A stretch of 64,000 bases of DNA, from assembly GCF_037198285.1 (NCBI RefSeq), contig NZ_CP147243.1, positions 1,550,001 through 1,614,000 of the forward strand. Reading direction: 5' to 3'. This document shows, piece by piece, positions 1 through 64,000 of this stretch. Position numbers and translations under genes: made by a program. Position 1 is the first letter of the stretch. Every line of letters begins with the position of its first letter. This DNA comes from Haladaptatus sp. DJG-WS-42 (lineage in GTDB: Archaea > Halobacteriota > Halobacteria > Halobacteriales > Halococcaceae). The notes beneath the pieces were generated by a model. It was not told the DNA's origin and ran no database searches. It saw only the letters and a program-made list of their open reading frames with translations.

Positions 1-1934
1 AGCAAGAACAGCCGGACGGTGTCCGCGCCGTACGCTTCGATGGCCTCTGCGGGCAACACGACGTGGCCCTTCGAGGAGGACATCTTGTCGCCTTCGAGCA
101 GCCCCATCCCCATGATGGTGATGCCCTGTGGCTGTTTTGGCTGCTCGAACAGCTCTGCGTGGTGGAACAAGTAGAACGTCAGGTGGTTCGAAATCAGGTC
201 GTTGCCCGAACACCGGTAATCGACGGGATACCAGTAGTCCCACTCCTCGCGCAGGTCGAGGGCTTTCTCGTCGTCACCCTCATCGAGCAACAGCGTGTCG
301 AAGAACTCGCGGGTGAGTTCCTCCGGGGGCACATCCTGGATGCGGTGGGCGATGGTGTAGTACGCCATGTAGATGGTCGAATCGGACAACGGCTCGATGA
401 CGAAATCCGTGTCCCACGGCAGGCGCGTCCCTAGCCCGTAGTTGCGGATGCACGGCCACTCGTTCAGCCAGTCAACCGTGTGCAGGTACTGCTCGCGGGT
501 GTTCTCTGGAATCGCGTCCAAGTCCGCGATGGCTTCCTTCGTCTTCTGTTTCCAGTCTTCGTCGTTGTACCGCAGGAACCACGTGTCCTGTTTGGCGACT
601 TCGACCACGCCGCCACACCGGCAGATAACCTCCTCTGAGAACTCGTACATCGCGTCGAAGGCACCCTGACTCTGGTAGTGTGCCTTCAGGTCGTCGCGGA
701 CGTGTTCGACGATTTCGCCGGCGTACTCGCCGTACATGTCGGAGAGTTTTCCGGCGTGGAACTCGCGGTTGTACACGTCTTTGGTCGCTTCTTCCAGTGC
801 GGGGTCGTCTGAGGACGTGATACCGTGTTCTTCGACGGCGTCTTTGGCGGGGAACTCACCGTAGCCCTCAACGGTCAGAATAGCGCGTGGCTCAATGGCC
901 TTGACGTCGGCGGGGTCGATGCCGAACGACTCCATTCGCGCAGTGTCGGCTTTCGCCTCTTCGAGCGCCACCCAGTCGTCTGGGCTGTGGGCCGGAACGG
1001 ACATCACGACGCCCGTCGCGTTGTCCGTGTCCACAAAGTCTGCAGGCAGGATAAGCACGTCTTCGTCGGTCACGGGGTTCGTGACGAACGTGCCAATCAG
1101 GTCTTCGCCCGTCAGTTCCTCGGTGACTTCGACGTCGCGCTCTTGGAGGCGTAGCTTTTCGACGGCTTCGACAGAGACAATCCACTCCTCGCCGTCCACC
1201 AGTGTCCGGCGGTACGCGCCGTCCGGCTGGACGTAGGCGTTCGTGACGCCGTGAACCGTCTCCGGGCGCAGCGTCGCCATCGGCAACACGATGTCGCCGC
1301 TGCGGAACTTGACCAGCGTATACTCTTGGAACTCGGCGGTTTCGCCCTCGAGCAGGTCGTGGGTCGTCACCGGGTTCTGTTCGTTCGTACAGAATTTGAC
1401 CGGGTGCAGGCCCTTTTCGAGCAAGCCGCGCTCGCGGAGGGTCTCGTACTGCCACGTGATGAACTTCGAGTAGCGCTCGTCGTTCGTCGTGAACTCACGA
1501 CGCCAGTCGATAGAGAGGCCAAGCGCCTTCATGTTCTTCTTGTAGTGTTCTTCGATGAAGTAGCGCGCAAAGCCCATCGGCGTCTCCAAGTCCTGTAACG
1601 TCTCCTCGGGGACGTTGTAGGTGTCTCGCAGGACGGAGAGTTGTTTCTCCTCGCCCTTTTTCAAGCGCTCGACGGCACCGATAATCGGCGTGCCCGTGAC
1701 GTGCCATCCGAGTGGGAACAGCACGTTGTCGCCCTGTTGGCGGCGATACCGGGCGTACACGTCTGGGACAGTGTACGTCCGGGCGTGCCCGATGTGCATC
1801 CCGCCGCTCGGATACGGATACGCAACCGTGATGAACGTCGCCTCCTCTCGGTCGTCGGGGGTGGCTTCGTACAGGCCCTCCTCGGCCCACTGCTCGCGCC
1901 ACTTCCCCTCGACTGCGCGGGGGTCGTAATCCAT
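1..1934 (-). CDS. leuS: Leucyl-tRNA synthetase, 3' end outside window
   Basis: Class I synthetase charging tRNA-Leu in the cytoplasm. About 644 codons are visible and the C-terminal part lies beyond base 1. The HIGH signature (GGMHIGHA) is at residues 44-51 and KMSSSKG near residue 615-621. Between them is the CP1 editing domain, with an archaeal LeuRS-like GVVMSVPAHSPDDW stretch. The ATG at 1934 was chosen because a TATA-like CTTTTA lies about 27 nt upstream on the minus strand, which predicts a leaderless mRNA. An in-frame ATG 13 codons further upstream would sit before that predicted transcription start. Identification is by motif and overall sequence recognition and is firm. Confidence 0.96.
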   Translation of the reverse strand, partial: MDYDPRAVEGKWREQWAEEGLYEATPDDREEATFITVAYPYPSGGMHIGHARTYTVPDVYARYRRQQGDNVLFPLGWHVTGTPIIGAVERLKKGEEKQLSVLRDTYNVPEETLQDLETPMGFARYFIEEHYKKNMKALGLSIDWRREFTTNDERYSKFITWQYETLRERGLLEKGLHPVKFCTNEQNPVTTHDLLEGETAEFQEYTLVKFRSGDIVLPMATLRPETVHGVTNAYVQPDGAYRRTLVDGEEWIVSVEAVEKLRLQERDVEVTEELTGEDLIGTFVTNPVTDEDVLILPADFVDTDNATGVVMSVPAHSPDDWVALEEAKADTARMESFGIDPADVKAIEPRAILTVEGYGEFPAKDAVEEHGITSSDDPALEEATKDVYNREFHAGKLSDMYGEYAGEIVEHVRDDLKAHYQSQGAFDAMYEFSEEVICRCGGVVEVAKQDTWFLRYNDEDWKQKTKEAIADLDAIPENTREQYLHTVDWLNEWPCIRNYGLGTRLPWDTDFVIEPLSDSTIYMAYYTIAHRIQDVPPEELTREFFDTLLLDEGDDEKALDLREEWDYWYPVDYRCSGNDLISNHLTFYLFHHAELFEQPKQPQGITIMGMGLLEGDKMSSSKGHVVLPAEAIEAYGADTVRLFL

Positions 1935-1958
1935 GTACTCTCGTTCAGGTGGCGAAGG

Positions 1959-1964
1959 TAAAAG
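1959..1964 (-). promoter_or_regulatory. TATA-like box of leuS
   Basis: Minus-strand CTTTTA is centred about 27 nt before the leuS ATG, so transcription should begin at the A of the start codon. Confidence 0.6.
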
Positions 1965-2002
1965 AACTACCATACCTGACGCTCGCAGGTGTCTGATAGC
2001 CT

Positions 2003-2026
2003 CGCGGGCCCGTCATGGAGCCCGCG
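2003..2026. terminator. Hairpin after hsp20
   Basis: A perfect 7-bp GC stem (CGCGGGC/GCCCGCG) with a 10-nt loop lies 13 nt beyond the hsp20 stop, between hsp20 and the leuS promoter. No T-run follows, so it could be an mRNA 3'-end stabiliser or an insulator rather than a true terminator. Confidence 0.4.
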
Positions 2027-2038
2027 GTGAAAATTCGA

Positions 2039-2464
2039 CTAGTCGATGTCGATCTGCTTGCCTTTCGTCGCGCCAGCGACTTTCGGCAGCGTCACCGAGA
2101 GGACGCCGTTTTTGTACGACGCCTTCGCTTCGTCGCCGTTCACGTCTTCGGGGAGGTGCAGCGAGCGACGAACCGTGCGGTGTTTGCGCTCTTTTTTGAC
2201 GTAGGTCGCGTCTTCTTCCTCCATCGACTCCTCGTGTTCGGCTTTGATTGACACGCGGTCGCCGAGCACCGAGAGATGGATGTCTTCGCGGGTGAAGCCG
2301 GGGAGGTCTGCGTGGAGGACGAAGTCCTCGTCGCGTTCCTCTACGTCCACCATAATCTGTGCCATGCCCATCATGCCGCGTCCGGGCATATCCTCGAACT
2401 GGCGGCCCATGCGTTCGAACATCTCTTCGAGCTCGTCAAACGGGTTGTACTTTCGCATTGCCAT
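2039..2464 (-). CDS. hsp20: Hsp20/alpha-crystallin small heat-shock protein
   Basis: ATP-independent holdase chaperone of 141 aa, a typical archaeal sHsp length. An N-terminal Met-rich arm (residues 1-35) precedes the alpha-crystallin domain (about 36-128), which contains DLPGFTREDI and the conserved NGVLSVTLPK motif. The C-terminal tail KGKQIDID carries the I-x-I-type anchor used for oligomerisation. The start could be Met1 or Met3. Upstream is a dyad GGGTCT-N6-AGACCC between a TATA-like CTCTATAC (plus-strand reading) and the start, placed where a heat-shock repressor could act. Confidence 0.93.
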   Translation of the reverse strand: MAMRKYNPFDELEEMFERMGRQFEDMPGRGMMGMAQIMVDVEERDEDFVLHADLPGFTREDIHLSVLGDRVSIKAEHEESMEEEDATYVKKERKHRTVRRSLHLPEDVNGDEAKASYKNGVLSVTLPKVAGATKGKQIDID

Positions 2465-2475
2465 TTGAAACCACT

Positions 2476-2509
2476 GGGTCTACCCCAAGACCCTCGGCTA
2501 CTCTATACG
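2476..2509 (-). promoter_or_regulatory. hsp20 promoter with dyad operator candidate
   Basis: A TATA-like element lies at 2502-2509. A perfect 6-bp inverted repeat (2476-2481 with 2488-2493, 6-nt spacer) covers the predicted transcription start near 2479. This geometry fits repression of a heat-shock gene; the cognate factor is not identified. Confidence 0.4.
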
Positions 2510-2544
2510 TCAGACTGAGATTTAACGCTACTGCGCGTTCTCAC

Positions 2545-2985
2545 TCAGAGTGACCGGGGTTGGTCGCGCTTCGTGCGTCGTCGCGCGCCGAGGAACGCGA
2601 ACGCCCCAGCCACACAGACGAGATACCAGAGCGGGAAGCCAAAGGCGAGCAGGCCAACGCCAACCCCGAGTTCGCCAAGTGCGACCGCACCGACTGCGAG
2701 CAGTGCGAGTACGCCAATCCCAGCGAGTCCCGCGACTGCCGCCCACATGCGGGTCGCCGTCCGCTGGGTTAGTTCATCTACTCGACGCTCTGCACGGCGT
2801 GCCAGTATCGCATACGTCGCAAGCGCGGTTGCCACGGCGATGGTGGCGCCCACCGGTAGTCCGACGAACACCGACGGCCAGACGAGCGGGTCGAGCCACG
2901 CGGTCACGAGCAGGCCGCTCCCGAATCCGGCGACGAGCCCGACGAACACGCTCAACGCGGCGTGAAACAGGACAGTTCGCTCCAT
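2545..2985 (-). CDS. Small polytopic membrane protein, unknown
   Basis: A 146-aa protein I do not recognise. Four or five hydrophobic segments are evident: about residues 5-30, 33-60, 80-100, 103-116 and 118-135. They are Ala/Gly/Val/Leu rich. A charged loop (RRAERRVDEL) follows the second segment, and a positively charged tail (GARRRTKRDQ) suggests a cytoplasmic C-terminus. It is a single gene between the lpdA operon end and hsp20, on the same strand as both. No catalytic motif is visible. Confidence 0.7.
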   Translation of the reverse strand: MERTVLFHAALSVFVGLVAGFGSGLLVTAWLDPLVWPSVFVGLPVGATIAVATALATYAILARRAERRVDELTQRTATRMWAAVAGLAGIGVLALLAVGAVALGELGVGVGLLAFGFPLWYLVCVAGAFAFLGARRRTKRDQPRSL

Positions 2986-3065
2986 GCGTTTAGATTCGGC
3001 GGCGGCGTCGATATACCGGCGTGGTGAGTATCACGCGGTGAGAATCGGGATGGGAAAAAGGGTTT

Positions 3066-4490
3066 CTACCGGTTCAGCGTGTGGATGGCCTCGCCTTTCG
3101 CGTTGGCGGCGGCTTCCATCACGGCTTCTGCAAGCGTCGGGTGGGTGTGAATCGTCGCGGTCAGGTCCTCTAGGGTCGCGCCCATCTCGATCGCGAGCGC
3201 GAGTTCGGCAACGAGTTCGGAGGCTTCCGCCCCGACAATCTGGCCGCCGAGGATGAAGCCAGACTCTTCGTCTGCGACGACGCGGACGAACCCATCACTG
3301 TGGCCCGTCGAGAGCGCGCGTCCGCTCGCCATGAACGGGAACTTGCCGACGACTGGTTCGAAGCCGGCTTCTTCGGCCTCGGCTTGGGTCATGCCAACCG
3401 TCCCGATTTCGGGGTCGGTGAACACGGCGGCGGGGATGGCCTGGTAGTCGAGCGCCGACGGTTCGCCAGCGATGACTTCGGCGGCGACGTGGCCTTCTTT
3501 CGAGGCTTTGTGGGCGAGCATCGGCTCACCCGCAACGTCGCCGATGGCGTAGATGTGACCTACGTCGGTGCGACACTGGTCGTCGGTCTGGAGGAAGCCC
3601 TTCTCGTCGGGTTCGAGGCCAACGGCTTCTAAGTTGAGCGTGTCCGAGACGGGTTGGCGGCCCACGGCGACGAGCGTCTTGTCGGCGTTGAACTCGGAGG
3701 TTTCACCGTCTTCGTTCTCGGTGACGACGGTCATGCCGTCCGCCTCTTTGCGCCACTCCTTTGCGGCCTCGCCGAAGTGGAACTCGATGCCGAGTGCTTC
3801 GGCCTTTTTCTTGACCACGCGGGCAACGTCCGATTCGTAGCCGGGCAGCGCGTCGTCTAACATCTCAACGATGGTAACGTCGGTGCCGAGTTTGGCGAAC
3901 ACCGTCGAGAGTTCCATCCCGATGTAGCCCGCACCGACGACGACGAGTTTCTCCGGAATCTCGTCAAGCGCGAGGGCCTCGCGCGAACTCAGCACGTGTT
4001 CGCCGTCGAACTCGAAGCCGGGAATTTCGAATGGGCGCGAGCCGGTTGCGATGATACAGGAGTCGAATTCGATGGACTCAGAGCCCTGTCCCTCGCCGCC
4101 GTGGGCGACGCGGACGGTGTTCTCGCCAGCGAATTCGGCCGTGCCCTGCATGAGGTTCACGCCGTTTGCTTTCATCAGCTTCTCGACGCCGCCGGTGAGT
4201 TGATTCACGACGCCGTCTTTCCACGCGACCATGCCCTGCATGTCGACGACGGGGTCTGCGTGGATGCCCATGTCCTCTGCGTTCGCGGCGTTATGCGCCA
4301 CGTCAGTGGCGGAGATGAGCGCCTTCGAAGGAATGCAGCCGTAGTTCAGGCAGGTTCCCCCGTAGGCGTTTTTCTCGACCATCGTCACGTCGAGGCCGAG
4401 TTGCCCGGCGCGGATGGCGGCCACGTAGCCGCCCGGCCCCGCACCGATAACCAATACGTCCGTCCCAGTTGCGATGTCTCCAACGACCAT
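3066..4490 (-). CDS. lpdA: Dihydrolipoyl dehydrogenase (E3)
   Basis: A 474-aa flavoprotein disulfide reductase that reoxidises dihydrolipoamide on E2 and reduces NAD+. The FAD-binding GAGPGG lies near residues 17-22. The redox-active disulfide is CLNYGC (about 47-52). A second GAGYIGMEL nucleotide fold lies mid-protein, and the C-terminal HTHPTLAEA carries the catalytic His of the dimer interface. Its ATG overlaps the E2 stop codon (TAATG), so it is the last gene of an E1a-E1b-E2-E3 operon and probably translationally coupled to E2. Confidence 0.96.
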   Translation of the reverse strand: MVVGDIATGTDVLVIGAGPGGYVAAIRAGQLGLDVTMVEKNAYGGTCLNYGCIPSKALISATDVAHNAANAEDMGIHADPVVDMQGMVAWKDGVVNQLTGGVEKLMKANGVNLMQGTAEFAGENTVRVAHGGEGQGSESIEFDSCIIATGSRPFEIPGFEFDGEHVLSSREALALDEIPEKLVVVGAGYIGMELSTVFAKLGTDVTIVEMLDDALPGYESDVARVVKKKAEALGIEFHFGEAAKEWRKEADGMTVVTENEDGETSEFNADKTLVAVGRQPVSDTLNLEAVGLEPDEKGFLQTDDQCRTDVGHIYAIGDVAGEPMLAHKASKEGHVAAEVIAGEPSALDYQAIPAAVFTDPEIGTVGMTQAEAEEAGFEPVVGKFPFMASGRALSTGHSDGFVRVVADEESGFILGGQIVGAEASELVAELALAIEMGATLEDLTATIHTHPTLAEAVMEAAANAKGEAIHTLNR

Positions 4491-5965
4491 TATTCAAGTA
4501 GTAGTAGTGCGGGGTTTTCCAGATAGTTCTTGACCGTGTTGGCAAACTGTGCCGCGATTGCGCCGTCGATGATGCGATGGTCAATCGAGAGCGAAATCGT
4601 CATGATGTGGCGCGGCACGATGTCGCCGTCCACGACACGGGGTTTCTCCTTGATTGCGCCGAGTCCGAGGATGGCGACTTCGGGGAAGTTGATGATTGGC
4701 GTCGCGTACTCGCCGCCGATTGCGCCGAAGTTCGTGATGGTGAACGTTCCACCCTGCATGTCGCTGCGGGCAATCGAGCGGTCGCGCGCCTTCCCGACGA
4801 GGTCGTTCATCTCTTGGGACACCTGCAGCATGCCCTTCTGGTCTACGCCTTTCACGACGGGAACCATCAGGCCTGCGTCCGTCGCCACGGCCACGCCGAT
4901 GTTGTAGTCCTTCTTGAGGACGATTTCCTCTGCCTCCTCGTCGAGCATGGAGTTCATGTACGGGAACTCCTTCAGCCCGGCCACGATGGCCTTCATGACG
5001 AACGGCATGTACGAGAGCTTGACACCGCGATTTTCTGCCTCTTCCTTGAGGTCAGACCGCATCGCCACAAGGTCGGTCACGTCGATTTCGTCGTGATGGG
5101 TCACGTGTGGAGCGGTGTACTTTGAACGCTCCATCTGCTTGCCAATGGTCCGACGGATACCGCGGTACGGCACGCGTTCGTCCTCTTTCGAGGTCGCTGC
5201 GAGGCTCGCAACGTCTGCCTGCTTGGCTTCTGTCTGGGCCGCTGCGTACTCGCGGACGGCCTCGGGCGTCACGAACGACTGGCCTTCGCGTTTTTCGACC
5301 TCCGGCACGGCGTTCAGGTCGACGCCGAGTTCTTCTGCGAGCGAGCGCGTCGCGGGTGCGGCGAGCGTCTTCTCGCGGTCTGCTGGTTTCTGCATCGAGA
5401 CGGCGGCCTGTGCGCCACTCGACTCGGTCGTGTCGGATGCTGGCTCGGCTTCCGGCTCTGTTGTCGGTTCGGCGGCAGCCTGGGCACCGTCTTTGCCACC
5501 TTCCGCGGCGGCGCGAACGTCTTGGTCGGTCACACGACCGCTCGGTCCTGAGCCGACGACCGTCGTGATGTCGACGCCGAGTTCGCGGGCGAGTCGACGG
5601 GCGCTCGGGGCGGCGAACACGCGGCCGCCTTTGGCCGATGATTCGCCGTTCGAGGCAGCTTTTTCGGCTTCGGCCGGTTTCTCTGGTTCCGTCTCTGTCT
5701 CCGCTTCGATTGGCGGTTCGTCTTCACCCTCAACATTGAACGTGATGATGACGTTGCCAACGGGAACCATCTCGCCTGCGTCTGCGAGAATCTCTCTGAC
5801 GGTCCCGTTTACGGGCGAGGGAATCTCGACAACGGCCTTGTCTGTCTCTGCTTCGGCGACCGGCATGTCTTCGGTGACGGTGTCGCCCTCGGAGACGAGC
5901 CAGCTGACGATCTCTGCCTCAGTGAGTCCTTCCCCAACGTCGGGGAGCTTGAATTCGAATACCAT
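4490..5965 (-). CDS. pdhC: 2-oxoacid dehydrogenase E2, lipoamide acyltransferase
   Basis: Core subunit (491 aa) carrying the swinging lipoyl arm. The N-terminal lipoyl domain spans about 1-77, with the lipoylated Lys near residue 43 in ETDKAVVEI. An Ala/Glu/Pro linker follows. There appear to be two peripheral-subunit-binding domains, about 116-156 (APSARRLARELGVD) and about 207-250 (APATRSLAEELGVD), where one is usual. The catalytic acyltransferase domain fills the C-terminal half and ends in the DHRIIDG active-site motif. It lies between E1b and E3 with 1-2 nt junctions. The oxoacid is likely pyruvate or a branched-chain oxoacid; sequence alone does not decide. Confidence 0.95.
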   Translation of the reverse strand: MVFEFKLPDVGEGLTEAEIVSWLVSEGDTVTEDMPVAEAETDKAVVEIPSPVNGTVREILADAGEMVPVGNVIITFNVEGEDEPPIEAETETEPEKPAEAEKAASNGESSAKGGRVFAAPSARRLARELGVDITTVVGSGPSGRVTDQDVRAAAEGGKDGAQAAAEPTTEPEAEPASDTTESSGAQAAVSMQKPADREKTLAAPATRSLAEELGVDLNAVPEVEKREGQSFVTPEAVREYAAAQTEAKQADVASLAATSKEDERVPYRGIRRTIGKQMERSKYTAPHVTHHDEIDVTDLVAMRSDLKEEAENRGVKLSYMPFVMKAIVAGLKEFPYMNSMLDEEAEEIVLKKDYNIGVAVATDAGLMVPVVKGVDQKGMLQVSQEMNDLVGKARDRSIARSDMQGGTFTITNFGAIGGEYATPIINFPEVAILGLGAIKEKPRVVDGDIVPRHIMTISLSIDHRIIDGAIAAQFANTVKNYLENPALLLLE

Positions 5966-5966
5966 C

Positions 5967-6953
5967 TTAGAACTCGTAGGCCTCTTTGATGCCTTCCTTG
6001 ATGCGGGCGACCTGTGGGAGGTAGTAGTTTTCGAGCGCGTAGAGCGGGAACGGCGTGTCGAACCCGGTGATGCGCTTTACCGGCGCTTCCTGATACATGA
6101 GCGCCTCTTCTTGAATCGTCGCGGCGATTTCGCCACCGAGACCACCTGAAAGCGGGGCCTCGTGGACGACGGCTGCGCGACCGGTTTTCTTGAACGATTC
6201 GAGGATTGCCTCGTCGTCGAGCGGCGAGAGCGTCCGCAGGTCGATGACTTCGACGTCGATGCCCTCTTCGGACAGTTCGTCTGCGGCTTCGAGCGTCGGT
6301 CGGGTCATCGCACCCCACGTGAACACCGACACGTCCGTCCCTTCGCGGCGGGTTGCGGCCTTGCCGAGTGGCACGGTGTACGTCTCGTTTGGTACCTCTT
6401 CGCGGAATGCGCGGTAGATGAGCTTCGGCTCTAAGAAGATGACCGGGTCGGGGTCGCGGATGGCGCTTGCGAGCAGCCCTTTCGTGTCGTACGGCGTCGA
6501 AGGAACGACGACCTTCAGGCCCGGTTCGTGGGCGAAGAAGGCTTCTTTCGACTCAGAGTGGTGTTCTGGTGCGCGGATACCGCCGCCGTAGGGTGCGCGA
6601 ACCACGAGCGGGCAGGTGTACCGGCCGCGACTCCGGGTGCGGAGACGGGCGGCGTGGCTCACGATCTGGTCGAACGCGGGATAGATGAAGCCGAGGAACT
6701 GGATTTCGGGAACCGGCTTCATGCCGTAGGCGGCCATGCCGATGGCCGACCCGACGATGCCGGACTCTGCGAGCGGGGTGTCGATGACGCGGTCGTCACC
6801 GAACTCGTCCCACAGCCCCTGGGTGGCGCGGAAGACGCCGCCGTTTTTCCCAACGTCCTCGCCCATCACGATAACGTCGTCGTCGCGTTCCATTTCGCCT
6901 TTCAGCCCGTCGCGGACCGCCTGTACAAGCGTGAGATTTTGCGTATCGCTCAT
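5967..6953 (-). CDS. pdhB: 2-oxoacid dehydrogenase E1 beta subunit
   Basis: A 328-aa beta chain of the thiamine-diphosphate E1 heterotetramer. It has the transketolase-like pyrimidine-binding domain (residues about 5-180, with GEDVGKNGGVFRAT and PLAESGIVG) and the C-terminal transketolase domain (about 195-320, with DLRTLSPLD and HEAPLSGGLGGE). It ends 1 nt before the E2 start and begins directly after the E1-alpha stop, so the complex subunits are co-transcribed in order of assembly. Confidence 0.95.
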   Translation of the reverse strand: MSDTQNLTLVQAVRDGLKGEMERDDDVIVMGEDVGKNGGVFRATQGLWDEFGDDRVIDTPLAESGIVGSAIGMAAYGMKPVPEIQFLGFIYPAFDQIVSHAARLRTRSRGRYTCPLVVRAPYGGGIRAPEHHSESKEAFFAHEPGLKVVVPSTPYDTKGLLASAIRDPDPVIFLEPKLIYRAFREEVPNETYTVPLGKAATRREGTDVSVFTWGAMTRPTLEAADELSEEGIDVEVIDLRTLSPLDDEAILESFKKTGRAAVVHEAPLSGGLGGEIAATIQEEALMYQEAPVKRITGFDTPFPLYALENYYLPQVARIKEGIKEAYEF

Positions 6954-8060
6954 TTATTCCTCCAGAAGTTTGTCGTCGCCGTACATTTCGCGGAGCTGTT
7001 CGAAGTCCTCCCACTGGGCGCGGACGCGGGCGGGCATCTCCTCGAAGACGTGGGCGAAGATTTCGTCGGGCGACGGCCGCGGGACGGCCTCTGCCGCGGC
7101 GATGGCTTCTGCCACGTCGTCTTCGATTTCCTGCTCGATTGCGTCCACTCTCTCGTCGTCTAAGAGTCCCTCGCCGCGGAGGTACTTCTCTAAGCGCGGG
7201 ATTGGGTCCTTCTTTTTCCAGTGTTCGACCTCGTCGTCGTCGCGGTAGACGGTCGGGTCGTCGGCCGTCGTGTGCGCACCGAAGCGGTATTGGACGGCCT
7301 CGATGAGCGTCGGCCGGAGTTCGCCCTGTGGGTCTTTTGCCTTGTCCACGGCGTCTTTCGTGACCTTGTAGACGGCGAGTGGGTCCATGCCGTCCACCTG
7401 GACGCCCTCGAAGCCGTAGGCAACGGCTTTCTGGGCGATGGTTTTCGCCGCAGTCTGGCGTTCGCGGGGCACGGAAATCGCCCACTGGTTGTTGTTACAG
7501 AAGAAGATGTTCGGCGTGTCGAAGACGCCCGCGAAGTTGAGCCCTTCGTGGAAGTCGCCTTCGCTCGTCGCGCCGTCACCGAAGTAACAGATGAACGCTT
7601 TGTTCTCGCCTTTGAGCTTCGAGGCCCACGCCGCGCCGGTGGCGTGGAGCACCTGCGTCGCAATCGGGACGGAGGCAGTGAAGATGTTCACGTCTTCCGG
7701 CGGTTTGTTGCCGTCTTCGTGGCCCATCCAGTAGAGGAGTGTCTGCTTGAGTGGCAGGCCGCGAATGAGTGCGGCACCGTGTTCGCGGTAGGAGGGGAAC
7801 ATCCAGTCTTCGTCTTCGAGTGCCATGACGCTGCCAATCTGGGCCCCTTCCTGCCCCGAGAGTGGGGGGTAGGTTCCCATCCGGCCTTGGCGCTGGAGAC
7901 TGACCGCCCGCTGGTCGAATCGACGAGCGAGTGTCATGTTCTGGTACATGCTCACGAGTGTCTCGTCGTCGAGGTCGGGGACGGTTGCACCTTCTAAGAC
8001 GTTGCCCTCATCGTCGAGAATCTGTACCTGGTCGCTGGGGTCACGCTGAAGCGTGCTCAC
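6954..8060 (-). CDS. pdhA: 2-oxoacid dehydrogenase E1 alpha subunit
   Basis: A 368-aa alpha chain that binds thiamine diphosphate. The TPP motif GDGATSEGD...NNNQWAIS is in the middle of the protein, and the N-terminus reads STLQRDPSDQVQ. The GTG at 8060 is preferred over an in-frame GTG at 8072 because a Shine-Dalgarno-like AGGAAGG lies at 8072-8078, about 11 nt upstream. A TATA-like CTTTAACC at 8105-8112 predicts transcription from about 8081. This is the first gene of the operon, which is unusual in this window in being SD-led rather than leaderless. Confidence 0.93.
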   Translation of the reverse strand: MSTLQRDPSDQVQILDDEGNVLEGATVPDLDDETLVSMYQNMTLARRFDQRAVSLQRQGRMGTYPPLSGQEGAQIGSVMALEDEDWMFPSYREHGAALIRGLPLKQTLLYWMGHEDGNKPPEDVNIFTASVPIATQVLHATGAAWASKLKGENKAFICYFGDGATSEGDFHEGLNFAGVFDTPNIFFCNNNQWAISVPRERQTAAKTIAQKAVAYGFEGVQVDGMDPLAVYKVTKDAVDKAKDPQGELRPTLIEAVQYRFGAHTTADDPTVYRDDDEVEHWKKKDPIPRLEKYLRGEGLLDDERVDAIEQEIEDDVAEAIAAAEAVPRPSPDEIFAHVFEEMPARVRAQWEDFEQLREMYGDDKLLEE

Positions 8061-8071
8061 GGTCGAACCCA

Positions 8072-8112
8072 CCTTCCTGACATGAGCAAAAAGTCATCAT
8101 CCTTGGTTAAAG
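8072..8112 (-). promoter_or_regulatory. Promoter and SD of the E1-E2-E3 operon
   Basis: TATA-like CTTTAACC (8105-8112) and SD-like AGGAAGG (8072-8078) precede the GTG at 8060. The remaining bases to 8323 are AT-richer and hold no gene I can support. Confidence 0.5.
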
Positions 8113-8323
8113 TGTTTTCGTAAATCCCTTTGGGTAACTCCTATTCTTGCCGGACTTTCTTAGAGAATCATCCACTTTGGGCCGAAATTATGGTGTTATA
8201 ACTCAAATATGCGTATTGTCACTGGACAATTCTGGTCGAATATGAAGTTTGATGAAGAATCAAGTGACACTCTGGTTCGACAGTGCGTCACTCACGCAAG
8301 AACGCCGGGTGAAACCAGCAGAC

Positions 8324-9262
8324 TCAGGCCGAATGTGAGGCGGCCCGTGCCTCTTCGCGGGCCTGTTCTACGGTCTTGCCTTCCCGCAAGATTGCATCCA
8401 CGAACAGCTCGCCAGCCTTGTACGAAGAACGAACCATCGGCCCGCTGGCACAGTAGAGGAAACCGAGCTCTTCTTCTGCCACCTGTCGCCAGACGTCGAA
8501 TCGGTCTGGGTGGACGAACTCGGTCACATCGAGGTGACGACGCGACGGCTGGAGATACTGGCCGAGGGTGACGATGTCAACGTCCGACTCACGGAGGTCA
8601 GAGAGCGTCTGGTACACCTCGTGGTCGTACTCGCCAACGCCGAGCATGATGCTCGTTTTCGTGTAAATTTCAGACTCGTCTACGACCTGTTCGAGCACCG
8701 AGAGACTCTGGTCGTAGGCCGCCCGTTTGTCCCGGACTGGCCACTGGAGGCGTTCGCACGTCTCGATGTTGTGCGCGATGACGTCCGGTTTTGCGTCGAT
8801 GATTTTTCGCACCAACTCGGGTTCGCCTTGGAAGTCAGGAATCAGGACTTCGACGAGAATGCCCGGGTCGCGGCGCTTGATTTCGCGGATGGTCTCTGCG
8901 AAGTGGCCCGCCCCTTGGTCGGGAAGGTCGTCGCGGTCGACCGAGGTGAGCACGACGTAGTCTAAGCCAATCTCGGCGATTGCCTCTGCCACGTTCGTGG
9001 GTTCGTCTTTGTCGAGCGGTTCCATCCCGCCGGTCTGTACGTCACAGAAGTTACAGCCCCGCGAACAGCGGTCGCCCATCAGCATGAACGTCGCCGTGCC
9101 CGGCCCGTTGCGACCGCTCCAACAGTCACCGAGATTCGGACAACTGGCCTCCTCGCACACGGTGTGGAGGTTGTGCTCGCGCAGGGTTTGCTTGATTTTG
9201 GTAAACTGCTGGCCGGATGGTGGACGCATCTTCAGCCAGTCAGGCTTCCGCGAGCGACTCAT
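8324..9262 (-). CDS. lipA: Lipoyl synthase
   Basis: Radical-SAM enzyme inserting two sulfurs into protein-bound octanoyl groups to make lipoate, needed by the adjacent 2-oxoacid dehydrogenase E2. The auxiliary cluster motif CEEASCPNLGDC (C-x4-C-x5-C) is near residues 36-47, and the radical-SAM CSRGCNFC (C-x3-C-x2-C) near 66-73. The length of 312 aa is typical. The ATG at 9262 is preferred over 9268 (ATG-CTA-ATG); a TTTTTG element at 9288-9294 is centred about 27-29 nt upstream. It sits about 260 bp downstream of the operon promoter, on the same strand but with its own promoter. Confidence 0.95.
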   Translation of the reverse strand: MSRSRKPDWLKMRPPSGQQFTKIKQTLREHNLHTVCEEASCPNLGDCWSGRNGPGTATFMLMGDRCSRGCNFCDVQTGGMEPLDKDEPTNVAEAIAEIGLDYVVLTSVDRDDLPDQGAGHFAETIREIKRRDPGILVEVLIPDFQGEPELVRKIIDAKPDVIAHNIETCERLQWPVRDKRAAYDQSLSVLEQVVDESEIYTKTSIMLGVGEYDHEVYQTLSDLRESDVDIVTLGQYLQPSRRHLDVTEFVHPDRFDVWRQVAEEELGFLYCASGPMVRSSYKAGELFVDAILREGKTVEQAREEARAASHSA

Positions 9263-9455
9263 TAGCAAATGTCTGGAGGCACGGGGACAAAAAGCTAAGG
9301 TAACCCCGATTTCTCCCTGTGAACTGGTGTCGATACGCGCACCATAGTTGGGTTGCTGTACTCAGCTTTGTTCACAAATGCCGTGGTATTCTTCCTCGCG
9401 AGATTCCCTGACAAATATATGTATCTGGGCGCATTATTGTACTATATCTTTCAGA

Positions 9456-10877
9456 ATGTGGCGTCCAAACTTTACCCTCTCTCCGGCTGACATCACTGAT
9501 GGGCCGTTACTCCGCGCGTTGCTGGTTCTCTCGACGCCGCTACTGGTGCAGAACTTCGTGCAAGTTGTTGTTCAGATTGTTGACCTCATCTTCCTCGGTC
9601 GGCTGAGCGGCGACGCTGTGGCCGCCGTTGGGCTTGCGGCTCCCGCGATGGCGCTTTTGTTCTCGCTCTCTATTTTCATTCCCTACGTCGGGACACAGAT
9701 TCGCGTCTCACAACGCATCGGCGGCGATAACCTCGCTGGCGCCCGCCAGTCGTTCGGTGCTGGCATCTACATCGCCCTCGGGATGGGTGTCCTGCTCGGC
9801 GCACTCGCCTTTGTCGCCGCCCGGCCGCTCACGTCGCTCCTCGTGAGCGCGAACCCGATGAGCGTCGACGGGACGGTTCCCGCGATGGCCGTGGCGTATC
9901 TCGGTGTGATTGCGCTCGGTCTCCCGCTTATCGCCCTCGGCGACACGCTCGAAGCCGGGTTGGTCGCGTGGGGTGACTCGCGTGCGTCGCTCTGGATGAA
10001 CCTCACCGCGGTCGTCGTGAACATCGTGTTAGACCCACTGCTCATCTTCGGCTACGGCCCAATCGAGGGCTTTGGTGTCGCGGGGGCGGCGCTTGCAACG
10101 GTCATTGGCTACACCACGGGGATGGGCCTTGGCCTCGTGTTCATCCTCCGCGGGCGCAACGGCGGGATGCTCTCTGACCAGTCGTTCGTGTTCGACGTGG
10201 CGGAACTGCGCTCCATCTTCAGTGTGGGGCTTCCCACGGCCGTCCAACAGAGCGCGAACCAGATTGTGCGCCTCATCATCGTCGTCGTCGTCTTCGCTGT
10301 TGGCGGTGTCGCGGGTATCGCAGCCTACGTCGTCGGTGCGCGCGTGGCGAGTGTTGCGTTCATCCCCGCACAGGGTCTGCAACAAGCCGCCCAGAGCATC
10401 GTCGGGCAGAATCTCGGGGCGAAAAATCTAACGCGGGCGAAACAGACGACGTGGCTCGGGGTTCGCCTCGCCGCCGGTGGGCTCGGGCTCATTGGGCTTG
10501 TCCAGTGGCTGTTCCCCGTTGCGCTCACGACGCTGTTCGTCCCCGAACTCTCAGCAGACAGCCTCGCGCTCTCGGTCGAGTACCTGCGCATTCTCGCCTA
10601 CGGCTACCCCGCGCTGGGGGCAATCTACCTGTTTCAGGCGGGGTTCAACGGCGCAAGCCGGACGAAAGTCAGCATGTACGCCTCGCTCATCCAGTACTGG
10701 GGCGTGCGTCTGCCTATCGCCGCCGTTGGCGGCCTCGTCCTCACGTTTGGGATGGACGCCGTGTTCTGGGCGGTGACGCTCTCGAACATCGCCGCCGCCG
10801 TTGGGCTTGGCGTCTACTTCTATCACTCTACGAGCAGTGGCATGTTCAAACGGGCGAGTGCAAGCGCGGCCGACTAG
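9456..10877 (+). CDS. MATE-family efflux transporter
   Basis: Multidrug and toxin extrusion transporter (473 aa from this start), predicted to export drugs or cationic metabolites against Na+ or H+. About twelve hydrophobic helices are seen in two homologous halves. The N-terminal signature region (LSTPLLVQNFVQVVVQIVD) and its second-half counterpart (VGLPTAVQQSANQIVR) are characteristic. The ATG at 9456 (MWRPNFTLS) is preferred; an in-frame start at 9348 would add a Cys/Trp-rich, unlikely N-terminus. AT-rich TATA candidates lie at 9412-9420 and 9441-9449. Confidence 0.9.
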   Translation: MWRPNFTLSPADITDGPLLRALLVLSTPLLVQNFVQVVVQIVDLIFLGRLSGDAVAAVGLAAPAMALLFSLSIFIPYVGTQIRVSQRIGGDNLAGARQSFGAGIYIALGMGVLLGALAFVAARPLTSLLVSANPMSVDGTVPAMAVAYLGVIALGLPLIALGDTLEAGLVAWGDSRASLWMNLTAVVVNIVLDPLLIFGYGPIEGFGVAGAALATVIGYTTGMGLGLVFILRGRNGGMLSDQSFVFDVAELRSIFSVGLPTAVQQSANQIVRLIIVVVVFAVGGVAGIAAYVVGARVASVAFIPAQGLQQAAQSIVGQNLGAKNLTRAKQTTWLGVRLAAGGLGLIGLVQWLFPVALTTLFVPELSADSLALSVEYLRILAYGYPALGAIYLFQAGFNGASRTKVSMYASLIQYWGVRLPIAAVGGLVLTFGMDAVFWAVTLSNIAAAVGLGVYFYHSTSSGMFKRASASAAD

Positions 10878-10958
10878 GAAACGCCTTTTGGCAGGGCGAC
10901 TAAGGTGCTACCAGATGGCGGTCTCTCTCCCGTTCCCTGCCACTGTGAGGTGCCTCGT

Positions 10959-13301
10959 GTGAAAGTCGCAGAGGCAATCCCGCAGTTCGAAGCCGTGTTC
11001 CCGTTCGAGGAGTTCAACCAGATGCAACGCGAGGCGTTGCCCGCGATTTTACACCGCGAGGAGAACCTCGTTGCGAGCGCGCCCACGGCGAGTGGCAAAA
11101 CCGCCCTCGCAGAACTCGCTATCTGTAAAGCCCTCGCAGACGGTGGCAAGGCGCTGTTCATCGCGCCGCTTCGCGCGCTCACCAACGAGAAGGAATCTGA
11201 GTGGGAACGCTTCGAAGACCTCGGCTACTCCGTCTACGTCGTCACGGGCGAACGCGACCTGAACTCCCGGCGCGCAGAGCGCGCAGACATCCTCGTGATG
11301 ACGCCCGAGAAGACGGACTCGGCCACCCGCAAACACGACTCGCCGCGCTACTCGTTCATCACCGACGTCACCTGTTGTGTCATCGACGAGGTGCACCTGC
11401 TCGACTCAGACCGCCGTGGCAGCGTCCTTGAAGTCACTGTCTCGCGTCTCCGTCGGCTGTGTAATCCGCGCATCGTCGCGCTCTCTGCGACCATGCCGAA
11501 CATCCAAGACGTCGCCGACTGGCTCGGTGCGGTGCCAGAAACGACGCTCGAATTCGATGACGCCTACCGCCCGGTTGACCTCCACGCAGACGTCCAGACG
11601 TACACCCACGGGGACAACTCGTTTGCAGACAAGTACCGCCGCCTGTATCGCGCCATCGACCTCGCAGAGCCGCATATCAGAGACGGCGGGCAATCGCTCG
11701 TGTTCGTCGCCAGCCGTCAGGATACGGTGCAGGCGGCGAAAAAAGCCCGCGACGAACTCGCAGAGCGCGACATCCCGATTGGCGCACGCGGCGACTACGA
11801 TTTTCATACGGACGCCCAAAAACTCCAGAACAACACGCTCAAAAATTCGGTGACCGATGGGGTCGCGTTCCACCACGCAGGGCTCTCGAAAGAGGACAAG
11901 GACGCCGTCGAAAAGTGGTTCCGCGAGGGGAAGATTCAGCTTTTATTCTCCACGTCCACGCTCGCGTGGGGCGTAAACCTGCCAGCAAGATGTGTCGTCA
12001 TCCGCGACACCAAACTCCACGACCCACTCGAAGGCGAGGTGGACATGAGCCCCCTCGACGTGCTCCAGATGCTCGGGCGCGCCGGGCGACCGGGCTACGA
12101 CGACGTGGGCTACGGCTGGGTGGTCTGTGACCGCTCTGAAGCCGACAAGTACCGCAACCTGCTCCGCGAGGGCAAGGAAATCGAATCCCGCCTCGCAGAC
12201 GACTTGGACGCCCACCTGAACGCGGAAATCTCGATGGGAACCCTTCGAGACTTAGACGACGTGATGAGCTGGCTCGACACCACGTTCTACGCCGTCCGCG
12301 CCCGCTCGAAACCGGCCGAATACGACTTTGACGGCCTCCGCGACCGCGTGCGAAACGCGCTCTCGGGACTCGTTTCTAGAGGATTCGTCGAGATGGACGA
12401 CAATTTGGGCGTGGATGGAACCGGCCTCGGCGTTCTCGCCTCGAAATTCTACCTCCGACTCGCCACCGCAGAACGCTTCAAACGCCTCGCAGACCGGGAT
12501 TTCATCGACGAAGCGTCTATCTTAGAAACCGTCGCTTGCGCCGCCGAATTCGACAGCGTGAGCGCGCGCCAGTCAGAGCGCGACGCCATCAACGCCATCC
12601 TCGTCGGGCAGAACACGCCAGACAGCATGGAACCCGGTCAGCGCAAAGTGCTCGCCATCCTCAGAGCCAGCATGAACGGCGGGACGCCGCCGGAACTCCG
12701 AAGCGATGCGTGGGTCATCCAGCAGAACGCCCGCCGCCTGCTCGCGGCGATGCAGTCGTTCTTAGAACGCTTCGACACCGCGGAGACTGCGAACCTCGCC
12801 CGCCGCGTCGAAGCCCGCGTCGAAACCGGGATTTCGAGCGCTGCCGTTGGCCTCACCGCCATCGACGGCGTCGGCTCGGGGCGTGCGCACAAACTCGCTG
12901 GAGAGGGCATCGAAACGCCAGAAGACGTGCGCGCCGCAGGCGTAGACGGCCTCATCGATGCCGGGCTCTCTGAGGGTGTCGCAGAGCGGGTCTTCAAAGC
13001 CGCCCGCAAACTCCCGAGCGTCGAACTCGACTGGGGCGACTTCCCGACAACAATCTCAAAAGGCCAAAACGACATGCGCGAAGTCCACGTCAAAAACACC
13101 AGTGGCGGCGCGCGCGCCGGCCTTCGAGTCACGGGCAACGACACGGAAGTTTCTGCGAAGGCGTCGTATCTTGGCGAAGACACGCTGCTCGTTCCCGTCT
13201 TCGGCGGGAATTTCGAGGAGATTGAGTACGCCGTCCACGTCGCGTTCCCCGACCTGCCGCTGTTGCCGCAAGTCGAGCGAAAAACCGTTCGCGTGGACTG
13301 A
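10959..13301 (+). CDS. Ski2/Hel308-like superfamily 2 helicase
   Basis: ATP-dependent DNA/RNA helicase of about 780 aa. Walker A APTASGKT, motif Ia APLRALTNEK, DEVH-box IDEVHLL, motif III SATMP, motif IV-V GVNLPAR and motif VI QMLGRAGRPG are all present. The C-terminal third has a winged-helix region and a helix-hairpin-helix stretch (AIDGVGSGRAHKLAGEGI). A beta-rich extension ends the protein. The GTG at 10959 (or 10950) is chosen as the start because upstream residues are not haloarchaeal in character. It resembles Hel308, which rescues stalled forks, but could be a paralogue. Confidence 0.88.
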   Translation: MKVAEAIPQFEAVFPFEEFNQMQREALPAILHREENLVASAPTASGKTALAELAICKALADGGKALFIAPLRALTNEKESEWERFEDLGYSVYVVTGERDLNSRRAERADILVMTPEKTDSATRKHDSPRYSFITDVTCCVIDEVHLLDSDRRGSVLEVTVSRLRRLCNPRIVALSATMPNIQDVADWLGAVPETTLEFDDAYRPVDLHADVQTYTHGDNSFADKYRRLYRAIDLAEPHIRDGGQSLVFVASRQDTVQAAKKARDELAERDIPIGARGDYDFHTDAQKLQNNTLKNSVTDGVAFHHAGLSKEDKDAVEKWFREGKIQLLFSTSTLAWGVNLPARCVVIRDTKLHDPLEGEVDMSPLDVLQMLGRAGRPGYDDVGYGWVVCDRSEADKYRNLLREGKEIESRLADDLDAHLNAEISMGTLRDLDDVMSWLDTTFYAVRARSKPAEYDFDGLRDRVRNALSGLVSRGFVEMDDNLGVDGTGLGVLASKFYLRLATAERFKRLADRDFIDEASILETVACAAEFDSVSARQSERDAINAILVGQNTPDSMEPGQRKVLAILRASMNGGTPPELRSDAWVIQQNARRLLAAMQSFLERFDTAETANLARRVEARVETGISSAAVGLTAIDGVGSGRAHKLAGEGIETPEDVRAAGVDGLIDAGLSEGVAERVFKAARKLPSVELDWGDFPTTISKGQNDMREVHVKNTSGGARAGLRVTGNDTEVSAKASYLGEDTLLVPVFGGNFEEIEYAVHVAFPDLPLLPQVERKTVRVD

Positions 13302-13303
13302 GA

Positions 13304-13310
13304 TTTTTAT
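13304..13310 (+). promoter_or_regulatory. TATA-like box of zinc-ribbon gene
   Basis: TTTTTAT overlaps the region just after the helicase stop and is centred 27-28 nt before the ATG at 13335, predicting a leaderless transcript. Confidence 0.55.
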
Positions 13311-13334
13311 ACCAACACGCGGCCAGTCCGGGCC

Positions 13335-14054
13335 ATGCCCGACTCGATTCGCGTCCTCGCTGGCGACTGTACGATTAGCGTCGACGGAACCCGCGAACAG
13401 ACCGCCCGCGGCCACGTCGTCGTGGTCGCAAAGCCCGACAACACACTGCTCGTCCACGACGCAGACGGCTACCAACCCGTCGCGTGGCTCACCCGCGCAG
13501 AAACGCTCTCTGTGAGCGATGCGGCCATCATCGCCACAGACGGCGACGAGACGCTCACGGTCACAATCCACGACGAGCACACCGAAGCCCGCGTTCCGGC
13601 GAGCAACGCGGGGACACCGGTAGGCACGTGTCCCGCGTGCAAGAGTTCGCTCGTTAAAACTCGAAAGTCTGTCTCCTGTCTCGGTTGCGATGCCGCCTTC
13701 GGTCTCCCGCAGCACGCAGAAATTCTGGACGAGCAGTGCGCCGACTGCGGCCTTCCACAAATGCGCGCCACCCACGGCAACGCATTCGAGCTCTGTATCG
13801 ACCGGTCGTGTGAGTCACTCGATGCGCTGATTCAGGCCGAGTTCGACAGGAAATGGCAGTGTCCAGAGTGCGATGGCGACCTGCACATCCTCCGACGGGG
13901 CAGTCTCATCGCAGGCTGTGAAAACTACCCGGAGTGCGAGACTGGCTTCGCGTTCCCGACCGGCCTGCACGCGGGCGACTGTCCGTGTGGCCTGCCCCAA
14001 TTCGAAACGGCGTCGGGCCATCAGTGTCTCGACGCCACCTGCGACGCCGTCTGA
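13335..14054 (+). CDS. NucS/DUF91-like N-terminus with zinc-ribbon repeats
   Basis: A 239-aa protein. Residues 1-85 form a beta-rich domain resembling the N-terminal DNA-binding domain of NucS (RVLAGDCTISVDG...GHVVVVAKPDNTLLVHD). Four or more cysteine pairs follow: CPACKSS, CADCGLPQ, CPECDGDL with CENYPEC, and CPCGLPQ. These resemble topoisomerase I C4 zinc fingers. No nuclease catalytic domain is present, so it is more likely a single-stranded nucleic-acid binding or scaffolding protein than an endonuclease. It lies between the helicase and endA on the same strand, which suggests nucleic-acid processing; its exact role is unknown. Confidence 0.8.
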   Translation: MPDSIRVLAGDCTISVDGTREQTARGHVVVVAKPDNTLLVHDADGYQPVAWLTRAETLSVSDAAIIATDGDETLTVTIHDEHTEARVPASNAGTPVGTCPACKSSLVKTRKSVSCLGCDAAFGLPQHAEILDEQCADCGLPQMRATHGNAFELCIDRSCESLDALIQAEFDRKWQCPECDGDLHILRRGSLIAGCENYPECETGFAFPTGLHAGDCPCGLPQFETASGHQCLDATCDAV

Positions 14055-14091
14055 CCGCAGGCCCTTTGTCGTCAGCCACCAGCAAATAGGC

Positions 14092-15120
14092 ATGAACGGC
14101 ACGCTCGAAGACGGCGTCGTCCGGGTTGGCGGAAACGCCCGCCAGCAGTACTACGACGCCCGTGGTTACGGCCGCCCGCTCGGGGGCAACGAGGTCGAAC
14201 TCGACCCCGTCGAAGCGGCGCATCTGCTCTTTCGCGGCGACCTCGACACAGTCGATGGAATGGACTTTCAGGCGTTCTTCTCCCACGTCACTGGCGACGG
14301 CTTCGCCGTCCGCTTTCAGGTCTACCGCGACCTCCGCGACCGCGGCTTCTATCTCTCCCCCGCACGCGAGGGCTGGGTCGAACCGACCGGCGACGAGGAC
14401 TTCGTGGTCTTCCCCCGCGGCAACGGCCCGTGGAACGACGAGATTGCCTACCGCGTCCGCGCCGTTGGCGAGCGCCAGCGCGTTCCGGCGGCTTCCCTTG
14501 GCGACCTCGTTCTCGCTGTGGTGGACGAGGAGGGTGAAATCACCTACTTCGACACCGACGACCTCGACATCGAGGGCACCTCGACGTTCGATTTACCCGC
14601 CTGTTCGGGGACGCTCATCGACGACCGTGTCGTCGTCTGGGAGCCGCCGAGCGACCTCTATACGGCTGCGTTCTACGGCCAGCCACTCGGCGGCCGCCGG
14701 ATGGAAGACGGCCCGGTGCAACTCTCGTTGCTCGAAGCCGCGTATCTCGCCGACAACGGGACGCTCTCGGTCGAAGGAGGTGCAGACGCGCTCAGAGCAC
14801 ACGGCCACGCCGTCGAAGGCGACCGCTTCGACCGACGGCTGACGGTGTACACCGAACTGCGCGACCGGAACGTCGTCCCCAAGACGGGCTTCAAATTCGG
14901 CGCTGACTTTCGGACCTACGCAGCGGTGGAATCCGTCTCCGACCTGAGCCACTCTGAGTACCTGATTCGGGTGCTCGAACGCGACCACGCCTTCGCCCTG
15001 CGCGAGTTGGCGCTCGACGTGCGCCTCGCCCACGGGGTCAGAAAACGAATGGTTTTTGCGCTGACGGATGCGAACGACGGAACAGAGACCTGGTTGTCGG
15101 TAGGTCGACTCACACCATGA
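14092..15120 (+). CDS. endA: tRNA-splicing endonuclease, two-repeat form
   Basis: Cuts introns from pre-tRNA at bulge-helix-bulge motifs. The 342-aa length and two homologous repeats (YDARGYGRPLG early, YTAAFYGQPLG mid-protein) show the alpha2-type architecture of haloarchaea. Only the second repeat keeps the catalytic set: Tyr in FRTYA, His in LSHSEYL and Lys in GVRKRMVF. The ATG at 14092 gives the conserved start. An in-frame extension back to 13873 overlaps the previous gene and is not coding-like. The stop overlaps the trpS ATG (ATGA), giving translational coupling. Confidence 0.95.
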   Translation: MNGTLEDGVVRVGGNARQQYYDARGYGRPLGGNEVELDPVEAAHLLFRGDLDTVDGMDFQAFFSHVTGDGFAVRFQVYRDLRDRGFYLSPAREGWVEPTGDEDFVVFPRGNGPWNDEIAYRVRAVGERQRVPAASLGDLVLAVVDEEGEITYFDTDDLDIEGTSTFDLPACSGTLIDDRVVVWEPPSDLYTAAFYGQPLGGRRMEDGPVQLSLLEAAYLADNGTLSVEGGADALRAHGHAVEGDRFDRRLTVYTELRDRNVVPKTGFKFGADFRTYAAVESVSDLSHSEYLIRVLERDHAFALRELALDVRLAHGVRKRMVFALTDANDGTETWLSVGRLTP

Positions 15121-16649
15121 CACGCGATACAGAACATGACACGGGAGCAACGGGCGAGACAGATGCGACGACGCTCGACCCGTGGGGTTCGTCGACCATC
15201 GCTGACTACCGCAAACTGTTCGAGGAGTTCGGCATCGAGGAGTTCGACGACCTGCTCGGGGACGTGGAACATCCACATTACCTGATGCGCCGCGGGGTCA
15301 TCTTTGGCCACCGCGACTACCGCGCTGTCCTTGAGGCAATGGCCGCGGGCAAGCCAACCGCCGCGCTCTCGGGGTTCATGCCGACGGGCGACCCGCACAT
15401 CGGCCACAAACTCGTCTTTGACGAAATCATCTGGCATCAACAGCAGGGCGCAGACGCCTACGCCCTGATCGCAGACTTAGAAGCCCACGCCGCCCGCGGC
15501 CTCTCGTGGGAAGAAATCGACGAGCACTCTCGCGATTACCTGCTGAGCCTGCTCGCGCTCGGTTTCGACCCCGAGAAGGGCGAACTCTACCGCCAATCCG
15601 AGAACCGCGGCCTGCAAGACCTCGCCTTCGAACTCGGCATCAAGGCCAACTTCTCCGAATTGGAGAACATCTACGGCTTCGACGGCGAGACGGACGTCTC
15701 GCACATGCAGAGCGTCGTCACACAGATGGCGGACATCCTGTACCCGCAACTCGACGAGCCAAAGCCGACGGTTATTCCGGTCGGCCCCGACCAAGACCCG
15801 CACGTTCGCCTCGCCCGCGACCTTGCGGCGCGGATGCGTTATTTCGGCGTCACCAAAGCCTTCGCCAGTTTCGAGGCGAGCGGCGACGAACTCGAACTGC
15901 TCGGGGCGGCCTACGGCGCGCTTTCTGCGGACGATGGCGAAACGGTCCGCTGTGAGGACGCCGCAGCGTGGCTCCGCGAACACGGCAATCCCGCAGACGA
16001 CGGCTTCGACAGCGTCGTCGCCAAACTCGACTCTGCGGGCAAAGAGCCGCTCGAACCACGGGTCAGGTTCGTTGACCGAAATGCGACACCCGAGGCGTTC
16101 GACGCGCTCATCGAAGCCGTCTCTGGCGAAAAACGCGTCTACGACGAGCACATCGACTCGTTCGAACTCACCCGCGAGGAGGCAGAGGAGTTGGCTCGCA
16201 GCGTGGAACTCGACACCGGCGGCTACGGCTTCTACGCGCCGTCCTCGATTTACCACCGCTTCATGACCGGCCTCACGGGCGGGAAGATGTCCTCTTCGAT
16301 TCCGGCGAGTCACATCAGCCTGCTCGACGACCCACAGGACGGCTACGACAAGGTGAAATCCGCGACGACGGGCGGCCGTTCGACCGCAGAAGAACAGCGC
16401 GAACTCGGTGGCGAGGCCGACAAGTGTCCGGTGTACGAACTGTACGCCTACCTGCTCGCGGCCGACGACGACGCCTTCGCGAAGAAAGTCTACGACGAGT
16501 GTGTCGGCGGCGAACGCCTCTGCGGTGGCTGTAAAGAGCAGGCCGCAGAGCTGATGAAGGAGTTCTTAGAAGACCACCAAGAAAAGCGCGCAGAGGTCGA
16601 ACATCTCCTCGAGGACGCGGACATCGAACTCGTCTCGTCGCGCCGCTGA
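15117..16649 (+). CDS. trpS: Tryptophanyl-tRNA synthetase
   Basis: Class I synthetase charging tRNA-Trp; 510 aa, in the archaeal/eukaryal length range. An acidic N-terminal extension precedes the Rossmann domain. The HIGH variant is in PTGDPHIGHK (near residue 85-94) and the KMSKS variant in GGKMSSSIPAS (near residue 390). Cys residues in ECVGGERLCGGCKE near the C-terminus may bind metal. It overlaps endA by 4 nt (ATGA), a translation-linked pair with no separate promoter visible. Confidence 0.96.
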   Translation: MTRDTEHDTGATGETDATTLDPWGSSTIADYRKLFEEFGIEEFDDLLGDVEHPHYLMRRGVIFGHRDYRAVLEAMAAGKPTAALSGFMPTGDPHIGHKLVFDEIIWHQQQGADAYALIADLEAHAARGLSWEEIDEHSRDYLLSLLALGFDPEKGELYRQSENRGLQDLAFELGIKANFSELENIYGFDGETDVSHMQSVVTQMADILYPQLDEPKPTVIPVGPDQDPHVRLARDLAARMRYFGVTKAFASFEASGDELELLGAAYGALSADDGETVRCEDAAAWLREHGNPADDGFDSVVAKLDSAGKEPLEPRVRFVDRNATPEAFDALIEAVSGEKRVYDEHIDSFELTREEAEELARSVELDTGGYGFYAPSSIYHRFMTGLTGGKMSSSIPASHISLLDDPQDGYDKVKSATTGGRSTAEEQRELGGEADKCPVYELYAYLLAADDDAFAKKVYDECVGGERLCGGCKEQAAELMKEFLEDHQEKRAEVEHLLEDADIELVSSRR

Positions 16650-16653
16650 GTCG

Positions 16654-17367
16654 CTAATTCTCTGGTTTTCGCAGGTAGACACACGGCGTGTCACGGCCGA
16701 CAAAGGGGAGTGCTTCTGCATCCATCAGCTTCCAGTAGCTCTTGGGGTTCGCGTCGAGCAGGTGCCGAATGCGCTCGTAGGAGAGCAGGTTTTTGCCGTC
16801 GACGACACGGTGGAACAGGTCGCGGCGACTGCCTTCGAACGCCGCGTCGAACGTCCACATCGTGTACCGATTCGGGTAGTTGAAGATGAGGTAGCCACCG
16901 GGTTTGACGAGGTCGTAGAGGGCGTTCACCGAGTCATCGACGCCGTCCACAAAGTAGAGCGTGGCGAGACAGTACACCACGTCGAAGCGGCGGTCGATGC
17001 CGAGATTTGGAAGACTCGCCACGTCGAAGTGCATGTTCGAGAGTCCTTCGCGGGCAGCGTGGGTGGCGTTGTCCTCGATGACGGCTTCTGAGATGTCGTA
17101 CCCGTAGAACGCGGTGTCCGGGTAGTCTGGGGCGAGGGCGAACTCGGCAGCCGCCGGGCCACAGCCGATGGAGGCGAAGCTCTCGGGCGCGCCGTGGCGC
17201 TCGAAAAACCGGCGGAGAAGCTTCGGCATCGCCTCCTCGCCGATGTAGGCGATACGCTCGTATTCGCCGTTTTCGTAGAAATCGTTCCATTCGATGACCG
17301 TGTCGTCTGCGTAGGTTGCGTTCATTTGTGCGGCGGGTTTCGGGCAGGCTGCCCGGACTGTACTCAC
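16654..17367 (-). CDS. Class I SAM-dependent methyltransferase
   Basis: A 237-aa enzyme; the methyl acceptor is unknown. The Rossmann glycine motif is FASIGCGPAAAEF, followed by motif II YGYDIS, an FDVVYCLATLYF motif IV region and a PGGYLIFNYPN motif VI. The predicted start is GTG at 17367, because a TATA-like element in the AT-rich stretch 17391-17400 is centred about 27 nt away. ATG at 17325 is an alternative. A perfect palindrome CGGGCAG-G-CTGCCCG at 17341-17355 would then be coding or a leader operator. It converges with trpS and is divergent from the pheST leader. Confidence 0.82.
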   Translation of the reverse strand: MSTVRAACPKPAAQMNATYADDTVIEWNDFYENGEYERIAYIGEEAMPKLLRRFFERHGAPESFASIGCGPAAAEFALAPDYPDTAFYGYDISEAVIEDNATHAAREGLSNMHFDVASLPNLGIDRRFDVVYCLATLYFVDGVDDSVNALYDLVKPGGYLIFNYPNRYTMWTFDAAFEGSRRDLFHRVVDGKNLLSYERIRHLLDANPKSYWKLMDAEALPFVGRDTPCVYLRKPEN

Positions 17368-17390
17368 AGGATATGTGGCCACAGCAGAAA

Positions 17391-17410
17391 AATATTATTT
17401 CAATATATTG
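17391..17410. promoter_or_regulatory. AT-rich divergent promoter region
   Basis: AATATTATTT (17391-17400) is the likely TATA of the minus-strand methyltransferase. A perfect 10-bp palindrome CAATATATTG (17401-17410) lies directly upstream and could be a regulator site. Confidence 0.4.
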
Positions 17411-17508
17411 GTAACGTCAATAATTTCCGGTAATTGTCGGTGTGAACCGGTATGCGTCACGGACATCTCGGAATGCGTTCTGACTCATGTGGGGTGTGTC
17501 CGGAACGC

Positions 17509-17514
17509 TTTTTA
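17509..17514 (+). promoter_or_regulatory. TATA-like box of pheST leader
   Basis: TTTTTA centred at 17511-17512 predicts transcription from about 17538-17540, exactly the A of the leader-ORF ATG at 17539. No comparable TATA element lies about 27 nt before the pheS ATG, so pheST transcription appears to depend on reading through the leader. Confidence 0.65.
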
Positions 17515-17538
17515 GCGAATCCGCTCGTATCACCGGAT

Positions 17539-17616
17539 ATGGCACCCGAACCCACGCCAGTGTTGACCGGCGACGACTCTCGTTTGACCCCCGGGTTCGG
17601 CTTTTTTCGGTTCTGA
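17539..17616 (+). CDS. Candidate Phe-rich leader peptide (25 aa)
   Basis: A short ORF not previously listed. It has 25 codons plus TGA and ends in PGFGFFRF, so four of the last six residues are Phe (TTC, TTT, TTT, TTC). It begins exactly where the upstream TATA box predicts transcription to start, as haloarchaeal leaderless genes do. The downstream gene encodes phenylalanyl-tRNA synthetase, so Phe-codon stalling is a logical sensor, like the bacterial pheM leader peptide. The ORF overlaps mutually exclusive stems and a T-run. The coding potential is inferred from position and composition; there is no protein evidence. Confidence 0.6.
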   Translation: MAPEPTPVLTGDDSRLTPGFGFFRF

Positions 17617-17680
17617 ATAGCGCGGCGGTGGAATCCGGCTTTCGGGCCAGAGGAAACCGACGTGAGCGTATCCGGAACCG
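17546..17680 (+). promoter_or_regulatory. Candidate pheST attenuator stem-loops
   Basis: CCGAACCC (17546-17553) can pair perfectly with GGGTTCGG (17593-17600). TTTTTT follows at 17602-17607, resembling an intrinsic terminator. CGGTTCTG (17608-17615) can instead pair with CGGAACCG (17673-17680; one G-U). The GAACC and GGTTC cores occur twice each, so pairings are mutually exclusive. The Phe codons lie on the 3' arm, the T-run and the second stem, where a stalled ribosome would change folding. Confidence 0.55.
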
Positions 17681-17720
17681 CTAACTGACTTGCTCGCAGT
17701 GTACGCGACAACACCAAATA

Positions 17721-19226
17721 ATGAAACTACCCGAACCACAGGTCGCGGTCTTAGAGGCCGCGTCCGCCACAGACGCACAGACATTCTCCCGACTGGCGGA
17801 GGCCACCGACCTCCCCGCAGAGACGGTCGCTGGAGCCGCCTTCGCGCTCGAAGCCGAGGGCCTCGTCACCGTTTCTGAGGAGACTGCAGAGACCGTCACC
17901 GTCACCGACGAAGGATTCGACTATGCCGAGGACGGCCTTCCCGAAGTCCGCCTCTACAATGCGGCACTCGAACAGGGTGCGGCCGAGGACGCCGTCGAAA
18001 TGGGCCGCATCATCGGCGCATCCGGCCTCGGCGGCCCACAAGTCAACATCGCGCTCTCGAATTTCGCGCGCAAAGGCTACGGCTCGATTGACAGCGGCAA
18101 GGTATCCGTCAATGCAGACGCCGACCCTGAAGCAGACGAAGAAGCCAACGCGCTCGCCGCGCTCGTCGCGGGCGATTCCATCGAAGATAGCGACGTTCTC
18201 TCTCAGCTCTCTCGTCGCGACCTCGTCGACGTATCTGAATCGGCCATCCGCTCGGTGCGCCTCACCGACGCGGGTGTCGATGCCCTCATGGAGGGCGTCT
18301 CCGTGGCAGAAACCGTTGGCCGACTCACCACCGAGATGCTCACCTCCGGCGACTGGGAAGACGTCGAGTTCGCCGAGTACAACGTCGAAGCCGACGCAGA
18401 GCAGTATCTCGGCGGCAAAGAGCACATCCTCCGCCAGACGGCAAACCGCGTCAAAGACGTGCTCGTCGGCATGGGCTTCCAAGAGATGGAAGGCCCACAC
18501 GCAGACAGCGAGTTCTGGATTAACGACTGTCTGTTCATGCCCCAAGACCACCCGGCGCGCACCCACTGGGACCAGTTCGCCCTCGACGTGCCGCCGATGG
18601 AATCTCTCCCCGAAGGCCTCCTTGAGCGAGTGCACAACGCCCATCTCTACGGGGCAGGCGACGACGGCGAGGGCTACCACTCGCCGTGGACCGAGGACGT
18701 AGCCCGCGCAATCGACCTCCGCGGCCACACCACCTCGCTCTCAATGCGGTATCTCTCCGGCCACGAGGTCGGGGAACTCGAAAAGCCATCCCGCCATTTC
18801 TCCGTCGAAAAGGTGTACCGCAACGACACGCTCGACCCGACCCACCTGCTCGAATTCTACCAAATCGAGGGCTGGGTCATGGCCGACGACCTCTCGGTGC
18901 GCGACCTGATGGGGACGTTCACCGAGTTCTACGAGCAGTTCGGCATCACCGACTTGGAGTTCAAACCCCACTACAACCCGTACACCGAACCGAGCTTCGA
19001 GCTGTTCGGTCGCCACCCAGAGACGGGCGAAATCATCGAGATTGGGAACAGTGGCATCTTCCGCCGCGAAGTGCTCGACCCCCTCGGCGTCGAGTGCGAC
19101 GTGATGGCGTGGGGACTTGCGCTTGAACGGTTGCTCATGTTGATGCACGGCTTCGAAGACATCCGCGACGTACACGGCACGCTGTGTGACCTTGACCTGC
19201 TGCGGAACGTGGAGGTAGTCTACTAA
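17721..19226 (+). CDS. pheS: Phenylalanyl-tRNA synthetase alpha subunit
   Basis: Class II catalytic subunit (501 aa) charging tRNA-Phe with PheT. N-terminal winged-helix-like domains fill about residues 1-200. The catalytic core begins around 245 (VKDVLVGMGFQEMEGP), motif 2 lies in the central part (HFSVEKVYRND) and motif 3 is near the C-terminus (GLALERLLMLMHG). The ATG at 17721 lies about 104 nt after the leader-peptide stop and has neither an SD nor a nearby TATA box. Its last base overlaps the pheT ATG (TAATG). Confidence 0.96.
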   Translation: MKLPEPQVAVLEAASATDAQTFSRLAEATDLPAETVAGAAFALEAEGLVTVSEETAETVTVTDEGFDYAEDGLPEVRLYNAALEQGAAEDAVEMGRIIGASGLGGPQVNIALSNFARKGYGSIDSGKVSVNADADPEADEEANALAALVAGDSIEDSDVLSQLSRRDLVDVSESAIRSVRLTDAGVDALMEGVSVAETVGRLTTEMLTSGDWEDVEFAEYNVEADAEQYLGGKEHILRQTANRVKDVLVGMGFQEMEGPHADSEFWINDCLFMPQDHPARTHWDQFALDVPPMESLPEGLLERVHNAHLYGAGDDGEGYHSPWTEDVARAIDLRGHTTSLSMRYLSGHEVGELEKPSRHFSVEKVYRNDTLDPTHLLEFYQIEGWVMADDLSVRDLMGTFTEFYEQFGITDLEFKPHYNPYTEPSFELFGRHPETGEIIEIGNSGIFRREVLDPLGVECDVMAWGLALERLLMLMHGFEDIRDVHGTLCDLDLLRNVEVVY

Positions 19227-20944
19227 TGCCCGTTGTTGACGTTGACCCAGACGAACTGCGCCGCCTGACCGGCCACGACGAAAAGAGCGACGACGAGTTG
19301 AAAGATGACCTGTTCGGCCTCGGCCTCGAATTCGAGGGCGAAACCGACGACGGCGAGTTCCAACTGGAGTTCGCCCCAGACCGGCTTGACCGGCTCTCGG
19401 TCGAGGGTGTCGCCCGGTCGCTTCGCTACCAGTATGGCGACGACCGCGGCGTCTACATCCCGCGGACGAACGACGCGGACTGGTCGATTGTCGTCGACGC
19501 GTCTGTCCCGGAAGAACGCCCCTACGTGACGGGGGCAATCGTCCGCGGCGTGAACCTCTCAGACGAGGGGCTCGAATCGCTCATCCAGTTACAGGAAAAA
19601 CTCCACGCGACGATGGGGCGCAAACGCGCCAAGGGCGCAATCGGCGTCCACGACCTGACCATGCTGAAGGGCGCGAAAGCGACCGACGAGGCGGGTGAGC
19701 AGTGCATCACGTACAAGGGTGTCGACCCCGACGGCGTCACCTTCGTTGCACTCGATTCAGACCAAGAACTCACCCCGCGCGAAGTGCTCACGGAACACGA
19801 GACGGGCACAAAGTACGCAGACTTGGTGGAGGAGTTAGACCGGTATCCCGCCATCTACGACGACATTGGCCTGTTCTCGTTCCCGCCAGTCATCAACGGC
19901 CGTCGCACCGAGGTTTCGACGGACTCGCGCGACCTATTCATCGAACTCACGGGCACCGACCAGTGGACAATCGACCGGATGTGCAACATCATCTGCTACG
20001 CGCTTGACGCCCGCGGTGGCACTGTCGAACAGGTCACCGTCGAGTACCCAGACCACGAACTCACGCGCCCCGACTTCGAAGTGGAGACGAAAACTGTCAC
20101 CCACGAGCGCGTCGAGAAACTGCTCGGCCTCGACTTCGAGGAAAAAGACATCGTGGACTTGCTCGAACGCGCCGGACTCGACGCCGAAGTCGAGACGATC
20201 GGCGACGACGAACTCGCCTACGAGGTATCCGTTCCACCGTACCGCGTGGACGTGCTCCACCCGCTCGACATCGTCGACGACATCGGGCGGGCCTACGGTT
20301 TCAACGACCTTGAACCAAAGTACCCGGACGTGTCGACAGTTGGCGGCCTCCACGAGCGCTCTCGGCTCGAAACCGCCGCCCGCGACACGCTCGTCGGGCT
20401 TGGCTTCCAGGACCTGCTCAACTTCCACATGACGAGCGAAGTCGAGAACTTCGAGCGAATGGGCATCGCGCCCGAAGACGACGGTCTTGGTGCGGAGACG
20501 CCCGCGACTATCACCGAACCGTACAGCGAGGAGTACACCATGCTCCGGACGTGGAATCTCCCGTCGCTCATGATGGTCTTAGAGAACAACACCCACCGGG
20601 CGTACCCACAGAACTTGGCGGAAATCGGCTTCGTCGCCCACCGCGACGATTCGCTCAACACGCGGGTCGCAGAAGCTCGCCACGTCGCCGCCGTTCTCGC
20701 CGGCAACGACGTGTCCTACGAGGACGCGAAAGCCCGCCTGCAGGCGCTCTGTCGTGCCTTCGACGTGGAACTCGAAACTCCGGCCACAGCGCACCCGTCA
20801 TTCATCGCCGGGCGCACCGCCGCAGTCGTCGTAGCGGGCGAGGAAGCCGGTGTCATCGGCGAACTGCATCCGAAAGTGCTCGTCGAACACGGTCTCGAAC
20901 TGCCGGTCGTTGGCTTCGAATTCGACCTCTCAGCACTGCAGTAA
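19226..20944 (+). CDS. pheT: Phenylalanyl-tRNA synthetase beta subunit
   Basis: A 572-aa partner of PheS, of archaeal/eukaryal type without the bacterial anticodon-binding extension. It includes the B3/B4 editing region (about 90-270, with INGRRTEVSTDSRDLFIELTG), the B5 domain (VSVPPYRVDVLHPLDIVDDIGRA region near 330-360) and a catalytic-like domain at the end. The subunit hydrolyses misacylated Tyr-tRNA-Phe and contributes to tRNA binding. It overlaps pheS by one base, so the subunits should be produced stoichiometrically. Confidence 0.96.
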   Translation: MPVVDVDPDELRRLTGHDEKSDDELKDDLFGLGLEFEGETDDGEFQLEFAPDRLDRLSVEGVARSLRYQYGDDRGVYIPRTNDADWSIVVDASVPEERPYVTGAIVRGVNLSDEGLESLIQLQEKLHATMGRKRAKGAIGVHDLTMLKGAKATDEAGEQCITYKGVDPDGVTFVALDSDQELTPREVLTEHETGTKYADLVEELDRYPAIYDDIGLFSFPPVINGRRTEVSTDSRDLFIELTGTDQWTIDRMCNIICYALDARGGTVEQVTVEYPDHELTRPDFEVETKTVTHERVEKLLGLDFEEKDIVDLLERAGLDAEVETIGDDELAYEVSVPPYRVDVLHPLDIVDDIGRAYGFNDLEPKYPDVSTVGGLHERSRLETAARDTLVGLGFQDLLNFHMTSEVENFERMGIAPEDDGLGAETPATITEPYSEEYTMLRTWNLPSLMMVLENNTHRAYPQNLAEIGFVAHRDDSLNTRVAEARHVAAVLAGNDVSYEDAKARLQALCRAFDVELETPATAHPSFIAGRTAAVVVAGEEAGVIGELHPKVLVEHGLELPVVGFEFDLSALQ

Positions 20945-22000
20945 TCAGGGAAGGTCTGCGCCCACGGCGGCTTCGACGCTGTCGTAGCCGTCTTCTTCGA
21001 GGAGTTTCAGCAGGCCTTTGTTGATGTCGCGGGCGATGGAGGGGCCGTGATAGACGAGGCCAGTGTAGAGTTGCAGGACGCTCGCGCCTGCTTTGATTTT
21101 CTCGTAGGCGCCGCGTGCAGAGTCGATGCCGCCGACGCCGACGACGGGTTTGTCCGTGCGCTTTGCGACGAACCGAATCATCTCGGTAGCGCGCCCCTCG
21201 ATTGGCTTCCCGGAGAGACCGCCGGTCTGGGCGCTGTTCGCGTTCTGGAGGTGCGCCGGGCGGTCGGTCGAGGTGTTGGTTGCGACGACGCCGTCTAAGT
21301 CCAGTTCATCGACGACGGCGAGCGCGTCTTCGACGGCGGCGTTCGTGAGATTGGGTGAGAGTTTCACGAGCAGCGGGCTCGCGCCTGCGTCCTGAAGGGT
21401 GCTGAAAATTCGTTCGAGTGGTTCGCGGTTCTGGAGTTCGCGCAGGCCCGGCGTGTTCGGACTGGAGACGTTCACCACAAAATAGTCGCCGCCGTCTTTG
21501 ACACGCTCGTAGGTGTACAGATAGTCGTCTGCGGCGTCTTCGAGCGGTGTTGCCTTCGATTTCCCGATGTTGATCCCGAGTGGGAACTCCACGTCCACGT
21601 CTGCGAGACGTTCGCCAATCAGGTCTGCGCCCTCGTTGTTGAACCCCATGCGGTTGATGAGCGCCTCGTCCTCGGGGAGGCGGAACATGCGCGGTTTCGG
21701 GTTGCCGGGTTGGCGTTCTGCGGTGACGCCGCCAACTTCGACGTGGCTGAAGCCGAGTCCGGCGAGCGCGCCGGGAATCTCTGCGTTCTTATCGAATCCG
21801 GCGGCCACGCCAACCGGATTCTCGAACTGCTGGTTGAACGCCCGAACTCGAAGGCGTTCATCGTCCACGGTGTAGGCCCGACGCATCGCGCTCATGACGG
21901 GCGTGCCATCGACCGCGCCGAGAAAGCGGTGTGCCAGCCCGTGGGCCGTCTCGGGCGGAAGCCTGAACAGAATCGGCTTTGCCGCGTTGTAGAGTCTCAT
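20945..22000 (-). CDS. pyrD: Dihydroorotate dehydrogenase (quinone), class 2
   Basis: Oxidises dihydroorotate to orotate in pyrimidine synthesis, passing electrons to the quinone pool. The 351-aa TIM barrel has a membrane-associating N-terminal helix pair (ILFRLPPETAHGLAHRFL). It has VGVAAGFDKNAEIP near residue 60, the FMN/active-site NVSSPNTPGLRELQ region with the class 2 Ser, and a C-terminal VGVGGIDSARGAYEKI phosphate-binding loop. It converges on pheT, its stop abutting that of pheT. Confidence 0.95.
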   Translation of the reverse strand: MRLYNAAKPILFRLPPETAHGLAHRFLGAVDGTPVMSAMRRAYTVDDERLRVRAFNQQFENPVGVAAGFDKNAEIPGALAGLGFSHVEVGGVTAERQPGNPKPRMFRLPEDEALINRMGFNNEGADLIGERLADVDVEFPLGINIGKSKATPLEDAADDYLYTYERVKDGGDYFVVNVSSPNTPGLRELQNREPLERIFSTLQDAGASPLLVKLSPNLTNAAVEDALAVVDELDLDGVVATNTSTDRPAHLQNANSAQTGGLSGKPIEGRATEMIRFVAKRTDKPVVGVGGIDSARGAYEKIKAGASVLQLYTGLVYHGPSIARDINKGLLKLLEEDGYDSVEAAVGADLP

Positions 22001-22086
22001 TGTGTCACGGAGCGGAGGCCACGTCGATAAAGCCCGTGGATGTGGCGGGACGGTGAATTGAAGGCCGCGCTGTCCGCAGGTTGGGT

Positions 22087-22503
22087 ATGCCTCGCGGGAC
22101 GCAGCTCTGTTCTCTCTCAGCCCTCTCCGAAAACGAGTCGTACCTGTTCACCGTGCGCGAACTCGATGGACGCGAAGAAGAAGTCATCCTCGTCAATCTC
22201 GCAGACTGCGTCGCGGCATGGAAGAACTTCTGCCAGCACGAAACCGACCAGCGACTCGACCGCGGGATGGGCGCAGCCATCCGCGATGGCGAGCTCATCT
22301 GTCCAAAGCGCAGGTCGATGTTCGACGGCTGTTCGGGTTACTGTGACAACGGCAAAGCCGCTGGTTCGACGCTCGTAGCGGTGGACGTAACGCTCGAAGA
22401 CGGCGACGTGTATCTTACGGACGCAAAATGCAGGTTCGTCCGTGAGGGTGGCATCGACGACGGCGACGACATGCCCTCGTCGTCCTCTCACCTCACGTTT
22501 TAG
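22087..22503 (+). CDS. Rieske-fold protein with altered cluster ligand
   Basis: A 138-aa Rieske-domain protein. The first ligand motif C-x-H is intact (NFCQHETDQRL). The second motif, normally C-P-x-H-G, reads CPKRRSMFD, so Arg (CGC at 22309-22311) stands where the second His ligand should be and Arg replaces the following Gly. Four further Cys/Gly positions (GCSGYCDNG) fit the fold. An intact homologue would carry a [2Fe-2S] cluster and shuttle electrons. This copy may bind an altered cluster or none. ATG at 22087 is chosen over TTG at 22081. Its 3' end overlaps the convergent winged-helix gene by 4 nt. Confidence 0.82.
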   Translation: MPRGTQLCSLSALSENESYLFTVRELDGREEEVILVNLADCVAAWKNFCQHETDQRLDRGMGAAIRDGELICPKRRSMFDGCSGYCDNGKAAGSTLVAVDVTLEDGDVYLTDAKCRFVREGGIDDGDDMPSSSSHLTF

Positions 22504-22781
22504 TGCTCTTGCTTGCTCGATGGTGTAAGCGTGGTCGGGTCAAGCCCGCCTTCAAGATAGGCCACCCCGGTGTCGGTGATGCGGTAGACGACCTCGTCGC
22601 TGATTGCTTCGAGTAATCCATACGCGCAGAGCACTTCGAGGCGCTGTTCGACGTATTTCAAGTGCATACCGAGCCGGTTGGCAATCAGCGGTGCGTAGTC
22701 CGGTCGCTCGCGCTGGAGATAGTCCAGAATCCTGTGGTCAGCGGAGTGCATCCATGCTGCTCGCTGGGTCATTGTAGCCAT
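22500..22781 (-). CDS. PhiH1-like winged-helix DNA-binding protein
   Basis: A 93-aa protein with the haloarchaeal pattern AAWMHSADHRILDYLQRE...YAPLIANRLGMHLKYVEQRLEVLCAYGLLE, which resembles PhiH1-repressor-like winged helices. A wing follows (EVVYRITDTGVAYLEGG). It is likely a small transcriptional regulator, with target unknown. Met4 (22772) is an alternative start. A TATA-like GTTATATG at 22812-22819 on the minus strand predicts transcription from about 22789. Confidence 0.82.
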   Translation of the reverse strand: MATMTQRAAWMHSADHRILDYLQRERPDYAPLIANRLGMHLKYVEQRLEVLCAYGLLEAISDEVVYRITDTGVAYLEGGLDPTTLTPSSKQEH

Positions 22782-22935
22782 CGATACCCTTACGAGTTAT
22801 GCGACTCGGTAGCATATAACACTATCTCCGGCGTGCGCCGTGTTGGCTCGGTGTGCGAGTCGGCTGGTGGCTGTCCCCCGCAGATAGGCGCGCTGGCTCC
22901 CGGTTTAGGGACTTCGCGATACTCATTAGTAACCG

Positions 22936-22940
22936 TTATA
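22936..22940 (+). promoter_or_regulatory. TATA-like box of surface protein gene
   Basis: TTATA is centred 27 nt before the ATG at 22965, which decides that start over in-frame ATGs further upstream. Confidence 0.55.
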
Positions 22941-22964
22941 CGGCGTCCGTTCGACGCTTCAGGC

Positions 22965-23813
22965 ATGCAACGACGCGCCGCGGCCATATTTGCAGTGTTC
23001 TTCGTCGTTGCCGGTGCGGGGGCCTTCGGGCTCATCGCAACGGCCGAACAGCCGCACATCAAACTGGATAGCCCCACGTACGGCATGAACGACACGGTCA
23101 CGGTCGGCGACCGGACGTACACGGTGACGAAAATCGCCCTCGAAGAGTCGGGTGGCGGCGGGCACGGCGGTGGTGGCGGTGCCAGCTACGCCGGTGAACT
23201 ACAGTGGACAAACCAGTCTGCGCAATACACGGCGACGCTCGCAAACAACTCCACCGTGGCGTACAACGACGGCACGTACCGCGTCCTCGTCCCGAACCAG
23301 AGCAACTACACCACGTTCACGCTCAACCAAGAGTTCAACGTCACCCAGCGCCTCGCGGCTGACCCCGCCGTGGACAACGAAACCATCACCCGCAACGGCG
23401 AGCGCTACGTCGTCTACTCGGAAAACGAGAGCCTCCGCCTCCTCTCTGAGTACCTCCCTGAACCCGACACCCAAGCGTTCCAGACTGGTGACCAAATCCA
23501 GTACCAGAACAACTCGACCACCGTCCAGAGCGTGTCTGAGAGTGGGGCGACCGTCGAGTGGTTCGCACCGAAGACCAACACCATCGAACTCTCACAGGCT
23601 GGCAACGTGACCCTCTCCGGTGAGTCGTACGTCGCGAACTTCATCTCAGAAGAGGAAGTGCAGCTCTCGCCAAACTACGAGAACTTCGCGGAACAAGAAC
23701 ACGAAATCACCGAGTTCGAAGACACCATCAATGGTCTCTGGGGCATCATCATCCTGAGCCTCCTCTCGGTCATCTTCATGATCACCTTCGCGTACCTCCC
23801 GAACAAAGGCTAA
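22965..23813 (+). CDS. Membrane-anchored exported protein, unknown
   Basis: A 282-aa protein without a recognised family. The N-terminal hydrophobic segment (IFAVFFVVAGAGAFGLI, residues about 8-24) and the C-terminal segment (LWGIIILSLLSVIFMITFAYL) suggest a long extracellular loop held at both ends. The loop is Asn/Thr-rich, with many N-x-S/T sequons that could be N-glycosylated, and a Gly/His run (GGGGHGGGGG) at about 64-73. The TATA box at 22936-22940 fixes the leaderless start. It has no close operon partner. Confidence 0.78.
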   Translation: MQRRAAAIFAVFFVVAGAGAFGLIATAEQPHIKLDSPTYGMNDTVTVGDRTYTVTKIALEESGGGGHGGGGGASYAGELQWTNQSAQYTATLANNSTVAYNDGTYRVLVPNQSNYTTFTLNQEFNVTQRLAADPAVDNETITRNGERYVVYSENESLRLLSEYLPEPDTQAFQTGDQIQYQNNSTTVQSVSESGATVEWFAPKTNTIELSQAGNVTLSGESYVANFISEEEVQLSPNYENFAEQEHEITEFEDTINGLWGIIILSLLSVIFMITFAYLPNKG

Positions 23814-23819
23814 TCCGGT

Positions 23820-24017
23820 CTACGCTTTTCTTCCAGCCCACACAAAACTCGCACCGAGAGCCATCGCCACGAGCGCGCCACCGACCTGTATCCCCGCCGC
23901 AAGCGCGCTTGCTTTGGTCGTCCACGGCATCCCTGCAATGGTCGCCAGACTTACGAGGATGAGAAATACACCAGTCGCCGTCAATAAAAGTGAGAGTGCG
24001 TCAGCGACGAGTTTCAT
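23820..24017 (-). CDS. Small two-helix membrane protein
   Basis: A 65-aa protein beginning MKLVADALS. It has two hydrophobic helices (about 4-26, SLLLTATGVFLILVSLATI; and 36-60, AAGIQVGGALVAMALGASFVWAG) and a basic end (RKA). The ATG at 24017 is preferred over 24056 because a CTTTATCT element at about 24041-24048 is centred 27 nt upstream. Function is unknown. It converges with the exported protein gene. Confidence 0.65.
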   Translation of the reverse strand: MKLVADALSLLLTATGVFLILVSLATIAGMPWTTKASALAAGIQVGGALVAMALGASFVWAGRKA

Positions 24018-24048
24018 GCCTGTTTCTGGGTTCGGTTTTGAGATAAAG

Positions 24049-24330
24049 GTGAGCACACGCTGCGCGTGTGCGAGCCTCGATGCGGCTCTGCCGCATCGGA
24101 GTTTGAACCCCGGTTATTCCACTCACTTCGTTCGTTTCACTCCCTGATTCAAATCTCTTCAGCATCGAAACAGCACTCGCTCGCCGGGTTGCTCGCGAGA
24201 GAATGTAGCGGGCTGGAAGCGACCGCTGGATTTGAACGCCAGTCGCAGGCAAACTGCTCCTTCGTTCAAATCCCTTCGTTACCGTTCTCCGACTCACGGC
24301 GTGGCTCGCACACGCTCCGCGGTGCTCGCC
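24049..24330. repeat. IR-bounded noncoding block with tRNA-Lys fragments
   Basis: This gene-free stretch of about 330 bp is not random. GCGTGTGCGAGCC (24064-24076) is matched by its exact reverse complement at 24303-24315, and the similarity extends outward over about 28 bp. Internal perfect hairpins lie at 24053-24071 and 24078-24098. AGCGGGCTGGAAG (24207-24219) repeats directly at 24349-24361 in the tRNA-Lys end. GTTCAAATCCCTTC (24264-24277) is an exact inverted copy of the tRNA T-arm (24358-24371). It looks like a decayed mobile element or an attachment-site scar. No protein gene is supported here. Confidence 0.55.
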
Positions 24331-24350
24331 GGAGTTGTTCGTCGTAAAAG

Positions 24351-24424
24351 CGGGCTGGAAGGGATTTGAACCCCTGGCCGTCTGGTTAAAAGCCAGACGC
24401 TCTGCCTAACTGAGCTACCAGCCC
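24351..24424 (-). tRNA. tRNA-Lys (anticodon UUU)
   Basis: On the minus strand a full cloverleaf can be folded: acceptor GGGCTGG/CCAGCCC, D-arm GCTC/GAGC, anticodon stem TCTGG/CCAGA with loop CTTTTAA giving anticodon TTT, 5-nt variable loop, and T-arm with TTCAAAT. G is the discriminator base and CCA is not encoded. There is no intron. Fragments of its 3' end recur in the adjacent noncoding block. Confidence 0.96.
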
Positions 24425-24482
24425 TGTACCTCCATCTACCGGTGGTTAGTGGTAAACCTTTACGATTCCGTCTGCTGGTTTG

Positions 24483-25157
24483 CTACTCTTCGTCCCACGC
24501 GGCGTCCAGTGCTTCTGTGACGATGTCGCTGGGAGTCACGCCTTGAATTGACGCCTTGCGTCGCAGTTCGCGGTAGGCGTTCATCGGCAACGAGAGGGTG
24601 ACTTCGCCGGGGTGGACGCCCTGTTCTGCGAGGGCGGCTTCGACGCTCTCACCGTTGTTGATGGCGCTCGCGGCGGCGCGCACCTGCCGGACGGTGAGGT
24701 CGTTGTCGAGGACGGCCCACGCCAGCAGGAAGCGTGATTCGCCTCGGACGCGGGCGATGTGTTTGGCGGCGGTTGGGGCGATTTCGCCTTGGGCGACGTG
24801 GCGACGGATGGCGCGGGGGAGGTCGTGGACGCGCGCCCACTTGCGGATAAAGGAGACGGTGACGCCGCCGTCGGCGCGGGCGGCTGCAGCTTTGTAGGAC
24901 CCTTCGCCGCGCACGAGGGCGGCGCAGGCGGCCGCGCCTTCGAGCATGTAGACGTAGTCTTCGTCGCCGATGGTGTTGTTGGCGAAGTTGCGCACCGTCT
25001 CTGCGGCGGCGGCGAGGCTCTCTGGGTCGTCGGGGTCGAAGCGGGCGGCTTCTTGCGCGCGCTCGCCGGTGACCGCGGGGTCGCCACGGATGACGGGTTC
25101 ACCGACGGGCGACTCGCGCCCTGCACCTATCTCGTCGCGTCGCCGCGGCTCTCTCAT
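24483..25157 (-). CDS. Haloarchaeal helix-turn-helix/RHH-like protein
   Basis: A 224-aa conserved haloarchaeal-type protein. The central region (IRKWARVHDLPRAIRRHV...IAPTAAKHIARVRGE) resembles the helix-turn-helix of ParB/KorB-like proteins. The C-terminus (VTLSLPMNAYRELRRKASIQG, then SDIVTEALDAAW) looks like a ribbon-helix-helix. This suggests DNA binding, with target unknown. The ATG at 25157 avoids a spurious Arg-rich extension. The tRNA-Lys lies downstream, and a 48-codon ORF lies upstream on the same strand and may be co-transcribed. Confidence 0.75.
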   Translation of the reverse strand: MREPRRRDEIGAGRESPVGEPVIRGDPAVTGERAQEAARFDPDDPESLAAAAETVRNFANNTIGDEDYVYMLEGAAACAALVRGEGSYKAAAARADGGVTVSFIRKWARVHDLPRAIRRHVAQGEIAPTAAKHIARVRGESRFLLAWAVLDNDLTVRQVRAAASAINNGESVEAALAEQGVHPGEVTLSLPMNAYRELRRKASIQGVTPSDIVTEALDAAWDEE

Positions 25158-25235
25158 ACGACGCCGTAGGTGGATGGAACGTAAAAATCTGCGCGTGGCG
25201 TGCGCTCTCCGCACACAGCTATCGAGGCTGGGTCG

Positions 25236-25382
25236 TCAGTCGTCTGCGGCTTCGCGTTGCTCTGAGAGTTTCTCCCAGATTTCGGTGCAGCCACTTCCAT
25301 CCGCTAAGTCGTCTAAGTGGCTCGTCTCGTTGTTCTCTGCTTGGTCTGAATCGGCGTCTGTGGTTGGTGTCTGGTTACTCAA
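25236..25382 (-). CDS. Small acidic protein, TTG start (48 aa)
   Basis: A short ORF missed by length cutoffs. TTG at 25382 is preceded by a strong SD GGAGGG with 7-nt spacing. The product is Asp/Glu/Thr-rich at first, then has a conserved-looking motif DGSGCTEIWEKLSEQREAA. One Cys is present. No family function is recognised. It lies 78 nt upstream of the HTH protein on the same strand, so the pair may form an operon; a TATA-like CTTATTTG lies further upstream near 25485-25492. Confidence 0.65.
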   Translation of the reverse strand: MSNQTPTTDADSDQAENNETSHLDDLADGSGCTEIWEKLSEQREAADD

Positions 25383-25675
25383 GTGGTGTCCCTCCGTTCG
25401 ATTGCGGGTGCGCTCTGAGTCAAGACGTGAGAGCGCGCCGGTGTCGGGGTTAGCTGACCTACCACCTCGTAGAAGCCTAACTCAAATAAGCCCGCGCTCA
25501 CCTGAAAGTCTGACCCACAAAACCGCCTGTCGGCAACATCACCCGCTTTCTGCGACGCTCAAACCGTGTTAAAATAGCGTGCCTGCGTGCGGTTTTCTCA
25601 TTTCTCTCTGTCACCACCGCCGGGGAACGTTGCTCGGGCCGGTGGGCTTTGGGTCGCCCGGGCGCTAGCACGGGT

Positions 25676-26002
25676 ATGCCAGTCGCCGTCCACACGCTCG
25701 ACGATGGGGCGTGGATTAGCGTAAACGACGCCCGTAGAGTCAGCGTGAGCGACCTCTGGTTGCTCGCCCGACACGACGTGTGCGCCTGTGAGGTGGCCGA
25801 TTTCCTCGCCGAAGCGTTCGTCAGTGTCGGCATCTCTGACGGCGACATCGCCGCGAAAATCGCGGGTCGCTGTATCGTGTGTGGCGACGAAAGCGTCACC
25901 GACTGGGTGACCGTGGGCCGGGTCATAGACGGTGAGTTCCACGGCGTCATCCCCGAAAGTGTGCACATTCCCCGCCTTCGCCACCGCACGTCGCCTCGAT
26001 AA
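25676..26002 (+). CDS. Hypothetical Cys-containing protein
   Basis: A 108-aa ORF with high GC at third codon positions (about four fifths by my count) and cysteines in VCACEV and GRCIVCG that could bind zinc or a cluster. The opposite strand also has an open frame (25598-26023) of haloarchaeal appearance, but its third positions are much less GC-biased. I therefore favour the plus strand without certainty. A TTAAAATAG element at 25568-25576 could be its promoter, implying a long leader. Function is unknown. Confidence 0.45.
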   Translation: MPVAVHTLDDGAWISVNDARRVSVSDLWLLARHDVCACEVADFLAEAFVSVGISDGDIAAKIAGRCIVCGDESVTDWVTVGRVIDGEFHGVIPESVHIPRLRHRTSPR

Positions 26003-26062
26003 ACTGGGCAATATTTTCCGCAATTAGGCAGACGCGGGGATGATTGACGGCACGCTTGGGCG

Positions 26063-26085
26063 TATATGGAGCTAGTACAACTAGC
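26063..26085 (+). promoter_or_regulatory. Nitrite/sulfite reductase promoter with operator dyad
   Basis: TATAT at 26063-26067 is centred 26 nt before the ATG at 26091. A perfect dyad GCTAGT-ACA-ACTAGC occupies 26071-26085, between TATA and start, where a bound protein would block transcription. Confidence 0.55.
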
Positions 26086-26090
26086 CAGAT

Positions 26091-27890
26091 ATGCCAACCA
26101 AAGTCGAGGGCTGGAAAGACGAGACCTACGGTCTCGAAATTCGAGACCACCTCGAACGTTTCGCCGAGGAGGGCTTCGACGCCATCCCCGAAGACGAACA
26201 CGATGCCTGGTTCGAGCGCTTCAAATGGTGGGGACTCTACCACCAGCGCTCCGGCCAAGAGAGCTACTTCATGATGCGCGTTGGTGTGCCGATGGGTCGC
26301 CTGACGCCAGAACAGCTCCGCGTCGTCGGAGAGATTGCACAGGACTACGCAAGCGGCCCCGCCGACAACCCCGAGTGGCCCGGCGCGGTCTGTGACTGGA
26401 CGACCCGGCAGTCGATTCAGCTTCACTGGATTCAACTGCAGGATATTCCAGATATTTTCTCTCGACTTGAGGAAGTCGGTCTCTCTACCATCCAAGCCTG
26501 CGGTGACTCGTGGCGCAACATCGTCGGCAGTCCAGTCGCTGGCCGCGACGCCGACGAACACATCGACGTGTGGCCGCTCGTCGAAGAACTCAACGAGGAG
26601 TTCAAAGGCAACGAGGCCTACTCGAACCTCCCGCGCAAGTGGAAGGTTTCGGTGACTGGCGACACCCGCGGGGCCGGACAGGGCGACATCAACGACCTCG
26701 CCTTTGAGCCAGCAACCAAAGAAATAGACGTTGACGAGCAAAGCTCGTCAGGCAGTGAGAACTCGGAGAATTCTCACGACGGTGAAGAAGTCATTGGCTT
26801 CAACGTCCGCGTCGGCGGGGGCCTCGCGCGCAAAGAGCCGCGCATCGCCCGCGACATCGACGTGTTCTGCCGCCCAGAGGAGATGACTGACGTGTCGGCT
26901 GGCATCTCCGCGCTGTTTCGCGACCACGGCGACCGCGACAACCGATTCAACGCCCGCATCAAGTTCCTCATGGACGAGTGGGGCCCCGAGAAATTCCGTC
27001 GCGTGCTCCAAGACGAGTACATGGACTACGAACTCGAAACCGCGGGCGACGACCTGCGCCACGAATACGACTACAACGCCGGGCGCAACGACGCGTCGGG
27101 TGACTACATCGGCGTCCACGAACAGAACAACGGCCAGTACTTCGTCGGCCTCTACGTGCTTGTCGGCCGCCAGAAGGCAGCAGACGTCATCGAACTCGCA
27201 GACCTCGCGGAAGCGTACGGCTCTGAGATGATTGGTCTCACCCAGCGCCAGAACATCATCATCGCCGACATCGCAGAAGAGGACCTCGACGACTTCCTCG
27301 CAGAGCCGCTTCTGGAGGAGTATTCGCCCGACCCACACCCGTTCATGCGTGGGTCGATTGCGTGTACGGGGACCGAGTACTGCTCGCTCTCCATCGTGGA
27401 GACGAAAAATCGGATGGTGCGCTACGGCCGCTGGCTTCGCGACAACGTCGAACTGCCCGAAGGCATCACCGACTTCCACATCCACCTCTCTGGCTGCACG
27501 GCATCGTGCGCCCAGCCACAGATTGCGGACATCAGCCTTCGAGGCATGAAGACGCGCAAGGACGGCGACCCCGTCGAAGCGTTCGACATCGGCCTCGGTG
27601 GCGGCCTCGGCGAGAACCCACAGTTCGCAGAGTGGGTCGAGATGCGCGTCGCCGCAGACGAGGTGCCGGGCTACATCAAGAACCTGTTGCAGGTGTACGA
27701 AGCCCAGCGAGAAGAGGGCCAAAGCTTCCGTGACTTCATCGCCGCGAAGGATGAGGACGAGCTTCAGGGCCTCGCAGAACCCGAGGAGACCTCCTACGAA
27801 GACCCGTTCATGCACAACACGAAGATGACGTGGTACCCGTACGCAGAAGACGACGAAATGGACGCCTCGCCCGCGCCATCTGACGACTGA
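26091..27890 (+). CDS. Siroheme [4Fe-4S] nitrite/sulfite reductase
   Basis: A 599-aa ferredoxin-dependent six-electron reductase, making ammonia from nitrite or sulfide from sulfite. Two ferrodoxin-like halves are present. The cluster/siroheme Cys motif is C-x5-C (CTGTEYC) with C-x3-C (SGCTASC) near residues 424-468. Sequence alone does not settle nitrite versus sulfite. Residues about 218-234 are a Ser/Asn/Glu-rich insertion encoded by two perfect palindromes, which splits an otherwise continuous EID-GEEVIGFNVRVGGGLAR segment. The gene overlaps the next ORF by one base. Confidence 0.93.
   Translation: MPTKVEGWKDETYGLEIRDHLERFAEEGFDAIPEDEHDAWFERFKWWGLYHQRSGQESYFMMRVGVPMGRLTPEQLRVVGEIAQDYASGPADNPEWPGAVCDWTTRQSIQLHWIQLQDIPDIFSRLEEVGLSTIQACGDSWRNIVGSPVAGRDADEHIDVWPLVEELNEEFKGNEAYSNLPRKWKVSVTGDTRGAGQGDINDLAFEPATKEIDVDEQSSSGSENSENSHDGEEVIGFNVRVGGGLARKEPRIARDIDVFCRPEEMTDVSAGISALFRDHGDRDNRFNARIKFLMDEWGPEKFRRVLQDEYMDYELETAGDDLRHEYDYNAGRNDASGDYIGVHEQNNGQYFVGLYVLVGRQKAADVIELADLAEAYGSEMIGLTQRQNIIIADIAEEDLDDFLAEPLLEEYSPDPHPFMRGSIACTGTEYCSLSIVETKNRMVRYGRWLRDNVELPEGITDFHIHLSGCTASCAQPQIADISLRGMKTRKDGDPVEAFDIGLGGGLGENPQFAEWVEMRVAADEVPGYIKNLLQVYEAQREEGQSFRDFIAAKDEDELQGLAEPEETSYEDPFMHNTKMTWYPYAEDDEMDASPAPSDD
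26730..26780 (+). repeat. In-frame 51-bp palindromic insertion
   Basis: Inside the reductase gene, TGACGAGC-AAA-GCTCGTCA (26732-26750) is followed by GTGAGAA-N9-TTCTCAC (26755-26777). Together they encode a 17-residue low-complexity segment that preserves the frame. The codons (AAT, TCT, AGT, TCA, CAA) differ from the GC3-rich host gene. This resembles protein-coding palindromic elements known from Rickettsia. Confidence 0.55.
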
Positions 27891-28165
27891 TGGCCGACCG
27901 ACTCATGACGGTCAACGCGTACACCACGCTTGACCTCGTCGACGCCAAGGCGGAGGGCCACGGCTTCACCGAGGAAGCGTTTGCCACGCTCAACGTCACC
28001 TCCCCGCGAAAACAGCCAGATCACGTCTCGCTCCAGCTCGAACTCGACCCGACCGAACTCGACACGCTTTCGCCACACGCCGATACCGTACGCCTCTCGC
28101 CCGACGACGCGCGGAAGCTCGCTGCAGCACTTGAGAAGCACGCAGAAACAGTCGAACAGGCTTAG
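27890..28165 (+). CDS. Small conserved protein coupled to reductase (DUF6360-like)
   Basis: A 91-aa acidic protein starting on the last base of the reductase stop (TGATG), so it should be translationally coupled. Beta-rich N-terminal half (MTVNAYTTLDLVDAKAEGHGF) and a C-terminal helix (LSPDDARKLAAALEKHAETV). It resembles the haloarchaeal family I know as DUF6360, which is found beside such reductases. A role in assimilatory N/S metabolism is inferred only from context. Confidence 0.75.
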   Translation: MADRLMTVNAYTTLDLVDAKAEGHGFTEEAFATLNVTSPRKQPDHVSLQLELDPTELDTLSPHADTVRLSPDDARKLAAALEKHAETVEQA

Positions 28166-28554
28166 GTCGCGTTTTTCTTTGCGTTAGCCCGCCAGTACAA
28201 CTGTAACTCGCGCTCGCTGACGTGGTCTATCCCGCCCGCGAGTTCTCGACACACACGCCGCTCGAAATCGTCTGCGTCAGCGAGAAATCCTCGTTTGAAC
28301 TCCTCTACGAGTTCGTACGTCCACTTGTCGCCAACCACGCCCGCGGGGAGGTGCTGGTCGCGCAACTCGTCCGCAAAGTCGGTGTACCCTGCCTCCCGGA
28401 GCACACGCTCTGCGGTGGCAAAACGGTCCATCGCGTGGCCGATACCGTGATGAAATTCGAGAAACTTCCCGAAGGCACGATACAGGTGTTCGATACCGAG
28501 TTGGAGTTCGTGTAAGGCTGCCTTTTCCGCTGGGGTGAGGTCGTGTTCAACCAT
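28162..28554 (-). CDS. Conserved haloarchaeal helical protein, unknown
   Basis: A 130-aa, mostly helical protein with several His, Glu and Asp residues (LEFHHGIGHAMDRF; LRDQHLPAGVVGDKWTYELVEEFKRGF). The ATG at 28554 is chosen because residues upstream of it are unlikely. The His/Glu pattern could suggest metal binding but no known motif is complete. It overlaps the 3' end of the convergent coupled gene by 4 nt. I cannot assign a function. Confidence 0.7.
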   Translation of the reverse strand: MVEHDLTPAEKAALHELQLGIEHLYRAFGKFLEFHHGIGHAMDRFATAERVLREAGYTDFADELRDQHLPAGVVGDKWTYELVEEFKRGFLADADDFERRVCRELAGGIDHVSERELQLYWRANAKKNAT

Positions 28555-28594
28555 GCTAGATATACTATCACACACGCGAAAAAGGTTCTCTCGG

Positions 28595-29440
28595 TTACCC
28601 GTTGAGGCGCGCCAGTTCGTCTGCAGAGAGCGTGATGGCGGAGGCAGCAACGTTCTCTTCTAAGTGGGTCAGACTCGACGTGCCCGGAATCGGGAGCATG
28701 ACCGGTGAGTGCTGGAGCAGCCACGCGAGGGCAATCTGGTAGCGCGTGGCGCTGTGGGTTGTGGCAATCTCGTCGAGAATTTCGCCCGTCTTGCCGAGGT
28801 CGCCTGCACCGAGCGGGAACCACGGGATGAAGCCGATGCCTTCGGCTTCGCAGACGTCGAGAACGTCCTCTGCGTTGCGCTCTTTGATGGAGTATCGGTT
28901 CTGCACCGTGGCGATGTCCACCATTTCGCGGGCGGTTTCTAACTGGGCGACGCTCACGTTGCTGAGGCCAACGTGGCGAATCAGGCCCTCGTCTTTGAGT
29001 TCGGCAAGTGCCTCTACGGAGTCTTCGAACGGCGTGTCCGGGTCGGGGCGGTGGAACTGATAGAGGTCAATCGCGTCGAGGCCAAGCCGGTCGAGACTTG
29101 CGAGGTGGGCGTTCCGGAGATAGTCGGGGTCGCCACACGGCTTCCAGTCGGTCTGTCGGTTGCGAAGCAGGCCGCCTTTCGTCGCAATCACGAGGTCGTC
29201 TGCGTAGGGGGCGAGCGCCTCGCGGATGAGTCGCTCGCTCGTTCCCGGTCCGTAGGAGTCTGCGGTGTCGATGAAGGTGACGCCGAGGGAGACTGCGTTT
29301 CTGAGTACTTCCTTTGCATTCGCTACGTCGGCTGGCTCACCGATGATGCCGTCGCCGGTGATGCGCATTGCACCGAATCCGAGTCGGTTGACGGTGAGTT
29401 CGCCACCGATGTCGAAGGTATCGCTCTGATTGGAGACCAT
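28595..29440 (-). CDS. Aldo/keto reductase
   Basis: A 281-aa NAD(P)H-dependent (beta/alpha)8 oxidoreductase. The catalytic tetrad is visible: Asp in DTADSYG, Tyr in SYGPG, Lys in ATKGG and His in QFHRPD. The C-terminal cofactor-binding PIPGTSSLTHLEEN loop is typical. Substrate is unknown; these enzymes reduce sugar aldehydes or xenobiotic carbonyls. It is transcribed divergently from the NhaC antiporter gene. Confidence 0.92.
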   Translation of the reverse strand: MVSNQSDTFDIGGELTVNRLGFGAMRITGDGIIGEPADVANAKEVLRNAVSLGVTFIDTADSYGPGTSERLIREALAPYADDLVIATKGGLLRNRQTDWKPCGDPDYLRNAHLASLDRLGLDAIDLYQFHRPDPDTPFEDSVEALAELKDEGLIRHVGLSNVSVAQLETAREMVDIATVQNRYSIKERNAEDVLDVCEAEGIGFIPWFPLGAGDLGKTGEILDEIATTHSATRYQIALAWLLQHSPVMLPIPGTSSLTHLEENVAASAITLSADELARLNG

Positions 29441-29617
29441 TGGCGCATCTTCGGATGCTACACAGAAAGGGATTCGTCTGGCGGCACAGCATGTGTAGTC
29501 CCACTGTTAGCAACTGACCGGATAGGGTCGTTTGTGTGCTGCTGGTGTTCGTCTGTGTATGTCTACACAGCTGATGGCACAAACTGTCGCGAATAAGTTG
29601 AAAAATTGACGAAATTG

Positions 29618-29624
29618 TTTTATT
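29618..29624 (+). promoter_or_regulatory. TATA-like box of nhaC-type gene
   Basis: TTTTATT is centred about 27 nt before the ATG at 29649, consistent with a leaderless mRNA. Confidence 0.55.
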
Positions 29625-29648
29625 CCATGTTATATGAACGCATAGAAC

Positions 29649-31253
29649 ATGGCTACAGAATTCGGAATATTATCACTCGCGCCACCGCTCATCGCGATTG
29701 CGCTGGCGATTATCACCCGACGAGCGATGCTTTCACTGTTCGTCGGTGTGTGGATTGGCGCAGTCATTTACGCCGGAAACCTCGGCGTGGCACAGACGTT
29801 CGAGTGGATTGTCAACGCCATCGGTGCAAGTACGTTCAACGCGACGATTCTCGTGTTCGTGATGTTACTTGGGGCTGGCATCGCGCTCATCTGGAAGTTA
29901 GGCGGCGCACACGCCATCACTAAATTCGCAACGCGACGCATCGACTCACACCGAAAAATCGGGATTTCAACGTGGCTGCTCGGCATTCTCTGGAACTTCG
30001 ACGACTACGCCAACAACGCTATCGTCGGCAGTTCGATGAAGAACCTTGCAGACGAACTCAAGATGTCGCGCGAAAAACTCGCCTACATCCTCGATTCGAC
30101 CGCCGCACCCGTGGCGACAATCGGGATTTCAAGCTGGGTTGCCTTCGAAATCGGCCTCATCGAAACGCAGTATCAAGAACTCGGCATCGCAGAACAGACG
30201 CCGTCTGCGGCAGCAACGTTCATCCAGAGCATTCCGTACAACATGTACTCCATTCTCGCAGTGGCGATGGTCGGCATCATCGTCATCACACAGCGGGATT
30301 TCGGCGAGATGCTCACCGCCGAAAATCGCGCGGTAAAAACGGGCAACGTCATCCGCGAGGACGCAAACGCCCTCCAGAACATCAAAGACGAACTGGGTGA
30401 ACCCGTCACCGAGGATGCCCCGCTTCGGGTGTTTGTCCTCCCGGTGTTCGCGCTCGTCGCAACCGTCATCGGCGGTGCGGTGATGATGGGCTATGCGCCC
30501 GGTCGAACGTTCATCGAGATGATAAACAACACCGCCGTTGCGACCGCACTCGTCTGGGGGTCGTTCGCCATGGTTGCCACGGCCATCCTCCTCGCACTCA
30601 GCGAAGGCCTCTTGTCCATCGCCGAGTCGATGGAAACCGTCTTAGACGGCTTTGGGACGATGCTCCCTGCGGTGAGCATCCTCGTGCTCGCGTGGTCGAT
30701 TGGCTCCGTCGCCTCCGCGCTTGGCACTGGCGCGTACGTCACCCAGTACGCAACGGGCGTCGTCTCACCGCTGATGGTGCCCGTTGTCGTGTTCTTCACC
30801 TCGGCGTTCATCGCGTTCGCCATTGGCACCTCGTGGGGGACGATGTCGATTATGACGCCAATCGTGATTCCACTCGCGTGGGAGATCGGCAGCAACGACC
30901 CACAGTTCCTCGCCGTCGCCGTCGGCGCGATGTTCAGCGGTGCGGTGTTTGGCGACAACTGTTCGCCAATCTCCGACACCACCGTCCTCGCATCGACGTT
31001 CGCGGGTTCAGACCACATTGACCACGTCCGCACCCAGATGTACTACGCCTTTACCGTGCTCATTGCAACGGGCGTGATTTACCTCCTGTACGGGATGACG
31101 AACCTCAGCCCGCTCATCTTGCTTCCACTCGGCGTCGTGACGCTGGTCGTGTTAGTGTACGGCTTCTCAGAGCTTGACGCCCGGCGAAAGGACATCTCCG
31201 CGAAACCTGGCTCTGCGCGTGGCGCGCGCACTGGCGTTACGAGCGACGACTAA
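29649..31253 (+). CDS. NhaC-family Na+/H+ antiporter
   Basis: A 534-aa integral membrane protein with about 11-12 hydrophobic helices. It carries the family signature GTSWGTMSIMTPIVIPLA and a GDNCSPISDTTVL segment, both highly conserved in NhaC. It may move Na+ against H+ or, as in some relatives, exchange an organic acid. It lies directly upstream of the Lrp regulator and amino-acid-type ABC importer, so it could supply Na+ or pH homeostasis for that uptake region. That link is inferred from proximity only. Confidence 0.9.
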   Translation: MATEFGILSLAPPLIAIALAIITRRAMLSLFVGVWIGAVIYAGNLGVAQTFEWIVNAIGASTFNATILVFVMLLGAGIALIWKLGGAHAITKFATRRIDSHRKIGISTWLLGILWNFDDYANNAIVGSSMKNLADELKMSREKLAYILDSTAAPVATIGISSWVAFEIGLIETQYQELGIAEQTPSAAATFIQSIPYNMYSILAVAMVGIIVITQRDFGEMLTAENRAVKTGNVIREDANALQNIKDELGEPVTEDAPLRVFVLPVFALVATVIGGAVMMGYAPGRTFIEMINNTAVATALVWGSFAMVATAILLALSEGLLSIAESMETVLDGFGTMLPAVSILVLAWSIGSVASALGTGAYVTQYATGVVSPLMVPVVVFFTSAFIAFAIGTSWGTMSIMTPIVIPLAWEIGSNDPQFLAVAVGAMFSGAVFGDNCSPISDTTVLASTFAGSDHIDHVRTQMYYAFTVLIATGVIYLLYGMTNLSPLILLPLGVVTLVVLVYGFSELDARRKDISAKPGSARGARTGVTSDD

Positions 31254-31362
31254 TCGCACTGCGACCGCTGTTTTCAATCGGTTTTCCGAACCTACCCGTT
31301 CGTTTGCAGAATTTTCAGCTGACTGACTGACAGCGCGAGTACTAAACACAGAACAATCATTA

Positions 31363-31374
31363 CGGAATGTTCCG
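31363..31374. promoter_or_regulatory. Dyad over Lrp start
   Basis: CGGAA and TTCCG flank a 2-bp spacer that contains the last two bases of the predicted start codon. Small Lrp-like regulators commonly repress themselves through such sites. The short arms keep confidence low. Confidence 0.3.
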
Positions 31375-31879
31375 AACGCTGTCTATGGACGAGAAGGATA
31401 TTCGAATTCTGAAGGCAATCGGGACGCTCGGCTCTGGCAGCCCGGACAAGATTACAGACGAAACGGGAATCCCAAAATCGACCGTTCACTATCGCCTCAA
31501 AAAGTTGCAGGAAGACGGTATCATCGAGAACGAAGTGTTCGACATCAACTTCAAGAAAGCAGGCCTTGGCCTCACGCTCATCACCGAGGTGTGGGCGGAG
31601 TACGACTCTGGCTATCACAAAACCGTCGGCGAGAAGCTGGGGGCGATCCACGGAGTCAATCAGGTCTACTTCACGCTTGGTGACACGGATTTCATTCTCG
31701 TCTCGCACCTCATGTCGCGTGAGATGGTCGAAGAACTCATCGAGGCGTTCGAAGAGATCGATGAAATCGACCGCACCAGCTCGACGTTTGTCATCACGAC
31801 GCTCAAAAACGGGTCGAACCCGTTCAACGACTACGACCTCGACAAACTGATGACGAAGCTCCTTCCGGATCTCGACTGA
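31367..31879 (+). CDS. Lrp/AsnC-family transcriptional regulator
   Basis: A 170-aa regulator (164 if started at Met7, 31385). The N-terminal winged helix begins DEKDIRILKAIGTLG, with recognition helix IPKSTVHYRLKKLQ. The C-terminal RAM-like ligand domain spans about 75-165. A TACTAAAC element at 31340-31347 favours a leaderless start at 31367. A dyad CGGAA-TG-TTCCG (31363-31374) covers that start and could mediate autorepression. It sits just upstream of the LivHMGF operon and is the likely regulator of the catabolic cluster. Confidence 0.9.
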   Translation: MFRTLSMDEKDIRILKAIGTLGSGSPDKITDETGIPKSTVHYRLKKLQEDGIIENEVFDINFKKAGLGLTLITEVWAEYDSGYHKTVGEKLGAIHGVNQVYFTLGDTDFILVSHLMSREMVEELIEAFEEIDEIDRTSSTFVITTLKNGSNPFNDYDLDKLMTKLLPDLD

Positions 31880-31981
31880 CACCTTACGAAGGGCAGTTCG
31901 GTTTTTCCCATCCGCCTCACGCCCGACACCTGACCGTACGGAGTATTTCTCACTTTGGTAGAAGTGAACACAAAACAAGGC

Positions 31982-31987
31982 TTTTAT
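31982..31987 (+). promoter_or_regulatory. TATA-like box of liv-type operon
   Basis: TTTTAT is centred 26-27 nt before the livH ATG at 32011, giving a leaderless transcript for the whole importer operon. Confidence 0.6.
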
Positions 31988-32010
31988 CCTTCTTCTGCAA
32001 AGGCTGTCAT

Positions 32011-32889
32011 ATGGTCGACCTACTCTTGGTTCTCCAACAAATTTTTAATGGAATTTTGTTTGGTGGCCAACTTGCATTGGTGGCGGTTGGACTCACACTC
32101 ATTTGGGGTGTGACTCGTATCCTCAACTTCGCCCACGGTGCAATGTTTATGATGGGTGGTTACGCCGGCTTTCTCACCTTCGAGCTCACGGGCAACGCGT
32201 TGTTGGCGCTTCCGGGCGCAGTTCTCGTCGTGTTCGTCCTCGGTATGGTGACTGAGTTCGGGGTTGTTCGCCGCCTACGGGACAGAGATAACGCTGAATT
32301 CGCTGCCATCATCGGGACGTTCGGATTGGCAGTGGTTCTAGAGAACATCATCAGAGGCTCTCCACTGGGCTCCACTCGGCGGACGCTCCCCACCATCGTT
32401 CCGGGCGTGTGGGAAGTCGGACCGTTCTTCTTCGTGGCAGAACAGGTGTATCTGTTCGTCGTCGCACTCGTCGCACTTGGCCTCCTCTTTGCGATTATCA
32501 AGTACACTCGCCTCGGCATGGCGATGCGTGCAGTTGCCCAAGACCAGAACACGGCAAAGCTCATGGGCGTGCGTTCTGACCGCATCTACGCCATCACCTT
32601 CGGTATCAGCGCGGCGCTTGCCGGACTCGCAGGCGCGTTGCTCGCACCGATTTTCAACATCTATCCCTCCGTTGGCTGGCAGCCGTTCTTGCTCGCGTTC
32701 ATCGTGGTCATCATCGGCGGGCTCGGGAGCGTCCGTGGCACGCTGATTGCGGCGCTGCTCATCGGTGTCCTTCGCAGTGTGAGCCTCACGTTCACGTCGA
32801 GTCAGCAAACCTCGATGTTGCTCTTCCTTGCGATGATTGTGATTCTGATTGTGAAGCCAACCGGCATTGGAGGCGTGATTGACGGATGA
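32011..32889 (+). CDS. livH: Branched-chain-type ABC permease LivH
   Basis: A 292-aa inner-membrane permease of the LivH family, with about eight helices. The signature NFAHGAMFMMGGYAGF and an EAA-like segment (MGVRSDRIYAITFGISAALAGLAG) contact the ATPases. The family imports branched-chain amino acids, amides, urea or related compounds. It is the first gene of an operon and its stop overlaps the livM ATG by 4 nt. Given the neighbouring hydantoinase genes, the ligand may be a cyclic amide or N-modified amino acid. Confidence 0.93.
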   Translation: MVDLLLVLQQIFNGILFGGQLALVAVGLTLIWGVTRILNFAHGAMFMMGGYAGFLTFELTGNALLALPGAVLVVFVLGMVTEFGVVRRLRDRDNAEFAAIIGTFGLAVVLENIIRGSPLGSTRRTLPTIVPGVWEVGPFFFVAEQVYLFVVALVALGLLFAIIKYTRLGMAMRAVAQDQNTAKLMGVRSDRIYAITFGISAALAGLAGALLAPIFNIYPSVGWQPFLLAFIVVIIGGLGSVRGTLIAALLIGVLRSVSLTFTSSQQTSMLLFLAMIVILIVKPTGIGGVIDG

Positions 32890-33917
32890 GCCTCGCCGAA
32901 TCACTCCGCCTGACGGTTTCGCGGACACAGACCCGACTCAAAGAAGACCTCGTCGGGCCGAAAGGCATTATCGCCGCATTTGGCATCCTGTTAGCGCTCG
33001 CTGCACCGTTCGTGCTCCGCGAGTTCCAGTTGAGTGTCACGCTCCAGATACTCATCTTCATCCTCGCCGTCTCCAGTTGGAACCTTCTCGCTGGCTACTT
33101 CGGCATGTTCAGTTTCACGCACGCGGCGCTCTATGGCGTTGGTGCGTACGCGACGGTCATCTCTGCCGCCGAATTCGGCATTCCACCGCTCGTGGCACTG
33201 GCCATCGGCGGGCTGGTCGCCGGGCTGTTCAGTCTCCCGATTACGATTCCTGCGCTCCGGCTGAGCGGGTCGTATCTCGCGATGGTGACGCTCGCGTTCG
33301 CAGAAATCATCCACCTCGCGGTCATCACGTTCCGTGACGTGACCAACGGACCAACCGGCTACACCGGGTTCGCGCCGATGTTCGGCGGCGACCGGGTTAC
33401 CTTCTACTACTTCGTGCTGGTGCTTGTCTTCGTGTTGCTCATCGTACAGTACGCCCTGCTCGTCTCTCGGTTCGGGCTGATTGCCCGCGCGATTCGCGAG
33501 GCAGAGGACGCAGCCCAGATGCTCGGCAACGACACCTACCGCCACAAGCTCGTCGGCTTTTTCATCGGCTCTGCGCTCGCTGGTGTCGCCGGTGGACTGC
33601 AGGCGTACAACATCCTCATCATCTCGCCGCCGATGCTCGAACTCAACCAGATGATTCAGTTCATGGCAATGAGCATCATCGGCGGGCTCGGGACGTTCAG
33701 CGGCGCAATCCTCGGCGTCATCGCCGTTGTCGGCGTCGCAGAGCTACTCCGTGGCGTCATCGAACAGCGCCTGCTCATCTGGGGACTGCTGTTGATGTTG
33801 ATCATCCTGTTTTTCCCCGACGGCATCGCTGGCAGCACGACGCAACGAGACATCCTCAAACAACAGTTCGATGGCTTCACTGACCTCTTCGGTGACACAA
33901 AGGAGCGCGATAAATGA
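32886..33917 (+). CDS. livM: Branched-chain-type ABC permease LivM
   Basis: A 343-aa partner permease with about ten helices. It contains the LivM-typical SWNLLAGYFGMFSFTHAALYGVGAY, LRLSGSYLAMVTLAFAEI and GLIARAIREAEDAAQMLGND segments. It overlaps livH at its start and livG at its end (ATGA both times), so heteromer assembly is translationally coupled. Confidence 0.93.
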   Translation: MSLAESLRLTVSRTQTRLKEDLVGPKGIIAAFGILLALAAPFVLREFQLSVTLQILIFILAVSSWNLLAGYFGMFSFTHAALYGVGAYATVISAAEFGIPPLVALAIGGLVAGLFSLPITIPALRLSGSYLAMVTLAFAEIIHLAVITFRDVTNGPTGYTGFAPMFGGDRVTFYYFVLVLVFVLLIVQYALLVSRFGLIARAIREAEDAAQMLGNDTYRHKLVGFFIGSALAGVAGGLQAYNILIISPPMLELNQMIQFMAMSIIGGLGTFSGAILGVIAVVGVAELLRGVIEQRLLIWGLLLMLIILFFPDGIAGSTTQRDILKQQFDGFTDLFGDTKERDK

Positions 33918-34624
33918 CTGCACTGCTCGAAATTGACGGCCTGAAAAAATCGTTCGGCGGCCTCGTCGCGGTAGACGGATTGGACTTCGAAATCGAACGC
34001 GGCGAAATCGTTGGTCTCATCGGCCCGAACGGCAGTGGGAAGACGACGACGTTCAACCTCACCACGGGATTCCTCTCGGCTGACGACGGGCGCATCGTGT
34101 TCGACGGCACCGACATCACGTCGAGTTCGACCCACGAAATCGCAACGCTCGGCCTTGGCCGGACGTTCCAGGAGACGAAACCGTTTGGCAAACTCACCGT
34201 GTTCGAGAACATGCTCGTTCCCCAATCGCCGCTCTCTGGCGAGGCAAAACTCCAACACGCACGCGAGTTGCTGGACGACTTAGAACTCACACGGGTTGCC
34301 GACAACCACGGCGAGGACCTGAGTGGCGGACAGAAGAAACTGCTCGAAATCGCCCGCGTGTTGATGCTCGACCCAGACCTCATCTTGCTTGACGAGCCAA
34401 GCGCCGGCGTGAATCCGGCGCTCATGGACGACATCTTAGACCACATCGCAAAACTCAACGAAAACGGCCGAACCATCCTCATCATCGAACACGACATGTC
34501 CATCGTCGCCGAACTCTGTGACCGCGTTATCGTCATGAACAACGGACAGAACATCGCAAGCGGCACGTTTGAAGAAGTGCAGCAGAACGACCTTGTGAGA
34601 GAAGCCTATCTCGGAGGGCAATAA
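33914..34624 (+). CDS. livG: ABC importer ATPase LivG
   Basis: A 236-aa ATP-binding subunit. Walker A GPNGSGKTT (about residues 36-44), signature LSGGQKKLLEIAR, Walker B LILLDEPSAGV and H-loop IIEHDM are complete. The C-terminal NGQNIASGTFEEVQ extension is characteristic of LivG. It drives import with LivF through the LivHM pore. Confidence 0.94.
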   Translation: MTALLEIDGLKKSFGGLVAVDGLDFEIERGEIVGLIGPNGSGKTTTFNLTTGFLSADDGRIVFDGTDITSSSTHEIATLGLGRTFQETKPFGKLTVFENMLVPQSPLSGEAKLQHARELLDDLELTRVADNHGEDLSGGQKKLLEIARVLMLDPDLILLDEPSAGVNPALMDDILDHIAKLNENGRTILIIEHDMSIVAELCDRVIVMNNGQNIASGTFEEVQQNDLVREAYLGGQ

Positions 34625-34626
34625 CA

Positions 34627-35355
34627 ATGAGCGACGACTCTGCACTCATTCTCGACGGTGTCGATGCTGGCTACGGCGAGAATCAGGTGCTCCACGACCT
34701 GTCGATGGATGTCAAGGTCGGCCGGGTGAACTGCATCATCGGGCCGAACGGCAGCGGGAAATCGACCTCGCTCAAGGCGATGAACGGCCTCGTCCCCATC
34801 TGGGACGGAACCTTAGAAATTCTCGGCGAAGACATGACCGAGGCCACGCCTCGGGACATCGTCGAACGCGGTATCATCACCGTCCCACAGGGCGGGAACG
34901 TGTTCCCCGAGATGACCGTCAAAGAGAACCTGCGGATGGGTGCGTACCTCGAATCCGACAGCGACGTGCTTGCAGAGCGGTACGAACACGTCTACGAGAC
35001 GTTCCCCGTCCTCCGCGAACGCGAGGGTCAGCTCGCCGGGTCGATGAGCGGTGGCCAGCAGGCGATGTTGGCACTCGGCCGCGCGCTGATGGCAGATCCG
35101 AAATTCCTCCTCCTCGACGAACCGAGCGCCGGACTCGCGCCGAACCTCATCGACGAGGTGTTCGACCACCTCGCGCGCCTCAAGGACGCGGGCATTGACA
35201 TGATTATCGTCGAACAGAACGTCCGAAAGGTGCTCAATATCGCCGAGTACATCTACATTTTAGACCAAGGCTCGGTGTCCTTCGAGGGCCGGAAGGACGA
35301 ACTCACCGACGAAGACGAACTGGTCGAGATGTACCTCGGGCGTCGGTCAACCTGA
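34627..35355 (+). CDS. livF: ABC importer ATPase LivF
   Basis: The second, 242-aa ATPase. Walker A GPNGSGKST, signature MSGGQQAMLALGRAL, Walker B LLLDEPSAGL and the LivF-specific VEQNVRKVLNIAEYIYILDQG stretch are present. It starts 2 nt after livG and is followed after 2 nt by the FAD oxidoreductase, so catabolic genes are fused transcriptionally to the importer. Confidence 0.94.
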   Translation: MSDDSALILDGVDAGYGENQVLHDLSMDVKVGRVNCIIGPNGSGKSTSLKAMNGLVPIWDGTLEILGEDMTEATPRDIVERGIITVPQGGNVFPEMTVKENLRMGAYLESDSDVLAERYEHVYETFPVLREREGQLAGSMSGGQQAMLALGRALMADPKFLLLDEPSAGLAPNLIDEVFDHLARLKDAGIDMIIVEQNVRKVLNIAEYIYILDQGSVSFEGRKDELTDEDELVEMYLGRRST

Positions 35356-35357
35356 CA

Positions 35358-36509
35358 ATGCCCCCCTCAAGTTCGTGTGACGTACTGGTCATCGGCGGCG
35401 GCGCGGTCGGGACGAGCACGGCACGGGCAGCAGCCGAACGCGGCGGCGAGGTCATCCTTCTCGAAGCGGAGTCGATAGGTGGCGGAAGCACCGCGAAAGC
35501 CGCGGGGATGTTTCGCAGCCAGTTTTCAACCCTAGAGACGGCACACCTCGCCGCCCGAAGCGTGCTGGTTTTCGAAGCCGTGGAGCGAGAGACGGGCATT
35601 GGCCTCCACCAACCGGGCTACCTACTTCTCGGCGGCGACGCCTATCGGGAAAAACTCGAACAGGCAGCCGACAACGCAGCACAGTTCGGCACACCAGTCC
35701 GGCGTTACGAGGGCGACGAGTGTCGTGACCGCCTCCCGACGCTGTGTGACGACGCGGTTTCCTTTGGCACTGAAGTCTCGACCGACGGCTACGCAGACCC
35801 GTACCTGTTTGCGACCGCACAGGCGCAGGCTGCTCGTGCGGCAGGTGCAACGATTCACACGAACACCCCGGTAACGGAAATCTCGGTTTCGGACGGCAGC
35901 GTCGAGACTGTCACTGCGGGTGACCGCCGAATCCAGCCACAGACCGTCGTGAACGCGACGGGCGTCTGGGCACCACAGATTGGGTCGCTGGCTGGCGTCT
36001 CGATGCCCATCTCACCCATTCGGACGTTCGCGCTCACGTCGCCGGTCAGCCTCGACGACTCCCCGATGGTGCTCTCGCTCGACCACAACGTCTACTACCG
36101 CGACGAACCGGGTGGGGGAACGCTCATCGGCGGGCCACTTGCGGGACAGCCTGCAGACCCCGACTCGTACGACGGTAGCGTCAGTCTCGACACCCTCCTC
36201 GAACTCGGTGAACGCATCGAGCGCGTCGATTCGCGCTTTGCGGACATGGAAATCGAACGTTCGTGGGCTGGACTGAAGGCAGCCACGCCAGACGGATTGC
36301 CAATTATTGGCTCCCACGCAACGGTCGAAAACCTCATCACTGCGGCCGGATTCAACGGCCACGGTTTCATGCTTTCTCCCGGCGTTGGCGACGCCGTCTC
36401 TGCGCTCGCGCTCGGCGACGATCCGTTCGTTGACCTCTCTATCTTTTCTCCGTCGCGGTTTGCAGACCGCGACGCACAGAACCAGCACACCCGGATTAGG
36501 TTATCATAA
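35358..36509 (+). CDS. DAO-family FAD oxidoreductase (amino acid/sarcosine type)
   Basis: A 383-aa flavoprotein of the D-amino-acid/glycine/sarcosine oxidase family. The N-terminal dinucleotide fold is VIGGGAVGTSTA, followed by LLEAESIGGGSTAKAAGMFR. A VVNATGVWAPQIGSLAG segment and the C-terminal GLKAATPDGLPIIG and GFNGHGFMLSPGVG motifs complete the FAD site. It would oxidise a C-N bond of an amino acid or N-methyl amino acid. Embedded between the importer and HyuA, it fits the last step (for example sarcosine to glycine) of an imported cyclic-amide pathway. Confidence 0.88.
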   Translation: MPPSSSCDVLVIGGGAVGTSTARAAAERGGEVILLEAESIGGGSTAKAAGMFRSQFSTLETAHLAARSVLVFEAVERETGIGLHQPGYLLLGGDAYREKLEQAADNAAQFGTPVRRYEGDECRDRLPTLCDDAVSFGTEVSTDGYADPYLFATAQAQAARAAGATIHTNTPVTEISVSDGSVETVTAGDRRIQPQTVVNATGVWAPQIGSLAGVSMPISPIRTFALTSPVSLDDSPMVLSLDHNVYYRDEPGGGTLIGGPLAGQPADPDSYDGSVSLDTLLELGERIERVDSRFADMEIERSWAGLKAATPDGLPIIGSHATVENLITAAGFNGHGFMLSPGVGDAVSALALGDDPFVDLSIFSPSRFADRDAQNQHTRIRLS

Positions 36510-36511
36510 CT

Positions 36512-38515
36512 ATGCCAGAAGACACACGCATCGGCGTCGACATCGGTGGCACGTTCACCGATTTCATCAGCATTGACGAACAGACCGGAACGGTTCGCGT
36601 CGTAAAGACGCCGTCCGTTCCCGAAACACCGGAGCGGTCGGTCGGAAATGCGCTTCGTGAAAGCGGGGTAAAAGAGGCGAGTCGGCTCTCACACGGCACC
36701 ACCGTCGTCACGAACGCCATCCTCGAACGGGCAGGTGCGGAGACGGCACTCATCACCACCGCGCGGTTCGCGGACATTCTCGAACTGGACAGACAAGACC
36801 GCGACGACATCTACGACCTTTCGTACAAGCGAAAACAGCCGCTCGTCCCGCGCTACCGGTGCTTTGGCGTCGAAGAACGCATTGGCCCCGACGGCGAGGT
36901 CGTTACGGAACTCGATGAGTCCGCGGTCACGGAGATTGCGGCGGTTCTCTCTGCGGCAAACATCGAATCGGTCGCCGTCTCGTTTCTCCACTCGTACGTG
37001 AACGACGAACACGAACGGCGCGCAAAGGAACTGCTCGACGCCGAACTCGACATTCCCGTGACGACCTCGAGTGAGGTACTCCCCGAGTTCCGCGAGTACG
37101 AGCGGACGAATACGACGGTGTTGAACGCCTACGCCCGCCCGGTCGCAGAGACGTACCTCGACCGCTTGACGAGCGAAATCGACGCCCACAGTGCCGTCGA
37201 TGAAATTGTCGTCATGCGTTCTGACGGTGGCGTTGTCCCCACCACCGAAGCCGCCACCTTGCCAGTGTATCTGGGGGTCTCCGGCCCCGCTGCGGGCGTG
37301 ACTGCCGCCACCGCACTTGCCCAGCAAGCAGGCTTTTCGGACATCTTCACCTTCGACATGGGCGGGACGAGCGCGGACACCAGCCTCGTCAGAAACGGAA
37401 CGCCCGAAATCACGAAGGAGGGAACCATCGGCGAACAGGCCGCCTCGATTCCGATGTACGACATTCGGACCATCGGCGCGGGCGGCGGGAGCATTGCGTG
37501 GGTGGACGACGGCGGCCTACTCAAGGTCGGGCCGCGCTCGGCGGGGGCAGACCCCGGCCCTGCGTGCTACGGCCACGGCGGGACGGAACCAACCGTCACC
37601 GACGCGAACGTCGTTCTCGGCCTGATTAATCCGGACGCCAACTTCGGCGGATCTATCGACCTCTCGAAAGAGGCGGCAGAAGACGCGCTCGCCCCGCTCG
37701 CAGCAAAACTCGACTGCAGCGTGCTTGAGGCGGCACAGGCCGTCTACGACATCGTGAACATGAACATGGTCGAGAGCGCGCGGGTGTTGAGCGTCCAGCA
37801 GGGCATCGACCCGCGGGAGTTTTCCTTTGTCTCATTCGGGGGTGCAGGCCCGCTCCACGCCGCGGCCGTTGCCCGCGAACTCGGCACAGAACGAGTCGTC
37901 GTTCCGCCCCGCCCGGGCATCCTTTCTGCGGTTGGGTTGGTGTACTCGGATGTGCGCCGAACCGCAAGCAAGACGAACATCAGCCGACTCGCAGACACGC
38001 CCGCGGCGACGCTCGAACAGCAGTTCACCGACCTCGAAGCAGCGGCACGAAGCGGGATTGGCGTCCCCGAATCGGCGACGGTGACCCGCCACACCGATCT
38101 GCGCTTTGCGGGGCAAGCCCACGAAATCAGCGTCGAGACGCCGGCCGAGTTGACGGCCGAAGACTTAGACGCGCTCGCAGACCGGTTCCGTGCCCGCCAC
38201 GACGAACGCTATGGCTTCGTGATGGAGAGCGACATCGAGGTGGTGACCTGCCGCGTCGCGGTGACCGTCCCCGGCGAGAAGCCGACCATCCAGTGGGAGA
38301 TAGACGACGTCGCAGACGCAGGCACCCGCGACGTGTACCTCGACGGTCACCACCACACGGCGACCGTCTTGGAGCGCCAGACCCTGCCCCCGGGCTACGA
38401 AACGACCGGCCCGGCAATCGTCGAGATGGAAGACAGCACGGCCGTTGTCCTCCCCGACCAGACCCTACGCATCGACGACCACTACAACATGATTCTGGAG
38501 GACACAGATGAGTAA
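36512..38515 (+). CDS. hyuA: Hydantoinase/oxoprolinase subunit A
   Basis: A 667-aa ATP-dependent cyclic-amide hydrolase subunit of the HyuA/N-methylhydantoinase A family. The N-terminal ASKHA-type phosphate motif is IGVDIGGTFTDFI. A second ATPase motif is FTFDMGGTSADTSL, and GAGGGSIAWVD follows. ATP hydrolysis powers ring opening of hydantoins, N-methylhydantoin or 5-oxoproline together with HyuB; acetone-carboxylase-like relatives exist. It overlaps hyuB by 8 nt and starts 2 nt after the oxidoreductase. Confidence 0.92.
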   Translation: MPEDTRIGVDIGGTFTDFISIDEQTGTVRVVKTPSVPETPERSVGNALRESGVKEASRLSHGTTVVTNAILERAGAETALITTARFADILELDRQDRDDIYDLSYKRKQPLVPRYRCFGVEERIGPDGEVVTELDESAVTEIAAVLSAANIESVAVSFLHSYVNDEHERRAKELLDAELDIPVTTSSEVLPEFREYERTNTTVLNAYARPVAETYLDRLTSEIDAHSAVDEIVVMRSDGGVVPTTEAATLPVYLGVSGPAAGVTAATALAQQAGFSDIFTFDMGGTSADTSLVRNGTPEITKEGTIGEQAASIPMYDIRTIGAGGGSIAWVDDGGLLKVGPRSAGADPGPACYGHGGTEPTVTDANVVLGLINPDANFGGSIDLSKEAAEDALAPLAAKLDCSVLEAAQAVYDIVNMNMVESARVLSVQQGIDPREFSFVSFGGAGPLHAAAVARELGTERVVVPPRPGILSAVGLVYSDVRRTASKTNISRLADTPAATLEQQFTDLEAAARSGIGVPESATVTRHTDLRFAGQAHEISVETPAELTAEDLDALADRFRARHDERYGFVMESDIEVVTCRVAVTVPGEKPTIQWEIDDVADAGTRDVYLDGHHHTATVLERQTLPPGYETTGPAIVEMEDSTAVVLPDQTLRIDDHYNMILEDTDE

Positions 38516-40256
38516 CATCGACCCGGCAACCTTAGAAATCGTCAGAAACTCGCTGCACAGCGCGGCCGAAGAAATGGGCGAAACGCTGCTTCGCACCGCC
38601 TATTCCTCTGTTATCCGCGAGGCAAGAGACTGTTCGACCGCGCTGTTCGGCCCCGACGGCGACCTCATCGCGCAGGCAGAACACATCCCGATGCACCTCG
38701 GGTCGATGCCGTACGCGCTTGCCCACAACTTCGAGGTCGCCGCGTCGCTCGGAGAAGACGAGATTCTGGTGTTCAACGACCCGTATCACGGCGGCCAGCA
38801 CATCGTGGACATCATTGCCTTCCACCCGGTGTTCGTCGGCGGCGAGCGAATCGGGTTTGCCGGCAGTATCGCCCACCACATCGACATGGGTGGGCAGGGT
38901 GCGGCCAGTTTAGGAACGGGCGTTTCGACCACCTACGGCGAGGGCTTTCGCTTCCCGCCGCTCGTCCTCGATACGACGAGCCGCGAGTTCGACAACTTCG
39001 TCCGCACGCTCGCCTCGAACGTCCGGGCGAGCGAGTACGTCATCGGCGACTTCAACGCCCAACTCTCGGCGAATCGCCGCGGCGTCGAGCGCCTGTCGGG
39101 CATCGCCACGAAGTACGGCGTCGAGACGTACCGCGAGGTGCTCTCAGAACTCGATAGCTACGCAGAGCGGTTCATGCGAAGTCGCATCGCCGCACTCGAC
39201 GACCGCACCGCGACGGGAAGCGAGACGGTCGAAATCGAAGCGCCCGGCGACGAACCCGTGGACACGACGGTTCGCGTCGAAGTCACCGTCGATGGCGACG
39301 AGTTAACCGTTGACTTCACCGGCACGGCCGACCAGTTCCCCGGCTACATCAACTCGCCCATCGCCTCGACGCACTCTGCGGCGTATTTTGCCGTACTGGC
39401 GTCGCTCGGGGGCGAAGACCTCCCAATCAGCGCCGGGGTTTATCGGCCAATCGCCATCGAGGCTCCCTCGGGGACGCTCGTCAACCCGACCGAACCGGCA
39501 GCGACGCGCGCCCGGATGAAGACGTGCTGTCGCATCTACGACGCCGTGCTCCGGGCGCTCTCTGACCTCTCACCAGAACGCGTCCCAGCAAGCGCGTTCA
39601 ACAGCACGACGCCCATCGTGTTCGCCAAACAATTTGATGACCACACGGAGGTGTTCATGGACCTGCCCGGCGGCGGTTGGGGAGCGTACCCCGGCGGCGA
39701 CGGCGCATCCGCGACGACGAACCCGCTCCAAAACGAGATGAACATCCCTATCGAAGCAATCGAACAAGACCACGAGTGGCTTCGCGTCGCAGACTACAGC
39801 CTCGTGCCCGACAGCGGCGGTGTCGGCGAGTATCGCGGCGGCCTCGGGGTTCGTCGCGCCTTCGAAATCGCCTCCGGCCCGGCGAGCAGTACGGGCTACG
39901 CCGGACGGCTCGAAAACGGCGCGTGGGGTGTGGGCGGCGGCGGTACTGGCATGCCGGGCGACACCTCGGTCACCCGAACCGACGGCACGGAATCGCCGCT
40001 CGGAACCGTGTGGGATACGCCGCTCGACACCGGCGACGTCGTCTCGGTGACGATGGGCGGCGGCGGTGGTTACGGCGAGTATGCGAACCGCTCCGTCGCG
40101 CGTGTCGCAGCGGACGTGGCGAGCGGCTTCGTCTCGTTCGAGCAGGCGGTTTCCGCCTACGACGTCGCGGAAGACGACCTCACCGACGCCCTCACAGACT
40201 TGCTCGGCGACGGGTTCGAGGCCTACGCCGCCTACCACGGCTGGCCGACTGTCTGA
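38508..40256 (+). CDS. hyuB: Hydantoinase/oxoprolinase subunit B
   Basis: The 582-aa partner of HyuA. Family features include the N-terminal DPATLEIVRNSLHSAAEEMG, a metal-binding region with FNDPYHGGQHIVDI and HHIDMGG, and a Gly-rich C-terminus (GVGGGGTGMPG; GGGGYGEYANR). It ends the importer-oxidoreductase-hydantoinase operon; an SDR with its own TATA box follows. The substrate specificity cannot be read from sequence. Confidence 0.92.
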   Translation: MSNIDPATLEIVRNSLHSAAEEMGETLLRTAYSSVIREARDCSTALFGPDGDLIAQAEHIPMHLGSMPYALAHNFEVAASLGEDEILVFNDPYHGGQHIVDIIAFHPVFVGGERIGFAGSIAHHIDMGGQGAASLGTGVSTTYGEGFRFPPLVLDTTSREFDNFVRTLASNVRASEYVIGDFNAQLSANRRGVERLSGIATKYGVETYREVLSELDSYAERFMRSRIAALDDRTATGSETVEIEAPGDEPVDTTVRVEVTVDGDELTVDFTGTADQFPGYINSPIASTHSAAYFAVLASLGGEDLPISAGVYRPIAIEAPSGTLVNPTEPAATRARMKTCCRIYDAVLRALSDLSPERVPASAFNSTTPIVFAKQFDDHTEVFMDLPGGGWGAYPGGDGASATTNPLQNEMNIPIEAIEQDHEWLRVADYSLVPDSGGVGEYRGGLGVRRAFEIASGPASSTGYAGRLENGAWGVGGGGTGMPGDTSVTRTDGTESPLGTVWDTPLDTGDVVSVTMGGGGGYGEYANRSVARVAADVASGFVSFEQAVSAYDVAEDDLTDALTDLLGDGFEAYAAYHGWPTV

Positions 40257-40283
40257 GCGGACGGTCTCACGCTCTGGTTTTCG

Positions 40284-40291
40284 AATTATTA
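40284..40291 (+). promoter_or_regulatory. TATA-like box of SDR gene
   Basis: AATTATTA is centred about 29 nt before the ATG at 40317, so the SDR can be transcribed independently of hyuB. Confidence 0.45.
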
Positions 40292-40316
40292 TGTTCCTGC
40301 AGCGCCATCGTTTCGC

Positions 40317-41102
40317 ATGACAGCCTCGATTCCACCGCTCGCAGACGGCCTCTCGTTTGCAGACGACCACGTCCTCGTGACCGGCGCGGCCACCGGCCTT
40401 GGCCGCCACATTGCGCTCTCGTTTGCGGCGGCGGGTGCGACGGTCTCTGCGCTCGACATTGCAGAAACCCCACGAGACGAACAACAGTCGGTCGTTACAG
40501 AAATAGAAGAACTGGGCGGGAGTGCAGCTTTCTTGCAGGCAGATCTCACTGACGAAACGCAGGTACGAGAAAGCATCGCGGCTGCAATCGACCGCTTTGG
40601 CCCGCTCTCGGTGCTCGTGAACAACGCGGGCGTAAACCACCTCGGGAGTGTAGACGAGGTGTCGGTCGCAGACTGGGATACGGTTCTCGCGGTGAATCTT
40701 CGCGGGGCGTTTCTCACCGCCCGTTACGCCCTTCCGTCGCTGCTCGAAACCTCGGGGAGCATCGTCAACATCGCCTCCACCGCGGGCTTACACGGCTCGC
40801 CGGGCTACGCCGCCTACGGGCCGTCGAAAGCGGGCTTGGTGAATCTGACCCGCCAGCTCGCGGTCGATTTCTCGCCCGACGGCGTGCGCGTGAACGCCAT
40901 CGCTCCCGGTATTATCGACGCGGGCATGGCCGCACAGGAACTCGATGACCCTGAAACGGTTGCCTACAAGCAGGAAAAAACGCTGTTACCGCGCTTTGGC
41001 ACGCCAGAGGACGTGTCGAACGCGGTGGTGTTTCTCGCGAGCGACGCCGCCTCGTTCGTGACGGGCGAAACCCTCGTCGTGGACGGCGGCTGGTGCGCCT
41101 GA
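40317..41102 (+). CDS. Short-chain dehydrogenase/reductase
   Basis: A 261-aa classical SDR. Cofactor motif TGAATGLGRHIA (TGxxxGxG), NNAG at about 100-103, catalytic Ser in NIASTAG, and YAAYGPSKAG supplying the Tyr-x3-Lys pair. The C-terminal FVTGETLVVDGGW is typical. It oxidises or reduces an alcohol/ketone, probably on a product of the adjacent catabolic genes. It converges on the binding-protein gene with a 1-nt gap. Confidence 0.9.
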   Translation: MTASIPPLADGLSFADDHVLVTGAATGLGRHIALSFAAAGATVSALDIAETPRDEQQSVVTEIEELGGSAAFLQADLTDETQVRESIAAAIDRFGPLSVLVNNAGVNHLGSVDEVSVADWDTVLAVNLRGAFLTARYALPSLLETSGSIVNIASTAGLHGSPGYAAYGPSKAGLVNLTRQLAVDFSPDGVRVNAIAPGIIDAGMAAQELDDPETVAYKQEKTLLPRFGTPEDVSNAVVFLASDAASFVTGETLVVDGGWCA

Positions 41103-41103
41103 G

Positions 41104-42456
41104 TTACTCGTACAGCGAGTTGTCGATTTCCGTGTCCGAGAGTTCGAACGGCCAGACGACGTTGTTTTGCTGGTCGACAATCTGTGAGGCCAGTGCTGGC
41201 ACCGTATCCTTGCCCCACAGTGCTTGGTGGAACGGACCGTCTTCGGTCCAGTCGAACATCCCTGCAGAGCCGGTGTGTGGGTCTAAGTCGATGACCGCCT
41301 GTTCCCACGTCTCGACCGAGAGGTTTGCTTTGCCACCGATTTCCGCCATCACTTTGTCGACGATTTTGAGGTTGTCGTACGAGAGCGACCCAGAGGACCC
41401 GGGTACGGCACCGCCGTACTCGGACTGCCACGCGTCGGCCAGTCCAATCTCTTTGGTGAGTTTCGGGATTGCGCCGATGTTCGTCATCCAGAGCACGCCG
41501 TTTGCGGCGTCTCCGGCGAGGTTGATGGTCTCCGGGTTCGACGGCACGAACGTGTGCATGAAGTGCGTCTGGTCGAAGCCAGTCTGTCTGAACTGCTTGA
41601 TGAGGTTCGCCCCCGCCGATGGTGCGGTCTGGACGGCCCAGACGATGTCCGGGTCGTTCGAGCGAATCCGGGTCAGCAGCGACGTGAAGTTGGTCTCGTC
41701 GACTGCCACTTCGTCCTGGGAGACGACGTTCCAGCCACCCTCCTCTAAGTACGAGGCGGTCGCGTCCATCACGGACGTCCCGTAGGAGGTGGTCTCGCCA
41801 ATCATGGCAATGCGCTTGTTGTCGAACGGGAAGTAGCCGTCACCGGCCTCCTGCATCCCGTCTAAGAACTGTTGCCAGCCAAGGCCGTACGCTTCGGATG
41901 GCGGACTCATCTTGAACACGTTGCGCATGTCCTGGCTTTCGATTTTCTCGTTGATGGCCGCGCTCACCGAGTTCGAAATCATCTGCGGGACGCCTTTCGC
42001 TGCGGTGACTTCGACCACCGCGAGGCTCACGTCACTGTGGAAGCCACCGGCAATCATGTCGACTCCCTCTTCGTCGATGAGGAACTCAACGGCACTGCGT
42101 CCTTTCGCGGGCTCTGATTCTGAGTCGCCGAAGTACAGTTCCAGCTGCGTGTCCGAATCGCTCGCGTTAATTTCCTTTGCCGCGAGTTGTGCGCCCTTTT
42201 TCAGCGCATCGCCGATGTTCGAAGCCGGCCCGGAGAACGGGCCGTACACGCCGACTTTGAGCGCGTCGCCGCTGGATCCACCACCGTTACCGCCACCGCT
42301 GGTGGTCGTCTCGTCGCCGCCAGCGCCGCTCGTTGTGGTCGTCCCGTCTGCACCCTCGTTATCGCCGAGACAGCCAGCAACCATCGACACGGTCGCCGCG
42401 CCCCCGATAGTCTTCAGGAAGCGACGCCGCTGTGATGAGTACTCATCCTTTGTCAT
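41104..42456 (-). CDS. Tat-exported lipoprotein, LivJ-type substrate-binding protein
   Basis: A 450-aa periplasmic-type receptor for the LivHMGF importer. The twin-arginine signal is SSQRRRFLKTIGG and the lipobox is VAGC, followed by an acidic/Gly/Thr linker (about 30-60), as in haloarchaeal Tat lipoproteins. The mature domain begins LKVGVYGPFSGPASNIGDALKKG, a LivJ/AmiC-like fold. ATG 42456 is chosen over 42489 by a TATA-like element centred 27 nt away. It is encoded opposite to the importer operon, beyond the SDR. Confidence 0.9.
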   Translation of the reverse strand: MTKDEYSSQRRRFLKTIGGAATVSMVAGCLGDNEGADGTTTTSGAGGDETTTSGGGNGGGSSGDALKVGVYGPFSGPASNIGDALKKGAQLAAKEINASDSDTQLELYFGDSESEPAKGRSAVEFLIDEEGVDMIAGGFHSDVSLAVVEVTAAKGVPQMISNSVSAAINEKIESQDMRNVFKMSPPSEAYGLGWQQFLDGMQEAGDGYFPFDNKRIAMIGETTSYGTSVMDATASYLEEGGWNVVSQDEVAVDETNFTSLLTRIRSNDPDIVWAVQTAPSAGANLIKQFRQTGFDQTHFMHTFVPSNPETINLAGDAANGVLWMTNIGAIPKLTKEIGLADAWQSEYGGAVPGSSGSLSYDNLKIVDKVMAEIGGKANLSVETWEQAVIDLDPHTGSAGMFDWTEDGPFHQALWGKDTVPALASQIVDQQNNVVWPFELSDTEIDNSLYE

Positions 42457-42480
42457 GGTGATACATAACAAAGACAGGTG

Positions 42481-42510
42481 ATAAAACAATTCCGATGACT
42501 AATTATCGGA
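42481..42510 (-). promoter_or_regulatory. Binding-protein promoter with upstream dyad
   Basis: Minus-strand GTTTTAT (42481-42487) is centred about 27 nt before the ATG at 42456. Just upstream of it is a perfect inverted repeat TCCGAT-N8-ATCGGA (42491-42510), placed where an activator or the local Lrp protein could bind. Confidence 0.5.
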
Positions 42511-42546
42511 CAATGCTCAATAATTCGGAAATAATTAAAACGTAAT

Positions 42547-43851
42547 TTAATTGTCTGTCACGGTCCCGCACCAATCCAGTGCCGTGAGCGCGAGCGCTTG
42601 GGCCGTTTCAACGAGCGAATCGAGTTCCACGAACTCGTCTGCGCCGTGGATATTCTCGCCCGTGGGGCCAAGCGTCACCGCCGGGATGTCGTAATAGAGG
42701 TTGTAGAAACGCTCGTCAAGCCCGGCGTCGCCGCCGATGAACGCCCCCGTGCGCCCGGTGACGCTCTCTGCGTTCTGCTTTGCGAACGTGACGATTTCTT
42801 CGTCCGTTGCGGTTTCGTGTGGGTCTGCGCTCCAGCCGTACCACTCGATTGTTGGCTTGTGTTCTGCCAGCCACTCGTCGTCTGCGGTGACGCTTTCAAC
42901 TGCCGCTTCGACCTGTGCGCGAACCTCCTCGCGGGTCTCGCCCGGCGGCCAGCCGATGCGACACTCGATGGTGGCTTCGCCGGGCACCGTCGAGGGCCAG
43001 TCACCGGCTTCGATGACGCCGACGTTGAGGTTGGTGACGTTTCCGGCGGCGTTCGGGTCGCGGTTGGTGACGGGAGCGTAGTCGATTCTGGCTTTGCGCT
43101 CCTTGTCGAGGTCATCGAGCGCCGCGTAGAGTTTGCACATCTTGCCGATGGCGTTTACGCCTTGGTAGCCGCGGGCGGCGTGGGCCGACTTGCCCGACAC
43201 GGTGACGCGGAAGTACATCACGCCCGCGCTGGCGATGCCGACGTTCGGAATCATCCACGGTTCCGGGACGATGGCTGCATCCGGCTGATAACCGCGCTCT
43301 AGCGCGGAGAGCAGACCGCCAACGCCGCCGTCTTCTTCCTCGATGGTCGTCTGGAGAATGAGGTCGCCCGCAAGCTCAACGCCGAGCTCAGAAAGCGCCT
43401 GATACGCGAAGATGAACGCGGCGACGCCGCCTTTCATGTCGGCTGTCCCGCGCCCGTACATCCGCCCGTCTTCGATTTCTGCCCCCCACGGCTCGTGGCT
43501 CCACGCGGAGGTTGGATTTGGCGACACCACGTCAACGTGGCCGCTGAACGCGAGTGACGGCCCGTCGCCTGCCCCCTCGACGACCGCGGCGACGTTCGGT
43601 CGGCCCTCGTATCCGTACTTCTCGAACGACGTCGTCTCGAAGTAGCCCGGATGCCCGCGCAGTTTTTCAGCGTCTGGCTCCCAGACGTCGGGCGTCAACC
43701 CAAGCGATTCGAACTTCTCGATGACGACCTGTTGGACGGGGCCTTCGTTCCCGGTGACCGACTCCTGTTGGACGAGGTCCGAAAGAAGAGAGAAAAGCTG
43801 GTCACTGTTTGCTTCGATGTACTCTAGTACTTGTGTTCTATCTGTTGTCAT
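42547..43851 (-). CDS. M20-family amidohydrolase/peptidase
   Basis: A 434-aa di-metal hydrolase of the ArgE/DapE/ACY1 family. Metal ligands are visible in AFSGHVDVVS (His, Asp), GRGTADMKGG (Asp), TIEEEDGG (catalytic Glu-Glu) and ENIHGADE (His near the C-terminus). The lid domain contains GKSAHAARGYQGVNA. Family members cleave N-acyl, N-succinyl or N-carbamoyl amino acids; in this setting an N-carbamoyl or N-acyl product of HyuAB is a plausible substrate. ATG 43851 is chosen because a TATA-like element near 43873-43880 fits a leaderless start. Confidence 0.9.
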   Translation of the reverse strand: MTTDRTQVLEYIEANSDQLFSLLSDLVQQESVTGNEGPVQQVVIEKFESLGLTPDVWEPDAEKLRGHPGYFETTSFEKYGYEGRPNVAAVVEGAGDGPSLAFSGHVDVVSPNPTSAWSHEPWGAEIEDGRMYGRGTADMKGGVAAFIFAYQALSELGVELAGDLILQTTIEEEDGGVGGLLSALERGYQPDAAIVPEPWMIPNVGIASAGVMYFRVTVSGKSAHAARGYQGVNAIGKMCKLYAALDDLDKERKARIDYAPVTNRDPNAAGNVTNLNVGVIEAGDWPSTVPGEATIECRIGWPPGETREEVRAQVEAAVESVTADDEWLAEHKPTIEWYGWSADPHETATDEEIVTFAKQNAESVTGRTGAFIGGDAGLDERFYNLYYDIPAVTLGPTGENIHGADEFVELDSLVETAQALALTALDWCGTVTDN

Positions 43852-43964
43852 GACACACGGTCCTTGTGTTCCAATTTTCACAGAGTACCCTAACTGTATG
43901 CCTCCCTGTGGTATTGGCCGAAAATCTTGACACCCGCTTTCTGCAACAGTGGCTGACACCCATT

Positions 43965-43971
43965 GATATTT
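43965..43971 (+). promoter_or_regulatory. TATA-like box of NodB-fold gene
   Basis: GATATTT is centred about 26 nt before the ATG at 43993. The M20 gene is transcribed divergently from the same 140-bp spacer. Confidence 0.5.
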
Positions 43972-43992
43972 CACCACGCTCGCTGAATTTTC

Positions 43993-44835
43993 ATGGGAAT
44001 GCCTACCAAGGATGACGCAAATTGGGGGGAGAACCGAGCGGCGGCGATGTTCAGTTTCGACCTCGACGCAGAAGAACTCTGGCGGACGAAAATCGAAGCC
44101 GACCCTGCGTACGACAAGCCACCGATAAAGACCCGCGGGGAGTTCGGCCCGAACGTTGCCGTCCCGCGCATCCTCGAACTGTTCGAGCGATACGACCGCA
44201 AATGTACGTTCTTCGTCCCCGGGAAAGTCGTCGAATCGTACCCCGAGACCATCCAAGCGATTCACGAAGCGGGCCACGAGTTGGGCCACCACGGCTACAC
44301 CCACACGAACCCAGCGAACATGACCACAGACGAGGAAGAGGAAGAACTCAAACGCGGCCTCGATGCGTTCGACGACGTCATCGGCGAGACGCCCGTGGGC
44401 TACCGAAGCCCCGCCGCAGACCTCAGTAACAACTCACTCTCGCTGCTCGCAGACAACGGGTTCACCTACGAAAGCAGCCTCATCGACACCGATATTCCCT
44501 ACTTCCACAACCTTGAAGGCGAGCGTAACCTCATCGAAATCCCCTTCGAGTGGAGCCTCGATGACTGGCCGTTTTTCGGCTTCAACATGTATCCGCCGCT
44601 TCCGTATCAGAGCGGCATCTCACCCACGCAACCCGTCTTCGATACGTGGCGACGCGAGTTCGACGGCCTCTACAAACGCGGGCGCTGTTTCGTCCTGACG
44701 ATGCACCCGCAAATCATCGGCCGCGCCGGGCGCATCGACATGCTCGAAGAACTCCTCCAGCACATGCTCGCCACGGGCGATACGTGGGTTACGACCGGCG
44801 AGGCCATCGCCGACCACTGGGACGAAACCCACTAA
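43993..44835 (+). CDS. NodB-fold (CE4/PuuE-like) hydrolase
   Basis: A 280-aa metal hydrolase of the polysaccharide-deacetylase superfamily. It has MFSFDLDAEE (catalytic Asp pair), GHELGHHGYTH (metal-binding His), TPVGYRSPAADLS and a C-terminal LTMHPQIIGRAGRI. This last motif is typical of the PuuE/HpPgdA-like branch, which includes allantoinase- and cyclic-imide-hydrolase-type enzymes rather than chitin or peptidoglycan deacetylases. There is no signal peptide, so it acts in the cytoplasm. Beside HyuAB and M20 it probably opens or trims a cyclic amide or imide. Confidence 0.87.
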   Translation: MGMPTKDDANWGENRAAAMFSFDLDAEELWRTKIEADPAYDKPPIKTRGEFGPNVAVPRILELFERYDRKCTFFVPGKVVESYPETIQAIHEAGHELGHHGYTHTNPANMTTDEEEEELKRGLDAFDDVIGETPVGYRSPAADLSNNSLSLLADNGFTYESSLIDTDIPYFHNLEGERNLIEIPFEWSLDDWPFFGFNMYPPLPYQSGISPTQPVFDTWRREFDGLYKRGRCFVLTMHPQIIGRAGRIDMLEELLQHMLATGDTWVTTGEAIADHWDETH

Positions 44836-44866
44836 CGAAACCGGAAAATTTGCGGGGAACCGTTGG

Positions 44867-45136
44867 TCAGAGAGTCACGGTGTCGTGATGCCAGCCGGGG
44901 TCGTGGCCAGTGTCGGCAATAACGTCAGCCCGACACGCCGGACAGTAGTCGGGGGTGGCCGCTTCGGTGCGGGGGACGTACACGCCGCCGCCGCACTCGA
45001 CGCACGCATCCGCGACGATGTCTACACAGTCCGCACAGAGGTTGAAGTCGTCAACGGTGAGGTCACGAAGGGGTTCGAGTTGTTTATCTAGATAGTACTC
45101 GTCGATGACTGTTTGACAGCTGTGGCACGGTTTCAT
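44867..45136 (-). CDS. Small zinc-ribbon protein
   Basis: An 89-aa protein with four Cys pairs: CHSC, CADC, CVEC and CPAC. They are arranged as two zinc sites that resemble tandem rubredoxin-type knuckles. The middle (LDKQLEPLRDLTVDDFNL) is helical. The ATG at 45136 gives the MKPCHSCQ start; the 11 residues upstream are not convincing. A TATA-like ACTATATG lies near 45169-45177. This is a haloarchaeal conserved type of small zinc protein with no assigned role. Confidence 0.75.
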   Translation of the reverse strand: MKPCHSCQTVIDEYYLDKQLEPLRDLTVDDFNLCADCVDIVADACVECGGGVYVPRTEAATPDYCPACRADVIADTGHDPGWHHDTVTL

Positions 45137-45327
45137 AGCGGTACGTGTTGGGCCATGTGACCACCCCACATATAGTTATTCCCCAAAACTGGGTCGGATA
45201 CGCAGGCAGACGGTGATTTTTCCGGCTCGCGCTTCGACAGCTGCATCGCACAACACCGAAGATGACAAACTGATGCCAGAACGGCTACCGCTGCGCACTG
45301 ACAGGTCGTCCACTCGGTATCGAACGT

Positions 45328-46689
45328 TCAGCAGGTTTCGGCGATTGCCTCGGTGACCACGTCCAACCCGACCTCGGCTTGCTCGCGCGTCACCACGAGC
45401 GGTGGGATGAGCCGCAACACGCTCCCGTACCGACCGGCGCTCCAGACGAGCACGCCGCGCTCGTAGCAGTAGCGTTGGATCGCTTTGACTACGTCTTTGT
45501 CCGGCTTGCCGTCGCCGTCTACGAACTCGACGCCGGTGAACAGCCCGCGGCCGCGCACCTCGATGATTCTGTCCGTCCCGTCTGCGGCCGCCTGTAGTCG
45601 GTCGCGCATGTAGCCACCGAGGTCGCGGGCGTGGGCGAGCAGGTCGTGGTCTTGGATGTAGTCGATTGCTCTGATGCCGCCGACCATCGCGGGCACGTTG
45701 CCGCGGTAGGTGCCGACGTGGCCGCCCGGCCCCCACGTGTCGAGGTCTTCGTGGTACATCGTCGCGGAGAGCGGCAGACCGATGCCGCCTATCGCCTTCG
45801 CCATTGGCATGATGTCGGGGGTGACGTCTTCCCAATCGCTTGCAAACCACTGGCCCGTCCGCCCGAAGCCGGTCTGGATTTCGTCGACGATGAGTGGTAC
45901 GTCGTTGGCCGCCGCGAGTTCTTTCAGCCGAGGGAGGAAGCCCGCAGGTGGCGTCACGACGCCGCCTTCGCCCTGAATCGGCTCGACCCAAATTCCGGCT
46001 GGATTCGCCAGTCCGCTGTAGGGGTCTTCGAGGAGTTCGCGGACGTTTGCTAACGCCGACTCGGCGGCTTCTTCCGGCGACTGCTCCTGCCGCGTGGCGT
46101 ACGGATACGGGACGTGGGTCACGTCACCGAGCAGTGGGGTGTAGTTCTCCTTGTACTTCTTGCCCGCCGTGAGGCTCAGTGCTCCTGCGCTCCCACCGTG
46201 GTACGCACCACGGAACGCAATGAGGCCCGACCCGCCGGTGTTGTGTTTTGCGAGTTTGATGGTCGCCTCGATGGCGTCACTGCCCGTTGGCCCGCCGAAC
46301 ACCACGCGGTTGTTGTCCGGGAGTGCGCCGGGGGCAATCTCGTTCAGTTTCTCGATGAGGTCGAGGCGTGCTTCGGTCGGGAAGTCGACCGTGTGCACCA
46401 CCTTCTCCAGTTGCTCTTGGACGCCTTCGAGGACGTACGGGTTCGAGTGGCCGACGTTGAGCACGCCGATCCCTGCGAAAAAGTCAAGGAACGTGTTGCC
46501 GTCGGCGTCGCGCACCGTCGCGCCCTTCGCCTCCTCGATTGCGATTGGGACGCGCTTTGGATACGCGACCGCGTTGCTGTCAATCTTTGATTGCTTCTCG
46601 ATGAGTCGCTTCGAGGCCGGGCCGGGGACTGCCGTGGTGACGTCCGGCGCGTCGTCGAAGTGGAGGTCGTGAATTGCTGGGCTGGCCAT
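45328..46689 (-). CDS. Class III PLP aminotransferase (GABA/diaminobutyrate-like)
   Basis: A 453-aa omega-aminotransferase. It has [15 protein letters not shown] near the N-terminus, the PLP-phosphate region [32 protein letters not shown] carrying the cofactor-binding Asp, and the Schiff-base Lys in [13 protein letters not shown]. Likely substrates are 4-aminobutyrate, 2,4-diaminobutyrate or beta-alanine; the choice is open. It lies next to the catabolic cluster but is transcribed separately, from a promoter overlapped by a perfect dyad. Confidence 0.9.
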
Positions 46690-46709
46690 GCGTCGCGTTT
46701 CTCAACTGA

Positions 46710-46726
46710 GGGCAAAAAGTTTGCCC
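46710..46726. promoter_or_regulatory. Aminotransferase promoter with dyad over TATA
   Basis: GGGCAAA-AAG-TTTGCCC is a perfect 7-bp inverted repeat whose centre coincides with the TATA-like element (minus ACTTTTTGC, about 27 nt before the ATG at 46689). Binding there would exclude TBP. Confidence 0.45.
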
Positions 46727-46820
46727 ATCAACCGAAAATACATCTAATTATCGAACCATGTCCAAAAATATGGGGGCATAAAGAATAGGTGGGCGTGTGA
46801 ATCGGTGAATCTGCTGTCGC

Positions 46821-46826
46821 AAAAAA
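46821..46826 (-). terminator. T-run terminator of usp gene
   Basis: On the minus strand TTTTTT occurs about 19-24 nt after the stop of the universal stress gene, fitting the U-rich termination signals of archaea. Confidence 0.45.
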
Positions 46827-46844
46827 GGTGCCTGGGACACTCGC

Positions 46845-47309
46845 TCATTCGTCGTTGTTCGATGGGTCGACGATGACCACGGGGCGTGTCGTGTTTTTGA
46901 GGATGGTCTGGACGACGCTGCCGAACAGGACACTTTCGACCGCGCTGCGCTTTCTGCCCGACAGCACAATCGCGTCTGCGGTTATCTTCTCTGCAAGGGC
47001 GAGGATTCCGTCTCTTGGTGGGTACGGATGGTCAACGTCCCGAATTTCGGATTCGATATTGTGTTCGGTAAGCCACTCGTGGGCGGCCAGCACCGCGCCT
47101 ACACGCTGTGCACTCTGCAGTTCTCTCGAGGCGTCGAGTTCAGGACCGTGCAGCACGTGGGTGAGCGTCACCAACACCGACGCTGTCGCATCCGGGAGCG
47201 AGTTCACATAGTGCGCCTGTGACAGCGCACTTTGTTCATCCGTATCAATCGGCAGGAGCACCCGATACTTCGAGTCTCCAACGGTGGGCGAATCGACTTC
47301 TGTTGCCAC
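46845..47309 (-). CDS. Universal stress protein (UspA family)
   Basis: A 154-aa cytoplasmic protein with the Usp alpha/beta fold. The beta1 strand is YRVLLPIDTDEQSALSQAHY, and the ATP-type loop is AIVLSGRKRSAVESVLFGSV (G-2x-G-9x-G-S/T-like pattern, somewhat degenerate). The final strand is RPVVIVDPS. GTG is the start codon at 47309. It is one of four Usp genes in the window. The role of individual paralogues is unknown. Confidence 0.86.
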   Translation of the reverse strand: MATEVDSPTVGDSKYRVLLPIDTDEQSALSQAHYVNSLPDATASVLVTLTHVLHGPELDASRELQSAQRVGAVLAAHEWLTEHNIESEIRDVDHPYPPRDGILALAEKITADAIVLSGRKRSAVESVLFGSVVQTILKNTTRPVVIVDPSNNDE

Positions 47310-47364
47310 TGTAGTCCCTAACCGAGTCTAGACGCGAGAACGACCGGACACCACCCGTGTCCCG

Positions 47365-48600
47365 TTACTCGACGTGAACCGTCTCGCCAAGTTCCGGCGC
47401 ACTCGCGTCGAATCCTTCACTCTGCAACTCATCGGCAAACGCCTCACACCGGTCGCCGTGATTGAGCAGGACTGGCGTGTCTGTGTAGCTGGCGAGAAAG
47501 GCTTTGAGCCCATTCCGGTCTGCGTGGGCGGAGAAGTCGTACGCTTCGACCTGCGCGCTCACGGGCATCACCTGGCGGTTGATTTCTGCGCGACCGTACT
47601 CCAGTAGCTCACGACCGGGCGTGCCCTCGACCTGATAGCCCGTGAAGGTGAGCTTGTTGACTGGGTTCGTGCGGATTTCGGGGACGTAGGTCATCGCCGG
47701 GCCACCGGTGAGCATGCCGCTGGTAGTCACGATGACCGTGTTCTTGCGCGCAATGCGTTTTCGCTGGCCGTTTTTCCCGGTCACGAATCGGGCGTTCGAC
47801 TTCGCTCGCTTGAGCGCAGCTTCGCTTCGGACGTACTCGGGGTAGGAGCGGAGCAGCTGCGTGATGTACTTGCCCATCCCGTCTACGTAGCAGTCGATAC
47901 CGTGGGCCGCACAGACGTGGAGGAGTTCTTGGGTACGACCAATTGCGAAGGCTGGAACGATGACCGTGCCGCCTTCTCTGACCGTGGTTTGTACGCTCTC
48001 TGCGAAGCGCCTCTCGACCTGCTCGCGCGGGTCGTGGTCAACGTCAGAGTAGGTCGATTCACAGAGCACCACGTCTGCGTCGGGGCGGTCGGTCGTCCCC
48101 GAGAGGAGTCGGGTATCGTCGGTGTGGAAATCGCCGGTGTAGAGCAGTTTCGTTTCGCCGTCGTCTACGAGGACGTGGGCGCTGCCGGGGATGTGCCCGG
48201 CGTTGTAAAACGTGATTTCGTGGCCAGCGCCTTCGAACGTTTCGCCGTAGCCGTGTTCGTTGGACACCTGTGTCATCCGACCGACTTCGACTTCGGTGAA
48301 CGGACAGTCGTAGGTTCCCCCGTGGAGCTTGAGCGTGTCTCGACAGAGCGTCAACGCGAGCTCGCGCGTTGGCGGCGTCCAGTGAATCGGTGGTCGGTCG
48401 TTTCCCGACAACAGCGTTGGCAACGCGCCGATATGGTCTAAGTGACCGTGTGAGACGACGACGGCGTCCGGCGAAACGTCGGAGACGGGGTAGGCTGGCG
48501 GGTTGCCGGGGGCCATCCCGTAGTCTAAGAGGAGGCGGTCGTTTACGAGGATGGCACTCCGGCCAACCTCTCGTGCACCGCCGAGAAAGCGTAGCTTCAT
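47365..48600 (-). CDS. Beta-CASP RNA-processing nuclease (aCPSF2-like)
   Basis: A 411-aa metallo-beta-lactamase/beta-CASP ribonuclease without N-terminal KH domains, hence aCPSF2-like rather than aCPSF1/FttA. Motif 2 is VVSHGHLDHIGALP (HxHxDH), with GAGHEITFYNAGHIPGSAH, LYTGDFHTDDTRLL, the beta-CASP motif ESTYSD and the C-terminal SAHADRNGL. Such enzymes process RNA 3' ends or degrade RNA. The 94-aa gene lies 41 nt upstream on the same strand and may be co-transcribed. Confidence 0.92.
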   Translation of the reverse strand: MKLRFLGGAREVGRSAILVNDRLLLDYGMAPGNPPAYPVSDVSPDAVVVSHGHLDHIGALPTLLSGNDRPPIHWTPPTRELALTLCRDTLKLHGGTYDCPFTEVEVGRMTQVSNEHGYGETFEGAGHEITFYNAGHIPGSAHVLVDDGETKLLYTGDFHTDDTRLLSGTTDRPDADVVLCESTYSDVDHDPREQVERRFAESVQTTVREGGTVIVPAFAIGRTQELLHVCAAHGIDCYVDGMGKYITQLLRSYPEYVRSEAALKRAKSNARFVTGKNGQRKRIARKNTVIVTTSGMLTGGPAMTYVPEIRTNPVNKLTFTGYQVEGTPGRELLEYGRAEINRQVMPVSAQVEAYDFSAHADRNGLKAFLASYTDTPVLLNHGDRCEAFADELQSEGFDASAPELGETVHVE

Positions 48601-48641
48601 CTGCGCGACGGTAGTGGCGCTATTCGTTTGCCTCCATCGGT

Positions 48642-48926
48642 TCAGATGTCGCCAAACAGCGTCGGGAGAATTCGGAACTCTGCGTACCCGCCGTAGGCCG
48701 TCTCAAGCGCGCCGAGCCACCAGTTCCAGCGCTGGGAGAGCGAGCTGTGCTTTGGTGCGTCGTTCAGGTTTTCAATGATGTCTTCGACCGTGAGCTCGTG
48801 GCCGCGGTCGCGAGCTACCTTCCCTGAATCGGCTAAGTCACACGCTTGACGGACAACGACGCGCAGCTCGTCTGCATTCGGGTCAAACTCCGCCGTGAGT
48901 GCCCGTTCGAGCCGCTTTGAGTCCAT
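48642..48926 (-). CDS. Conserved small protein, unknown
   Basis: A 94-aa protein with an N-terminal helical region (RLERALTAEFDPNADELRVVVRQACDLAD) and an aromatic C-terminal half (SLSQRWNWWLGALETAYGGYAEF). No enzymatic motif is visible. It lies upstream of and in the same direction as the aCPSF2-like nuclease, so a link to RNA metabolism is possible but only positional. Confidence 0.7.
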   Translation of the reverse strand: MDSKRLERALTAEFDPNADELRVVVRQACDLADSGKVARDRGHELTVEDIIENLNDAPKHSSLSQRWNWWLGALETAYGGYAEFRILPTLFGDI

Positions 48927-49010
48927 GATGGCTGTCTGTTCGTCCCGGACGCACTTGACGCTTCGGGGATTTACACTGACAAATCGGCCATTTTCGGACC
49001 GCTCCGGCCT

Positions 49011-49113
49011 TCTCCGGGTGTTCTACAGATATGCGCTCGGGCATATCGGGTCGCGTTGACGGTGCCCATAGCCTAGGCCATCCACCCGGCCGTGCGGGGC
49101 GACCACCCGGGGA
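49011..49113. ncRNA. Structured RNA candidate upstream of rps6e
   Basis: In a 235-bp gene-free spacer, TCTCCGGGTG (49011-49020) can pair with CACCCGGGGA (49104-49113; 10 bp, one G-U). It encloses a perfect 7-bp hairpin GATATGC/GCATATC (49028-49047) and a GTCGC/GCGAC stem (49050-49054 with 49099-49103) that is itself branched. It lies upstream of the rps6e TATA box, so it is not simply the S6e leader. The strand and transcription are unknown, and no known RNA family is recognised. Confidence 0.4.
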
Positions 49114-49132
49114 AAACGAGGTTTCGATGTGC

Positions 49133-49139
49133 TTTTCAA
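49133..49139 (+). promoter_or_regulatory. TATA-like box of rps6e
   Basis: TTTTCAA is centred 26 nt before the ATG at 49162 and decides that start over an in-frame GTG at 49129. Confidence 0.5.
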
Positions 49140-49161
49140 GCGCGACCATATTTACACACGC

Positions 49162-49563
49162 ATGGCAGACTTTCAGGTCGTCGTCGCTGACCCCGAGTCC
49201 GGCGAGACCTTTCAGCGCGACATTGAGGGACAGGATGCGAACCGATTCATGGGCAAGTCCATCGGCGATGACGTAGACGGAAGCGCCGTTGGCCTCTCCG
49301 GCTACACGCTCGAAATCACCGGCGGCTCCGATAACACCGGCCGCGCGATGCGCAAAGACGTCTCCGGCCCGAACGTCAAAGCAGTCCTCCTCACCGGTGG
49401 CACGGGCTACAAGCCAGAGCGCGACGGCGAGCGCCGCCGCATCACCGTCCGTGGCCGCGAAATCAGTGACGAAACGCGCCAAATCAACGCCAAAATCACC
49501 GTCCGCGGTGACGAGTCCATCGAAGCCCTCCTCGACGAGGACGACGGCGAAGACGAAGAATAA
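49162..49563 (+). CDS. rps6e: 30S ribosomal protein S6e
   Basis: A 133-aa small-subunit protein of the archaeal/eukaryal S6e family. It starts [20 protein letters not shown], has conserved [11 protein letters not shown] and [25 protein letters not shown] segments, and ends in an acidic haloarchaeal tail ([10 protein letters not shown]). It is monocistronic here. The following gene has a separate spacer. Confidence 0.95.
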
Positions 49564-49666
49564 CCCCGTTTTTGGCGGTTTGTTTTTCCGTTCCTCGGCT
49601 CCCGAGTGACACGGCTTTGCTCTCGAAAGCGCAGAACCTTTGCCGTCCGCTTTCGTGTCCCCACCA

Positions 49667-50110
49667 ATGGCTGACAAAATTTCGAGTGACAACCCTTCGG
49701 TGACGGAAGTCCGCGCGACACTCACTCGCCGTGGCCGTACCGACCGCCCGTCGATAACCATTCCCGAAGCCCACCACGACGCCTTCCCCGTCGGCGACGT
49801 CGTCCGCCTCGTCCTTGACGGCAAACAGTACCACTCGCGAATCGAATCGCCCCTCGGCAGCGACGGGCCGGAGTTCCACGGCGCGTTCGACAACGCTCGG
49901 CTCGCCCGCGCCGACGGCGAGGGTGAGAACCATCTGGACGCATGGGTCAAACACTCCGGACGCTCGTTTGGGAGCTCTGTCCTCGTTGACATCGTCGAAA
50001 GTGGCTTCCTCTACGGTCTCAGAAAGCCGGGTGAACGAGCCGTGTACACGGCGGTTGAAGCCCCAAATTCGAGCCTGACCGATATTGCGCGGTCGCTCGA
50101 CGAATCTTAG
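49667..50110 (+). CDS. Conserved haloarchaeal protein (DUF7112-like)
   Basis: A 147-aa acidic, beta-rich protein. The N-terminal VRATLTRRGRTDRPSITIPEAHHDAFPVGDVVRLVLDG region resembles a small nucleic-acid-binding or beta-barrel fold. The C-terminal half is YGLRKPGERAVYTAVEAPNSSLTDIARSL. I tentatively match it to a haloarchaeal DUF family (DUF7112), with no known function. ATG 49667 is chosen because upstream residues look random. It follows rps6e on the same strand. Confidence 0.72.
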   Translation: MADKISSDNPSVTEVRATLTRRGRTDRPSITIPEAHHDAFPVGDVVRLVLDGKQYHSRIESPLGSDGPEFHGAFDNARLARADGEGENHLDAWVKHSGRSFGSSVLVDIVESGFLYGLRKPGERAVYTAVEAPNSSLTDIARSLDES

Positions 50111-50277
50111 ATGTGCTGGAGCGAGCCGTAAAGAAAGCGCCCAATCGCGAGGTGTTGGCGCATGGCGTCTTCGATACGCTCTTGTGCACCGTGACCGGTG
50201 CGGTCGCTCCTGACTTCTCCCCGGACGAGGCGCTTCGCATCCTGCTCGCGGCGACGAACTCGAGCGGTAAGCCACAC
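50107..50277 (-). CDS. Possible small protein (56 aa)
   Basis: A GTG-started minus-strand frame in the spacer between two plus-strand genes. The product is Arg-rich, then QERIEDAMRQHLAIGRFLYGSLQHI, which has a plausible helical look. Its stop overlaps the preceding gene's stop on the other strand. A plus-strand frame (50113-50301) competes and neither has decisive codon bias. Treat as tentative. Confidence 0.25.
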   Translation of the reverse strand: MWLTARVRRREQDAKRLVRGEVRSDRTGHGAQERIEDAMRQHLAIGRFLYGSLQHI

Positions 50278-50279
50278 CG

Positions 50280-50287
50280 TTTTTATT
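50280..50287 (+). promoter_or_regulatory. TATA-like box of DUF5807-like gene
   Basis: TTTTTATT is centred 26 nt before the ATG at 50309, predicting a leaderless mRNA and fixing that start. Confidence 0.55.
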
Positions 50288-50308
50288 TACTGCGCCGATA
50301 GCACGGCC

Positions 50309-50758
50309 ATGAGCGAAACTGCGCGTGAGGAGTTCCTTGCTGGTGAGCGTACCGACGACGTGTTGATTTTCTTCGCCGCCCACGCCCTCTCGAACCCGGA
50401 GGCGCTCGCAGACCACGGCGAGCTGCGAGACGAGGGCGTCGTGATGGTGCTCCCCGGCGAGCAAGGCCGCGCGATGTACGAGAAAGCAACGGGCGTTGAC
50501 CCGATGACGTTCGCCCAGCGGGCGATGGGCACAGAAGGCGACATCGGCGGCGACCTGCTCTCTGCGACCTGTCCACAAAAGTGGGACGACGAGTCAACTG
50601 ACGACCACCAGATTCGCAACATCTTCGCGTTCGCAGAGGAGCAAAACGAGGAGGTAGGCGGCTTGTACGCGGAAGGAAACGTCATCCACGCCTACGCCCA
50701 CTGTACCTGCGGTGCGGCCTACTCAGACCGCTGGGTCGTCGGCGACCGCGACGCCTGA
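50309..50758 (+). CDS. Conserved haloarchaeal protein (DUF5807-like)
   Basis: A 149-aa acidic protein. The N-terminal half contains DDVLIFFAAHALSNPEALADHGELRDEGVVMVLPG and the C-terminal half ends with HAYAHCTCGAAYSDRWVVGD, with Cys residues that could bind metal. I recognise the overall sequence as the haloarchaeal DUF5807 type; function is unknown. A G-rich tract and an 8-bp hairpin follow the stop. Confidence 0.75.
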   Translation: MSETAREEFLAGERTDDVLIFFAAHALSNPEALADHGELRDEGVVMVLPGEQGRAMYEKATGVDPMTFAQRAMGTEGDIGGDLLSATCPQKWDDESTDDHQIRNIFAFAEEQNEEVGGLYAEGNVIHAYAHCTCGAAYSDRWVVGDRDA

Positions 50759-50773
50759 AACGCCGTCGCTCGT

Positions 50774-50835
50774 GGGAATGTAAGGGGGGTGGGGGTAGGG
50801 GCACAGAGAACAAATCGCAGGATGGCCCCTGCGAT
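50774..50835. terminator. G-tract and hairpin between convergent genes
   Basis: Four G-runs (50774-50776, 50784-50789, 50791-50795, 50798-50801) could form a G-quadruplex on the plus-strand RNA. A perfect 8-bp hairpin ATCGCAGG/CCTGCGAT (50814-50835) follows. The position between two converging genes suggests a transcript end. Confidence 0.4.
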
Positions 50836-50896
50836 GGTAATAGCAGTGTTGTGATATAACTATTTGCCCTGTTTCGAAGGGTGATCGAACGGAGTG

Positions 50897-51994
50897 TTAT
50901 TCGTCGTCGTCCGGTTCACTGCTCGCCGATTCTTCGGCTGCGAGTCGCTCAAACGCAGAGATGATGGTTTGTTTGGTCACGGCACCCTGCGTCGTCCAGT
51001 GGTGGGCGTAGTCGAGCATGTCGTCGTAAATGTCAGGTTTGCAGCCTGCGGCTTTCGGGTGGCCACCACCGTTCACTTGTGCGGCGACTTCGTGACAGCG
51101 TTTGAACGTCTCGGTGCCGCGAATCGACGCACTGCCTGCGGGTTTGACGATGACGGCAGCGTCAGAGCCCTGTTCACGAAGGGCTTCTGCGACCTCGTTT
51201 TGCGAACACCGGCCGTAGGTCACGCCGACCGTCCAGTCACCAATTTCGTGGAAGTTGGCACGCGAAATCGCCTGCTCGATGAGCGCCTCTTTCTCGATTC
51301 GCATCTCGGCTAAGAACTCCTCGGCTTCTTCCGGGAGGGCTGCACCGTGTTCTTGGATGAGTTCTGCGTACTCTTCTGGTTCGCTCCAGTAGGCGAGGTC
51401 TGCGAGGTCGTCGCTGCGAGGGTCTTCGCGCAACCAGAGGTCGTGGTCTCGCGTGACTGCGGCGAGGTCTACCAAGTAGTCGGGGAAGTCGAAGTCAAGT
51501 GAGCGAAGCGCCACGTCCGCCGTACACTCCTCCTCTGAGTCGCCGATGACGAGTTCGACGCCCGTTTCACGGACGGCGTCTGCCACCTCGTCGTTCCACT
51601 GGTGGTGGTCGAACCACGTCACGTCCGCGTGGTCTACGAGCAGGTGCAGCTCCTCGTCTACGTATTTGAACTTGTCCGGGCAGAGGTCACAGATGAAGAC
51701 GGTCGCCCCGGGTTCTGCGTATTCGGCGACGTGCTCCATCGCGTCCTCTAAGTCGTAAGGCCCAGCGCCGACCAGCGCGGCCTCGCCGTAGACGGCGCGG
51801 ATGAGGGCCACGCAGGCGAGTCCGTCTGCGTCCGGGTCTGCGATGACGACGGTCGAGGCACCCTCGAGGGCTTCTTTCACTTCCTGTTCTTCGAGTTCGT
51901 CGTCGAACGAGTCGGGGGTGAAAAAGCCCGTCCCCGGGAGTACGGATTTCCGAGCCAACGAGAGGTGTTCGTCGTCGATGAGATAGTCGTCCAT
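50897..51994 (-). CDS. DHH-family phosphoesterase
   Basis: A 365-aa RecJ/NrnA-like phosphoesterase. The motif I equivalent is VVIADPDADGLACVAL (DxD), the DHH motif is WFDHHQWND, and the C-terminal DHHA1-like domain has VNGGGHPKAAG. Mn2+-dependent hydrolysis of single-stranded DNA, short RNA or cyclic dinucleotides is possible; haloarchaea have several paralogues. ATG 51994 is chosen (MDDYLIDDEH) and the acidic C-terminus SSEPDDDE is typical of haloarchaea. Confidence 0.88.
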   Translation of the reverse strand: MDDYLIDDEHLSLARKSVLPGTGFFTPDSFDDELEEQEVKEALEGASTVVIADPDADGLACVALIRAVYGEAALVGAGPYDLEDAMEHVAEYAEPGATVFICDLCPDKFKYVDEELHLLVDHADVTWFDHHQWNDEVADAVRETGVELVIGDSEEECTADVALRSLDFDFPDYLVDLAAVTRDHDLWLREDPRSDDLADLAYWSEPEEYAELIQEHGAALPEEAEEFLAEMRIEKEALIEQAISRANFHEIGDWTVGVTYGRCSQNEVAEALREQGSDAAVIVKPAGSASIRGTETFKRCHEVAAQVNGGGHPKAAGCKPDIYDDMLDYAHHWTTQGAVTKQTIISAFERLAAEESASSEPDDDE

Positions 51995-52053
51995 ACGCAC
52001 CTGTTGGGCTGGCGAGAAAAGAACGCCTCGGTTGGCGAGACGCGCGAATTCGG

Positions 52054-52491
52054 TTACTGGGCGGCTTCGCCTTCGAGTTGGCGCACCGTGAGGACGGGTA
52101 CGGAACACCGGCGGACGACCGTCTCTGCAACGCTCCCGAGCAGGAAGCGGTGTTCGCCGTGACGGCCGCGGGTGCCGGTTGCGACGATGTCGATGTCGTG
52201 GTCTCGGGCGTAGTCGCAGATGACGCTCGCCGGGCGACCGGTTTCGATGGCGGTGACGACGTCGCCAGCAGCGCCCGCTTTCACCGCGTCGAGCGCTTCG
52301 TCTGCGGCGTCTTCGAGTGCGTCGCGGAACTCCTCGCGGATGCTGTCGGGGGCGGTGTCAATCTCGCTGTCATCGACAACATAGAGGGCGTGTACCGTGG
52401 CATCGAAGCGGTTTGCGAGGTCGAGCGCAACCGTCACGGCTCGCTCGACGCTGGCTGAGCCATCGGTTGCGATGACCACGGAGTCAATCAT
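52054..52491 (-). CDS. Universal stress protein (UspA family)
   Basis: A 145-aa Usp with complete ATP-binding pattern: VVIATDGSASVERAV at the N-terminus and ATGTRGRHGEHRFLLGSVAE (G-2x-G-9x-GS) near the end. It is transcribed divergently from another Usp; TATAAAT at 52516-52522 is centred 27 nt before the ATG at 52491. The paired divergent arrangement suggests joint stress control. Confidence 0.92.
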   Translation of the reverse strand: MIDSVVIATDGSASVERAVTVALDLANRFDATVHALYVVDDSEIDTAPDSIREEFRDALEDAADEALDAVKAGAAGDVVTAIETGRPASVICDYARDHDIDIVATGTRGRHGEHRFLLGSVAETVVRRCSVPVLTVRQLEGEAAQ

Positions 52492-52515
52492 ACGCTGTCG
52501 TTTTGCGCGATGATG

Positions 52516-52553
52516 TATAAATTCTGCCTGTCGCGCCCTCGGAGGCTTTTTTA
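52516..52553. promoter_or_regulatory. Back-to-back usp promoters
   Basis: TATAAAT (52516-52522) serves the minus-strand usp and TTTTTTA (52547-52553) the plus-strand usp. Each is centred 27 nt from its ATG, so both mRNAs should be leaderless and regulators bound between them would affect both. Confidence 0.6.
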
Positions 52554-52576
52554 GGTGGGACGACCCAGGTTGGCAC

Positions 52577-53026
52577 ATGGCTGCGCCCGTTTCAGTTGAC
52601 ACGGTGCTCGCTCCCGTCGACGGCAGCGAAGCCTCGATGCAGGCTGCCGAATACGCGCTTGCGATTGCCGAACGTTACGGCGCATCGGTTCACCTCCTCA
52701 GTATCGTGAGCGAAGACTCCGTCCGTGCGATGGCGACAGGCGAACTCGAACCTGACACCGTCGCAGACCGCATGGAGACGTTCGTCAAATCACTCGAATC
52801 CATCCGCCCGGAATCCGTGTCGGTTGGGCACTCTGCGGCCGCTGGCTTCTCGCTGCACCGCAAAACCCAGCACCCCGGAAGCGTCATCTTGGACGTGGCA
52901 GACGACGTGGACGCAGACTTCCTCGTCATCCCCCGCGAACCGCTCACGGGGCGACCTGACGAAGTGCTCTCGAAAGCCGCAGAATACGTGTTGCTCTATG
53001 CGAGCCAGCCCGTGCTCTCAGTTTAG
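52577..53026 (+). CDS. Universal stress protein (UspA family)
   Basis: A 149-aa Usp-fold protein (VDTVLAPVDGSEASMQAAEYAL at the start, VDADFLVIPREPLTGRPDEVLSKAAEYVL near the end). The glycine-rich ATP loop is incomplete, so it may not bind ATP. It is divergent from the previous Usp and overlaps the 3' end of the convergent acetyltransferase by 9 nt. Confidence 0.85.
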   Translation: MAAPVSVDTVLAPVDGSEASMQAAEYALAIAERYGASVHLLSIVSEDSVRAMATGELEPDTVADRMETFVKSLESIRPESVSVGHSAAAGFSLHRKTQHPGSVILDVADDVDADFLVIPREPLTGRPDEVLSKAAEYVLLYASQPVLSV

Positions 53027-53539
53027 TCGAATCGCCATTTCGAGTTCGAAGCTCTCGGTGCCGCTCGTCTCGAAGCCGACTTTGTGATACAGCCCGATTG
53101 CGGCGGCGTTCCATCGCTCGACGGTGAGCCACACCTTTTCGACGCCGCGTGCCGCGCCAAGGCCGAGCAGTGCGGTCATCAGTTTCGAGCCGATGCCTGC
53201 GCCCTGATAGGCGTGGAGGACGAAGATGGCGAGTTCGTACGACGTCTCACCGTCGGGGACAAGCGTGGCGTGACCGATGATGGTGCCGTCGTGGCGGGCG
53301 ACCACGTTGTGTCCTTTCGGGACGATGTTTTCGAGCCACTTGCGGACGCTCTCCTCGCCGACTGGTGGGATGCCTTGGGCGCGGTCTGCGGGGTCGAACT
53401 CGACGTACATCGCCACGAGTTCTTCTATCGCGTCGTCGTACGCTTCGACGGATAGCTCGCGGCCTTCCGTGTCGGTGAACGAAAGCGGTGGTTCGTCGAA
53501 GGGGCCTGCCACCTCGTCGGGGTAGATTTCGCGGCTCAT
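53018..53539 (-). CDS. GNAT-family N-acetyltransferase
   Basis: A 173-aa acetyl-CoA-dependent acetyltransferase. The acetyl-CoA pyrophosphate loop is AYQGAGIGSKLM (Q/RxxGxG/A), followed by VWLTVERWNAAAIGLYHKVGFE, the standard GNAT end. An acidic N-terminal region (EEYP-like and YVEFDPADRAQGIPP) precedes it. Substrate is unknown. Its ATG overlaps the stop of the upstream Usp gene (ATGA), so the two form an operon. Confidence 0.9.
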   Translation of the reverse strand: MSREIYPDEVAGPFDEPPLSFTDTEGRELSVEAYDDAIEELVAMYVEFDPADRAQGIPPVGEESVRKWLENIVPKGHNVVARHDGTIIGHATLVPDGETSYELAIFVLHAYQGAGIGSKLMTALLGLGAARGVEKVWLTVERWNAAAIGLYHKVGFETSGTESFELEMAIRLN

Positions 53540-53904
53540 CGGATGAGCGTCACCGACGTTCGGGAGTTGAGCAGGACGAACTCAGAGATGCTCCCAAGGT
53601 TGATTTTCCCCATCGGACTGCGCTGACCGCCGCCAAGTACGACGCGGTCGAACTCGCCGCTGTCTGCCAGTTCAACCAGCTTGCTTCCGGGGTGTCCAGA
53701 GAGATGTTCGATGCTCGCTTCGACGCCGTACTCTTCTATGACGTCGCGCACTCGTCGCTCGATGGCGTCTGCGGCGCGGTCTGATTCGGGGTTATCGAGG
53801 ATGGCAATGGTGAGCGTATCACCCGTCGCTTTCGTCCGCTCGACGACTTCCGAGAGCGCGTAAAGTGAGTCGTCGGTTCCGCCGATACCCAACAGCACGT
53901 TCAT
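53536..53904 (-). CDS. Short universal stress protein
   Basis: A 122-aa protein with an abbreviated Usp fold: NVLLGIGGTDDSLYALSEVV at the start and FDRVVLGGGQRSPMGKINLGSISEFVLLN near the end (G-2x-...-GS-like). It is shorter than the other Usp proteins. It is the first gene of a Usp-GNAT operon with a 4-nt overlap. ATG 53904 is chosen; the listed in-frame extension is Arg/Pro-rich and antisense to the next gene. Confidence 0.85.
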   Translation of the reverse strand: MNVLLGIGGTDDSLYALSEVVERTKATGDTLTIAILDNPESDRAADAIERRVRDVIEEYGVEASIEHLSGHPGSKLVELADSGEFDRVVLGGGQRSPMGKINLGSISEFVLLNSRTSVTLIR

Positions 53905-53984
53905 ACGCGGGGAAACGCGTGCCGGTGGCAAAGTCGTTATCCCTCCGTCGATACGGTTTTGGGGCCGGCGAAACAGGGTGGCAT

Positions 53985-54665
53985 ATGGCAGGTGACCCGC
54001 CCGCTCCGGACAACCCTGTGGAGCAGGCAAACGAGGACACGGACAGCGACTATTCAGAGGCGGGAGCCTCGACGGACGCCACGGAACCCGAACCGGCGGC
54101 TCCGGAATCGAACACCCCACCCGAGGCAGAACCAGAACGCGACATCCCCGACGACGTCGCCGAGTACGCCCGCTTCTCGAAGATGGATGGGGCGGCCTAC
54201 GACCGCGTCAACCAGTTCCTGCGCGACCGGACCTACGTGACCGCCCGCGAGTGGGCCATCGCGCGACTCTGTTCTGACTTCCGCACTGAAACCGGCGTCG
54301 AGATGACGAAAATCGGGCGCAACCTCCCCGAACTCGTCCCGTTCATGACCGACACCTACTCGCCACAGGCGGTCAATCAGGCACGCTCAAGTTTCGAGAG
54401 TAAAGTCCGAAAAGCGGGCGCGACGTTCCTCTACGGCGCGATGTGCGACTTTTTCACCGCTGAAGAACTCGACGACGTGATGTACGAGGCCACCGAGGTC
54501 GCAAAGTTCCTCCTCGAAGTCGAGGGCGTCGATTTGACCGTGGACGAAGAACTCGCCGCAGAAGAGCGTATCTCGACGGTGATGCGTGAGGTGCGACAGG
54601 CGAGTCAAGAACTCAGATACGAAGAAGTCGAGTGCCCCGAGTGCGGGTGCATTCACGAACCCTGA
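53985..54665 (+). CDS. Conserved haloarchaeal protein (DUF5806-like)
   Basis: A 226-aa protein. Residues 1-55 are a disordered acidic Glu/Pro/Asp/Thr region. A helical conserved domain follows (YARFSKMDGAAYDRVNQFLRD... AREWAIARLCSDF... MTKIGRNLPELVPFM), and the C-terminus has a half zinc-knuckle CPECGC. The order resembles haloarchaeal DUF5806. Function is unknown. It is divergent from the Usp-GNAT operon. Confidence 0.78.
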   Translation: MAGDPPAPDNPVEQANEDTDSDYSEAGASTDATEPEPAAPESNTPPEAEPERDIPDDVAEYARFSKMDGAAYDRVNQFLRDRTYVTAREWAIARLCSDFRTETGVEMTKIGRNLPELVPFMTDTYSPQAVNQARSSFESKVRKAGATFLYGAMCDFFTAEELDDVMYEATEVAKFLLEVEGVDLTVDEELAAEERISTVMREVRQASQELRYEEVECPECGCIHEP

Positions 54666-54807
54666 GGCTGCTGGGCCCGTTTTGTTGCCGCCGGTGACTG
54701 AGTTTGCCTTCGTTTCTCAGTGCGAGCTGATTTCTTGAAAACCACCGAGTCAGCGTCTGCCGTGTAAGTTTATGCAACCGCGTTGCGTCTGTTAACTGTG
54801 AGTTGTG

Positions 54808-56202
54808 ATGTCAATTATCACGGCCCCGTTAGACGATAGTGCAGTACGTGGGCTCAACGCAGACATTCGCGGGCAGGTAATCCAACCAGCCGACGATGGA
54901 TACGACGAGGCTCGAACGGTGTACAACGCGATGATCGACCGCCGCCCCGCCGTCATCGTGCGCCCGTCTGGGGCTGCCGACGTGATGGCTGCGGTCGATT
55001 TCGCCCGGAAACATGAACTCGTGATTGCAGTGAAAGGTGGCGGACACAACGTTGCGGGGAACGCCGTCTGCGACGGTGGCCTCCAGATTGACCTCTGTAA
55101 CATGAACGCCGTCCTTGTCGATACTGAGGCCCGGACAGTTCACGTTGGCTCCGGCGCGAGACTGGGCGACCTTGACCACGAAACCGCGCCGCTCGGTCTC
55201 GTCGCACCCGCGGGCGTCGTTTCAATCACGGGCGTCGCAGGACTGGCCCTCGGTGGTGGGTTCGGCTACCTCTGTCGAAAACACGGATTGACGATAGACA
55301 ATCTCCGGGCTGTAGACCTCGTCACAGCCAAGGGCGAGCTCGTCCACGCCAGTGCTGAGAGCAACCCCGACCTGTTCTGGGGCGTCCGGGGCGGCAGTGG
55401 CAATTTCGGCATCGTGACCAACTTTGAGTTCGACCTCCACGAACTGGAGGCGGTTCTCGCTGGGTTGCTCATCTATCCGGCTACCGAGGCTCACTCGGTC
55501 GTCCGGGGGTGGTGGAAGTACGCTTCCGCTGCCCCCGACGAACTGTCTGTGTGGCTCAATTTCTCTACCGCCGCTCCCGAACCGTTCATCCCGGAGGCGT
55601 ACCACGGCAAACGAATTCTCTCAGTCATTCCGATATACTCGGGCGACATCGAAGACGGGCGGGAGGCGGTTGCGCCGTTCAAAACACTCGGTACGCTTCT
55701 CGCCGACACCGTTGAGCCATGGCGGTTCGTAGACTGGCAGCAGGCGTTCGATGCGTCGTATCCGGCCGGCGAGCGATATTTCTGGAAATCGCACAATTTC
55801 AAATCCCCGTCGGGAGCGGCACTCGATTGCATCACGGACTACGCGATTTCGCCGCCAACGCCAGATACGCGCGTCTCTGTCACCCACCTCGGCGGGGCGG
55901 TAAACCGAGTCCCCTCGGATGCGACGGCTTACCCCCACCGAGACGCAGATTTCTTAGTGAACATCACGACCCGCTGGCAAAGCCCCAACCAAGATGATGC
56001 GTGCATTGCGTGGACCCGGGAGTACTTCGACGCGTTAGCCCCACACGCGACCGGCGGAACCTACGTGAACTTCACGACCGAATCTGAGGGTGAGCAATCG
56101 ATGGCCTACTTGGAGAACTACGAGCGCCTCGTTGCGCTCAAAAACGAGTGGGATCCGGACAATCTTTTCCGGATGAATCAAAACATCAAACCGACTGTCT
56201 AA
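54808..56202 (+). CDS. FAD-linked oxidase with berberine-bridge-type domain
   Basis: A 464-aa oxidoreductase of the PCMH/VAO family. The FAD domain contains RRPAVIVRPSGAADV, GGGHNVAGN (His for 8-alpha linkage) and LALGGGFGYLCRKHGLTIDN (Cys for 6-S linkage), so flavin is probably bicovalently attached. The C-terminal BBE motif is TYVNFTTESEGE and YLENYERLVALKNEWDPDNLFRMNQNI. The substrate may be a sugar, alcohol or secondary metabolite. ATG 54808 is favoured over GTG 54805. A TTTATG element at 54768-54773 is the probable promoter. Confidence 0.88.
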   Translation: MSIITAPLDDSAVRGLNADIRGQVIQPADDGYDEARTVYNAMIDRRPAVIVRPSGAADVMAAVDFARKHELVIAVKGGGHNVAGNAVCDGGLQIDLCNMNAVLVDTEARTVHVGSGARLGDLDHETAPLGLVAPAGVVSITGVAGLALGGGFGYLCRKHGLTIDNLRAVDLVTAKGELVHASAESNPDLFWGVRGGSGNFGIVTNFEFDLHELEAVLAGLLIYPATEAHSVVRGWWKYASAAPDELSVWLNFSTAAPEPFIPEAYHGKRILSVIPIYSGDIEDGREAVAPFKTLGTLLADTVEPWRFVDWQQAFDASYPAGERYFWKSHNFKSPSGAALDCITDYAISPPTPDTRVSVTHLGGAVNRVPSDATAYPHRDADFLVNITTRWQSPNQDDACIAWTREYFDALAPHATGGTYVNFTTESEGEQSMAYLENYERLVALKNEWDPDNLFRMNQNIKPTV

Positions 56203-56241
56203 GCATCACCGCTCTTTTTCACCACATCCTCTGCTATCCGT

Positions 56242-56724
56242 CTAGTCTCGCTGTGGCAACAACATCCCCGCCTGCTCGTGGGTGAAGGTGATGATGCGGT
56301 CGGTCGAGAGCCGGCGGGCGTGGGTGTAGACGACGCCCTCCTCGCGGGCGCGCGAAATCATGTCTTCACCCGTTCGCACGTCGTAGTACGACGGGATGCA
56401 GATAGCGCGTTTTGTGGCTTCGTCGCGGATGACGAGCAGGAGATAAATGATGTCGTCGTTGCCCGCGCGAAACACTTCATAGGAGTCGAATTCGGCTTGC
56501 TCGTCGTCCATCCAGTCGGCGATTGCTTCGAACTCAGAGGAGGGGACGATGAGGTCGATGCCGTAGCGCACGTCGTCTGCGACGGCGACGCTGTCGCCCG
56601 GGTGTACCTCGATGACGTTCCAGCCGTCTTCGCGGTACTCCTCGGCGGTTGCCTCCATGTCCGCGAGCACGGCGTCCCACTGGCCGGTGACGCGGCCGAG
56701 CGGATTGTGGGCTTCCTCAGACAT
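56242..56724 (-). CDS. Conserved haloarchaeal protein, unknown
   Basis: A 160-aa acidic alpha/beta protein with [65 protein letters not shown] and a C-terminal [20 protein letters not shown]. It appears to be a single-domain family seen only in haloarchaea as far as I can recall. ATG 56724 is chosen. It converges with the oxidase gene and diverges from the peptide transporter. Confidence 0.72.
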
Positions 56725-56807
56725 ACCCGTACAAGTTCTTCCACGGGTCAAAAGCGTTCGGCTGTGTGGGTGTGGATTGCGTGCGTGGCATAGACATTCG
56801 GTACTGG

Positions 56808-56813
56808 TTTATA
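56808..56813 (+). promoter_or_regulatory. TATA-like box of dppDF
   Basis: TTTATA is centred 26-27 nt before the ATG at 56837, which decides that start over a long in-frame upstream extension. Confidence 0.6.
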
Positions 56814-56836
56814 GTGAGATTTCAAAATTTGCCTCA

Positions 56837-59296
56837 ATGACCGACCTGCTCTCCATATCGGGTCTCCGCACGCAGTTCAACACGGAACGTGGTGCGGTGA
56901 AAGCAGTTGACGGTATCGACTTGACCGTCCGCGAAGGCGAGACAGTTGGCCTCGTGGGCGAATCAGGTTCGGGAAAAAGCGTGACCGCGCTTTCGACCAT
57001 GAACTTGGTTGACGACCCCGGCCACATCGCCGATGGCTCGGTGGAGTTCCACGCCCCGGACGTCGCGGCCGACCTCGCCGCGAAGTACAAGAACTCCCAC
57101 GAGTTCGTTGACGAGGACGAGGGTGTCATCGACCTCACCAACGCCCCCGAATCCGCGATGCGGGAGATCCGCGGCGGGGCGATGAGCATGATTTTCCAAG
57201 ACCCCATGACCTCGCTCAATCCGGCGCTTACCGTCGGCGAGCAGGTCGCAGAGAGTCTTCGCCTCCACCAGTACGGCGGCCGGAAGAAGGACTCGTGGCT
57301 GAATGCCGTCCGCGAAGTCCTGCCAAAGCTCGGCGCCGACATGAGCGAGGAACTCTTAGAAGACACCATCGACATCCTCTCTGCGGTCGGGATTCCAGAG
57401 CCCGAAGCCCGCATCGATAACTACCCACACGAGTTCTCCGGCGGGATGCGCCAGCGTGTCCTCATCGCCATCGCGCTCGCGTGTCAGCCACAGTTGCTCA
57501 TCGCAGACGAGCCAACGACGGCACTCGACGTGACGATTCAGGCGCAGATTTTAGACCTCATCAATGAACTGCAGGACGACCTCGGGATGTCCGTCCTGTT
57601 TATCACCCACGACCTCGGCGTGGTCGCAGAGACCTGTGACCGCGTCGCGGTTATGTACGCCGGTGAAATCGTCGAAGAGGGCCCTGTCGAGGAGATTTTC
57701 GACAACCCAAGTCACCCGTACACCTACGCCCTGCTCGAATCAATTCCACGCGAAGATGCAGACCGGCTCACACCAATCGAGGGCAACGTCCCAGGCCTCA
57801 TCGACATGCCCGACGGCTGCCACTTCGCAGACCGCTGTCCATGGGCCACAGAGGACTGTACCGCAGGCGAGATTCCGTACCTCCAACACGGCCCCGAAGA
57901 CGTCGACCACCGTGCGAAGTGTATCTTTGAGTCGTTCGACAAAGACGAGTACGGCGCAGACCGCGTGGGCGTTTCTGCCGAGGAAAGCTCGGTGGACTAC
58001 GACGGCGAGCGTATCCTCGAAGTCCGTGACCTGAAAAAGCACTTCTCGAAGGCAGACGGGATGCTCGACGAACTGCTCACGCGCGAACCAGCGAGCGTGA
58101 AAGCCGTCGATGGCGTTGACTTAGACATCTACGAGGGCGAAACCCTCGGCCTTGTGGGCGAATCTGGCTGTGGGAAATCGACCACGGGTCGCACCATCCT
58201 TCGTCTCCTTGACCCGACGGAGGGAACCGTCGTGTTCCAAGGTGAGGACATAAACGACCTCTCGAAGACGGAGATGCGCGAGATGCGCCGCGACATGCAG
58301 ATGATTTTCCAAGACCCGATGTCGAGTCTCGACCCGCGCATGAGCGTCGGGCAAATCATCAAAGAGCCGCTTGCGATTCACGACTTGGCGGAGGGACACC
58401 GCCGCGAGCGCGTCGAGGAACTGATGGAGGCCGTTGGCTTAGACCCGGCTCAGTACGACCGCTACCCTCACGAGATTTCGGGCGGCCAGCGCCAGCGCGT
58501 CGGCATCGCCCGTGCGCTTGCGGTTGACCCGGACTTCATCGTCTGTGACGAGCCCGTCTCGGCACTCGACGTGTCCGTGCAAGCCCAGATTCTGAACCTC
58601 TTAGAAGACCTGCAGGGGGAGTTCGGGCTGACATTCCTGTTCATCGCCCACGACCTCTCTGTGGTGCGCCACCTCTGTGACCGCGTCGCCGTGATGTACC
58701 TCGGTGAAGTCGTCGAAATCGCCGAGACGAGCGCGCTGTTCGACGAGCCACGTCATCCGTACACCCAAGCGTTGCTCTCTGCGATTCCCGAACCAGACCC
58801 GCACGCAGAGACCGACCGCATCCTGCTCGAAGGCGACGTGCCAAGCCCAATCAACCCACCGTCTGGCTGTCACTTCCGCACGCGGTGTCCGCAGGTCATC
58901 CCGCCCGAGGGCCTCGACATCGAACAGGCCGCCTACCGCGAGGTGATGGACTACCGTGAGCGCGTCGAGTCAGAAGACCTCGTGCTCGACCCCATTTGGG
59001 ACGCCGCAGAATCGCGCGCAGAGAGCAGTGCAGTCGCCACCGATGGCGGCTACCCCGCGCCGCTCTCTGCATTCATCTCGGCACTCTACGACCGCGAGTT
59101 CGACCACGAACTCACCGGCGAGCCACGCGAGGTCGTAGAGGAGTCGATGCGCCACCTCGCAGACGGGAACTGGGAGCGTGCCGCAGCCGAACTGCGAGAC
59201 ACGTTTGCGAGCCCGTGTGAACAGTCTCGTCCACTGTTGCAGGATACTGCACATCCGGCCGCCTGTCATTTATACGAGCAGCCGTCTGAAAAATAG
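56837..59296 (+). CDS. Fused DppD-DppF peptide/nickel ABC ATPase
   Basis: An 819-aa protein with two complete ABC modules. The first has Walker A GESGSGKS, signature FSGGMRQRV and Walker [13 protein letters not shown]. The second has [27 protein letters not shown] and [11 protein letters not shown]. Each is followed by an oligopeptide-permease C-terminal Cys motif ([22 protein letters not shown]) that can bind an iron-sulfur cluster. An extra C-terminal segment of about 100 aa ([16 protein letters not shown]) has no match I know. It powers DppB/DppC import. Confidence 0.93.
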
Positions 59297-59360
59297 CGCC
59301 TCACACGCTCCTTGCGGCGTTTTTCCGACTCTATTGTTCTCACCAAATGTATCCGATACT

Positions 59361-59365
59361 ATTAT
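59361..59365 (+). promoter_or_regulatory. TATA-like element of dppA-type gene
   Basis: ATTAT is centred about 29 nt before the ATG at 59392, so the binding protein probably has its own, stronger promoter, as is common for receptors needed in excess. Confidence 0.45.
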
Positions 59366-59391
59366 CAATGATGTATGTTGGACTATGATTC

Positions 59392-61074
59392 ATGTCTCCT
59401 GAAGACAACCTGAAGCGTCGTAGCTTCCTCAAGGCAGCCGGTGGTGCCGCAGTCGCGGCATCGATGGCTGGTTGTATCGCAGGCAACGATGAGGGCGACG
59501 GCGATGGAAACGGCGACGGTGACGGCTCGGGCAGCGGCTCGGGTGGCACCCTGCTGTACTCCCGTGGTTCTCACTCCGGTACCCTCGACCCACAGAACAC
59601 GACCTCTGGCGAGGACGTGAAGGTCACGAACCAGCTGTACGACCAGCTCGTGATGTTCGAGCCGGGCAAGACCTCGCTCATGGCTGGTCTCGCAACCGAA
59701 TGGGACCTCTCTGGGACGACGGCCACGCTCACCCTCCGCGAGGGCGTCACATTCCACAACGGCGAGGAGTTCACCGCCTCTGACTTCAAGGCAACCTACC
59801 GCCGCTTCGTCGACGAAGAGTACGAACACTTCCCCGGCGCTGACTACGCCTCCGCCTACGGACCGTTCACGCTCGGCAACTGGATCGAGAGCGTCAACGC
59901 AGCGGAAGACTACAAGCTCGTCATCGAACTCAAAGAGGAGTACGCACCGTTCCTGCGTAACCTCGCGATGTTCGCTTCCTCCGTCCACTCGGAGAAAGCA
60001 ATCAAAGAGAAGGGCACTGACCTTTCCGCTGACCCAGTCGGCACGGGGCCGTTCGAACTCGACGCCCTCGAAGACAGCACGGAGTCCGTCCGCCTCACCG
60101 CCTTCGAGGACTACTGGGGCGAAGGTCCGAAGGTTGACGAAGCCGTCTTCCTCACGACCGGCCAGAACACCGCTCGCGCGCAGTCGCTCGACGCAGGCGA
60201 GACCCACATCGTAGACGGGCTCGGCAGCGAGGCCGCGAAGGTCGTCGAAGACTCCTCCAACGCCAAACTCGAACAGTTTGAGGGTATCAACGTCGGCTAC
60301 ATGGCGTTCAACATGGCAAAGCGCGAGGAGTTCCGCAACAAGCAGGTTCGCCAAGCCATCAGCTACGCCATCGACACGAAGGCAATCGTGGACAACATCT
60401 ACGAAGGCTTCGCACAGCAGGCGAGCCAGCCAATTCCATCGAACGTCCTCGGCTACAACGAAGACCTTGACCCGTACCCGTACGACCAGGAGAAAGCACA
60501 GTCGCTGCTCTCCGAAGCCGGCTACGGTGACGGCTTCACCTTCGAACTCGCGACGTTCAAGAACCCACGCGGTTACAACCCATCCCCAATCCAGACCGCA
60601 GAGAAGGTTCGCTCCGACCTCGGTGCAATCGGCATCGACGTCACCATCAACCAGCAGTCGTTCGACCCATTCCTCGACTACACCGCAGAGGGCAAACACG
60701 ACGCGTGTTTCCTCGGCTGGTACACCGACAACGGCGACCCAGACAACTTCTTCTACGCCCTGCTCCACCCCGGCGTCGAATCGCCAGACGGACAGGACTA
60801 CGTCGCCTTCGACACCGAGGGCTTCAACACCCTGAACGTCGCTGGCTGGGCGAACCAAGAGTACATGACGCTCGTCGAAGAAGCACAGGCAACCTACGAC
60901 GAAGGCACGCGGACTGAGAAGTACAATCAGGCCGCTCAGATTGCCCACGACGAGGCTCCATGGGTCTTCCTCGACCACGCACAGGAACTCCGTGGCGTCG
61001 CAAACAACGTCTCCGGATACGTCCCATCCGCAATCGGTGGGCCACACCTGAAGGACGTTAGCCTCTCCCAATAG
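59392..61074 (+). CDS. Tat-exported peptide-binding lipoprotein (DppA-like)
   Basis: A 560-aa extracytoplasmic receptor of the SBP family 5. The N-terminus has a twin-arginine signal LKRRSFLKAAGG and lipobox MAGC, then a Gly/Asp/Ser linker. The mature protein contains GTLDPQNTTSGEDVKVTNQLYD and the SBP_bac_5 core (TLTLREGVTFHNGEEFTASDF). It captures oligopeptides or another ligand for DppBC. It is transcribed between dppDF and dppB. Confidence 0.93.
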   Translation: MSPEDNLKRRSFLKAAGGAAVAASMAGCIAGNDEGDGDGNGDGDGSGSGSGGTLLYSRGSHSGTLDPQNTTSGEDVKVTNQLYDQLVMFEPGKTSLMAGLATEWDLSGTTATLTLREGVTFHNGEEFTASDFKATYRRFVDEEYEHFPGADYASAYGPFTLGNWIESVNAAEDYKLVIELKEEYAPFLRNLAMFASSVHSEKAIKEKGTDLSADPVGTGPFELDALEDSTESVRLTAFEDYWGEGPKVDEAVFLTTGQNTARAQSLDAGETHIVDGLGSEAAKVVEDSSNAKLEQFEGINVGYMAFNMAKREEFRNKQVRQAISYAIDTKAIVDNIYEGFAQQASQPIPSNVLGYNEDLDPYPYDQEKAQSLLSEAGYGDGFTFELATFKNPRGYNPSPIQTAEKVRSDLGAIGIDVTINQQSFDPFLDYTAEGKHDACFLGWYTDNGDPDNFFYALLHPGVESPDGQDYVAFDTEGFNTLNVAGWANQEYMTLVEEAQATYDEGTRTEKYNQAAQIAHDEAPWVFLDHAQELRGVANNVSGYVPSAIGGPHLKDVSLSQ

Positions 61075-61114
61075 AATCGGGCAATTTTTGATTGAACTTC
61101 GTTTTTAGTGAAGT

Positions 61115-62131
61115 ATGGTCTCAAAGCGGTTCATTGCAAAGCGCTTGCTGTTGCTGATTCCGGTGCTGTTCGGAGTCGCAACGCTCGTCTTTGCAATCCT
61201 CCAACTTGCCCCGGGTAACCCAGCCCGTGTCATCGCAGGCCAACGGGCAACAGAGGAGGCAGTCAGACAGATTGAGAATCAACTCGGTTTAAACGACCCC
61301 ATCTACGTCCAGTACGGACGCTTCCTCGTTGATGCAGCCCAGTTCCAGTTTGGCAACTCCTTTGTCATCGACAAGGACGCAACCGTCCAGCAACTCCTCC
61401 GGACGCGCATTCCGGTCACGCTCGAACTCGCCCTGTACGGCCAGCTTATCGGCATCTTCCTCGGGATTCCCCTTGGCGTGCTTTCGGCGGTCAAACAGGA
61501 CTCACTGACCGACCACCTGACGCGCGTTGGCGCGCTCACCGGCATCAGCGTCCCCATCTTCTGGAGCGGCCCGCTGCTCATCTTGGTGCTCGCCCAACTC
61601 CTCGACATCTTCCCCACCGGTCGGCGCATCTCGCCGCTGTACTCGACGCCAGACCCCATCACGGGCCTACTGACGGTTGATACGCTGTTATACGGCCAGT
61701 ACGACGCGTTCTTCTCTGCGGTGCACCACCTCATCCTTCCGGCGTGTGTCATCGGCATCTACTCGATGGCGCTGCTCTCGCGGATGATGCGCTCATCGAT
61801 GCTCGAAGTCGTCCGCCAAGACTACATCCGCACTGCCCGCGCGAAGGGACAGGGTATCAAAATCACGCTGATGAAACACGGCTTCAAAAACGCCCTCATC
61901 CCGGTCATCACGGTCATCGGGATTCAGTTCGGCACGCTGCTCGGCGGCGCGGTGCTCACCGAGACGGTGTTCTCGCTGAACGGGATTGGCACGCTGCTGG
62001 TTGATGCCATCGAGGTGGGTGACTATCCTGTCGTCCAAGGGACGGTGCTCACCTTCGCGTTCTTGTTCACCCTCGTGAATCTCGGCGTTGACGTTACCTA
62101 CTCCTATCTCGACCCACGGATCGAACAATGA
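61115..62131 (+). CDS. dppB: Peptide ABC permease DppB
   Basis: A 338-aa inner-membrane permease with about six helices. The N-terminal ATLVFAILQLAPGNPARVIAGQ is typical of DppB/OppB. The EAA loop reads DYIRTARAKGQGIKITLMKHGFKNALIPVITVIG. An AATTTTTG element at 61083-61090 is centred about 28 nt before the start and could allow independent transcription. It overlaps dppC by 4 nt (ATGA). Confidence 0.93.
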   Translation: MVSKRFIAKRLLLLIPVLFGVATLVFAILQLAPGNPARVIAGQRATEEAVRQIENQLGLNDPIYVQYGRFLVDAAQFQFGNSFVIDKDATVQQLLRTRIPVTLELALYGQLIGIFLGIPLGVLSAVKQDSLTDHLTRVGALTGISVPIFWSGPLLILVLAQLLDIFPTGRRISPLYSTPDPITGLLTVDTLLYGQYDAFFSAVHHLILPACVIGIYSMALLSRMMRSSMLEVVRQDYIRTARAKGQGIKITLMKHGFKNALIPVITVIGIQFGTLLGGAVLTETVFSLNGIGTLLVDAIEVGDYPVVQGTVLTFAFLFTLVNLGVDVTYSYLDPRIEQ

Positions 62132-63042
62132 GCACGGAAACCAACACCACGAACCGGAACGACCGCAGCTTCGTAGACAGACTGCAAGCCTCGCCGTTCC
62201 TCTCTGAACTCCTGTCGAATCGCCTCGCCGTCGCCGGGCTCGCAATCATCTTCTCGCTGTTAGTGATTGCGGTGTACGCGCGACTGTTCATCGACCTCGG
62301 CCAAATCGTTCCGTCGCAACTCGGGACGAACCCGAACCGTGCGCCGCCGTCGAGCGAGTTCTGGTTCGGCACGGACGGCCAGGCCCGTGACATCTTCACG
62401 CGTACGCTGTACGGCGCATGGCTGGCGATGAAGTACGGGACGATTACGGTCGGCCTCTCGACGATGGCGGGCATCACGCTCGGCATCATGGCCGCCTACT
62501 ACTCCGACATGACCGACAACGTCATCATGCGGACGATGGACGTGCTGCTCGCGTTCCCATCGCTCCTGCTCGCGCTCGCGCTCGTCGCCATCTTCGGCGC
62601 GGGGCTCTGGAAGGTCGTCATCGCGCTCACCCTCGTCTACACGCCGCGCTTTGCCCGCGTCGTCCGCGGGGCGGCGCTCAAGGTGTTAGAAGACGAGTAC
62701 GTGGACGCGACCGTCGCGCTCGGCGCACGTGACCCGCGAGTCCTGTTCCGCCATATCCTGCCGAACACGCTCGCGCCCATCACCGTCCAGAGTACGCTCA
62801 ACTTTGGCCTCGCCATCATCGACATCGCGGCGCTGTCGTTCCTCGGCTTTGGTGCCGCTCCCGGGACGCCGTCGTGGGGGCTGATGCTCTCGAACGGCGT
62901 CACCAACGGCCTGCTCTCTGGCATCTGGTGGTGGTCCTTCTTCCCCGGCCTGTTCCTCGCAATCACCGTCCTCGGGTTCAACCTCCTCGGTGACGGCATG
63001 CGCGACGCACTCGACCCACGGATGCGCGACGCCATCGACTAA
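62128..63042 (+). CDS. dppC: Peptide ABC permease DppC
   Basis: A 304-aa permease with a cytoplasmic N-terminus, a first helix (NRLAVAGLAIIFSLLVIAVYA) and the OppC-like FGTDGQARDIFTRTLYGAW. The EAA motif is EYVDATVALGARDPRVLFRHILPNTLAPI. It completes the transporter. The stop overlaps the ATG of the next small membrane gene (TAATG). Confidence 0.93.
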   Translation: MSTETNTTNRNDRSFVDRLQASPFLSELLSNRLAVAGLAIIFSLLVIAVYARLFIDLGQIVPSQLGTNPNRAPPSSEFWFGTDGQARDIFTRTLYGAWLAMKYGTITVGLSTMAGITLGIMAAYYSDMTDNVIMRTMDVLLAFPSLLLALALVAIFGAGLWKVVIALTLVYTPRFARVVRGAALKVLEDEYVDATVALGARDPRVLFRHILPNTLAPITVQSTLNFGLAIIDIAALSFLGFGAAPGTPSWGLMLSNGVTNGLLSGIWWWSFFPGLFLAITVLGFNLLGDGMRDALDPRMRDAID

Positions 63043-63386
63043 TGGACGGTGGCGCGTGGCTTCGCCCACGCATCCGACTCCTCGGTGGCGCGGGCCTCGT
63101 TGGCCTCGTCGTTGGTGTCGTCGCCACCGTTGCCTACACGCTCTATCAGGGTGACGCCAGCTTTGCTACCAGTCAGGTGTTCTCCCTCGGCGCGCTCGCC
63201 CTTGGCTTTGCGACGCTCGGCTGGACTGGCTCGGTGTTCATGGGTCAGGCCATCGAGACGATGCAGTCGTACCTCGCAGCGGGCGGCGACTGGACAGAAG
63301 CAGACTCCCGGCGTGCGATGGCGCGCATCGCCGGGTTCGGCGCGGGGATGATGGTGGGGTCGGTGCTCGCCTCGTTCGCGCTCTAA
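63042..63386 (+). CDS. Small membrane protein coupled to dppC
   Basis: A 114-aa protein with three hydrophobic segments (LLGGAGLVGLVVGVVATVAYTL; FSLGALALGFATLGWTGSVF; GFGAGMMVGSVLASFAL) and a charged cytoplasmic loop (AAGGDWTEADSRRAMARIA). Its start overlaps the dppC stop, so it is translated from the transporter mRNA. Function is unknown. It converges with the PPOX gene by a 4-nt overlap. Confidence 0.75.
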   Translation: MDGGAWLRPRIRLLGGAGLVGLVVGVVATVAYTLYQGDASFATSQVFSLGALALGFATLGWTGSVFMGQAIETMQSYLAAGGDWTEADSRRAMARIAGFGAGMMVGSVLASFAL

Positions 63387-63802
63387 CGGCGCTGGCGCGT
63401 CGGTGGGGCGCGACCGACCACGGCGTCGGGACGAATCTTCAGCACCGTCCGCGACGCGTCCGCCGCGCCTTCGCGTGGCGACTTTTTCTTCCCCGTGTAC
63501 CGTTCTGCGAGTCGGTTGAGCTGTTCTTGGCCAACGTCTTCGGTCATCTCGACCACCTCGCCGCGGATGTGGAGATAGCGATACGGGTTTTCGGGGTCGC
63601 TGATGGCGAGTGAGACGTGCGGGTCGCGTTCGACGTTTCGGTGTTTTCGGTTGCCAGTCACCGTGTTCACGTACAGAAAGCCGTCGTCGTACTCGACCCA
63701 CATTGGGATGACGTGGGGGCTGCCGTCGGGGAGGACTGAGGCGAATTGGGCGAACGCACGGCCTTCGAACAGGTCGTGGAACTCTGGGGGAATTTCGGCC
63801 AT
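63383..63802 (-). CDS. PPOX-class (pyridoxamine oxidase-like/F420) protein
   Basis: A 139-aa split beta-barrel flavin/F420-binding protein: FAQFASVLPDGSPHVIPMWVEYDDG, NTVTGNRKHRNVERDPHVSLAI and YLHIRGEVVEMTED are characteristic. It may be an F420-dependent reductase or a related redox protein; the cofactor is not decided by sequence. ATG 63802 is chosen by alignment to the usual family start (EIPPEFHDLFEGRAFAQFA). Confidence 0.85.
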   Translation of the reverse strand: MAEIPPEFHDLFEGRAFAQFASVLPDGSPHVIPMWVEYDDGFLYVNTVTGNRKHRNVERDPHVSLAISDPENPYRYLHIRGEVVEMTEDVGQEQLNRLAERYTGKKKSPREGAADASRTVLKIRPDAVVGRAPPTRQRR

Positions 63803-63839
63803 TCCGTTAGGTACGGGCCGCGAAAACAAAACTCTCTGC

Positions 63840-64000
63840 TCACCGAACGTTCTCGCCAACCGCCTCGCCGAACGCGCCGTCGTCGAACACCGTCTCGCCG
63901 CGAACCATCGTCCACTCGGGGAACACGCCTCGCATGCCTTCGAACGGCGTCCAGTCGCACTTCGAGTGCAGGTCCACACCGCGAATCTCGCGGCTTGCAT
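63840..64000 (-). CDS. pyrC: Probable dihydroorotase, C-terminal end (partial)
   Basis: The last 53 codons of a gene that begins beyond the window. The visible end reads GVDLHSKCDWTPFEGMRGVFP, then EWTMVRGETVFDDGAFGE. This matches the C-terminal strand-swap region of amidohydrolases of the dihydroorotase type in haloarchaea. Allantoinase or hydantoinase-type amidohydrolase would be alternatives, of interest given the HyuAB cluster, but the visible part cannot decide. Confidence 0.7.
   Translation of the reverse strand, partial: ASREIRGVDLHSKCDWTPFEGMRGVFPEWTMVRGETVFDDGAFGEAVGENVR

Follow-up and report, generated by a model that had tools for sequence, protein, structure and literature searches.

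The window, which is the whole 64,000-nt stretch of Haladaptatus sp. DJG-WS-42 DNA analysed here, carries on its plus strand the genes for both subunits of phenylalanine--tRNA ligase: pheS for the alpha subunit at 17721-19226 (NCBIfam NF003210, 575.8 bits) and pheT for the archaeal type of beta subunit at 19226-20944 (NCBIfam TIGR00471, 462.6 bits). Ahead of them, on the same strand, lies a leader ORF of 25 codons and a stop, MAPEPTPVLTGDDSRLTPGFGFFRF (17539-17616), supported by the alignment of relatives and by frame-keeping indels. Four of its last six residues are Phe, and the corresponding codons (at 17596, 17602, 17605 and 17611, spanning 17596-17613), regarded from the leader alignment as putative sensor codons, form the T-richest part of the leader RNA. 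The ORF had been proposed, in a sequence-only reading of the same DNA, as a Phe-codon leader peptide ahead of archaeal pheST, and on re-checking all of its coordinates proved correct. When the intergenic region was shuffled 20000 times with its dinucleotides preserved, none of the shuffles contained an ORF of 20-40 codons in which four of the last six residues are Phe.

Conservation was assessed at 80 named haloarchaeal pheS loci, which together with the window provide 74 leader-bearing sequences. A short ORF with a Phe-rich end precedes pheS in 73 of the 80, far above chance, with the peptide consensus M-A-(P/S)-E-(S/P) ... G-F-G-F-F-F-A-R followed by the stop. Under a fixed definition (an ORF that opens with ATG, has 20-40 codons and carries three or more Phe among its last 9 residues) a leader is present in 67/81 upstream regions versus 1/3240 shuffles, and in 0/780 other 330-nt blocks from the same loci. 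The leader is dispensable in some lineages, because 7/80 loci show none that is complete: L069 has no upstream sequence, L072 has lost the start and retains the Phe end together with the helix H2 described below, L006 carries a degenerate copy farther upstream of pheS, and in L002, L029, L032 and L080 the leader is absent.

The covariance model R2, which covers both the leader and H2 and was built from sequences that include the window, gave matches in 67/99 Halobacteriales genomes, nearly always in single copy, and in 59/80 good Halobacteriales genomes and 32/43 genera, all of these being lower bounds set by strict filters. No comparable ORF was found before pheS in 25 genomes from other families of the phylum, where a few incidental matches either lie far upstream or lack the Phe end. 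This points to an element restricted to the haloarchaeal lineage. A weak R2 match at 8424-8529 on the minus strand of the window (E 0.023) is probably due to chance. Locus L036, on a contig labelled Candidatus Pacearchaeota MAG, has a pheS of haloarchaeal type, the leader of which (MAAESRVHAG...GFGFFFAR) is typical; the contig is probably mis-binned. Natrinema leaders comprise 48 codons in L037 and L049 as against 31 in L039, with in-frame growth via a repeated segment.

Covarying helices and translation of the leader

The helix H1 pairs nt 8-16 of the ORF with the Gly-Phe-Gly codons. In the window its 5' arm is CCGAACCC (17546-17553, plus strand, codons 3-5) and its 3' arm GGGTTCGG (17593-17600, plus strand), a pairing that the sequence-only reading had located correctly and that covaries in relatives. 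Both the short ORF with its Phe-rich end and a covarying stem, which that reading had proposed to look for in related upstream regions, are conserved there. Across 36 sequences 98.5% of cells are paired, and 4/9 pairs have changed on both sides. For example, CCGAATCCC:GGGATTCGG in leaders with MAPES and GFGF is replaced by TCGAATCCCG:CGGGATTCGA in leaders with MALES and GFDF, while a further covariant, CTCGAACGCG:CGCGTTCGAG, accompanies MALER and AFEP. Because both arms covary together with amino-acid changes on both sides, this pattern argues that at H1 it is the RNA, rather than the peptide, which is under selection.

The alignments also predict a second covarying helix, H2, which was absent from the sequence-only account. 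It is positioned 3' of the leader stop at 17623-17662 (plus strand) and consists of an outer stem, an internal loop (YGGAN at 17629-17633 and xGAAA at 17652-17656) and an inner hairpin. Across 48 sequences 90.6% of cells are paired and 9/10 pairs have changed on both sides. Only 0-1/500 shuffles score as high for H2, and 0/500 for H1 and likewise for both helices jointly; since the counts for H1 and H2 include related sequences, these shuffle frequencies are not strict probabilities, and slid controls agree with them. The internal loop, YGGAN/CGAAA, is nearly invariant inside the covarying stems at the loci of alignment A1, and in the window itself a few pairs of H2 are broken. The last Phe codon mostly lies 16-22 nt 5' of the GGA in the H2 loop. 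An Rfam search gave no relative at gathering score, with far sub-threshold matches only. A T-box-like reading of the UGGA in H2 was rejected, as no Rfam T-box match was obtained at gathering score, and searches of L034 and of the window leader gave none at E<=1 either. A model of H2 alone (R1) contains too little information for genome searches and yields mostly chance matches.

The distance between the two arms of H1, measured on DNA with the frame ignored, ranges from 38 to 113 nt over about ten different values and is the same modulo 3 in 57/59 distinct sequences, whereas in non-coding controls from the same loci (the length of H2 and the stop-to-pheS spacer) all three frames are represented. 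Because indels between the H1 arms keep the frame and the non-coding distances do not, the leader ORF is, on this comparative evidence, translated. The only conserved parts of the peptide are the codons forming H1 and the Phe cluster. Its middle is free in both sequence and length, and the peptide itself is therefore unlikely to be the product that matters.

Predicted promoters and transcript start

The predicted promoter of the leader, P1, combines a BRE with a TATA-like element, GAACGCTTTTTA (17503-17514, plus strand), with its centre some 27 nt ahead of the leader ATG, and would give rise to a leaderless transcript. The sequence-only reading had noted TTTTTA at 17509-17514, centred 27 nt ahead of the ATG, and had suggested a leaderless leader peptide; the position is confirmed, and the conserved BRE/TATA spacing in relatives supports the suggestion. 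In the 74 aligned leaders A at -34/-33 is conserved at 93-97% and T at -29 to -26 at 85-99% (relative to the leader ATG), while the centre of the element falls 27-28 nt 5' of the leader ATG across haloarchaeal loci. This conservation is as expected for the BRE and TATA box of a leaderless haloarchaeal transcript.

In Haloferax volcanii, dRNA-seq places a 26-aa uORF inside a 5'-UTR of 150-250 nt ahead of pheS, for which no further TSS is listed (Babski et al., 2016; PMC4983044). It forms row 13 of Table 2 in that study, whose section on uORFs reports lengths, pI and masses and makes no mention of Phe or Trp codons, conservation, stems or regulation. The leaders of L004, L009, L010 and L015 are of 26 aa and 2.8 kDa and begin 212 nt before pheS; judging from relatives, the Hfx. 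volcanii uORF is very probably the same element as the present leader. The leaderless uORFs in long 5'-UTRs described there have a TATA box ~27 nt before the uORF ATG, a length of 15-31 aa and a 5'-UTR of 150-250 nt, and the window leader fits this description by its TATA spacing, its 25 aa and an ATG 182 nt before pheS, at which the transcript is predicted to start. A transcription start just upstream of pheS, named in the sequence-only reading as an observation that would speak against it, does not appear in Hfx. volcanii, where the published transcript starts far upstream (PMC4983044).

Closer to the gene lies a conserved element around GGAACCGCTAACTGAC (17671-17690, plus strand), a candidate second promoter (P2) composed of a BRE and CTAAC. 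In the window its BRE/TATA-like core, GGAACCGCTAAC, occupies 17674-17685 with the TAAC centred 37 nt before pheS; in relatives the centre is mostly found 25-36 nt before the pheS ATG. The earlier statement that there is no TATA-like box 27 nt before pheS is literally true, but leaves out this conserved BRE/TATA-like element. At least 10/12 core bases are matched in 64/74 leader-bearing loci, and the element is retained in L002, L029, L032 and L080, which lack the leader. Both its length and its conservation exceed those of an ordinary TATA box. Because it contains a BRE-like GGAAC as well as CTAAC, it may well be a second promoter, and as such could allow pheS transcription without the leader.

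Trp and Val leaders

Cognate-codon ORFs were also found before genes for two other synthetases. A second-type TrpRS is present in 63/196 Halobacteriales genomes, and a Trp-x-Trp leader ORF precedes it in 30/37 loci (among L082, L084, L087 and L146-L175). The stem of this leader covaries, begins at nt 5-8 and closes over the Trp codons, a few of the script-picked stems being doubtful. In Hfx. volcanii a 23-aa uORF lies before the tryptophan--tRNA ligase HVO_A0127 (row 12 of Table 2 in Babski et al., 2016; PMC4983044). HVO_A0127 is probably a second-type TrpRS, and the uORF is probably the Trp leader found here. The chromosomal trpS in the window lies directly behind another gene and has no Trp leader. 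In 24/30 haloarchaeal loci (L225-L254) valS is preceded by a short ORF, 6-16 codons long, in which two successive GTA codons (Val-Val) are mostly followed by CGN, and many of these ORFs have a TATA box spaced as for a leaderless transcript; in the present genome the Val-Val leader is represented by loci L181 and L225. Screens of other synthetases by four Pfam families in three genomes of the genus gave no cognate leader except that of ValRS.

From their sequences, the Phe, Trp and Val leaders look like a class. A wider claim, judged about as likely as not, is that haloarchaea generally sense amino acids through leaderless cognate-codon micro-ORFs before synthetase genes. Such a system would resemble bacterial attenuation, but in place of an intrinsic terminator it would use a hairpin at the 5' end together with an output step of archaeal kind, FttA/aCPSF1 or another.

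Probable sensing of charged tRNA-Phe and its possible output

The pheS leader probably controls pheST as a sensor of charged tRNA-Phe that is read by the ribosome, an interpretation strengthened most by the match between leader amino acid and downstream enzyme in three cases (Phe, Trp and Val). In the sequence-only reading this control took the form of classical attenuation, with H1 and the T-run as an intrinsic terminator competing with a second stem, which now appears quite unlikely. In this genus the T-run does reach 6 nt (TTTTTT at 17602-17607 in the window, coordinates confirmed, within the Phe codons), and the second stem, CGGTTCTG (17608-17615) with CGGAACCG (17673-17680), is present in the window as described and forms part of the minimum-energy fold. 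Runs of at least 5 T in the Phe cluster are slightly more frequent than expected from leader codon usage (40/74 versus about 30, P about 0.01), which points to a weak preference at most. But 34/74 leaders have no run of 5 T, and between the stop and pheS the T-runs of the 74 sequences reach no more than 1-3 nt, so that no intrinsic terminator was found between the control codons and pheS. Termination at the Phe codons would also precede their sensing by the ribosome. The second stem is confined to this genus, where it occurs in three genomes without covariation, and CGGAACCG is part of the pheS-proximal element (T)CGGAACCGCTAACTGAC, conserved in most loci. The proposed mutual exclusion of GAACC and GGTTC pairings fails in the Natrialbaceae, whose leader arm reads GGATTC while the pheS-proximal element is still GGAACC, with no compensation. 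A non-exhaustive search of the relatives' alignments found no conserved mutually exclusive antiterminator pairing, and the competing stem does not covary with the H1 arm. The window leader folds no better than shuffles (free-energy z-score 0.01, a value that is itself uninformative). The use of TTT in the Phe cluster (32% versus 4.5% in pheS) was considered as a sign of selection for a T-run and set aside, as most of the excess vanishes once the leader's other codons are seen to be equally T-ending (30%). The T-richest 9-nt segment of the leader falls in the Phe codons in 74/74 sequences, and the U-rich stretch may be a mere by-product of these codons.

The same sensor could instead have a translational or mRNA-stability output, in which stalling alters the folding of the leader and hence either the access of ribosomes to pheS or the lifetime of the mRNA, while transcription always reads through. 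Such an output would suit a spacer without terminator and a well-conserved RNA structure, H2, between leader and pheS, but no conserved pairing that hides the pheS start was seen and in most loci the 3' end of H2 lies tens of nt or more before pheS; we consider it somewhat unlikely. Appreciably less plausible is transcription of pheST mainly from P2, the leader then being a separate short RNA or small-protein gene with no role in pheST. The BRE/TATA-like element with its TAAC is indeed conserved, at loci lacking the leader included, yet Hfx. volcanii dRNA-seq shows no additional TSS at pheS (PMC4983044), the middle of the peptide is unconserved in sequence and length, and the leader amino acid is that of the downstream synthetase in three separate cases. 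Autoregulation, with PheRS or another protein binding H2 and the Phe codons being incidental, would accommodate the nearly invariant internal loop, but it leaves both the frame-keeping Phe cluster and the Trp and Val leaders unexplained, no Rfam relative was found at gathering score, and the idea seems very improbable.

Given a sensor of charged tRNA-Phe, the likeliest output, put forward tentatively, is premature transcription termination dependent on the archaeal factor FttA/aCPSF1. According to PMC11616081, FttA has a preference for U-rich RNA located about 30-36 nt behind the RNA end, and its steric exclusion by the ribosome is proposed. On this ground, and since U-richness within each leader peaks at the Phe codons, this output is preferred. 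From P1, transcription would begin with the A of the leader ATG, the exact start in this genome being a prediction, and a ribosome would load at the very 5' end of the leaderless transcript. When charged tRNA-Phe is plentiful, the ribosome would pass and leave and H1 would close a few nt after the start codon. The spacer and the U-rich codons for Phe would then be uncovered, and the transcript open to premature ending by FttA/aCPSF1. When it is scarce, the ribosome would stall on the Phe codons, about 15-20 nt before H2, covering the 3' arm of H1 and the U-rich stretch; the factor would be kept off by the following ribosome and pheST expression would rise. More speculatively, H2 could be a pause or protein site by which the ribosome stays synchronised with RNA polymerase.

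In bacteria, the control of amino-acid genes by leader peptides is textbook knowledge, and in E. coli pheST is subject to ribosome-mediated transcription attenuation through the pheM leader peptide. For Archaea, no leader-peptide attenuator was found described in the open-access literature, subscription papers being mostly outside this scope, and the remark of the sequence-only reading that none is described for archaeal PheRS stands within the same literature. Archaeal transcription-translation coupling and the Rho-like factor FttA had made such a case conceivable. FttA/aCPSF1-dependent termination resembles the present proposal in the U-rich RNA within the factor's reach and in the proposed exclusion of FttA by translation; it differs in that the excerpted text of PMC11616081 describes no leader-peptide switch, the link being made here. 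Position before pheS, length of 26 aa and the lack of an extra TSS are the points of likeness to the Hfx. volcanii uORF (row 13; PMC4983044). As two of the three synthetase leaders are already listed as uORFs in this genetically tractable species, the question is directly testable. A true sensor would offer a natural reporter for transcription-translation coupling in archaea, and a general sensing system, if true, would represent a kind of ribosome-mediated attenuation native to Archaea.

With bacterial T-box leaders the haloarchaeal element shares its place in the 5' leader of an aaRS gene and a predicted response to tRNA charging, but it would sense through an ORF and has no Rfam T-box match. 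The resemblance to the E. coli pheST leader lies in a short ORF with several Phe codons ahead of pheST and in stems that overlap the control region, and a short translated ORF rich in cognate codons is common to bacterial attenuators of the pheST/trp type. Unlike the E. coli leader, the haloarchaeal one has a predicted leaderless start, has no Shine-Dalgarno, is read by an archaeal polymerase, and is accompanied by the extra conserved H2 and a possible second promoter. The intrinsic terminator and the conserved antiterminator pairing of the bacterial type were both looked for and neither was found. There is good reason to think that the haloarchaeal leader works like bacterial leader-peptide control, while doing so without two of its defining features.
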